From an uncultured Lachnospiraceae bacterium (GTDB taxonomy: Bacteria > Bacillota > Clostridia > Lachnospirales > Lachnospiraceae), in NCBI GenBank assembly GCA_944375845.1, contig CALWAW010000092.1:1-32751 (forward strand): a stretch of DNA of 32,751 nucleotides, given 5' to 3'. Shown here piece after piece: positions 1 through 32,751 of this stretch. The translations under genes and the position numbers were made by a program. Numbering within the stretch: position 1 is the stretch's first letter; each line of letters opens with the position of its first letter. The notes under the pieces are model-generated. The model saw only the letters and a list, made by a program, of their open reading frames with translations. It did not search any database and was not told where the DNA came from.

Positions 1-357
1 GATAAAAATGGTCTGTGGTATGAACTGCAAGGAGATTATTATATCCCATGTCTTATCTTACCAGCCGAAAAAGAACAGCCTATTGGTTTGTGGGGACAGC
101 GGCACTTGCGGTATCTGAAAGAATACCGCCGAGCCACCTACATAACCTTGTTCACAAGCGGCAGACTGAACAATTACCTTGCTGACATCGACAGGCAGGC
201 GCAGGAACGCATGGAAAGGCTCACAGAGCAGATGAAACGGGTGCAGGGTATTACGGAGCAGTTAAAGGCGGAAAACGCTTTGGAATGGACACAGAGAATG
301 AATAACATACGGGCGTGTGCAAAGGAGATTGTAGAAAAGGAAATTATCTTTGCATAA
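1..357 (+). CDS. tnpV: TnpV-like transposon-encoded protein, 5' truncated by window edge
   Basis: The frame is open from the first base and ends at a TAA at 355-357, so the window holds the C-terminal 118 residues. The visible protein has the segment PIGLWGQRHLRYLKEYRR, then SGRLNNYLADID, then a C-terminal RMNNIRACAKEIV stretch. This matches TnpV, a small protein carried by Tn4451-type and related mobilizable elements of Clostridia; its role is not established. The natural start lies left of base 1, and the TTG at 88 is internal and not a start. It marks the right part of a mobile element whose recombinase is not in the window. The identification comes from memory of the family's conserved sequence and is fairly secure. 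Confidence 0.8.
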   Translation, partial: DKNGLWYELQGDYYIPCLILPAEKEQPIGLWGQRHLRYLKEYRRATYITLFTSGRLNNYLADIDRQAQERMERLTEQMKRVQGITEQLKAENALEWTQRMNNIRACAKEIVEKEIIFA

Positions 358-389
358 GTAGAGAGCGGTGGGGAGAAATCCCTGCCGCT
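355..389 (+). repeat. Hairpin repeat copy 1, just after tnpV
   Basis: The 10-mer TAAGTAGAGA (355-364, including the tnpV stop) leads into an 11-bp stem, arms 364-374 and 379-389, with a GAAA tetraloop. The stem contains two adjacent G-T pairs and no mismatch. There is no T-tract after it, so it is a poor intrinsic terminator. A related hairpin with the same 10-mer lies at 1603-1644. Confidence 0.55.
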
Positions 390-511
390 AATCATATTAA
401 GAAATCAGAAATACTTTTTAACCAGTTGTGTTCTGAAATCAACCGACTATCGCACATTCATTGAAACTATGTAGTTTAAATAGCAAAAAGCCCTTGTTAT
501 CACCAGTTGCG

Positions 512-560
512 CTATTGTTAATCTGCATTGCTTGCCATACAATAGTTATCGTGCTATTTT
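512..560 (+). promoter_or_regulatory. Putative promoter and operator of the XRE regulator
   Basis: TTGCCA (532-537) and TATTTT (555-560) are separated by 17 bp, and a TG at 552-553 gives an extended -10. A 7-bp inverted repeat, CTATTGT (512-518) and ACAATAG (539-545), brackets the -35, and a further CTATT half-site (554-558) overlaps the -10. This placement would suit autorepression by the XRE protein encoded just downstream. The promoter elements are seen; binding is inferred. Confidence 0.45.
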
Positions 561-591
561 TGACTTATCAAATCCAAGGAGGAAACACATA

Positions 592-1020
592 ATGTTAAGT
601 GAAAATCTAAAAGCTTTAAGAAAGCAAAAAGGCTTTTCGCAGGAAGAACTAGCAGCCAGACTTCATGTAGCCAGACAGACAATCTCTAAATGGGAAAAAA
701 ATTTATCCGTTCCTGATGCGGTTACTTTAATTCGTCTGGCTGAGATATTAGAGGTATCTGTCAGCGAATTGTTAGGAGAGAAAATTGAAAATGAAAATGT
801 TACCAGCGATGTTGCAGCGCAGCTATCCAGAATAAATGAGCAGCTTGCAATTAAAAACCGTCGCTCACGCCGTATTTGGAAAATTATTGTCATTATACTA
901 GCGGCAATCGTTCTGATAAACATTTTTATTGCTATCTTCTTTAGCATTCCAAACCTCGATAACGGTACTCAGAATAACCCGCCGGTAGTAACTGACGAAA
1001 CGATAATCGTAGACGAATAA
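592..1020 (+). CDS. XRE-family transcriptional regulator with C-terminal membrane anchor
   Basis: A 142-residue protein. Residues 6-60 form a Cro/CI-type helix-turn-helix (KALRKQKGFSQEELA, then ARQTISKWEKN). A charged linker follows, and one strongly hydrophobic membrane segment lies at about 95-118, leaving a short 24-residue tail outside. The ATG at 592 is chosen because AAGGAGG lies at 576-582; an upstream in-frame extension to 532 would read through the promoter. XRE proteins with one transmembrane helix are common in Clostridia, and their signals are mostly unknown. The neighbours are mobile-element debris, so it may control element functions or be leftover cargo. The DNA-binding call is secure; the target is unknown. 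Confidence 0.8.
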   Translation: MLSENLKALRKQKGFSQEELAARLHVARQTISKWEKNLSVPDAVTLIRLAEILEVSVSELLGEKIENENVTSDVAAQLSRINEQLAIKNRRSRRIWKIIVIILAAIVLINIFIAIFFSIPNLDNGTQNNPPVVTDETIIVDE

Positions 1021-1092
1021 AGTTGCTAAAAAACATGCAGCTATATGTATATGCCGCCGCATGGGTAATACCATAGCAGCGGTGTTTTGTGC

Positions 1093-1404
1093 CTATCGGC
1101 TGTCTCTGTCAAAGGGTTTCTTTCTCTGTCTTGGCTGGTTTCTCTGCTTGCCCTCCGCCTGAAGCTGGCGCAGGCGTTTCAATACGCTCTCCCGTTCAGG
1201 CGGCTTTGCCTGCTCTTTTTGGGCGGGTTTTCATTTTTCCCTGACCTGCCGCTTCCATGCGGCAAGGTCACGATTGTACTGCTCCACAACAGCCTCCGCC
1301 TTGCGGTAGGTTGCCATGAACGCCTGCACATCGGGATAACCGTCCTCTTTCAGAACATCGGGCAGTTTATCCGGCTTTTCAGCGATTTCCTTTTCTGTCC
1401 GCTG
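1093..1404 (-). pseudogene. Remnant of a MobA/MobL-type relaxase C-terminus, with in-frame stop
   Basis: On the minus strand one frame reads QRTEKEIAEKPDKLPDVLKE, then YPDVQAFMATYRKAE, then YNRDLAAWKRQVREK. A TGA follows at 1233-1231, and the same frame then continues PPERESVLKRLRQLQAEG to a TAG at 1095-1093. The composition and motifs resemble the charged C-terminal tail of MobA/MobL plasmid and transposon relaxases of Clostridia. No start and no catalytic N-terminal domain are present; the frame is closed by a TGA at 1428-1426 upstream. The piece therefore looks like debris of a mobilizable element. The same-strand continuity across the stop is seen; the family name is from recall. Confidence 0.5.
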
Positions 1405-1558
1405 TATGGGGCGGTAACAAGCCTTTCATTTATGAAGTGGAAAAAATTGATGGGTGTTTCAAAATCCATATCAATTACTAAGAGATAAAATCTCAGATTT
1501 GGACAATTGCTGTTTATTCCCGTATATTGCCGCTGGCAGACTGAAAATAATGTAACAA

Positions 1559-1603
1559 AAACCCCTTTGGGCTCACTTTACTCTGTGCCTGGAGGGGCTT
1601 TTT
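1559..1603 (+). terminator. Terminator-like hairpin in the mobile debris
   Basis: CCCCT (1562-1566) pairs with AGGGG (1593-1597), with inner GG/CC and CAC/GTG pairs, followed by TTTTT at 1599-1603. There is no intact gene upstream on the plus strand for it to serve. Confidence 0.45.
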
Positions 1604-1644
1604 AAGTAGAGAATAGTGGGAGCGGGCGCGATAACGCTGCCGCT
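1603..1644 (+). repeat. Hairpin repeat copy 2
   Basis: TAAGTAGAGA (1603-1612) is identical to 355-364 and is again followed by a hairpin, arms 1615-1624 and 1635-1644, with one G-G mismatch and one G-T pair. The stem sequences differ from copy 1 yet keep pairing, which suggests a conserved RNA or DNA structure. Confidence 0.5.
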
Positions 1645-1706
1645 GTGATTATTCCGCAGGGCGACGATACACAACATTAAAACTGGATGATTCCAGATAC
1701 CCATGA

Positions 1707-1712
1707 TATAAT
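1707..1712 (+). promoter_or_regulatory. -10 box of the HipA-like gene
   Basis: A perfect TATAAT lies 22 bp upstream of the start codon. At 17 bp further up only a poor -35 (TGGATG, 1684-1689) is found, so strength is uncertain. Confidence 0.4.
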
Positions 1713-1734
1713 AAGAAGGCGAGGTGATAAATCC

Positions 1735-2850
1735 ATGAAGAATAGAATCACATACGAGATCATGCACGCAGACCGCTGCGCAGCCTCAATCAATACGTCC
1801 GGGATCGCTTCGGTTTATGAGGAAGCATATATGCCCTATGCGCTGTATCTGGAGACGGGGAACGATTTTGATACCTGTATGAACAATCTTCAGAATTTTT
1901 ACGCATGGTGCTCCGGCAGGATTCTGACTCTGGACAGGACGTATGCCAAGCAGATCTTGAACAGCGCCGGGATCAGCCAGGCCGTTACAGACAAGGACAG
2001 GGCAGAGATTGCGATTTCCTATAGATGCGCGTCCGTTACAGACGTCTTTTGGGTCAGAACCCAGGGTGAGCCGGTGCAGTTTTCTCAGGTGAATCTTTAT
2101 GAAAACCACCTCAGCAATGTGTTCATGGACATCTCCCTCCGGGGCAGACAGTACACCGTAGAAAATCAGGAGCTTGCGCGGGATATCTCCACATCGGGAG
2201 TGTTTCCAAAGGCCTGGAAGCGTGTCGGAAACGGATTCCGGCTTTTGAAGGACGGAGAAGCACAGGCAGTCAAAAGAGAATTATTGGCCAGCAGGATATG
2301 CCGCTGCTTTAAGGTGGAGCAGGTGCTTTATGAGCCGGACACGTTTGATGGAGAGCTGGTGAGCTCGTGCGAAAATCTTACTTCCAGGGAGTATTCCATT
2401 GCGACGATGGAGGCCCTTGCGATATGGCTGGCAAACCATGAAAGAGACCGGAAGCAGTTTGTCCTCTCTCTGGACGAATATGGATACTATATGATGAATA
2501 TAATCGACTATCTCGTCGGGAATACTGACCGGCATTGGGGAAACTGGGGGGTTTTGGTCAAAAACCAGACGAATCGGCCGGTTTCCCTCCATAAGCTCAT
2601 GGACTTTAATCAGTCCTTTTCGGCTTATGACACGATCGAGGGGGCGAATTGCCTGACAGAGCTGTTTTTTGGAAACCGCATGACCCAGAAAGAAGCGGCT
2701 CTGAAGGCAGTTTCCAGAGTGGGACTTAACCAGCTTCAGAATATAGAAAACGATCTGTTCCGTGAGCTTCCGGAGTATTACCAGATGTTCCAGGCGAGGC
2801 TTGCGCTGCTTCAGAAGGCAGCAGGGCAGAAGGGAAAGAGGAGTAATTAA
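1735..2850 (+). CDS. HipA-like serine/threonine kinase-fold protein
   Basis: A 371-residue protein. The first 155 residues are a domain without a known name, containing SYRCASVTDVFWVR and VNLYENHLSNVFMDISLRG. From about 157 a HipA-like kinase core begins: FPKAW, the N-lobe lysine K172 in RLLKDG, E182, the catalytic loop GNTDRHWGNWG (262-272, D265 and N270), and the metal-binding MDFNQSF (289-295, D290). All catalytic positions are kept, so it is probably an active kinase. Substrate and effect are unknown. ATG 1735 is chosen for the GGCGAGGTGA ribosome site at 1719-1728. No small HipB-type antitoxin adjoins it; the nearest XRE gene is 714 bp upstream, behind broken relaxase DNA. Many Lachnospiraceae carry similar orphan proteins near mobile DNA. 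Confidence 0.65.
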   Translation: MKNRITYEIMHADRCAASINTSGIASVYEEAYMPYALYLETGNDFDTCMNNLQNFYAWCSGRILTLDRTYAKQILNSAGISQAVTDKDRAEIAISYRCASVTDVFWVRTQGEPVQFSQVNLYENHLSNVFMDISLRGRQYTVENQELARDISTSGVFPKAWKRVGNGFRLLKDGEAQAVKRELLASRICRCFKVEQVLYEPDTFDGELVSSCENLTSREYSIATMEALAIWLANHERDRKQFVLSLDEYGYYMMNIIDYLVGNTDRHWGNWGVLVKNQTNRPVSLHKLMDFNQSFSAYDTIEGANCLTELFFGNRMTQKEAALKAVSRVGLNQLQNIENDLFRELPEYYQMFQARLALLQKAAGQKGKRSN

Positions 2851-2852
2851 CC

Positions 2853-2881
2853 TGTAAAATCTTTCCCATCCATGGTATACT
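2853..2881 (+). promoter_or_regulatory. Putative promoter of the zf-HC2 gene and polA
   Basis: TGTAAA (2853-2858), 17 bp, then TATACT (2876-2881) with an extended TGG ahead of the -10. The -35 is weak. Confidence 0.45.
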
Positions 2882-2911
2882 AGTTAGCAGGTATCGAAGG
2901 GAGGGATTCTC

Positions 2912-3274
2912 ATGAACCAGTGCATGGAGATCCAGGCCAGGATCCCGGATTATATCGAAGGGAACCTTTCGCCGGACGAGCTTGAGGAATTTATCACCCA
3001 TATCGAAAGCTGTGATGAATGCAAGGAAGAGCTGAACATTTATTACACCATTTACCTGGGGCTTTTGCAGCTCGATCATGAGGACAGGGATATCAAGGAA
3101 TTGAACGACCTGGACGGAGCTTTGGCGGAGGAGCTGTGCCAGTCGGAGCTTTTCATCAGGCGCCGTCATTTCTGGCAGGGCTTCCGCTATGTGATCTACA
3201 CGACGGCCTTCTGGTGCGTGGTGGTATCCGTTCTTTTTGAACTGCGGCTGCTTTGCGACGCGGGAATCCTATAG
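2912..3274 (+). CDS. Zinc-finger (zf-HC2) anti-sigma-like membrane protein
   Basis: A 120-residue protein with an N-terminal ZAS/zf-HC2 motif: C4, then H30, C34 and C37 in HxxxCxxC. A middle helical region with acidic stretches follows, then one membrane segment at about 92-109. Such proteins usually hold a sigma factor inactive through the zinc-binding domain at the cytoplasmic face. No sigma factor gene lies beside it, so the partner is unknown, or it may be a membrane protein of other use. It ends 14 bp ahead of polA and is likely co-transcribed with it. A strong AAGGGAGGG site supports the start. Confidence 0.7.
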   Translation: MNQCMEIQARIPDYIEGNLSPDELEEFITHIESCDECKEELNIYYTIYLGLLQLDHEDRDIKELNDLDGALAEELCQSELFIRRRHFWQGFRYVIYTTAFWCVVVSVLFELRLLCDAGIL

Positions 3275-3288
3275 AGCAGGAGGACAGA

Positions 3289-5931
3289 ATGAGAGAGAAG
3301 ATCGTACTCATTGACGGATACAGCATACTGAGCAGGGCCTTTTACGGGATCCACGCCAGCATGACAAATTTTGAGGGGCTTCATACCAACGCCATTTACG
3401 GCTTTTTAAATATCATGTTCAAGATCATGGACGAGGAGGCGCCCGATTATCTGGCGGTGGCCTTTGACGTGAAGGCGCCCACCTTCCGCCACAGGCTTTA
3501 CGACGCCTACAAGGGAACCAGAAAGGGGATGCCCGAGGAGCTGACCGAGCAGGTGCCGGTGTTAAAGGAGCTCCTTAAGGCCATGGGAATCCGGACGGCG
3601 GAGCTTTCCGGCTACGAGGCCGACGATATCCTCGGCACCCTTTCCTCAAGGTGCGAGAGAGAGGGCCTTTTTGTGGTGCTGGTCTCCGGAGACAGGGACA
3701 TGCTCCAGCTGGCGGGAAGGAACGTAAAGATCCGCATCCCCAAAACAAAAGGGGGCTCTGCGGTGGTGGAGGACTATCTGGAGGCCGACGTGGTGGAACG
3801 GCTGGGGGTTACTCCGGCTGAGTTCATCGACGTGAAGGCGCTGATGGGCGATTCCTCCGATAATATCCCCGGCGTCGCGGGCATCGGGGAAAAGACGGCC
3901 TACAGCCTGATCCGGGAATATCACAGCCTGGAGGGGGTTTATGAAAACCTGGAGAGCGTAAAGCCGGAGCGGGCGAAAAAAGCCCTGGCGGCGGGGCGGG
4001 AATCGGCGGAGCTTTCAAGAAGGCTGGCGCTCATCGACAGGAACTGCCCCGTGGAGTTTTCCCTTGATGAGGCACGTCTTGGAAACGTCTTTACCGGCGA
4101 GGCCTACGGCATCTTAAAGCGGCTGGAGCTTAAGAGCATCCTGAACCGGTTCCCCTCTCCGGCGCAGACGGAAAAGGGCGCGGAATCCTCCTTCGTCCTT
4201 CTGGAGGACGAAAAACAGGCAGAGGCCGTCGTGGAGCAGGCCCTGGGAGCACAGACCGTGGGCTTTCAGCTTCTTCTGGACGGCGGCAGGACGGCGGGGC
4301 TTGCCCTGGCCTGCGGCGGTGATGAGGCGTTCGTGCTGCGAACGGGAAAGGGGCTTACGGAAGACATTCTTGAAAAATACGCAAGGCGTCTGGCACTTCG
4401 CGGAAAAAATACCTGGGTCATGGATTTGAAGGCCATGCTTCCGGTGCTTGAAATCGACGAGGCAGAGGGCCTTCTGGACGCGGGCGTGGCCGCCTATCTT
4501 CTGAATCCTCTAAAGAGCGGCTATGCTTACGACGGACTGGCGGCGGAGCATCTGGGCCTTACGATCCCCTCGCGGGAGGACCTTCTGGGAAAGAGCTCCT
4601 TCGGGGAGGCCTTTGATCAGAAGCCCGGCGAGGCCCTCGCCTGCGGAGGCTATATGGCGCGCACCGCCTGCGGGGCGGGCCCCATCCTCCTTGAGAAGCT
4701 TAGAAAGCAGGGGATGGAGGAGCTTTTCTTAAAGATCGAGATGCCTCTGATTTACAGCCTCTTTCACATGGAGCAGGCGGGAATCGCGGTGCGCCGGGAG
4801 GCACTGGCGCAGTACGGCGAAAAGCTGGGGGAGCGGATCGGCGTCCTGGAGCAGGAGATTTACGGGCTCTCGGGCGAGACCTTCAACATCAATTCGCCGA
4901 AGCAGCTGGGCGTGATCCTTTTTGAGAAATTAAAGCTTCCCTACGGGAAAAAGACAAAGACCGGCTATTCCACCTCGGCGGATATTCTGGAAAAGCTGGC
5001 GCCGGAGCATCCGCTGGTGTCAAAGATTCTGGAATACAGGCAGCTGGCGAAGCTCAAATCCACCTATGCCGACGGGCTGGCGGCCTACATCGGGCCCGAC
5101 GGGCGTATTCACGGAAAATTCAATCAGACCATAACGGCCACGGGGCGGATCAGCAGCACGGAGCCGAACCTTCAGAATATTCCGGTGCGCATGGAGCTGG
5201 GACGGGAGATCAGAAAGGTGTTCGTTCCCGCCGAGGGATTTATTTTCGTGGACGCGGATTATTCTCAGATCGAGCTTCGGGTGCTGGCCCACATGTCGGG
5301 GGACGTCCGACTGATCGAGGCCTACCATAAGGCCCAGGATATTCACCGGATCACGGCCTCCCAGGTGTTCCACATCCCCTTTGAGCAGGTGACGGCGGCG
5401 GAGAGGCGGAACGCCAAGGCCGTGAACTTCGGAATCGTATACGGAATCAGCGCCTTCGGCTTAAGCGAGGATTTAAGCATCAGCAGAAAAGAGGCTCTGG
5501 ATTATATCAATCAGTATTTTGAGACCTATCCCGGGGTCAAGGCCTTCCTGGACGGACTCATCGCGGAGGCGAAGGAAAAAGGCTTTGTCACCACCCTTTA
5601 CGGGCGGAAGCGGCCGGTGCCGGAGCTTTCCTCCTCCAACTTTGCCCAGAGGAGTTTTGGAGAGCGGGTGGCCATGAACAGCCCCATCCAGGGGACGGCC
5701 GCCGATATTATGAAGATCGCCATGGTGGGAGTGGACAGAAGGCTGCGCCGGGAGGGCCTTAAGTCCCGCCTGATTTTACAGATCCACGACGAGCTCCTTG
5801 TGGAGGCGGCCCTGGACGAGGTGGAAGCGGTCAAGGCCATTCTAAAAGAAGAGATGGACGGGGCCGCCAGCCTTTCGGTGCCCCTTGAGGTGGATATGAA
5901 CGTGGGAGAAAGCTGGTTCGAGACAAAATGA
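3289..5931 (+). CDS. polA: DNA polymerase I
   Basis: An 880-residue family A polymerase for Okazaki-fragment maturation and repair. The N-terminal 290 residues are the 5'-3' exonuclease (FLAP) domain, beginning with the metal-binding IDGYS. A middle 3'-5' exonuclease-like domain appears inactive: where E. coli has the FDTETD acidic motif this protein reads VGFQLLLDGG. The polymerase domain holds motif A (DYSQIELR, D657), motif B (RRNAKAVNFG, K710) and motif C (IHDELLVE, D834). ATG 3289 is chosen for AGGAGG just upstream; an earlier in-frame start would overlap the zf-HC2 gene. The stop overlaps the coaE start by 4 bp, indicating translational coupling. Confidence 0.97.
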   Translation: MREKIVLIDGYSILSRAFYGIHASMTNFEGLHTNAIYGFLNIMFKIMDEEAPDYLAVAFDVKAPTFRHRLYDAYKGTRKGMPEELTEQVPVLKELLKAMGIRTAELSGYEADDILGTLSSRCEREGLFVVLVSGDRDMLQLAGRNVKIRIPKTKGGSAVVEDYLEADVVERLGVTPAEFIDVKALMGDSSDNIPGVAGIGEKTAYSLIREYHSLEGVYENLESVKPERAKKALAAGRESAELSRRLALIDRNCPVEFSLDEARLGNVFTGEAYGILKRLELKSILNRFPSPAQTEKGAESSFVLLEDEKQAEAVVEQALGAQTVGFQLLLDGGRTAGLALACGGDEAFVLRTGKGLTEDILEKYARRLALRGKNTWVMDLKAMLPVLEIDEAEGLLDAGVAAYLLNPLKSGYAYDGLAAEHLGLTIPSREDLLGKSSFGEAFDQKPGEALACGGYMARTACGAGPILLEKLRKQGMEELFLKIEMPLIYSLFHMEQAGIAVRREALAQYGEKLGERIGVLEQEIYGLSGETFNINSPKQLGVILFEKLKLPYGKKTKTGYSTSADILEKLAPEHPLVSKILEYRQLAKLKSTYADGLAAYIGPDGRIHGKFNQTITATGRISSTEPNLQNIPVRMELGREIRKVFVPAEGFIFVDADYSQIELRVLAHMSGDVRLIEAYHKAQDIHRITASQVFHIPFEQVTAAERRNAKAVNFGIVYGISAFGLSEDLSISRKEALDYINQYFETYPGVKAFLDGLIAEAKEKGFVTTLYGRKRPVPELSSSNFAQRSFGERVAMNSPIQGTAADIMKIAMVGVDRRLRREGLKSRLILQIHDELLVEAALDEVEAVKAILKEEMDGAASLSVPLEVDMNVGESWFETK

Positions 5932-6530
5932 CGAAGAAAGCCATGAGGATCATCGGAGTGACGGGAGGGGTCGGAGCCGGGAAAAGCACGGTCCTTTCGA
6001 TCCTTCAAAAGGAATACGGAGCCAGGATAATCGAGATGGACGCGGTGGGGAAGGAGTTAATGGAGCCGGGAACATCCTGCTTTGAAGAGATCTGCCGGGC
6101 CTTCGGAAAGAGAATCCTTCTTCCGGAGGGAGGCCTTGACAGGAAAAAGCTGGCGGAGACGGTGTTTCGCGATGAAGCGGCGCTTGAGCGTCTTTCGGCT
6201 ATCATCCATCCGGCGGTGCGAAAAGAGGTGGAGGCGCGGCTTGCGGCCGCCGAAGGGGCGGGCGCTCCTCTTGCGGTGCTGGAGTCGGCCATTCTTCTGG
6301 AGGCGGGCTATAAAAGCCTCTGCACCCAGATCTGGTATGTGCGGGCGGACCGGGAAACCAGGATCAGGCGGCTTTCGGAGAGCCGCGGCTACTCCAGGGA
6401 AAAAAGCCTCTCCGTTATGGAGAACCAGAAAAGCGAGGAAGAATTTATGAAGGAGGCTGACGTGGTCGTTGACAACAGCGGCGGCCTTTCGCAGTTAAAA
6501 GAGCGCATTGCAGGAATCCTTCACCTGTGA
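5928..6530 (+). CDS. coaE: Dephospho-CoA kinase
   Basis: Last step of coenzyme A synthesis: it phosphorylates the 3'-OH of the dephospho-CoA ribose with ATP. The 200-residue protein has the Walker A GGVGAGKS (13-20), an early MDAVGKEL acidic motif, and the lid and C-terminal regions (LLEAGYKSLC, RLSESRGYSREKS) typical of CoaE. ATG 5928 overlaps the polA stop (ATGA); an internal ATG at 5943 gives a start nearer to the usual CoaE N-terminus and is also possible. The pairing of polA and coaE in one operon is common in Gram-positive bacteria. Confidence 0.95.
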   Translation: MTKKAMRIIGVTGGVGAGKSTVLSILQKEYGARIIEMDAVGKELMEPGTSCFEEICRAFGKRILLPEGGLDRKKLAETVFRDEAALERLSAIIHPAVRKEVEARLAAAEGAGAPLAVLESAILLEAGYKSLCTQIWYVRADRETRIRRLSESRGYSREKSLSVMENQKSEEEFMKEADVVVDNSGGLSQLKERIAGILHL

Positions 6531-6536
6531 TACAAT
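6508..6536 (+). promoter_or_regulatory. Putative promoter of the MBL-fold gene
   Basis: TTGCAG (6508-6513), 17 bp, TACAAT (6531-6536) with extended TGA. It lies over the end of coaE and gives a short leader to the start at 6569. Confidence 0.5.
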
Positions 6537-6568
6537 AAACCGGATGAAAAACGAAAGGGATGGACAGA

Positions 6569-7366
6569 ATGCGCTTCGCCAGCATTGCCAGCGGCAGCAG
6601 CGGAAACTGCATATATATAGGTACAGATCACACCCATATCCTGGTGGATGCGGGAATTTCCTCCAGAAGGATTGAGCAGGGGCTTTCGGAGCTGGGCGTG
6701 AAGCCCTCGGAGCTTTCCGGGATCCTCATCACCCACGAGCACTCCGATCATGTGGGAGGGCTGGGGGTTTTTTCCAGAAGGAACGAGGTTCCCATTTACA
6801 CCACGAAAGAGACCTTCGGCCAGATCCTGCGGTTTAAGAACCTTGGTCAGATCCCGGAGGACTTATACCGCGAGGTGATTCCGGACGAGGAATTTACCAT
6901 CGGCGATATGCGGATCTCTCCTTTTTCCATCGATCACGACGCAGCCAATCCCTGCGCCTACCGGGTGGATACGGAGCGGGCCTCGGCGGCGGTGGTCACG
7001 GACCTGGGAAATTACAGCCAGTACACGGTGAGCCATCTTCTGGGGCTGGACGCGGTGCTTCTGGAGGCGAACCACGACGTGCACATGCTGGAGGCGGGGC
7101 CCTACCCCTATTACCTGAAGCGCAGGATCATGGGGAACAAGGGCCATCTTTCCAACGATTCGGCGGGCCGCCTTCTGGGGGACATCCTCCACGACGGCTT
7201 CAAAAAGGCCCTTCTGGGGCATCTTTCCAGGGAGAACAATTACGCGGAGCTCGCCTACGAGACGGTGCGGCTGGAGGTGACCATGGGAGAGAACGCCTAT
7301 CAGGGCGCCGATTTCGATATTGCGGTCGCGGACCGGGATAAAATGTCCGAGGTTATCTACATATAA
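6569..7366 (+). CDS. YycJ/WalJ-type metallo-beta-lactamase-fold hydrolase
   Basis: A 265-residue protein with the metal-binding THEHSDH motif (H56, H58, D60, H61) and later ligand-bearing segments VVTDLGNYS, LEANHD and GHLSNDSAG. The opening SIASGSSGNC is typical of the YycJ/WalJ subfamily, cytoplasmic metal hydrolases linked in Bacillus to DNA repair or cell-wall and WalRK regulation; the substrate is uncertain. ATG 6569 is preferred to the one at 6560 because AAAGGGA (6554-6560) is correctly spaced only for 6569. It is not next to a walRK operon here. Fold and family are secure; the function is not. Confidence 0.85.
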   Translation: MRFASIASGSSGNCIYIGTDHTHILVDAGISSRRIEQGLSELGVKPSELSGILITHEHSDHVGGLGVFSRRNEVPIYTTKETFGQILRFKNLGQIPEDLYREVIPDEEFTIGDMRISPFSIDHDAANPCAYRVDTERASAAVVTDLGNYSQYTVSHLLGLDAVLLEANHDVHMLEAGPYPYYLKRRIMGNKGHLSNDSAGRLLGDILHDGFKKALLGHLSRENNYAELAYETVRLEVTMGENAYQGADFDIAVADRDKMSEVIYI

Positions 7367-7382
7367 AAGCGAGGAGACAGCT

Positions 7383-7655
7383 ATGAAAAAAACGATCATT
7401 ACAGTGGTGGGAAAGGATACGGTGGGGATCATCGCCAAGGTCTGCACTTATCTGGCAAACAACAGGGTCAATATCGAGGATATTTCCCAGACCATCCTTC
7501 AGGGATATTTCAATATGATGATGATCGTCGACGCCAGCCAGTCGGCGAAGCCCTTCGGGGACATGGTGGAGGAGCTGGACCAGATCGGCGACGAGATCGG
7601 CGTGAAGATCCGCTGCCAGCAGGAAGATATTTTCAACAGTATGCACAGGATCTAG
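7383..7655 (+). CDS. ACT-domain protein (UPF0237)
   Basis: A 90-residue protein that is a single ACT domain: TIITVVGKDTVGIIAKVCTY opens with the beta-alpha-beta ligand-site glycine region, and VNIEDISQTILQGYF follows. ACT domains bind amino acids and tune partner enzymes. It sits 16 bp after the MBL gene and 12 bp ahead of the UPF0210 gene; the ACT-UPF0210 pair is conserved in many bacteria and archaea, which suggests this is the regulatory subunit of the UPF0210 protein. ATG 7383 is chosen for its GAGGAG site; the frame upstream runs inside the MBL gene. The ligand is unknown. Confidence 0.88.
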   Translation: MKKTIITVVGKDTVGIIAKVCTYLANNRVNIEDISQTILQGYFNMMMIVDASQSAKPFGDMVEELDQIGDEIGVKIRCQQEDIFNSMHRI

Positions 7656-7667
7656 GAAGGGGAGGCC

Positions 7668-9032
7668 ATGATAAACCGGATTGAGGTAGACGAGACCAAT
7701 AAGATGATCCAGCAGGAGAAGCTGGACGTGCGGACCATTACCATGGGCATCAGCCTTCTGGACTGCATCGATTCTGACCTGGGAGCGCTGGAGGAAAAAA
7801 TCTATAAAAAGATCACCGGCTGCGCCAGCAGGCTTGTGGAGACGGGACGGGAGATCGAGATCGAATACGGGATCCCCATCGTAAACAAGCGGATCTCCGT
7901 AACGCCCATCGCCCTTGTGGGCGGCGCGGCCTGTAAAAGGCCGGAGGACTTCGTCCGTCTGGCAAAGGTTCTGGACGAGGCGGCGAAAAAGGTGCGGGTC
8001 AACTTTATCGGCGGCTATTCGGCTCTGGTGAGCAAGGGCATGACGCCCTCTGACGAGCTTCTGATCCGCTCCATCCCCGCGGCTCTTTCCTCCACGGACC
8101 GGGTGTGCAGCTCCGTCAACGTGGGCTCCACCAGGACCGGAATCAATATGGACGCGGTGCGCCTCATGGGACAGATCATAAAGGAGACGGCTGAGGCCAC
8201 GGCCGCCCAGGATTCCTTAGGCTGCGCCAAGCTGGTGGTGTTCTGCAACGCCCCCGACGACAACCCCTTTATGGCGGGGGCCTTCCACGGGGTCACGGAG
8301 GCGGATACGGTCATCAACGTGGGGGTCAGCGGCCCCGGCGTTGTAAAGACCGCCCTGGAAAAGGTGCGGGGGGCGGATTTTGAAACCCTCTGCGAGACCA
8401 TAAAGAGAACGGCCTTCAAGGTGACAAGGGTGGGCCAGCTGGTGGCGAGGGAGGCTTCCCAGAAGCTGGGCGTCCCCTTCGGGATTGTGGACCTTTCCCT
8501 GGCGCCTACCCCGGCGGTGGGGGACAGCGTGGCTGAAATCCTGGAGGAGATGGGCCTTGAGAGCGTGGGAGCGCCCGGCACGACGGCGGCCCTGGCCCTG
8601 TTAAACGATCAGGTGAAGAAGGGAGGCGTCATGGCCTCCTCCTACGTGGGCGGCCTTTCGGGGGCCTTCATCCCCGTCAGCGAGGATCAGGGAATGATCG
8701 ACGCGGTGAACCGGGGTGCCCTCACCATAGAAAAGCTTGAGGCCATGACCTGCGTCTGCTCCGTGGGCCTGGATATGATCGCCATACCCGGAGACACCAC
8801 GGCGGCCGCCATCTCGGGCATCATCGCCGATGAGGCGGCCATCGGAATGGTAAATCAGAAGACTACGGCGGTGCGTCTGATCCCCGCGGCAGGAAAAAAG
8901 GCGGGGGATACGGTGGAGTTCGGCGGCCTTTTGGGCTACGCGCCCGTTATGCCGGTGAACGGCTGGTCCTGCGAGGCCTTCGTAAGCCGGGGCGGAAGGA
9001 TCCCGGCGCCGATCCACAGCTTCAAAAACTGA
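7668..9032 (+). CDS. UPF0210 (DUF711, PFL-like) family protein
   Basis: A 454-residue protein of the UPF0210 family, recognised from [14 protein letters not shown], a conserved glycine-rich core ([11 protein letters not shown]) and the tail [12 protein letters not shown]. It is annotated in databases as a PFL family protein from fold likeness to pyruvate formate-lyase; no reaction is established. It has no obvious glycyl-radical RVxGY motif, so radical chemistry should not be assumed. A strong GGAAGGGGAGG ribosome site precedes it and a terminator closes the unit. It forms a pair with the ACT protein and lies ahead of an amino-acid-type transporter, but that transporter is a separate transcript. 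Confidence 0.9.
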
Positions 9033-9038
9033 TGATGA

Positions 9039-9067
9039 GAACGTCCTTTGCGGGGCGTTCTTTTTTT
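9039..9067 (+). terminator. Terminator after the UPF0210 gene
   Basis: GAACGTCC (9039-9046) pairs with GGGGCGTTC (9052-9060) over a 5-nt loop, followed by TTTTTTT. It ends the MBL-ACT-UPF0210 transcript. Confidence 0.8.
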
Positions 9068-9093
9068 GTGCCCGGATTCCATTTTGGAAAATA

Positions 9094-9191
9094 TTGCATA
9101 AACAAAGCAGGATATGATATGTTCTGCCGACACAAAAAAGGATAGGATAAAAGGGAAATTATGGTACCTTTTTGTGCATGAAGCACAAAAA
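9094..9191 (+). promoter_or_regulatory. livJ leader with candidate promoter, palindrome and alternative hairpins
   Basis: The upstream part has TTGCAT (9094-9099) and overlapping -10-like boxes (TATGAT 9113-9118, TATGTT 9118-9123), none ideal. A perfect inverted repeat, TTTTTGTGC (9169-9177) and GCACAAAAA (9183-9191), with a 5-nt centre follows. The left arm can instead pair with CACAAAAAAGG at 9131-9141 through CCTTTTTGTG (9167-9176): ten pairs with one bulge. TTTTTGTGC occurs again at 9063-9071. The repeats could be an operator or two exclusive RNA folds; there is no T-tract after the second hairpin, so a classic attenuator is unlikely. Confidence 0.45.
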
Positions 9192-9230
9192 TACCGAGAC
9201 ATCCGTTGAAAAGGGAAAGGAGAAACGAGG

Positions 9231-10418
9231 ATGAAAAAATGGTTTGCATTGTTACTGGCAGTGGTTCTCGCCTGCTCAGCGCTGGCAGGATGCGGAAGCA
9301 AAGAGACCTCCGGCGATGACGGGGACGGCCCCATCAAAATCGCCTATTCAGGCCCCATGACCGGCGATAACGCCGAGTACGGCCTGCTGTTCCAGAACGC
9401 GGTTGAGCTGGCTGTCAAGCAGGCTAACGATGCGGGCGGCGTGCTGGGCCGTGAGGTCGAGGTTGTTGAATTTGACGATAAGAACTCCAGTGAGGAGGCT
9501 GGCTCCATTGCCGAGAAGATTGTCGGTGACGAGGACATCGTAGCGGTATTCGGACATTTCGCCAGCGGCGTTGCCATGACGGCGGCGCAGATCTATCAGG
9601 AGGCGGGAGTTGTGCTTCTTTCCGCGTCCGCTTCTCACGTGGATTATTCCTCCATCGGCGATTACATTTTCAGAAATAACGTTACCCAGGACGTGGAGGC
9701 TTACAACTGCCTTCAGATCGCCGTTGGGAGCGGAGTCAAGAAGCTGGGTATGTTAAAGTTAAAGACCGACTGGGGCGAGAGCGCAGAGAACTCCTTCATG
9801 GCTGCTCTTGAGGAGATCGAGGGCAAGAGCGACATCGAGCTGGTGGCCGTTGAGGAATTCGTGGACGGTACCACCGACTTCTCCTCCAACATCACCAAGT
9901 TTGAGGAGGCCGGCTGCGACGGCATCGTGGTATTCGGCATGTACGGCTCCTTAGGGCCCTTCGCGAAGCAGTTCCGTCAGTTCAACACAGAGACCCTTCT
10001 GATCTCCGTGGGCTCCTCCTACACGCCTGAGCTCATCGACCTGGCGGGCGACGCGGCCGAGGGCATCATGTTCCCCGGCGGCATGAACCCCGACAGCACC
10101 GATCCCAAGGTGAAGGAGTTTGTGGACGCTTACACCGAGTATTCCGGCGGCAAGGAGCCTGAGAATATGTCCGCGCAGACCTACGAGAACGTGCAGATGG
10201 TCCTTCAGGCCATTGAGAACGTTGGCTCCGCAGACAGAGAGGCCATCAAGGACGAGCTTTACAACATGACCTTCGAGGGCGTTACCGGAACCATCAGCTT
10301 CAACGAGATCGGCGACGCCGTCAAGACTCAGGTGTGGTATGTGGTCAAGGACGGACAGTTCGTGGAGTCCGAGGATCATAAGCTTGTGCTCTGGGATGAT
10401 TTTGTAGCTTCTTTGTAA
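9231..10418 (+). CDS. livJ: Branched-chain-amino-acid-type ABC transporter, substrate-binding lipoprotein
   Basis: A 395-residue type I periplasmic-binding-fold protein that captures the ligand outside the membrane and hands it to LivHM. The N-terminus is a lipoprotein signal, MKKWFALLLAVVLACSALAGC, with lipobox ALAGC and lipidated C21. The mature part begins IKIAYSGPMTGDNAEYG and has the ligand-site region FGHFASGVAMTAAQIYQEAG, then LLSASAS, as in LivJ/LivK. AAAGGAG at 9216-9222 supports the start. The family binds Leu/Ile/Val, but relatives take other amino acids, amides and urea, so the true ligand is open. The co-transcribed ATC-hydrolase-like gene hints at a sulfur amino acid or related compound, which is inference. 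Confidence 0.9.
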   Translation: MKKWFALLLAVVLACSALAGCGSKETSGDDGDGPIKIAYSGPMTGDNAEYGLLFQNAVELAVKQANDAGGVLGREVEVVEFDDKNSSEEAGSIAEKIVGDEDIVAVFGHFASGVAMTAAQIYQEAGVVLLSASASHVDYSSIGDYIFRNNVTQDVEAYNCLQIAVGSGVKKLGMLKLKTDWGESAENSFMAALEEIEGKSDIELVAVEEFVDGTTDFSSNITKFEEAGCDGIVVFGMYGSLGPFAKQFRQFNTETLLISVGSSYTPELIDLAGDAAEGIMFPGGMNPDSTDPKVKEFVDAYTEYSGGKEPENMSAQTYENVQMVLQAIENVGSADREAIKDELYNMTFEGVTGTISFNEIGDAVKTQVWYVVKDGQFVESEDHKLVLWDDFVASL

Positions 10419-10443
10419 TACTTCAGGGGATGGGAGGCAAAGC

Positions 10444-11319
10444 ATGACTGCCCAATATATTGTCAACGGCCTGACCATGGGGCTCATCTACGCGCTGATC
10501 GCCGTAGGCTATTCCCTTGTGTTCGGCATCCTGAAAATGATCAATATGGCCCACGGCGCGGTATACGCCTTCGGGGCCCACATGATCTTAATGTTTGTGA
10601 CCTGGAATTTGGGCGCCGTTCCCGCAGTGATCCTGAGCGTTTTGCTTACAGGCGGCCTTCTGGTGATTTATGACCGGACGATCCTGGCGACTCTTCGCAA
10701 GAAGAAGGCGCCGGGCATCGCCGCCCTGATCACGACGATCGGCTTTTCCTACATTATCCAGAACGGCCTGATGATCGCCTTCGGCACGGAGATCAAGGCC
10801 TTCCCGGCCCTTCTTGGCGAGAAGATGATACAGGTCGGGAACGTAAAGTTCGCGTTTTCCCAGGTTTACATCCTGGTGGTTTCCATTGTCCTTCTTGTGG
10901 GGCTGTCCCTGCTGATTCATAAGAGCAAGATCGGCCTGGCCATGAGGGCGGTGGAGCAGAACTCCAGGGCGGCGGACCTGATGGGGATCAACGCCAAGGG
11001 CGTAATCAGCGTAACATTCTTCTTGAGCGGCATGTCCGCGGTGATCGCGGCGCTGTTGCTGGCCAGCTATTACCAGACCGTTTACCCCACCATGGGCGTG
11101 ATGATCGGTCTCAAGGGCTTTTCCGCCTCTGTGCTGGGCGGCATCGGCATTCTTTACGGCTCCGCCGTGGGCGGCATCATCTTAGGAATCGCCGAGAGCC
11201 TTACGGTACAGTTTTTGTCCGGCGCGTACCGGGACGCGGTGGCCTTTATCCTGCTGTTTTTGATTCTCATTGTCAGGCCCAACGGGCTGTTCGGAAAAGC
11301 AAAGGTTTCCAAGGTTTAA
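10444..11319 (+). CDS. livH: LIV-type ABC transporter permease LivH
   Basis: A 291-residue integral membrane protein with about eight hydrophobic segments. It opens IVNGLTMGLIYALIAVGYSL and has LGGIGILYGSAVGGIILGI near the C-terminus, both hallmarks of the LivH permease. It forms the channel with LivM. It starts 25 bp after livJ with a GGGAGG site and is 12 bp ahead of livM, so it belongs to the same transcript. No terminator lies between livJ and livH. Confidence 0.93.
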   Translation: MTAQYIVNGLTMGLIYALIAVGYSLVFGILKMINMAHGAVYAFGAHMILMFVTWNLGAVPAVILSVLLTGGLLVIYDRTILATLRKKKAPGIAALITTIGFSYIIQNGLMIAFGTEIKAFPALLGEKMIQVGNVKFAFSQVYILVVSIVLLVGLSLLIHKSKIGLAMRAVEQNSRAADLMGINAKGVISVTFFLSGMSAVIAALLLASYYQTVYPTMGVMIGLKGFSASVLGGIGILYGSAVGGIILGIAESLTVQFLSGAYRDAVAFILLFLILIVRPNGLFGKAKVSKV

Positions 11320-11331
11320 CGGAGGTGCAGA

Positions 11332-12327
11332 ATGGATAAGAGAGATAAGATTATCTGGCTTGTGCTCCTGGCTGCCCTCATCGTGCTTCCGGCAGTGGGA
11401 CTGAGCAGGTATCTGCAAAGGGTCATCAGCCTGATTTTCATTTATTCAATGCTGGGGCTCAGCCTTAATATCGTAACCGGCTACATGGGACAGATTTCCC
11501 TGGGCCACGCGGCCTTTTATGCCATCGGCGCCTACACGTCGGGCCTTCTGTCCGAGCACTTCGGGCTCAACTTCCTTCTGACCTGCGTGTGCGGCATCAT
11601 CATGGCCGGGATCATCGGCTGGCTTTTCAGCATTCCCACCACAAAGCTTTCAGGCACCTATCTGGCGATCATCACCATGGGCTTCGGCGAGATCGTCAAG
11701 GTGGTCATTGTCAACTGGGAGAGCCTGACCCACGGCACCTACGGCCTTCAGCGCATCGCGAAGCCGGAGTTTTTCGGGTTCCAGCTCAACACCACCAACA
11801 ACGGCCTTTATTATCTGTGCCTGATCTTCCTGGTGATATTTGTATTGTTGTGTATCGCGATCGAGCGCTCAAAGCTGGGCCGGAGCCTTCGGGCCATCAA
11901 GGACGATCCCCTGGCCGCTTCCCTCATGGGCGTTGAGATCAACCATTATAAGAGAATGGCCTTTACCATCTCCACGGCAATGGCCGGCTGCTGCGGCGCG
12001 CTGTACGCCCATCTTTCCGGCTATGTGGACGCCAACTCCTTCAATTCAGACGTTTCCACGCTGATCTTAAGCATCGTGATCTTCGGCGGCATGGGCTCCA
12101 TCAAGGGAATGCTCCTTGGCGCCGCGGTGCTGGTGTCCTTCCCGGAGGTGCTGCGCTTTGTGGCGGTGTACCGGTTCGTGGTCTACGGCCTGATCCTGAT
12201 CGTGATGATGGTTTTCCGCACGGACGGTATCCTGGGCGGCCCCAGCAAGCGGCCTTATGTGTTCCCCAGGTTCGTAAAGCTTGAGAAAGGGGAGGTGACA
12301 AAGAATGGCACTGCTGGAGGTAAGTAA
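11332..12327 (+). CDS. livM: LIV-type ABC transporter permease LivM
   Basis: A 331-residue integral membrane partner of LivH. It carries the conserved GYMGQISLGHAAFYAIGAY segment and FGGMGSIKGMLLGAAVL near the end, with many hydrophobic helices between. Its last 23 bp overlap the livG start in another frame, indicating tight coupling with the ATPase gene. The length is near that of typical LivM proteins of Firmicutes. Confidence 0.93.
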   Translation: MDKRDKIIWLVLLAALIVLPAVGLSRYLQRVISLIFIYSMLGLSLNIVTGYMGQISLGHAAFYAIGAYTSGLLSEHFGLNFLLTCVCGIIMAGIIGWLFSIPTTKLSGTYLAIITMGFGEIVKVVIVNWESLTHGTYGLQRIAKPEFFGFQLNTTNNGLYYLCLIFLVIFVLLCIAIERSKLGRSLRAIKDDPLAASLMGVEINHYKRMAFTISTAMAGCCGALYAHLSGYVDANSFNSDVSTLILSIVIFGGMGSIKGMLLGAAVLVSFPEVLRFVAVYRFVVYGLILIVMMVFRTDGILGGPSKRPYVFPRFVKLEKGEVTKNGTAGGK

Positions 12328-13081
12328 CGTTTCAAAGCAGTTCGGCGGCCTGGCGGCCGTCAGCAATGTGGATTTCCATGTGAACCAGGGCGAGATCGTC
12401 AGCATCATCGGGCCCAACGGAGCCGGAAAAACCACGATCTTCAACCTTCTCACAGGCGTCTACGATGTCACCGAGGGCAAGATCGTCTTTGACGGAAAGG
12501 AGATCCAGAACAAAAAAGTACAGCATATTGTGAACGCAGGGATCGCCAGAACCTTCCAGAACATCAGATTATTTAAAAATATGCGCACAATCGAGAATGT
12601 TATGGTTGGCTTTCATCAGAATACGAGGTATAATATATTTGACCTGATCTTTCGGACACCCAGATTCCGGAAATATGAGAAGGAAGCCCACATAAAGGCG
12701 CTGGAGGTTCTGCACTCCCTCGGGTTTGAAAAATACATCCACACCTACGCTGGGAACCTTCCCTACGGCGAGCAGAGGAAGCTTGAGATCGCCCGTGCCA
12801 TTGCCACCGGCGCGAAGCTCCTTCTCCTTGACGAGCCGGCCGCGGGCATGAACCCGCAGGAGTCGGAGGAGCTTCTGGAGTTTATCCTGGGATTAAAGGA
12901 TCAGGGCTTTACGATCATATTGATCGAACATGACATGAGCGTTGTCATGAACATTTCCGACCGGATCTATGTCCTCGACCATGGCAAGATGATCGCCGAC
13001 GGGCTGCCCGAGGAGATTGCCAGCAACCAGATGGTAATCGAAGCTTATTTAGGAAAGAGTGAAGACGATGCTGCGGATTAG
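12305..13081 (+). CDS. livG: LIV-type ABC transporter ATPase LivG
   Basis: A 258-residue ATP-binding subunit with Walker A GPNGAGKTT, the LivG-type signature LPYGEQRKLEIARA in place of LSGGQ, Walker B LLLLDEPAAGMNP and the switch histidine in IEHDMSVV. It powers transport through LivHM together with LivF. The ATG at 12305 has GGGGAGGTGA just upstream inside livM. The C-terminus overlaps livF by 14 bp. Confidence 0.95.
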   Translation: MALLEVSNVSKQFGGLAAVSNVDFHVNQGEIVSIIGPNGAGKTTIFNLLTGVYDVTEGKIVFDGKEIQNKKVQHIVNAGIARTFQNIRLFKNMRTIENVMVGFHQNTRYNIFDLIFRTPRFRKYEKEAHIKALEVLHSLGFEKYIHTYAGNLPYGEQRKLEIARAIATGAKLLLLDEPAAGMNPQESEELLEFILGLKDQGFTIILIEHDMSVVMNISDRIYVLDHGKMIADGLPEEIASNQMVIEAYLGKSEDDAAD

Positions 13082-13790
13082 TTCGATGAATACATATTAT
13101 GGCAACATTCATGCCCTGAAGGGGATCGACTTCGAGGTGAACGACGGGGAGCTGGTTACCCTGATCGGAAGCAACGGAGCCGGAAAGTCCACGACCCTCC
13201 TCACTATCGCAGGCGTTTTAAAGGCCGCGTCGGGGAGCAGGATCGAGTTCAACGGGCATGACCTCACCAAGCTGTCGCCGCCCCAGATCGTAAAGATGGG
13301 AGTCACCTTAAGTCCGGAGGGACGAGAAGTATTTCCGGAGCTTACAGTGGAAGAGAACCTGAAGCTGGGAGCTTACTGCCGGAAGGACGTAAAAGAGATC
13401 AAGGATTCCTTCGATCAGGTATATGAGCTCTTTCCCAGGCTTCTGGAGCGGAAGAAGCAGCAGGCCGGAACCCTTTCCGGCGGCGAGCAGCAGATGCTGG
13501 CCATTGGCCGGGCCCTGATGAACAGGCCCAAGCTTCTGATGCTGGACGAGCCTTCCATGGGCCTCGCGCCCAACCTGGTGCTCGAGATCTTCAACCTGAT
13601 CAAAGAGATCCATAAGCAGGGAACCACGATCCTTCTGGTGGAACAGAACGCGAACATGGCCCTCAAGATCGCTGACCGCTGTTACGTCCTCGAAGTGGGG
13701 CGCATCAAATTCTCCGGAGATGCTAAGGAAATGCAAAACAATGACGAGGTGAGAAAAGCTTACCTCGGCACTGTTAATAAAAAAAAGTAG
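13068..13790 (+). CDS. livF: LIV-type ABC transporter ATPase LivF
   Basis: A 240-residue second ATPase subunit with Walker A GSNGAGKST, signature LSGGEQQMLAIGRAL, Walker B LLMLDEPSMGLAP and LLVEQNANMAL around the switch region, as is usual for LivF. ATG 13068 is preferred to the GTG at 13059: it gives the normal N-terminus (MLRISSMNTYYG) and is well placed after AGGAAAGAG. Its stop is 19 bp from the next gene, which is probably in the same transcript. Confidence 0.95.
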   Translation: MLRISSMNTYYGNIHALKGIDFEVNDGELVTLIGSNGAGKSTTLLTIAGVLKAASGSRIEFNGHDLTKLSPPQIVKMGVTLSPEGREVFPELTVEENLKLGAYCRKDVKEIKDSFDQVYELFPRLLERKKQQAGTLSGGEQQMLAIGRALMNRPKLLMLDEPSMGLAPNLVLEIFNLIKEIHKQGTTILLVEQNANMALKIADRCYVLEVGRIKFSGDAKEMQNNDEVRKAYLGTVNKKK

Positions 13791-13809
13791 GAGAAAGGAA
13801 GAAGCGACT

Positions 13810-14316
13810 ATGGAAAAGAAGTACAACGAGAACAAACCGATCCACACAGGTGATCCTGTAGTGGAGGCAAAGCGCGCATGTATCGAGCATCGTGCGATCT
13901 GGATGGCTCTGCTTCTGGACGAAGTACGGAAGGCCGGCGGCGATATGGAGAAGATCGGCCGCGCCGCCATCAACCGCTGCGGCTGCTTCCAGGCAGTTGC
14001 CAATTACAAGGATCACATGAAGGATCCCAACAGCATGAAGGAATTCGGCGATATCTTTGTTGCCGAGCCCGTAACCTTTGAGAACAAGGTTGTCAACATC
14101 GACGATGAGGAAGTTCATGTAGAGATGCATTACTGTCCTCTGCTCACCGCCTGGAGAAAGCTGGGCTTCTCTGATGAAGACTGCGCTCTCTTCTGCGATA
14201 TCGCAATGGAAGGCGACAGGCAGTTCGCAAGGGATATGAACGCTGAGTTCTCCCTGCCCAAGAAGATCGCTGAAGGCGATGACTGCTGCGATCTGAAGTT
14301 CTCCAGAAAGAAATAA
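13810..14316 (+). CDS. L-2-amino-thiazoline-4-carboxylic acid hydrolase-like protein
   Basis: A 168-residue cytoplasmic protein of the ATC hydrolase-like family (Pfam ATC_hydrolase, named from memory). In Pseudomonas the named member opens the thiazoline ring of ATC toward S-carbamoyl-cysteine and cysteine. Here the visible features are eight cysteines, including CGCF (57-60), YCPL with C109 after H107, C125 and C129, and a final GDDCCDLKF (156-164) like the family's ending. There is no signal peptide or membrane segment. It follows livF by 19 bp with its own GGAG site, and a strong terminator comes right after, so it is the last cistron of the transporter operon. Family members differ widely and the true substrate is not known. 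Confidence 0.65.
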   Translation: MEKKYNENKPIHTGDPVVEAKRACIEHRAIWMALLLDEVRKAGGDMEKIGRAAINRCGCFQAVANYKDHMKDPNSMKEFGDIFVAEPVTFENKVVNIDDEEVHVEMHYCPLLTAWRKLGFSDEDCALFCDIAMEGDRQFARDMNAEFSLPKKIAEGDDCCDLKFSRKK

Positions 14317-14337
14317 TCTTTTGCCATTACAGAAGGG

Positions 14338-14365
14338 GCGCCGGTTGATTCCGGCGCTCTTTTTT
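14338..14365 (+). terminator. Terminator of the liv-ATC operon
   Basis: GCGCCGG (14338-14344) and CCGGCGC (14351-14357) form a perfect 7-bp GC stem with a 6-nt loop, followed by a T-rich tract. Confidence 0.88.
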
Positions 14366-14380
14366 GATGCCTTCCGGAAT

Positions 14381-14409
14381 TTGACAAAGACCGCGGCCGT
14401 TGCTATAAT
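14381..14409 (+). promoter_or_regulatory. Perfect consensus sigma-A promoter of the AraC gene
   Basis: TTGACA (14381-14386), 17 bp, TATAAT (14404-14409), matching consensus at all twelve positions. A TATTTAAATA palindrome (14409-14418) covers the start-site region. Confidence 0.85.
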
Positions 14410-14463
14410 ATTTAAATACATTAAAATTTTATGAAGCCAAAACCGAAGAAGGGGGCATACAGG

Positions 14464-15369
14464 ATGGCATTCGAGAAAAATATCTTTGACAGCAGCGAAA
14501 ATCCTGCCTTCAACTGCGGGCCGGCGGTCACCTATACGGGGCACATGCGGCGGGAGGCTCACTGGAGCTGTCCGCCTCATTTCCATGAATGCGCCGAAAT
14601 CCTGTTCTGTGTGGACGGGGTGGGAAGCGTGTGGATCGACGGGCACGAGTACAAAATGCAGGCGGGGGATATCGCCATCTTCAACCCCTATGTGTCCAAC
14701 GCTTCGAGAAATTACGAGAAAGAGGATTTTGAGTTCTTCTTCATCGGGCTTACGGATTTTTCCTATCCGCCCTTTCCCCACGGGACGCTGATGCCCGACG
14801 AGACCCCGGTGTTTTCCTCGGGGCCCTACAAAAGCCAGTTCCAGTTTTATTTCCAGGAGCTTCTGCGGGAGACCTCCCAGCCGGAGATCCTTTATATGCC
14901 GGTGGTGTCGGCCCTGGCCAATGTGATCGCCACCATGCTCCTTCGGATTTACAAATTCCATATTTTAACGGAGAAGAACAAGCAGGACGCCTGCGGCTAC
15001 AGCCGCTTCATCAAGGAATATATCGATAAGAACTATCATCAGGCCATCAACCTGGATACCCTGGCCGAGGCCTCCTTTATCAGCAAATCCTATATCAGCC
15101 ATCAGTTCAAGAAGGATATGGGCATGTCGCCCATCGATTACCTGATAAAAAAGAGGCTTGAGATCGCCAGGTATTTCCTGCTGAACACCAGTTATCCGGT
15201 GGCGGAGATCGCCAAGCAGATCGGCTATGACAACCCGCTTTATTTCAGCTCCCTGTTCAAGAAAAACATGGGGGTTTCGCCCACGGAATACAGAAAGACC
15301 TACCGGCAGAGGCTCCACGAGGAGGTTCACGTGCCGCTGATCTTAAAAGAAACAAAAGGAGAGGACTGA
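14464..15369 (+). CDS. AraC-family transcriptional regulator
   Basis: A 301-residue regulator. The N-terminal half is a cupin-type sensor domain (PPHFHECAEILFCVDG, then MQAGDIAIFNPYVSN), with a linker around 150-190. The C-terminal AraC/XylS DNA-binding domain has two helix-turn-helices: INLDTLAEASFISKSYISHQ, then VAEIAKQIGYDNPLYFSSLF. The cupin type usually senses sugars or other small molecules. ATG 14464 is chosen for AAGAAGGGGG at 14446-14455; the ATG at 14431 lacks a ribosome site. It has its own strong promoter behind the liv terminator and is convergent with tmcAL. The target is unknown; the liv operon upstream is the nearest candidate. Confidence 0.9.
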   Translation: MAFEKNIFDSSENPAFNCGPAVTYTGHMRREAHWSCPPHFHECAEILFCVDGVGSVWIDGHEYKMQAGDIAIFNPYVSNASRNYEKEDFEFFFIGLTDFSYPPFPHGTLMPDETPVFSSGPYKSQFQFYFQELLRETSQPEILYMPVVSALANVIATMLLRIYKFHILTEKNKQDACGYSRFIKEYIDKNYHQAINLDTLAEASFISKSYISHQFKKDMGMSPIDYLIKKRLEIARYFLLNTSYPVAEIAKQIGYDNPLYFSSLFKKNMGVSPTEYRKTYRQRLHEEVHVPLILKETKGED

Positions 15370-15383
15370 AGCCTCTCCTTTTT
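15358..15383. terminator. Bidirectional terminator between the AraC gene and tmcAL
   Basis: GGAGAGG (15358-15364) and CCTCTCC (15372-15378) form a perfect stem; the AraC stop codon lies in the loop. TTTTT follows on the plus strand, and the minus strand has a TTTTGTTT tract, so it can serve both convergent genes. Confidence 0.8.
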
Positions 15384-15397
15384 GAATGGATGCTGTT

Positions 15398-16681
15398 TTA
15401 CGGAAGCACCAGCACGCCGTGATTGTACTCGTTTTTCGTGCGGCAGCTGTACTTGTGGAACACAACGGACTGATAAAGATTGGAGGCGAACACCTCCTGG
15501 GCCAGCATATCGGCTCCCAGCTCGGAAAGCCGCCGCTCCGAATCGGCCATTTTGGTAATCATGGGGATGGAGCTGTTCTTTTTGATGGCCTTAAGAAGGG
15601 GCCCCGCCGATTTCCTGAAGCCTAAGACCCTGGCGTAGGGCACGTAGTCGTTGGCCTTATAGCGGGCAATATCGGAAACCTTGATGTCCAGGAGCACATG
15701 GAGCAGCGCCCGGCTGATCCTGGTCCTTGTGTACTGACGGCATTTGACCGCGTCAATGAAGCCGGAAAAGGAGGTGATCTCTGTCAGGCAGCTTTTGATC
15801 CGGTTTTCCAGCTCCGGCGAGACGTCGAGATAATCGGTGAGATCCGTTCCGCCGCAGGATAAAAGCTTGTATAAGAGCAGGGCGGAAAAGTCGTCCGCCA
15901 GAATGGGAAGCCTGGAGCCGAAGTTTTCGGCCATGACGCTGTAGGCCTCCTCGGGCACGCAGGAGCGGATGGTTTTTAAAGCCTGGGTCATGGAGAAGGC
16001 GGCCCCGGCGCTTCTGGTCTTTAACAGATGGCGGATAGCCGTGGAAGAGCAGAAGGGCGAGGAAAGCGCCTTGGACAGATAATCCGTAGTCCTCTGGATG
16101 GCCACCGGCTCTATGGAGGAGCGGCGGCGGGTGAGGGCCTTGATGTACTCGATGCCCAGGATGTTATTGGGCGCGGCGATCAGAGAGCCCACCTGCTCAA
16201 GGGTCTCTTCAGAACAGCCCTCGGACGAAAGGTAATCCAAAAGGGCCTGGCTTCTGTCCGCGGGATAGCTGTGGCCAGAGGAAAGAAGCTCCTTTAAGCG
16301 GGCGGAGAAGGCCGCGGGCTCCTCTGTGAACACCGAGGCGATCACCTGCATCAGGGAAACGTCGGTGCTCTCGCTGCCGAAGCAGAGAGAATCCACCACG
16401 CCCAGCTTGTCCAGAAGGGAAACTGCTCCGGCGGCGAAGTATTCGGCGCTGCCGGTGGCAAAGGGGACGGGAAGCTCCAGGACCGCGTCGGCCCCCGCCT
16501 TCAGGGCGATATCGGTCCTTAAATACTTATCCATGCAGGCCGGTTCGCCCCGCTGCACATAATTGCCGCTCATGACGGCCACGCAGTAATCGGCGCCGGT
16601 CTTTTCCCGCGCCTGCCTGATGTGATAGGCATGTCCGTTATGAAAGGGATTGTATTCCGTAATCAGGCCGACAACCTTCAT
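15398..16681 (-). CDS. tmcAL: tRNA(Met) cytidine acetate ligase
   Basis: A 427-residue protein that activates acetate with ATP and acetylates the wobble cytidine (C34) of elongator tRNA-Met, as shown for Bacillus YlbM/TmcAL. It has the nucleotidyltransferase-like N-terminal fold with NPFHNGHAYHI (HxGH motif), followed by SGNYVQRGEPACMDKYLR and LPVPFATGSAEYFA, all characteristic. AGAAAGGAGGGAG just upstream supports the ATG at 16681. It is a single-gene transcript, divergent from pta; use of acetate next to pta may be coincidence. Confidence 0.92.
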   Translation of the reverse strand: MKVVGLITEYNPFHNGHAYHIRQAREKTGADYCVAVMSGNYVQRGEPACMDKYLRTDIALKAGADAVLELPVPFATGSAEYFAAGAVSLLDKLGVVDSLCFGSESTDVSLMQVIASVFTEEPAAFSARLKELLSSGHSYPADRSQALLDYLSSEGCSEETLEQVGSLIAAPNNILGIEYIKALTRRRSSIEPVAIQRTTDYLSKALSSPFCSSTAIRHLLKTRSAGAAFSMTQALKTIRSCVPEEAYSVMAENFGSRLPILADDFSALLLYKLLSCGGTDLTDYLDVSPELENRIKSCLTEITSFSGFIDAVKCRQYTRTRISRALLHVLLDIKVSDIARYKANDYVPYARVLGFRKSAGPLLKAIKKNSSIPMITKMADSERRLSELGADMLAQEVFASNLYQSVVFHKYSCRTKNEYNHGVLVLP

Positions 16682-16707
16682 GGATCTCCCTCCTTTCTTC
16701 TGATTTT

Positions 16708-16736
16708 ATTCTAAATCAGAACCAGGAAAAAGACAA
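16708..16736 (-). promoter_or_regulatory. Promoter of tmcAL
   Basis: On the minus strand TTGTCT (16736-16731), 17 bp, TAGAAT (16713-16708), 26 bp from the start codon. Confidence 0.6.
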
Positions 16737-16760
16737 TAGAAAAACCGGTAAAAGATTTGC

Positions 16761-16804
16761 TTGTTAATACGGCGGGAATGGGGTATAATCTATAGTTAGA
16801 TTAT
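16761..16804 (+). promoter_or_regulatory. Promoter of pta with overlapping palindrome
   Basis: TTGTTA (16761-16766), 17 bp, TATAAT (16784-16789). A perfect inverted repeat ATAATCTA (16785-16792), 4-nt centre, TAGATTAT (16797-16804) covers the -10 and the expected start site, where a repressor would block transcription. Binding is inferred. Confidence 0.6.
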
Positions 16805-16825
16805 TACGAAAGGAGCCAATCTTAT

Positions 16826-17821
16826 ATGGCATTCATTGACACGATCAAAGCGAAAGCGAAAACAGAGAAAAAAACCATCATCCTTCCGGAGTCCATGGAC
16901 AGAAGGACCTTTGAGGCCGCGGCCCAGATCCTGAAAGAGGACTTTGCGGATCTCATCATCATCGGCACTCCCGAGGAGGTGGCGGAAAACAGCAAGGGCC
17001 TTGATATTTCCGGGGCTAAGATCATCGATCCCCATACATACGAAAAGACCCAGGAGTATATCGACCTGTTTGTGGAGCTGAGAAAGGCCAAGGGCATGAC
17101 TCCCGAGAAGGCAAGGGAGACCATCTTCAACGATTACTGCTACTACGGCTGCCTGATGATCAAGGCCGGCGACGCCGACGGCATGGTTTCCGGCGCCTGC
17201 CATTCCACCGCCAACACCTTAAGGCCCTGCCTTCAGATCATCAAGACCAAGCCCGGCACAAAGCTGGTGTCAGCCTTCTTCCTGATGGTAGTTCCGGACT
17301 GCGAGTTCGGCGAGGAGGGTACCTTCGTGTTCTCCGACTGCGGCTTAAACCAGAACCCCAACCCCGAAGAGCTGGCCGCCATCGCAGGCTCTTCCGCGGA
17401 GTCCTTTAAGCTTCTGGTGGGCAAGGAGCCCAGGGTCGCCATGCTTTCCCACTCCACCAAGGGAAGCGCCAAGCACGCCGATGTGGACAAGGTGGTAGAG
17501 GCCACAAGGCTTGCGAAGGAGGCTTATCCGGATCTTAAGCTTGACGGCGAGATGCAGCTTGACGCGGCCATCGTTCCCAGCGTGGGCGCCTCCAAGGCTC
17601 CCGGAAGCGATGTGGCAGGCCAGGCCAACGTGCTGATCTTCCCTGACCTTGACGCCGGAAACATCGGCTACAAGCTGGTTCAGAGGCTTGGAAAGGCAGA
17701 AGCCTACGGTCCCATGACCCAGGGCATCGCCGCTCCCGTCAACGATCTTTCCAGAGGCTGCAGCGCCTCCGATATCGTGGGCGTGGTGGCCATCACCGCG
17801 GTACAGGCCCAGGCTCAGTAA
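16826..17821 (+). CDS. pta: Phosphate acetyltransferase
   Basis: A 331-residue short-form Pta that interconverts acetyl-CoA and acetyl phosphate in fermentative acetate production. It has the PTA_PTB fold with conserved segments MDRRTFEAAA, GDADGMVSGACHSTANTLRP, GEMQLDAAIVPSVG, and GNIGYKLVQRLG near the C-terminus, and lacks the N-terminal regulatory domains of the long E. coli type. AAGGAG at 16810-16815 supports the start. The acetate kinase gene, which often follows pta in Clostridia, is missing: only 70 bp separate this stop from the next gene, and these carry that gene's promoter. Phosphate butyryltransferase is a less likely alternative. Confidence 0.93.
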   Translation: MAFIDTIKAKAKTEKKTIILPESMDRRTFEAAAQILKEDFADLIIIGTPEEVAENSKGLDISGAKIIDPHTYEKTQEYIDLFVELRKAKGMTPEKARETIFNDYCYYGCLMIKAGDADGMVSGACHSTANTLRPCLQIIKTKPGTKLVSAFFLMVVPDCEFGEEGTFVFSDCGLNQNPNPEELAAIAGSSAESFKLLVGKEPRVAMLSHSTKGSAKHADVDKVVEATRLAKEAYPDLKLDGEMQLDAAIVPSVGASKAPGSDVAGQANVLIFPDLDAGNIGYKLVQRLGKAEAYGPMTQGIAAPVNDLSRGCSASDIVGVVAITAVQAQAQ

Positions 17822-17835
17822 GCCTTATAAAATTG

Positions 17836-17876
17836 TTGACAAAATAATCACGCCTGTGTATAATAGTACAGGTGTG
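17836..17876 (+). promoter_or_regulatory. Perfect consensus promoter of DUF177-rpmF with dyad over the -10
   Basis: TTGACA (17836-17841), 17 bp, TATAAT (17859-17864). A 9-bp inverted repeat, CACGCCTGT (17849-17857) and ACAGGTGTG (17868-17876), with a single G-T pair, flanks the -10 box. A strong promoter with a dyad here is a typical repressor target; the regulator is unknown. Confidence 0.75.
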
Positions 17877-17891
17877 CATGGGGAGAATACT

Positions 17892-18413
17892 ATGCACATT
17901 CATTTATCAGACTCTTTGTCCCATGAACAGGAAACGCGGGAGTATACGGCGCAGATCGAGGCGGATGTCCTTGATATTGGAACGGCCCGGTATCCCATAA
18001 CGGAAAAAAAGCCGGTAAGGGTACGGATCACCAATACGGGAGACAAAAAGCTCCTCATAGAGGCCGAGGCTTCTTTTGTGCTCATCATGCCCTGCGACCG
18101 CTGCCTTGAGGACGTGAGGGTGCCCCTAAGCTACAGCGTCAGCCGCACGGCCGATCTGGGAGAGGCGCCCGGCGAGTCAGAGGAACAGGCTTATCTCGAT
18201 GGATATGACCTGGATGTGGATACGTTGATCCGCGACGAGCTGTTCGTGCATTTACCTATGAAGGTTCTGTGCAGGGAAGACTGTAAGGGAATCTGTAATA
18301 GATGTGGTGCAAATCTCAATCATGGGACTTGCGGCTGCGATGTCACGGAGCTTGACCCCAGGATGGCGGTTATCCGTGATATATTCAAAAACAGTAGTGA
18401 GAATATGGATTAA
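17892..18413 (+). CDS. DUF177 (YceD-like) protein
   Basis: A 173-residue protein of the YceD/DUF177 family, which is co-transcribed with rpmF in most bacteria and linked to ribosomal RNA and large-subunit maturation; the exact action is unsettled. The family features are MPCDRCLEDV (C68, C71) in the middle and a C-terminal cysteine cluster CREDCKGICNRCGANLN followed by CGC, a probable zinc site. ATG 17892 is the only start compatible with the consensus promoter at 17836-17864. The stop is followed at once by the rpmF ribosome site. Confidence 0.9.
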   Translation: MHIHLSDSLSHEQETREYTAQIEADVLDIGTARYPITEKKPVRVRITNTGDKKLLIEAEASFVLIMPCDRCLEDVRVPLSYSVSRTADLGEAPGESEEQAYLDGYDLDVDTLIRDELFVHLPMKVLCREDCKGICNRCGANLNHGTCGCDVTELDPRMAVIRDIFKNSSENMD

Positions 18414-18427
18414 GGAGGTGTGTGACC

Positions 18428-18607
18428 ATGTCTATTTGTCCTAAGAATAAACATTCCAAGGCCAGGAGGGACAGCCACAGGGCAAGCTGGAAGATGGGTG
18501 AGATGAACTTGGTAAAGTGCAGCAAGTGCGGCGCTTTGATGATGCCTCACAGAGTCTGCAAGGCCTGCGGCAGCTACAACAAAAAAGAGATCGTAAGCGT
18601 AGATTAA
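18428..18607 (+). CDS. rpmF: Ribosomal protein bL32
   Basis: A 59-residue large-subunit ribosomal protein. It has KHSKARRDSHRASWKM at the N-terminus and a four-cysteine zinc ribbon, VKCSKCGALMMPHRVCKACG, so it is the zinc-binding form. TAAGGAGGTG overlaps the preceding stop and gives a strong ribosome site for ATG 18428. A terminator follows. Confidence 0.97.
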   Translation: MSICPKNKHSKARRDSHRASWKMGEMNLVKCSKCGALMMPHRVCKACGSYNKKEIVSVD

Positions 18608-18621
18608 GGCTTTCGGCACCG

Positions 18622-18654
18622 GACTGCGGCGTAAACGCGCCGCAGTCTTTTTTT
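18622..18654 (+). terminator. Terminator of the DUF177-rpmF transcript
   Basis: A 10-bp perfect stem, GACTGCGGCG (18622-18631) and CGCCGCAGTC (18638-18647), with a 6-nt loop and seven T residues. Confidence 0.92.
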
Positions 18655-18664
18655 GCAAAAATCA

Positions 18665-18693
18665 TTGATTTATATATGGATATTGTGTATAGT
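18665..18693 (+). promoter_or_regulatory. Promoter of plsX
   Basis: TTGATT (18665-18670), 17 bp, TATAGT (18688-18693), about 30 bp ahead of the plsX start. No FapR-like operator is recognised. Confidence 0.6.
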
Positions 18694-18722
18694 ATTTTTT
18701 AGATTGAAACGGAGGAAAGAAC

Positions 18723-19751
18723 ATGGAAAACTGGGTTACAGTGGCCCTTGACGCCATGGGCGGCGACAACGCTCCCGGCGAGATCGTAAAGGGCGCCGTG
18801 GACGCCGTCAATGAAAAAGAGCAGATCCGGGTGATCCTGGTGGGCCGTGAGGAAACGGTGAAGGCGGAGCTTTCCCGTTATACCTTTCCCGCCGACAGAA
18901 TCAGTGTTGTGAACGCCTCCGAGGTGATCTCCACAGAGGAAGCCCCGGTGATGGCCATACGAAAGAAAAAGGATTCCTCCATCGTGGTGGGCCAGGGGCT
19001 CGTGAAGCGGGGCGAGGCGGACGCCTTCGTATCCGCCGGAAGCACCGGAGCGATTTTAGCGGGCGGCCAGTTGATGGTGGGCAGGCTTAAGGGCGTGGAG
19101 CGTTCGCCCCTGGCCACAGTGATCCCCACGGAAAAGGGCGTGGCCCTTCTGGTGGACAGCGGCGCCAATGTGGACGCCCGTCCCAGCCATCTGGTGCAGT
19201 TCGCGAAAATGGGTTCTATTTATATGGAGGATGTCATAGGCATTAAGAAACCGAGGGTCGCCATTGTGAACATCGGTGTCGAGGAGGAAAAGGGCAACGC
19301 CCTTGTGAAGGAGACCTATCCCCTCCTTGCGGCCTGCGGCGGCATCAACTTCACGGGAAACATCGAGGCCAGGGAGATTCCCCACGGCGGAGCCGATGTG
19401 ATCGTGGCCGAGGGCTTCACCGGCAACGTGATCCTAAAGCTCTATGAGGGAACGGCTTCCGCCCTCATCAGCCAGGTGAAGAAAGGCCTCATGTCCAGCC
19501 TTCGGTCAAAGGTGGGGGCGCTGCTCATAAAGCCCGCCCTGAAAAAGACACTGAAGGCCTTCGACGCCACGGAGTACGGCGGAGCGCCCATGCTGGGCCT
19601 TAAGGGGCTTGTGGTCAAGACCCACGGGAACGCCACGGCGAAAGAAGTGAAAAATACGCTGTTTCAGTGCCTGACCTTCAAGGAACAGAGAATCGGCGAC
19701 AAGATGAAACAGCTTTTCGTAGAAGAAAAAGAAAATGTGCAGAAAGGGTGA
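18723..19751 (+). CDS. plsX: Phosphate acyltransferase PlsX
   Basis: A 342-residue enzyme that converts acyl-ACP and phosphate to acyl-phosphate for membrane phospholipid synthesis. It begins [20 protein letters not shown], the family hallmark, and has [12 protein letters not shown] and [21 protein letters not shown] site precedes ATG 18723. acpP starts 5 bp after its stop, so enzyme and acyl carrier are made together. Acetyl-phosphate-linked pta lies upstream, but a terminator and new promoter separate the transcripts. Confidence 0.96.
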
Positions 19752-19756
19752 CAGCT

Positions 19757-19990
19757 ATGGAATTTGAAAAATTGCAGGGGATTATTGCGGAGGTTCTGAA
19801 TGTTGAGCCGGAGGAGATCACCATGGAAACCACCTTTGTGGACGATCTGGGGGCCGATTCCCTGGACGTGTTCCAGATTATCATGGGGATTGAGGAAGAA
19901 TTTGATATTGAAATCCCCAATGAGGCGGCAGAAAAGATCGTAACGGTGGGAGACGCGGTGGAGCAGATCAAAAACGCGTTGAATAACTAA
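19757..19990 (+). CDS. acpP: Acyl carrier protein
   Basis: A 77-residue acidic carrier. The phosphopantetheine attachment serine is S35 in [12 protein letters not shown]. The start at 19757 is set by the usual ACP N-terminus ([14 protein letters not shown]) and a GGGTGACAG ribosome site. It carries growing acyl chains in fatty acid synthesis and donates them to PlsX. A weak terminator-like hairpin follows. Confidence 0.96.
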
Positions 19991-19996
19991 GTTCAA

Positions 19997-20033
19997 AAAG
20001 CCCTGGCCGGTATCGGATGGGGCTTTCCTTTTT
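19997..20033 (+). terminator. Weak terminator or attenuating hairpin between acpP and rnc
   Basis: AAAGCCC (19997-20003) and GGGCTTT (20020-20026) pair over a 16-nt loop, followed by CCTTTTT. rnc has no clear own promoter, so read-through is likely. Confidence 0.5.
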
Positions 20034-20049
20034 AAGAAGGGAGAGGCGG

Positions 20050-20742
20050 ATGGAAACATATCAAAAGCTTTCCGGCCTGGAGGAGAAGATCGGCTACCGG
20101 TTTAAGAACAGGGAGCTCCTGTTCCACGCCATGATCCACAGCTCTTATACCAACGAGCATCACATGGACCGGTCTGCGAACAATGAGCGGCTGGAATTTC
20201 TGGGGGACGCTGTCCTGGAGCTTTCCAGCAGCGATTTCCTTTATGGGACATATCCTGAAAAACCCGAGGGGGAGCTGACAAAGCTCCGGGCCAGCGTGGT
20301 CTGCGAGCCCACTCTGGCAGCCTGCGCAAGGACCGTGGGCCTGGGCCGGTATCTCTACCTGGGAAAGGGAGAGGACACCGAAGGGGGAAGAGAGCGGGAC
20401 TCCATCCTTTCAGACGCTCTAGAGGCGCTGATCGGCGCCATTTATCTGGATGGTGGTTTTACTGACGCAAAGAAGTTTGTGCTGCGGTTCATTATGAACG
20501 ACCTGGAGCACAAAAAGCTTTTTTATGACAGCAAGACCATCCTGCAGGAGATGATCCAGTGCAGGGACGGGCAGCTTTCCTATCAGCTGATCCGCGAGGA
20601 GGGGCCCGACCACGCTAAGACATTTTACGTACAGGCCCTCATAGACGGAAAGCCGGCGGGCACGGGAGAGGGACGCACGAAAAAAGCGGCGGAGCAGATG
20701 GCGGCCTACAGGACCATCCTCGCCCTGAAGGAAAAGGAATAG
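20050..20742 (+). CDS. rnc: Ribonuclease III
   Basis: A 230-residue double-strand RNA endonuclease for rRNA and mRNA processing. The signature NERLEFLGDAVLEL (45-58) contains the first catalytic acidic residues, and SDALEALIGAIYLDGG the second set. A double-stranded RNA-binding domain lies at about 155-225 (GRTKKAAEQMAAYRTI). ATG 20050 follows AAGGGAGAGG; the in-frame start upstream would sit in the hairpin after acpP. It ends 3 bp before smc, as usual in Firmicutes. Confidence 0.96.
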   Translation: METYQKLSGLEEKIGYRFKNRELLFHAMIHSSYTNEHHMDRSANNERLEFLGDAVLELSSSDFLYGTYPEKPEGELTKLRASVVCEPTLAACARTVGLGRYLYLGKGEDTEGGRERDSILSDALEALIGAIYLDGGFTDAKKFVLRFIMNDLEHKKLFYDSKTILQEMIQCRDGQLSYQLIREEGPDHAKTFYVQALIDGKPAGTGEGRTKKAAEQMAAYRTILALKEKE

Positions 20743-20745
20743 CGC

Positions 20746-23700
20746 ATGTTTTTAAAGAGCATCGAGGTGCAGGGCTTTAAGTCCTTCGCCAATAAGATTG
20801 TATTTGAGTTCAACGGCGGGATCACCGGCATCGTGGGGCCCAACGGAAGCGGAAAGAGCAACGTGGCCGACGCGGTGCGCTGGGTGCTGGGCGAGCAGAG
20901 CGCCAAACAGCTCAGAGGCGCCAGCATGCAGGACGTGATCTTTTCAGGCACCCAGAACAGGAAGCCCCAGGGCTACGCCTACGTGTCCCTGACCATGGAC
21001 AATTCCGACCACTACCTTCCCATTGAATACGACGAGGTGACGGTATCCAGGAGGGTGTACCGGTCAGGGGAGAGCGAGTACCTTCTGAACGGAAGTCCCT
21101 GCCGCCTGCGGGACGTAAACGAGCTGTTTTACGATACCGGAATCGGCAAGGAGGGCTACTCCATCATCGGCCAGGGCCAGATCGACAAGATCTTAAGCGG
21201 AAAGCCCGAGGACAGGAGGGAGCTCTTCGACGAGGCGGCGGGAATCGTCAAATTCAAGAAAAGAAAGACCGTGGCCCAGAAAAAGCTGGAGAGCGAGCGG
21301 CAGAATTTAATCCGGGTGACGGATATCCTCACGGAGCTTGCCAGGCAGGTGGGCCCCCTTGAGGAGCAGTCCAAAAAGGCCAGGGAATACCTGAAGCTCA
21401 GGGACGCCTTAAAGGAGCTGGAGCTTATGGGCTTTAAGCTTGAAACGAAGGCCCAGCGGGAACGGCTGGCGGAGACAGAGCGGCGGATCCGGATCGTATC
21501 GGGAGATCTTGACGAGCGAAGGGGACAGGCCGCCCAGCTGAAAAGCCAGTACGAGGAGCTTTCCGCAAGGCTTTCGGCCCTGGAGGCGGCCCTTGAGGAA
21601 ACCCGGGGACAGCTTTCGGAAAACACCTTGTCCGCCGAATCCATGGAGGGGCAGATTCGCGTCCTCGAGGAGCAGATCCATACGGAGCAGGTCCACGAGG
21701 AGCATCTTAAGGAGCGCATGGCCTCCATCGAGACGGAGCTTTCCCAGCGGGAGAAGGAGCGGGAGGGCTTCATGGCCCGGAAGGGGGAGCTGAACCAGGC
21801 TCTCGATGAGCTGGACGATAAACAGAACGCCCTGGGAAGCTCCGTAAAGGAGCAGGAGGAGAAAATCCGCCTGATCGAGGCCGACGCCGCTGCCCGCAGA
21901 AGCGGGATCCTGGAGGCCCTTAAGGACAAGGCCTCTCTGGGGGCCAGGGGCCAGAGGCTGGAAACCCTTAAGGAGCAGAACCAGGTGCGAAAGAGCGAGC
22001 TGAGCCAGAGGCTTCTCAAGGTAAAAAGCGAGGAGGAGCTTCAGGAGCTCTCCGTAAGCCGCTTTAAGGAGCAGCTTCTGGAAAAGAAGGAGGAGCTTGA
22101 GGGCCTCCAGAAAAAGAGGGCGGAGGCGGACGGGCGCTGCCGCAGTGCCCAGGAGGCCGTTTACAGGGAAAACCGCTCCCTGAACGTCAAGCAGCAGGAA
22201 TACCATACCCTCCGCACAAGGCTTGAATCCCTGCGGAACCTGGCGGAGCGCTATGACGGATACGGAAACAGCATCCGCAGGGTCATGGAAGCCCGCTCCC
22301 GCGTGCCGGGCATCATCGGCGTGGTGGCGGATCTTCTGGAGACGCCGAAGGAGTACGAGACGGCGGTGGAGACGGCACTGGGCGGCTCCATTCAGAATAT
22401 CGTCACGGATTCCGAGGCCACGGCCAAGAACCTGATCGGTTATCTGAAAAAGAATAAATTCGGGCGGGCCACCTTCCTGCCTCTCACCAGTATCACGGCC
22501 AGGGGAGGCTTCCAGAAAAAGGAGGCCCTGAAGGAGCCGGGGGTGGTGGGCCTTGCCCACACGCTGGTGAAGGTAAAGGGCGGCTACAGCCATCTGGCTG
22601 AATATCTGCTGGGAAGGATTCTGGTGGTGGATCAGATCGACCACGCCATCGCCATCGCGAAAAAATATCAGTACTCCCTGCGGATCGTCACCCTGGAGGG
22701 AGAGCTTTTGTCGGCGGGCGGCTCCATGACCGGCGGCGCCTTTAAAAACAGCAGCAATCTTCTGGGACGAAAAAGGGAGCTTGAGGAGCTGGAGCGGGCC
22801 ATGACGGCGGCCCTCTCCCAGTACGACCAGATTCAGTTAAGAGTCAAGGAGGCCGAGGATGAGCTGAAGGCCGGAAGAGAGGAGCTGGAGGCCATCAGGG
22901 AGCAGATCCAGAAGGCCCAGGTGGACCAGTCCACCCTGGAGGCCAACTACAGGGCCGCCGAAGAGAAGGCCGAGGAGATCCGCTCCGGCTACGAGGAGAT
23001 CGGAAAAGAGGGAAAGCGGCTGGCCGAGGAGCTGGAGAAGCTGGAGGAGGCCAAGGCGGCCTTGAGCGTCGAGTCGGAATCCCTTGAAAAGAAGAACCGG
23101 GACGAGGAATCAAAGGCCGGTCAGCTGGAGAAAACGGCCCTGGAGATGAAGGAGCAGCTGGAGGGCCTGAAAGCCGAGCTTTCCAGGGTCCAGGTGGAAT
23201 TTTCCACCCTGTCCCAGAAGGACAGCTTCCTGCTGGAAAACATCCTGAGAATCGGAAAAGAGAAGGAACGCCTTCTTACGGAGCAGGAGAGCCTCAAGGA
23301 AGGGATTCTGGAGAGCAGAGGAAAGGAAGCAGAAAAGAAGGAGCAGATCCTTTCCGTGCGAAGGAGGATTCAGGAGCTTTCCCAGGCTGCCGGAGAGCTT
23401 AAGAAGGCCATAGAGGACAGAAGCCGCGAAAAGGAGGAGTGCCAGAGCCGCCAGAAGGGCTTCTTCGACAGGCAGGAGGAGGTCTCGGCAGAGATCGCGA
23501 GGCTTGATAAGGAGCTTTACAGGCTGGAGGGCCAGAAGGCCCGTTCAGAGGAGGCTATGGAGCAGCAGGCCCAGCATATCTGGGAGGAATATGAGCTGAC
23601 TCCCTCCGAGGCCGAGGCGGTAAGCGTCCCGGAGGACGCGTCCCTTCCCGCCCTTAAGAAGCAGGCGGGCAGCCTTCGCCAGTCCATAAAAGAGCTGGGG

Positions 23701-24300
23701 CCCGTGAACGTGGGCGCCATTGAGGAATATAAGGAGGTATCGGAGCGGTACTTCTTTATGAAGGGGCAGCACGAGGATCTGGAGAAGGCGGAAAAGACGC
23801 TTTTAGATGTGATTGAGGAGCTGGACGCCGGGATGCGGCGCCAGTTCGAGGAAAAATTCAAGGACATCAAAGAGGAATTTGACAAGGTATTCAAGGAGCT
23901 TTTCGGAGGCGGGCAGGGCGCCCTGGAGCTGGTGGAGGGCGAGGACCTTCTGGAGGCCGGCGTCCAGATCATCGCCCAGCCGCCGGGCAAAAAGCTTCAG
24001 AACATGATGCAGCTTTCCGGCGGGGAAAAGGCGCTGACGGCCATCTGCCTGCTCTTCGCCATCCAGAACCTGAAGCCGTCGCCCTTCTGTCTCCTGGACG
24101 AGATCGAGGCGGCCCTGGACGACAGCAACGTGGGACGGTTCGCGGGTTATCTGGATAAGCTGAAGGCCCATACCCAGTTCATTGTGATCACCCACAGAAG
24201 GGGAACCATGCTGGCGGCCGACAGGCTTTACGGCATCACCATGCAGGAGAAGGGCGTGTCCACCCTGGTCTCTGTGGACCTGGCAGAGGCCTCGGCATAA
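20746..24300 (+). CDS. smc: Chromosome partition protein SMC
   Basis: An 1184-residue condensin ATPase. It has Walker A GPNGSGKSN (31-39) at the N-terminus, long coiled coils at about 170-500 and 680-1010, a hinge around 505-680 (PGIIGVVADLLETPKEYETA), and a C-terminal head with signature LSGGEKALTAI (from 1090) and Walker B LLDEIEAALDD (from 1116). The length is standard. It compacts and helps to segregate the chromosome with ScpA and ScpB, which are not in this window. The gene is intact. Confidence 0.98.
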   Translation: MFLKSIEVQGFKSFANKIVFEFNGGITGIVGPNGSGKSNVADAVRWVLGEQSAKQLRGASMQDVIFSGTQNRKPQGYAYVSLTMDNSDHYLPIEYDEVTVSRRVYRSGESEYLLNGSPCRLRDVNELFYDTGIGKEGYSIIGQGQIDKILSGKPEDRRELFDEAAGIVKFKKRKTVAQKKLESERQNLIRVTDILTELARQVGPLEEQSKKAREYLKLRDALKELELMGFKLETKAQRERLAETERRIRIVSGDLDERRGQAAQLKSQYEELSARLSALEAALEETRGQLSENTLSAESMEGQIRVLEEQIHTEQVHEEHLKERMASIETELSQREKEREGFMARKGELNQALDELDDKQNALGSSVKEQEEKIRLIEADAAARRSGILEALKDKASLGARGQRLETLKEQNQVRKSELSQRLLKVKSEEELQELSVSRFKEQLLEKKEELEGLQKKRAEADGRCRSAQEAVYRENRSLNVKQQEYHTLRTRLESLRNLAERYDGYGNSIRRVMEARSRVPGIIGVVADLLETPKEYETAVETALGGSIQNIVTDSEATAKNLIGYLKKNKFGRATFLPLTSITARGGFQKKEALKEPGVVGLAHTLVKVKGGYSHLAEYLLGRILVVDQIDHAIAIAKKYQYSLRIVTLEGELLSAGGSMTGGAFKNSSNLLGRKRELEELERAMTAALSQYDQIQLRVKEAEDELKAGREELEAIREQIQKAQVDQSTLEANYRAAEEKAEEIRSGYEEIGKEGKRLAEELEKLEEAKAALSVESESLEKKNRDEESKAGQLEKTALEMKEQLEGLKAELSRVQVEFSTLSQKDSFLLENILRIGKEKERLLTEQESLKEGILESRGKEAEKKEQILSVRRRIQELSQAAGELKKAIEDRSREKEECQSRQKGFFDRQEEVSAEIARLDKELYRLEGQKARSEEAMEQQAQHIWEEYELTPSEAEAVSVPEDASLPALKKQAGSLRQSIKELGPVNVGAIEEYKEVSERYFFMKGQHEDLEKAEKTLLDVIEELDAGMRRQFEEKFKDIKEEFDKVFKELFGGGQGALELVEGEDLLEAGVQIIAQPPGKKLQNMMQLSGGEKALTAICLLFAIQNLKPSPFCLLDEIEAALDDSNVGRFAGYLDKLKAHTQFIVITHRRGTMLAADRLYGITMQEKGVSTLVSVDLAEASA

Positions 24301-24333
24301 CTCAAAGTTATATCAAAACTGGTATATAGTTAT

Positions 24334-24363
24334 TTGACAGCATAACAAACACAGGCGTATCAT
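24334..24363 (+). promoter_or_regulatory. Promoter of ftsY
   Basis: TTGACA (24334-24339), 18 bp, TATCAT (24358-24363). Direct repeats of AGTTAT at 24306-24311 and 24328-24333 lie 22 bp apart just upstream. Confidence 0.6.
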
Positions 24364-24386
24364 TGAAAACATGGAGGGGCGCAGGT

Positions 24387-25322
24387 ATGAGTCAGGAAAA
24401 GAAAGGTTTTTTCAGCCGCCTTGTGGCGGGTCTCAGCAAGACGAGGGCCAATATCGCGGCGGGGATCGATTCCATCTTCAACGGGTTTTCCGCCATTGAC
24501 GACGATTTTTATGAGGAGATCGAGGAGACCCTGATCCTGGGCGATATCGGCATCCACACGACGGAGGCTATCCTGGAGGATCTGAAGCGCAGGGTGAAGG
24601 AGCAGAAGATCAAGGAGCCCTCCCAGTGCAGGGCCCTCCTGATCGATACCATCCGCAGTCAGATGGACGTGGGCGAGAACGCCTATGAATTTGAAAAGAG
24701 AAAGTCCGTGGTGCTGGTGATCGGCGTAAACGGGGTGGGCAAGACCACCTCGGTGGGAAAGCTGGCGGGCCAGTTAAAGGATCAGGGGAAAAAGGTCCTG
24801 GTGGCCGCGGCGGACACCTTCCGGGCGGCGGCCATCGAGCAGCTCTCCGAGTGGGCGGGCCGCGCAGGCGTGGAGCTCATTGCCCATCAGGAGGGCTCCG
24901 ACCCGGCGGCGGTGGTCTACGACGCCGTCTCAGCGGCGAAGGCCAGGAATACGGACGTTCTGATCTGCGATACGGCGGGCAGGCTCCACAACAAGAAAAA
25001 CCTGATGGAGGAGCTGAAAAAGATTAACCGGGTCATCGAGCGGGAATACCCCGACGCCTACCGGGAGACTCTGGTGGTCCTGGACGGCACCACCGGCCAG
25101 AACGCATTAGAGCAGGCCAGGCAGTTCAAAGAGGTGGCCGATATCACAGGCATCATCCTGACAAAGCTGGACGGAACGGCCAAGGGCGGCATCGCCGTGG
25201 CCATTCAGGCGGAGCTGGGAATTCCGGTAAAATATATCGGCGTCGGCGAGCAGATGGACGATATGCAGAAGTTCGACCCCGACGAATTTGTAAACGCACT
25301 TTTTGACGTACAGGGACAGTAG
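24387..25322 (+). CDS. ftsY: Signal recognition particle receptor FtsY
   Basis: A 311-residue SRP GTPase that receives ribosome-SRP complexes at the membrane. The N domain covers about 1-100, with G1 GVNGVGKTT (113-121), DTAGR around 195 and [10 protein letters not shown] near 255. The long acidic A domain of E. coli FtsY is missing, which is normal for Gram-positive forms. ATG 24387 is chosen for GGAGGGGCGCAGG upstream. In many Firmicutes ylxM and ffh follow; here ilvA follows after a 16-bp gap. Confidence 0.96.
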
Positions 25323-25338
25323 AAGCGAGGGAAAGGTT

Positions 25339-26565
25339 ATGTTGACACTGGAGAAATTTGAGGAAGCCGCAGAGGTGGTAAGCCGCGTGACCCTGGAGAC
25401 GAAGCTGGTCTACAGCGAGTATTTCAGCGGCCAGACCGGGAACAAGGTCTATTTAAAGCCTGAGAACATGCAGTACACGGGAGCCTACAAGGTCCGCGGC
25501 GCCTATTATAAGATCAGCACCATGAGCGAGGAAGAGAGGGCCAAGGGCCTGATTACCGCCTCCGCCGGAAACCACGCCCAGGGCGTGGCCTACGCCGCCC
25601 AGAAGTTCGGCGCGAAGGCGGTGGTGGTGATGCCCACCACGACGCCTCTCATGAAGGTGAACCGCACCAAGAGCTACGGGGCCGAGGTGGTCCTTTACGG
25701 CGACGTATACGACGAGGCCTGCGAGCACGCCTACAGGCTGGCGGAGGAGCACGGCTATACCATGATCCATCCCTTCAATGACCTGACCGTGGCCACGGGG
25801 CAGGGCACCATCGCCATGGAGATTGTCAAGGAGCTTCCCACAGTGGATTATATCCTGTGTCCCATCGGGGGAGGCGGCCTGTGCACAGGCGTGTCCACCC
25901 TGGCAAAGCTTCTGAATCCCAGCATCAAGGTGATCGGCGTGGAGCCGGCGGGCGCCAACTGCATGGAGGAATCCTTAAAGAAGGGCGAGGTGGTGACGCT
26001 TCCCAAGGTGAACACCATCGCCGACGGCACGGCGGTCAAGACCCCCGGAGACCTTCTGTTCCCCTATATCCAGAAAAACGTGGACGACATCATCACCATC
26101 AAGGATTCCGAGCTGATCGTGGCTTTCCTGGATCTGGTGGAAAACCATAAAATGGTGGCCGAAAATTCGGGCCTTCTGACGGTGGCGGCCTTAAAGCACC
26201 TGAACGTGCGCAACAAAAAGGTGGTGTCCATCATCAGCGGCGGAAACATGGATGTGATCACCATGTCCTCCGTGGTTCAGCACGGCCTGATCCAGAGAGA
26301 CCGGATATTCACCGTATCGGTGCTGCTTCCCGATAAGCCCGGCGCCCTGGTGCATGTATCCTCCATCATCGCCGAGCTCCAGGGAAATGTAATCAAGCTG
26401 GAGCACAACCAGTTTGTGAGCATCAACAGGAACGACGCCGTGGAGCTTCGCATCACCATGGAGGCCTTCGGCACCGACCACAAGAATCAGATCGTGAACG
26501 CCCTGGCAGAGCACGGCTACCGTCCCAAGGTGGTCCGCAACAAGGGAATCTATCAGGGGGCGTAA
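25339..26565 (+). CDS. ilvA: Threonine ammonia-lyase (threonine deaminase)
   Basis: A 408-residue PLP enzyme that converts threonine to 2-oxobutyrate and ammonia. The PLP lysine is K51 in TGAYKVRGA, with SAGNHAQG binding substrate and PIGGGGLCTGV binding the cofactor phosphate. The C-terminal 80 residues are a single ACT-like domain (TVSVLLPDKPGALVHVSSII), as in the shorter IlvA/TdcB-type enzymes. Whether it serves isoleucine synthesis or threonine breakdown cannot be told from sequence. ATG 25339 follows GAGGGAAAGG. It is probably co-transcribed with ftsY, since no promoter or terminator is seen between them. Confidence 0.92.
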   Translation: MLTLEKFEEAAEVVSRVTLETKLVYSEYFSGQTGNKVYLKPENMQYTGAYKVRGAYYKISTMSEEERAKGLITASAGNHAQGVAYAAQKFGAKAVVVMPTTTPLMKVNRTKSYGAEVVLYGDVYDEACEHAYRLAEEHGYTMIHPFNDLTVATGQGTIAMEIVKELPTVDYILCPIGGGGLCTGVSTLAKLLNPSIKVIGVEPAGANCMEESLKKGEVVTLPKVNTIADGTAVKTPGDLLFPYIQKNVDDIITIKDSELIVAFLDLVENHKMVAENSGLLTVAALKHLNVRNKKVVSIISGGNMDVITMSSVVQHGLIQRDRIFTVSVLLPDKPGALVHVSSIIAELQGNVIKLEHNQFVSINRNDAVELRITMEAFGTDHKNQIVNALAEHGYRPKVVRNKGIYQGA

Positions 26566-26584
26566 GCCTTCGCAATACCATAAA

Positions 26585-26624
26585 AGAAAAAAGCCCTTCC
26601 GCAAGGTATGTTGCGGAAGGGCTT
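26585..26624. terminator. Strong convergent terminator between ilvA and purC
   Basis: A perfect 14-bp stem, arms 26591-26604 and 26611-26624, with a 6-nt loop. The T-rich tract lies on the minus strand, so it mainly ends purC; on the plus strand the run of T is lacking. Confidence 0.88.
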
Positions 26625-26631
26625 ATGTACT

Positions 26632-27492
26632 TTAGAGCTTCTTTCCGGTGAGCATCTCGTAGGCCTGCAAATATTTGCCGATGGTCTTTTCCACGATCTC
26701 ATCGGGAAGGGTCCAGTCGTTTCCGGGATTGGCCCTCAGCCAGTCGCGGGCGAACTGCTTGTCAAAGGAGGGCTGGCCGTGGCCGGGCTCATAGCTGTCG
26801 GCGGGCCAGAACCGGGAGCTGTCGGGGGTGAGCATCTCGTCGCCCAGGACGATGTTCCCGTCCTCATCCAGGCCGAACTCAAATTTGGTGTCGGCGATGA
26901 TGATGCCGCGGCTTAAGGCGTAATCCGCGCATTTTTTATAGAGGGCGATGGTGTAATCCCTGAGCTTTTTCGCGTATTCCCCGCCCTTTCCGGGGAAATG
27001 CTTTTCCAGATGGGCAATGCTCTGCTCGTAGGAGATATTCTCGTCGTGATCGCCGATCTCCGCCTTTGTGGAGGGGGTGTAGATGGGCTCGGGGAGCTTG
27101 TCGGATTCCTTAAGCCCCTCGGGAAGACGGATGCCGCATACGGTGCCGTCCTTCTGATAGCTGGCCCAGCCGCTGCCGGTGATATAGCCGCGGACGATGC
27201 ACTCCACGGGAAGCATGGTAAGCTTTCTGCACATCATGCTGTTTCCGTCGAATTCCGGCTTTCTGAAAAATTCAGGCATGTCCTGCACGTCGGTGGACAT
27301 CATGTGGTTGGGAAGGATGTCCTTAGTGAAGTCAAACCAGAACCGGGACATCTGGGTGAGCACAGTCCCTTTCTTTGTCACCTTGTTCTTAAGGATCACG
27401 TCGAAGCAGCTGATCCGGTCGGTCGCCACCATGATAAGGCTGTCGCCGTTGTCATAGATCTCGCGGACCTTTCCTTCTTTGATAGGTTTCAT
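26632..27492 (-). CDS. purC: Phosphoribosylaminoimidazole-succinocarboxamide synthase
   Basis: A 286-residue SAICAR synthetase that joins aspartate to CAIR in purine synthesis. It opens with KEGKVREIYDNGD, has signature LPVECIVRGYITGSGW and second signature IADTKFEFGLDEDG. It is longer than the roughly 240-residue Bacillus enzyme and nearer the long form. The ATG at 27492 is chosen for GCGAGGTG six bases upstream; an in-frame start at 27534 has no ribosome site. It stands alone, away from other pur genes. Confidence 0.95.
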   Translation of the reverse strand: MKPIKEGKVREIYDNGDSLIMVATDRISCFDVILKNKVTKKGTVLTQMSRFWFDFTKDILPNHMMSTDVQDMPEFFRKPEFDGNSMMCRKLTMLPVECIVRGYITGSGWASYQKDGTVCGIRLPEGLKESDKLPEPIYTPSTKAEIGDHDENISYEQSIAHLEKHFPGKGGEYAKKLRDYTIALYKKCADYALSRGIIIADTKFEFGLDEDGNIVLGDEMLTPDSSRFWPADSYEPGHGQPSFDKQFARDWLRANPGNDWTLPDEIVEKTIGKYLQAYEMLTGKKL

Positions 27493-27594
27493 GAGATACA
27501 CCTCGCAATAAGTTTTTTTAACAACAGATACCATATAATAGATAAGCAGATTTTGACGGAAAGAGCAAGTGTTTTTTGCAATTTCGTCACTTTT

Positions 27595-29343
27595 TTATGA
27601 AAGCTCCTTAAGGCTTCGCAGGGAGGGCGCAGCCACCATGGAATAGTTGGTGTGATAGATCACAAAGCCGGGCTTGGCCCCTGCCACCTTCTTCACCTGC
27701 TTTTTCTCCACGTAATCCACCTCCACCTTTTCGCCGCCGCGGCCCCTGGAATACCAGGCCGCCAGGGCGGCCGCCTCCTCAAAGAGCCGGTCGGGAAGCT
27801 CCTCCTTGGGGCGTCCCTCCGTCTTTACAATCACATGGGAGCCCGGTATTCCCTTGGCATGGAACCACAGGTCGTTTCCCGAGGCGAAGCGGAAGGTGAG
27901 CTCCTCGTTCTGGAGGTTGTTCTTGCCCACATAGATGTGAAAGCCGTCCGAGGACAGATAGTGGAAGGGGACGCTGGTGATCCGCCCTTTTTTTTCGCCC
28001 TTGGACCGTTTGCGGACAAAGCCGGATTCCCGGAGCTCCTCCTTGATCTGGGCCAGGTCCTCCTCGCCGCGGGCAATGTCCAGGGCCGCCATGACAGATT
28101 CCAGATAGGTGATTTCCGCCTCCGTCTCCGCCGTGAGCTCCGTCAGCGCCTCGAAAGTGCGCTTCAGCTTCCCGTAGCGGTCAAAATACCGCTTGGCGTT
28201 CTCCTGAGGGGTCATGGCGGGATCCAGGGGGATTTTCACCGTCTCGCCCGTGTAATAGTTCAGGGCGGAAAGCTCCTTTGCCTCCGGCTCAAGGCCGTAG
28301 CCGTAGGCGTTGATCAGCTCGCCGTACACACGGAATTTATCGCGTTTTTCTGTGTCCTTCAGCTGGCGAAGCTGAAGGTCGTATTTTTTCCTGTTCCGCT
28401 CCAGGGCCGTCTGCACCGTGTGGCGGAGCTCCGCCGACTTCTGGCGGATCCTGGTGAGGGCCTCCCGGGAGGCGTAGTAGGTCTCCAGCACCTCGCTGAT
28501 GGAAGAAAAGGATACGCTTCTGTAGGCCGAAAGGTGGGTCAGGGGAAGGGCGGAAAACTCCGCGGGCGTCTCGCCGTCGTATAGGATGCAGGGGGAGAAG
28601 GCGCCCGATTGAATATCCTCCGCCAGCCGCTTCATGGTGCCCGCAAGGTGGGTAAGCTCCAGGGGGGAAAGCTCTGCGGCAGGCCGCCCGCTGTCCAGGG
28701 ACGAAAGGTGGCAGATCTCCTCCGCCATCACGGGGCTTAAGCCGGTGAAGCCGGTATAGAGGGCCTTTCCCAGGGCCATGGGCTTTTCCTTAAGGGTCCG
28801 GGCGAGGGTCTCCTCCGTAAGGGAGAGGGGGTCGCTCTTTTTCATGGTGTCCGGGATAAAGTAGGGACGGCCCGGAAGGACCTCCCGCACAGAGCTTACG
28901 GAGAGGGGGATCCGCTTGATGCTGTCGATGATGGTCCCGTCCTCGTTACAGAAGATCAGGTTGCTGTGCTTTCCCATGAATTCCGCGATGAGCCGCTTTC
29001 TTCTCAGGTCGCCCATCTCGTCCAGGTGCTCGATCTCAAGGTTCAGGATCCGCTCCAGGCCCGGCTGGGTCACGGAGACGATCCGGCCGTTTCCGATGTA
29101 TTTGCGAAGGAGCATACAGAAGCTGGGGGCCGTCATGGGGTTCGCCTTCGGGGCCTCCGTGAAATAGACCAGGGGAAGGCTGGCCCCCGCCGACAAAAAC
29201 AGCTTCCAGGTGTCCTTCTGGTTTTTTATGGTGAGCATCAGGGCGTCTGCCTCGGGCTGGGCGATCCGGGAAATACGCCCGCCCACGATGCGCTCGTTCA
29301 TTTCCTTCGCCATGCAGGCGATCACGATTCCGTCAAGTGCCAT
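27595..29343 (-). CDS. rqcH: Rqc2/RqcH-like NFACT ribosome quality control protein
   Basis: A 582-residue NFACT-family protein. The N-terminal NFACT-N (FbpA-like) domain opens MALDGIVIACMAKEMNER; a coiled-coil middle lies at about 280-430; the NFACT-R domain carries IYVGKNNLQNEEL and LWFHAKGIPGSHVIVKT. In Bacillus, RqcH binds stalled 50S-peptidyl-tRNA and adds C-terminal alanine tails as a degradation tag. The catalytic-importance pair D97-R98 of Bacillus is E97-R98 here (PGLERIL). ATG 29343 is preferred since GGAGG is 8 bp away; starts further upstream lack sites. Older names are FbpA or fibronectin-binding protein. Divergent from yicC. Confidence 0.92.
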   Translation of the reverse strand: MALDGIVIACMAKEMNERIVGGRISRIAQPEADALMLTIKNQKDTWKLFLSAGASLPLVYFTEAPKANPMTAPSFCMLLRKYIGNGRIVSVTQPGLERILNLEIEHLDEMGDLRRKRLIAEFMGKHSNLIFCNEDGTIIDSIKRIPLSVSSVREVLPGRPYFIPDTMKKSDPLSLTEETLARTLKEKPMALGKALYTGFTGLSPVMAEEICHLSSLDSGRPAAELSPLELTHLAGTMKRLAEDIQSGAFSPCILYDGETPAEFSALPLTHLSAYRSVSFSSISEVLETYYASREALTRIRQKSAELRHTVQTALERNRKKYDLQLRQLKDTEKRDKFRVYGELINAYGYGLEPEAKELSALNYYTGETVKIPLDPAMTPQENAKRYFDRYGKLKRTFEALTELTAETEAEITYLESVMAALDIARGEEDLAQIKEELRESGFVRKRSKGEKKGRITSVPFHYLSSDGFHIYVGKNNLQNEELTFRFASGNDLWFHAKGIPGSHVIVKTEGRPKEELPDRLFEEAAALAAWYSRGRGGEKVEVDYVEKKQVKKVAGAKPGFVIYHTNYSMVAAPSLRSLKELS

Positions 29344-29422
29344 GTTCATTACCTCCACAGCATATTCTAGCACAAGAAGGGGAGGGCCGCCACAGAAAAT
29401 TGGGGACTTGACCACATGAAGA

Positions 29423-29451
29423 TTGACTTTCAACACAGAATGAATTAAAAT
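29423..29451 (+). promoter_or_regulatory. Promoter of the yicC-remA-gmk-rpoZ transcript
   Basis: TTGACT (29423-29428), 17 bp, TAAAAT (29446-29451). It lies in the divergent region between rqcH and yicC. Confidence 0.65.
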
Positions 29452-29504
29452 AAACACGACTATGGAAAAATCCGGGCTTAAGGCCCGTCCGGAAGGAAAG
29501 TACA

Positions 29505-30383
29505 ATGATCAGGAGTATGACAGGCTTCGGCAGATCCGAGGCGTCCAATGACGATTACAAGATCGCGGTGGAGATGAAATCCGTCAATCACCGGTATCTG
29601 GACCTGGGGATCAAAATGCCGAAGAAATTTAATGCCTTTGAGGGGGAGCTGAGATCCCTTTTAAAGCAGCAGATCCAGAGAGGAAAGGTGGATCTCTATA
29701 TCACCTGCGAGACCTTCTCGGACCGATCGGTGAGCTTAAACTACAACGAGGCGCTGGCAAGGGAGTATATGGACATCCTTTCACGGATGAGCAGCCAGTT
29801 TGCCATTGAAAACGACGTGAAGGTATCGGCCCTTTCCCGTTACCCCGAGGTCATCACCGCCGAACAGGGCGAGGAGGACGAGGAGGAGCTCTGGAAGCTT
29901 CTCAAAGAGGCTGTCCTTGGCGCCCTCGCGGCCTTTGTGAAGCAGAGGGAGACGGAGGGAGCCCATTTAAAGGACGATCTCCTTGGAAAGCTGGATTCCA
30001 TGGGCGTCTGGGTGGAAGAGATCGAAGCCCGGTCGCCGCAGATCCTTAAGGAATACAGGGCGAAGCTCGAGGACAAGGTAAAGGAGCTCCTTTCCGGGAG
30101 CGGCATCGACGAGAACAGGATCGCCGCTGAGGTGGCGCTTTATGCCGACAAGATCTGCGTGGACGAGGAGACGGTGCGGTTAAAGAGCCATATCGGCGCC
30201 GTGCGGACGGCCCTTCTTTCCGGCGGGGCCGTGGGCAGAAAGCTGGACTTTATCGCCCAGGAAATGAACCGCGAGGCGAACACGATCCTCTCCAAGTCCA
30301 ACGACATCGAGATTTCTGAGACCGCCATTGAGCTCAAGACCGCCGTTGAAAAGGTGAGAGAGCAGATCCAGAATATAGAATAG
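29505..30383 (+). CDS. yicC: YicC-family endoribonuclease
   Basis: A 292-residue protein with the family N-terminus MIRSMTGFGRSEAS and the C-terminal DUF1732 part (RKLDFIAQEMNREANTILSKS). E. coli YicC is an endoribonuclease acting on small and structured RNAs; the Firmicute members share the sequence, but their targets are unknown. GGAAGGAAAG precedes ATG 29505. It leads the remA-gmk-rpoZ operon, an order conserved across Clostridia and Bacilli. Confidence 0.93.
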   Translation: MIRSMTGFGRSEASNDDYKIAVEMKSVNHRYLDLGIKMPKKFNAFEGELRSLLKQQIQRGKVDLYITCETFSDRSVSLNYNEALAREYMDILSRMSSQFAIENDVKVSALSRYPEVITAEQGEEDEEELWKLLKEAVLGALAAFVKQRETEGAHLKDDLLGKLDSMGVWVEEIEARSPQILKEYRAKLEDKVKELLSGSGIDENRIAAEVALYADKICVDEETVRLKSHIGAVRTALLSGGAVGRKLDFIAQEMNREANTILSKSNDIEISETAIELKTAVEKVREQIQNIE

Positions 30384-30393
30384 GGTGAAGGCT

Positions 30394-30663
30394 TTGGGAA
30401 AACTGATCAATATCGGATACGGGAACATGGTCCACACAGATAAGGTCCTGGCCGTGGTGAGCCCCGATTCCGCCCCGGGAAAGCGCCTGATCCAGGCGGC
30501 AAAGGACGAGGGGCGAAGCATCGACGCCACCCAGGGGAGGCGCACAAAGGGCCTGGTGGTCATGGAAAACGGCTGCCTGGTGCTCTCGGCGCTTCTGCCC
30601 GAGACCATAGCGGGCCGCTTCAACGATTCCGGTGATACAGGCAGGGAGGCAGAGGATGAATAA
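30394..30663 (+). CDS. remA: RemA-like extracellular matrix regulator (DUF370)
   Basis: An 89-residue protein matching Bacillus RemA in length and in LINIGYGNMV, VSPDSAPGKRLIQAAKDEGR, IDATQGRRTKGLVVM and LSALLPETIAGRF. RemA is a small ring-forming DNA-binding activator of biofilm and osmoprotection genes in Bacillus; the role in Clostridia is unknown. The start is the unusual TTG at 30394, chosen because AGGGTG lies six bases ahead and gives the usual N-terminus. A GTG at 30385 is possible but has a weak site. The last 8 bp overlap gmk. Confidence 0.9.
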   Translation: MGKLINIGYGNMVHTDKVLAVVSPDSAPGKRLIQAAKDEGRSIDATQGRRTKGLVVMENGCLVLSALLPETIAGRFNDSGDTGREAEDE

Positions 30664-31288
30664 AAAAGGCCTGGTGCTGGTGCTGTCGGGTTTTTCCGGC
30701 GTGGGCAAGGGCACCGTTGTTAAAAAGCTTCTGGAAAAATATGATAATTACGCCCTTTCCGTTTCTGTGACCACCCGCTCCCCCAGGGAGGGAGAGGCCG
30801 ACGGAAGGGAATATTTCTTTATAACCGAGGAGGAGTTCTCCCGCCTGGAAAGGGAGGGAAGGCTCCTTGAGAGCGCCGGGTACGTGGGCCATCATTACGG
30901 AACCCCCAGGGACTACGTGATGAGCCACATCGACGCCGGACGCGACGTGATCCTGGAAATTGAGATCCAGGGCGCCATGCAGATCAAAAAACGGTATCCC
31001 GAGGCTGTCCTGGTCTTTGTGATACCGCCGAGCGCCGCCGCCTTAAAGGAACGGCTTTCAGGCCGGGGCAGCGAGACGGAGGAGGTCATCGCCGCAAGGC
31101 TTAAGCGTGCCGTCGAGGAGGCGCAGGGAATGGAGGAATACGAGTATCTTCTGGTCAACGACGATCTGGAGGCCTGCGTGGAGCAGCTCCATGAGATCAT
31201 GACGTCAGAGCACAGGAGAGCCTCCAGGAACCAGGAGCAGATCCAGAAGATCCGTAAGGATCTGGCACAATTTGTGGAAGGAGATTGA
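30656..31288 (+). CDS. gmk: Guanylate kinase
   Basis: A 210-residue enzyme phosphorylating GMP to GDP. It has P-loop GFSGVGKGT (12-20), the GMP-binding VSVTTRSPREGEADGREYFF segment and LLESAGYVGHHYGTP. ATG 30656 with GGGAGG seven bases upstream is preferred to the GTG at 30632. It overlaps the end of remA and ends 4 bp before the rpoZ start, so the genes are translationally linked. Confidence 0.97.
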   Translation: MNKKGLVLVLSGFSGVGKGTVVKKLLEKYDNYALSVSVTTRSPREGEADGREYFFITEEEFSRLEREGRLLESAGYVGHHYGTPRDYVMSHIDAGRDVILEIEIQGAMQIKKRYPEAVLVFVIPPSAAALKERLSGRGSETEEVIAARLKRAVEEAQGMEEYEYLLVNDDLEACVEQLHEIMTSEHRRASRNQEQIQKIRKDLAQFVEGD

Positions 31289-31292
31289 TATT

Positions 31293-31565
31293 ATGCTGCA
31301 TCCGTCATATTCAGATTTAATCAAGGTTGTAAACAGCGACGTGGAGCCCGGCGAACAGCCCATTGTCAGGAGCCGCTACTCCATCGTGATCGCCACTGCG
31401 AAGAGGGCGAGACAGATCATAGCGGGCGACGAGCCCCTGGCCGACTGCCCCTCCCACAAACCCCTTTCCATCGCGGTGGAGGAGCTTGACGAGGGTCTTG
31501 TGAAGATCATCGGGGAGGACGATATTCCCGAAGAGGAGATCCCCGAAGAAGAAATTGAAAACTGA
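31293..31565 (+). CDS. rpoZ: RNA polymerase omega subunit
   Basis: A 90-residue omega subunit that supports RNA polymerase assembly. The conserved core is SRYSIVIATAKRARQI and KPLSIAVEELDEG, with a short acidic tail rich in E, D and I. ATG 31293 is chosen for GGAAGGAGA just upstream; an in-frame GTG at 31272 lies inside gmk. It keeps its usual place after gmk. Confidence 0.95.
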   Translation: MLHPSYSDLIKVVNSDVEPGEQPIVRSRYSIVIATAKRARQIIAGDEPLADCPSHKPLSIAVEELDEGLVKIIGEDDIPEEEIPEEEIEN

Positions 31566-31571
31566 CGACGG

Positions 31572-31602
31572 ATCAGGCAGGCGCTTTTCGTCTGCCTGGT
31601 TT
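31572..31602 (+). terminator. Weak hairpin between rpoZ and rimO
   Basis: CAGGCAG and CTGCCTG form a 7-bp stem over an 11-nt loop, followed only by GTTTG. Read-through into rimO is likely, so this may be an RNA-processing or attenuating structure. Confidence 0.35.
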
Positions 31603-31624
31603 GCATGAAAAGGATGAAAGCTTA

Positions 31625-32751
31625 ATGAAGATTCTGTTTGTATCCCTGGGCTGCGACAAGAACCTGGTGGATTCGGAGCGGATGCTGGGCGTCCTCACGG
31701 AGGCGGGGCACACCTTCACCGACGACGAGGCGGAGGCTGAGGTCATCATCGTCAACACCTGCTGCTTTATCGGCGACGCCAAGGAGGAGAGCATCAACAC
31801 CCTTCTCGAGATGGCCGCCTGGAAGGAAAAGGGCAGATGCAGGGTGCTTCTTGCCGCCGGATGCCTGGCCGAGCGCTACAGGGACGAGGTCTTAAAGGAG
31901 ATCCCCGAGGTGGACGGGATCCTGGGGACTGCCTCCGGGGAAAAGATCTTAGAGGTCATGGAGGAGGCCCTCAAGGGACATAAGGAGGCTGTGTTTGAGC
32001 CCACGGACCGCTTCCCGGAAACGGGACGGCGGATCCTCACCACCGGCGGCCACTACGCTTATCTGAAGATCGCCGAGGGCTGCACAAAGCACTGCACCTA
32101 CTGCGTGATTCCCTCCGTCCGGGGGCCCTACAGGAGCGTGCCCATGGAGGCGCTCATAAAAGAGGCAGAGGAGCTGGCGGCGGGCGGAGTAAGGGAGCTG
32201 GTGCTGGTGGCCCAGGAAACCACCCTCTATGGCGTGGATCTTTACGGGGAGAAGCGGCTTCCAGAGCTCCTTAAGGAGCTGGCGGCGATTCCGGGCATCC
32301 ACTGGATCCGCCTCCTTTACTGCTATCCCGAGGAGATCACCGACGAGCTGATCGAGACCATCCGCACCGAGGAAAAGGTCTGTCATTATATGGATATCCC
32401 CATCCAGCACGCCAGCGACCGGATCCTCTCCCGCATGGGCCGGAAAACGAACCGGGCCGAGATCACGGAGCGGCTCAGAAAGCTTCGGGAGCGGATCCCG
32501 GATATGGCTGTCCGCACCACCATGATCACCGGCTTTCCCGGCGAGACCGAGGAGGATGTGGAGGAGCTTCTGGATTTCGTGGACGAGATGGAATTTGAGC
32601 GGCTGGGCGTGTTCCCCTACTCCAGGGAGGAGGGGACGCCGGCGGCCGTGATGGAAGGCCAGATCCCCGACGAGGTAAAGGAGGAACGGCGCGGCCGCGT
32701 CATGGAGCTTCAGCAGGAGATTTCCCTGGAGCACGGCGAATCCATGGTGGG
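31625..32751 (+). CDS. rimO: Ribosomal protein uS12 methylthiotransferase RimO, 3' truncated by window edge
   Basis: The frame is open from ATG 31625 to the last base, giving 375 residues of a protein usually near 440. RimO adds a methylthio group to an aspartate of ribosomal protein S12 by radical SAM chemistry. The UPF0004 domain opens MKILFVSLGCDKNLVDSE (C10), with NTCCFIGDAKEESI and AAGCLAERY giving the other cluster cysteines. The radical SAM motif CTKHCTYC (C153, C157, C160) follows, then YPEEITDELIE and MDIPIQHASDRIL. The C-terminal TRAM domain is beyond the edge. LGCDKNLVDSE points to RimO and not MiaB. Confidence 0.95.
   Translation, partial: MKILFVSLGCDKNLVDSERMLGVLTEAGHTFTDDEAEAEVIIVNTCCFIGDAKEESINTLLEMAAWKEKGRCRVLLAAGCLAERYRDEVLKEIPEVDGILGTASGEKILEVMEEALKGHKEAVFEPTDRFPETGRRILTTGGHYAYLKIAEGCTKHCTYCVIPSVRGPYRSVPMEALIKEAEELAAGGVRELVLVAQETTLYGVDLYGEKRLPELLKELAAIPGIHWIRLLYCYPEEITDELIETIRTEEKVCHYMDIPIQHASDRILSRMGRKTNRAEITERLRKLRERIPDMAVRTTMITGFPGETEEDVEELLDFVDEMEFERLGVFPYSREEGTPAAVMEGQIPDEVKEERRGRVMELQQEISLEHGESMV

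Follow-up and report, generated by a model that had tools for sequence, protein, structure and literature searches.

A conserved, probable activator-type promoter and a 5' leader stem-loop precede a livJHMGF-ATC hydrolase operon in a genus of Lachnospiraceae

The livJ leader of an uncultured Lachnospiraceae bacterium, analysed here as part of a contig stretch of 32,751 nucleotides (the window), contains a palindrome that most likely forms an ordinary hairpin close to the 5' end of the mRNA, and not the two-state switch or four-site operator array that had been suggested for it. We favour, with a probability of roughly one half, the reading that the operon is served by an activator-dependent promoter and that its mRNA begins with a 5' stem-loop which is probably a stabiliser. 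Conservation among relatives, which were drawn from eleven genomes of the same genus, numbered G000 (the genome of the window) to G010, is seen in the promoter block and its spacing and in the pairing of the hairpin.

All features described lie on the forward strand unless stated otherwise. The operon starts with a gene for a livJ-type substrate-binding protein (Peripla_BP_6, 9231..10418), whose best NCBIfam match is below the cut-off, and continues with livH, livM, livG and livF (10444..13790); the best NCBIfam matches of livH, livG and livF are likewise all below curated cut-offs and livM was named from its position and from a weak tblastn similarity to livH. There follow a gene for an ATC hydrolase family protein (PF14196, 13810..14316) and one for an AraC-family regulator with cupin and HTH_18 domains, a probable activator (14464..15369), preceded by a TTGACA-N17-TATAAT promoter that was read by eye. 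An antisense open reading frame of 395 aa (13774-14961, reverse strand) overlaps the ATC hydrolase and AraC-family genes and, having no NCBIfam match, is probably spurious.

The AraC-family gene follows the ATC hydrolase gene in the same order in the window, G003, G008 and G010, and it is near full-length (E<=1e-40) in these genomes and in G001, where it is found on a different contig with the downstream neighbours unchanged. In G007 it also follows the ATC hydrolase gene and is shortened in-frame; its middle part has been lost (L108:4632-5150) at a locus that has no liv genes and has kept the promoter. At the same threshold G004 and G005, in which the contig stops within 300 nt of the end of the ATC hydrolase gene, gave no match, and neither did G002, G006 and G009, which also gave no livJ and ATC hydrolase matches.

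Upstream of livJ, eight rows could be aligned with identical spacing, from the six genomes with close livJ orthologs (see below) together with G005 and G007. They share a direct repeat of the form ATATTRYAT / ATATNAYAT, with exceptions, and a period of 21, followed after 22 bp by TAnnAT. In the window the first half, ATATTGCAT, occupies 9091..9099 and the second, ATATGATAT, 9112..9120, beside the -35 position; GCAGGATA (9107-9114) is invariant in all eight, and the longer form TATTRCAT-N-GCAGGATA lies upstream of each of the six orthologous leaders. Lag 21 gives the highest self-match of all lags from 9 to 27 (54/72, the next being 39), a value reached at any lag by 30 of 2000 column shuffles. 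The repeat is imperfect, with 5-8 of 9 positions matching per genome when counted by eye. The probable -10 element, TAGGAT at 9143..9148, corresponds to TAnnAT at a constant distance in 8/8 rows and has no good -35 element, and a search of 8900-9400 for sigma-70 consensus sites found none. Reading the block itself as a sigma-70 promoter (TTGCAT plus a -10 at about 9112-9120) was abandoned because, by eye, spacing and hexamers misfit some genomes, and sporulation and other sigma factors, considered by eye, were also dropped. In G001 (locus L032), about 182 nt before the livJ match, there is a second GCAGGATAT 60 nt upstream of the copy of the promoter block, which was not seen in the other orthologous leaders.

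With zero mismatches the promoter pattern, which was built from the same eight rows that it recovers, occurs once in each of these eight genomes and nowhere else among the eleven of the genus, and the eight are exactly those that carry the ATC hydrolase gene (E below 1e-90). Allowing up to three mismatches yielded nine further sites in the eleven genomes; five of these (G001, G003, G006, G008, G009) fall within a conserved gene encoded on the opposite strand, with an open frame of 374-388 aa, and four are in G010, of which the two that were read lie within open frames or at their borders. A related pattern hit 8 of 299 genomes of the family, two of them within the genus, and at the six loci outside it no transporter was recognised by eye in the two longest open frames per locus.

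Promoters activated by AraC/XylS-family proteins typically show a direct repeat with two helical turns between its halves, beside a weak -35 element, and an adjacent AraC-family gene. The block described here resembles them in its direct repeat beside the -35 position, with two direct halves about 21 bp apart, in the weakness of the -35 element and in the adjacent AraC-family gene, and differs in that its halves are only moderately alike and the site is putative. The gene co-occurs with the site, being found in 6 of 8 site-bearing genomes, if the shortened copy of G007 is counted, and in 0 of 3 site-less ones. Gene order, spacing and these family features suggest that the AraC-family protein encoded just after the operon binds the period-21 repeat at 9091-9120 beside the -35 position and, once bound, would recruit RNA polymerase to TAGGAT, so that the livJHMGF-ATC operon would be transcribed from one activator-dependent promoter with an RNA start near 9155. 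The imperfection of the repeat counts against this, as does the loss of the middle of the AraC-family protein in G007 despite the retained promoter.

The first structure of such an mRNA, about 8 nt from its inferred start, would be the stem-loop at 9163..9195, which reads GGTA-cc-TTTTTGTGC-atgaa-GCACAAAAA-TACC. Its core was correctly located by the original prediction as a perfect 9-bp inverted repeat with a 5-nt loop (TTTTTGTGC at 9169-9177 and GCACAAAAA at 9183-9191), and the hairpin extends beyond these limits, with GGTA (9163-9166) pairing to TACC (9192-9195) across a CC bulge, to give a predicted energy of -12.2 kcal/mol. Perfect hairpins with arms of at least 9 and loops of 3-8 occupy eight rows, representing six distinct places, in the window, against an average of 0.85 rows over 20 dinucleotide shuffles; a single 9-bp hairpin in 32 kb is unremarkable on its own and its conservation must decide whether it is real. 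The fold of the whole of 9126-9245 is also modest (z -1.46, with 16 of 200 shuffles equally good), and that of the leader from the inferred start to the Shine-Dalgarno sequence is stronger (z -3.26, p 0.003). The Shine-Dalgarno sequence of livJ, AAAGGAG at 9216..9222, is predicted to be unpaired (P(paired) <=0.07 for its last four bases, GGAG, which were scored), and a terminator was looked for 3' of the hairpin and none was found.

Close livJ orthologs, 79-100% identical over the matched part, are present in 6 of the 11 genomes (G000, G001, G003, G004, G008 and G010), a small and related sample since they were found in one genus only. A hairpin folds at the same place in all six orthologous leaders. 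Against dinucleotide shuffles the leader folds gave p values of 0.0030 (G000), 0.0045 (G001), 0.0040 (G003), 0.0035 (G004), 0.0040 (G008) and 0.0005 (G010), which combine by Fisher's method to about 7e-8 over four lineages (G000, G001, G003, G010); these values apply to leaders cut at a start that was itself inferred from the alignment, the longer cut 9126-9245 being unremarkable. The basal stems differ in sequence yet stay paired: GGTA/TACC in G000, CGC/GCG in G001, CGAA/TTCG in G003 and TTGC/GCAA in G004, G008 and G010, with one G-U pair in G004. In four MAFFT alignments (A1, A3, A4, A5) the stems of different clades were out of register, and pairing was therefore compared sequence by sequence, without formal pair counts over the six. 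As judged from these comparisons of sequence, the pairing is probably under selection that keeps the structure with different letters.

The leaders of G000 and G001 require a comment, since the operon DNA of the two is near-identical from about 20 nt 5' of the livJ start codon (23 differences in 2,705 positions). Upstream of that point the two leaders have diverged, and a comparison over 214 bp of the upstream gene gave 83.6% identity, so that this pair, too, can serve as diverged sequences in the comparison of leaders. The pattern between the two loci (L002 and L003) is like that expected if a recent exchange had ended close to the Shine-Dalgarno sequence.

In G005 and G007, which have no close livJ ortholog (best 45-46%), livJHMGF is missing at the locus and the same promoter lies directly before the ATC hydrolase gene; by eye, the sequence that follows it resembles the livF-ATC intergenic stretch of G008. 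No comparable hairpin was found at this locus in either genome (-1.8 and -3.0 kcal/mol), which indicates that the hairpin goes with livJ and not with the promoter. Other hairpins were noticed by eye 5' of the livJ paralogs of G007 (L009, 46%) and G005 (L008, 45%), with stems that differ and look paired (GACAGAG/CTCTGTC versus GACGAAGCTCC/GGGGCTTTGTT, then GTATGCG/CGCATAC), and these are possibly another leader RNA. In addition, G007 carries at L112 (G007:C24, about 3625-5444) a further ATC-hydrolase-like stretch that is incomplete, 76-79% identical and contains an internal TGA; part of a livJ-like gene lies nearby.

Beyond the orthologs, 55 livJ-type loci were collected from a contig scan with two short peptide patterns, and the regions upstream of them, some with fewer than 320 bases available, were scanned with DNA patterns. 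The scan recovered the orthologs of G001, G003, G004, G008 and G010, and upstream of the 50 non-ortholog loci, whose best segments are 28-48% identical and in one case 55%, neither hairpin nor promoter pattern was found, except for a bare TTTTTGTGC at L076. A structure model, R1, built from three of the six leaders (G004, G008, G010), gave no match at E<=0.01 in 60 genomes of the family, and in the eleven of the genus the only hits below E 1 were the three leaders it was built from; as it also misses the other three orthologs, its absence elsewhere says little. At other liv paralogs (L012, L013, L010), consensus-like sigma-70 promoters were seen by eye with AAACGTTTTCTC-type sites nearby, sites that resemble CcpA cre sites.

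With the Shine-Dalgarno sequence left free and no terminator behind it, the stem-loop most likely protects the 5' end of the mRNA. Across all six leaders the last four bases of the Shine-Dalgarno sequence are predicted to be free (P(paired) <=0.13), as expected of a stabiliser that does not occlude the ribosome site. In Bacillus subtilis, a 5' hairpin, a ribosome site or a bound protein protects a long stretch of downstream mRNA (PMC3997798), and the livJ stem-loop would similarly shield its mRNA from attack that begins at the 5' end. The likeness to stabilising hairpins of Firmicutes, such as those of the aprE and ermC leaders, extends to the predicted position near the 5' end, the free and strong Shine-Dalgarno sequence and a structure that is conserved more than the sequence. 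The present hairpin differs in having a 7-nt arm that is conserved in sequence, which a stabiliser does not require, and its distance to the 5' end depends on an inferred start.

The 5' arm, UUUUGUG, is kept in 6/6 leaders while the basal stems change. It starts 24-27 nt past the start of the -10 element in all of them (count by eye) and is mostly paired in the predicted ensembles, with one base unpaired in G001. A stabiliser needs no fixed sequence, so the retention of the arm counts against a plain stabiliser; it goes beyond what mere stabilisation explains and is the strongest reason to think of a recognised element. The stem-loop could, although we consider this somewhat unlikely, be a sensory or regulator-binding RNA, its hairpin with the UUUUGUGYA arm being recognised by a protein, a small RNA or a small ligand that adjusts livJ expression. 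Besides the near-constant position of the arm, this would account for the fact that G005 and G007 lack both the arm and the transporter genes and for an outer stem that is also predicted in G003, G004, G008 and G010 and weakly in G001. But the leaders contain no conserved aptamer-sized core, the hairpin model of G004, G008 and G010 misses those of G000, G001 and G003, and with a free Shine-Dalgarno sequence and no terminator there is no visible expression platform; neither of the two parts that characterise a riboswitch was found in these leaders. Capture of the Shine-Dalgarno sequence by the 5' leader, through pairing of UUUCCUGU with ACAGGGAAA, appeared in folds of G008 and G010 and was rejected as confined to one clade; in these two genomes it would need bases 5' of the inferred start.

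Some Rfam leader families, the T-box included, precede amino-acid transport genes. The original prediction had seen no known riboswitch or T-box here, and this holds: no Rfam family matches the window at its gathering score, and permissive settings gave seven matches with E values of 0.6-5, all far below gathering scores and none of them a T-box. The livJ motif riboswitch candidate SRC-36-2, found mostly in Streptomyces, is described as a structured element 5' of LIVBP-domain transporter genes, as is the present one, with a Shine-Dalgarno sequence predicted in an internal bulge of P1 (PMC11109978); by that description it differs from the six leaders studied here, in all of which the Shine-Dalgarno sequence is outside the predicted stems. 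A more specific proposal, that the UUUUGUGYA hairpin is a small genus-specific regulatory RNA acted on by a dedicated protein or by the transported substrate, strikes us as unlikely; if true, the operon would be under double control, with an AraC-type activator acting on the DNA and a hairpin acting in the mRNA. The substrate might be a thiazoline or a cysteine-related compound, because an ATC hydrolase is encoded in the operon. A literature search combining AraC with branched-chain transport, or ATC hydrolase with transporter, returned a single match, which concerned cysteine production.

It is quite unlikely that the leader is simply little constrained and the pairing without function. A hairpin of this size arises about once per shuffled window, the exact letters are not conserved and the longer cut has little folding advantage over its shuffles, all of which would fit a neutral origin; six leaders that stay paired with different letters, and the combined p value over four lineages, argue against it. 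We also consider it very unlikely that the palindrome is a repressor's DNA operator, TTTTGTG-N-CACAAAA, within the leader. A CAC faces TTTTGTG in 5/6 leaders, but the distance from GTG to CAC is 7, 6, 8, 8 and 8, and G001 has no facing CAC, where a palindromic operator would be expected to have a fixed spacing of half-sites; this variation favours RNA pairing over a DNA operator. Moreover, beyond the half-sites the basal bases vary with their pairing retained, and the pattern TTTTGTGC-N3-8-GCACAAAA occurs at a single place in the 1.94-Mb assembly of the organism. A Rex-like or CRP-like palindrome was also considered and dropped because the spacing varies.

The four copies of one motif on which the operator array was based are present as letters, and amount on inspection to two direct copies, one exact complement and one imperfect complement. 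The outlying TTTTTGTGC at 9063-9071 does exist, and it forms the T-tail of an intrinsic-terminator-like site (9037..9071; stem 9037-9062, 11 pairs) that directly follows the stop codon of the upstream UPF0210 gene (NCBIfam PRK05313); shuffles of that 500-bp region contain a mean of 0.9 terminator-like sites. With one copy assigned to a terminator tail, the second half-site missing in G001 and a half-site spacing of 6-8 nt, the array is not supported, and the conserved operator-like element is found elsewhere, at 9091-9120. Relatives with the same operon, whose lack of the repeats had been named in advance as grounds for giving up the proposal, do lack the exact repeats but retain the hairpin.

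The original prediction of a switching RNA is supported as regards the main hairpin, whose pairing is kept with different letters, but not as regards two exclusive hairpins. Pairing of 9131-9141 with 9167-9176 exists as described, with one bulged A, and its stability (-8.4 kcal/mol for 9130-9177) is below that of the main hairpin (9163-9195) given above. The most stable duplex that the shared arm can form with upstream sequence has -11.0, -3.6, -7.5, -3.1, -1.4 and -5.6 kcal/mol in G000, G001, G003, G004, G008 and G010, respectively; it is better than most shuffles in G000, G003 and G010 (matched by 34, 6 and 11 of 500), the stretches tested in G003 and G010 including the inferred -10 region, but fails in G001, G004 and G008 (494, 76 and 480 of 500), so that even the close relatives G008 and G010 disagree. 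That 9167-9176 chooses between 9131-9141 and 9183-9191 is highly improbable, since the upstream partner is not conserved, would with a -10 at 9143-9148 probably lie 5' of the transcript, and neither state is coupled to a terminator or to capture of the Shine-Dalgarno sequence.

The element as a whole is of ordinary, known kinds. The more telling signal is the conserved activator-type site beside the hairpin, which the original prediction missed. In this operon a LIV-type transporter goes together with an enzyme of the ATC hydrolase family, beside one local regulator. The two relatives that carry the promoter but lack the hairpin make both parts easy to test.
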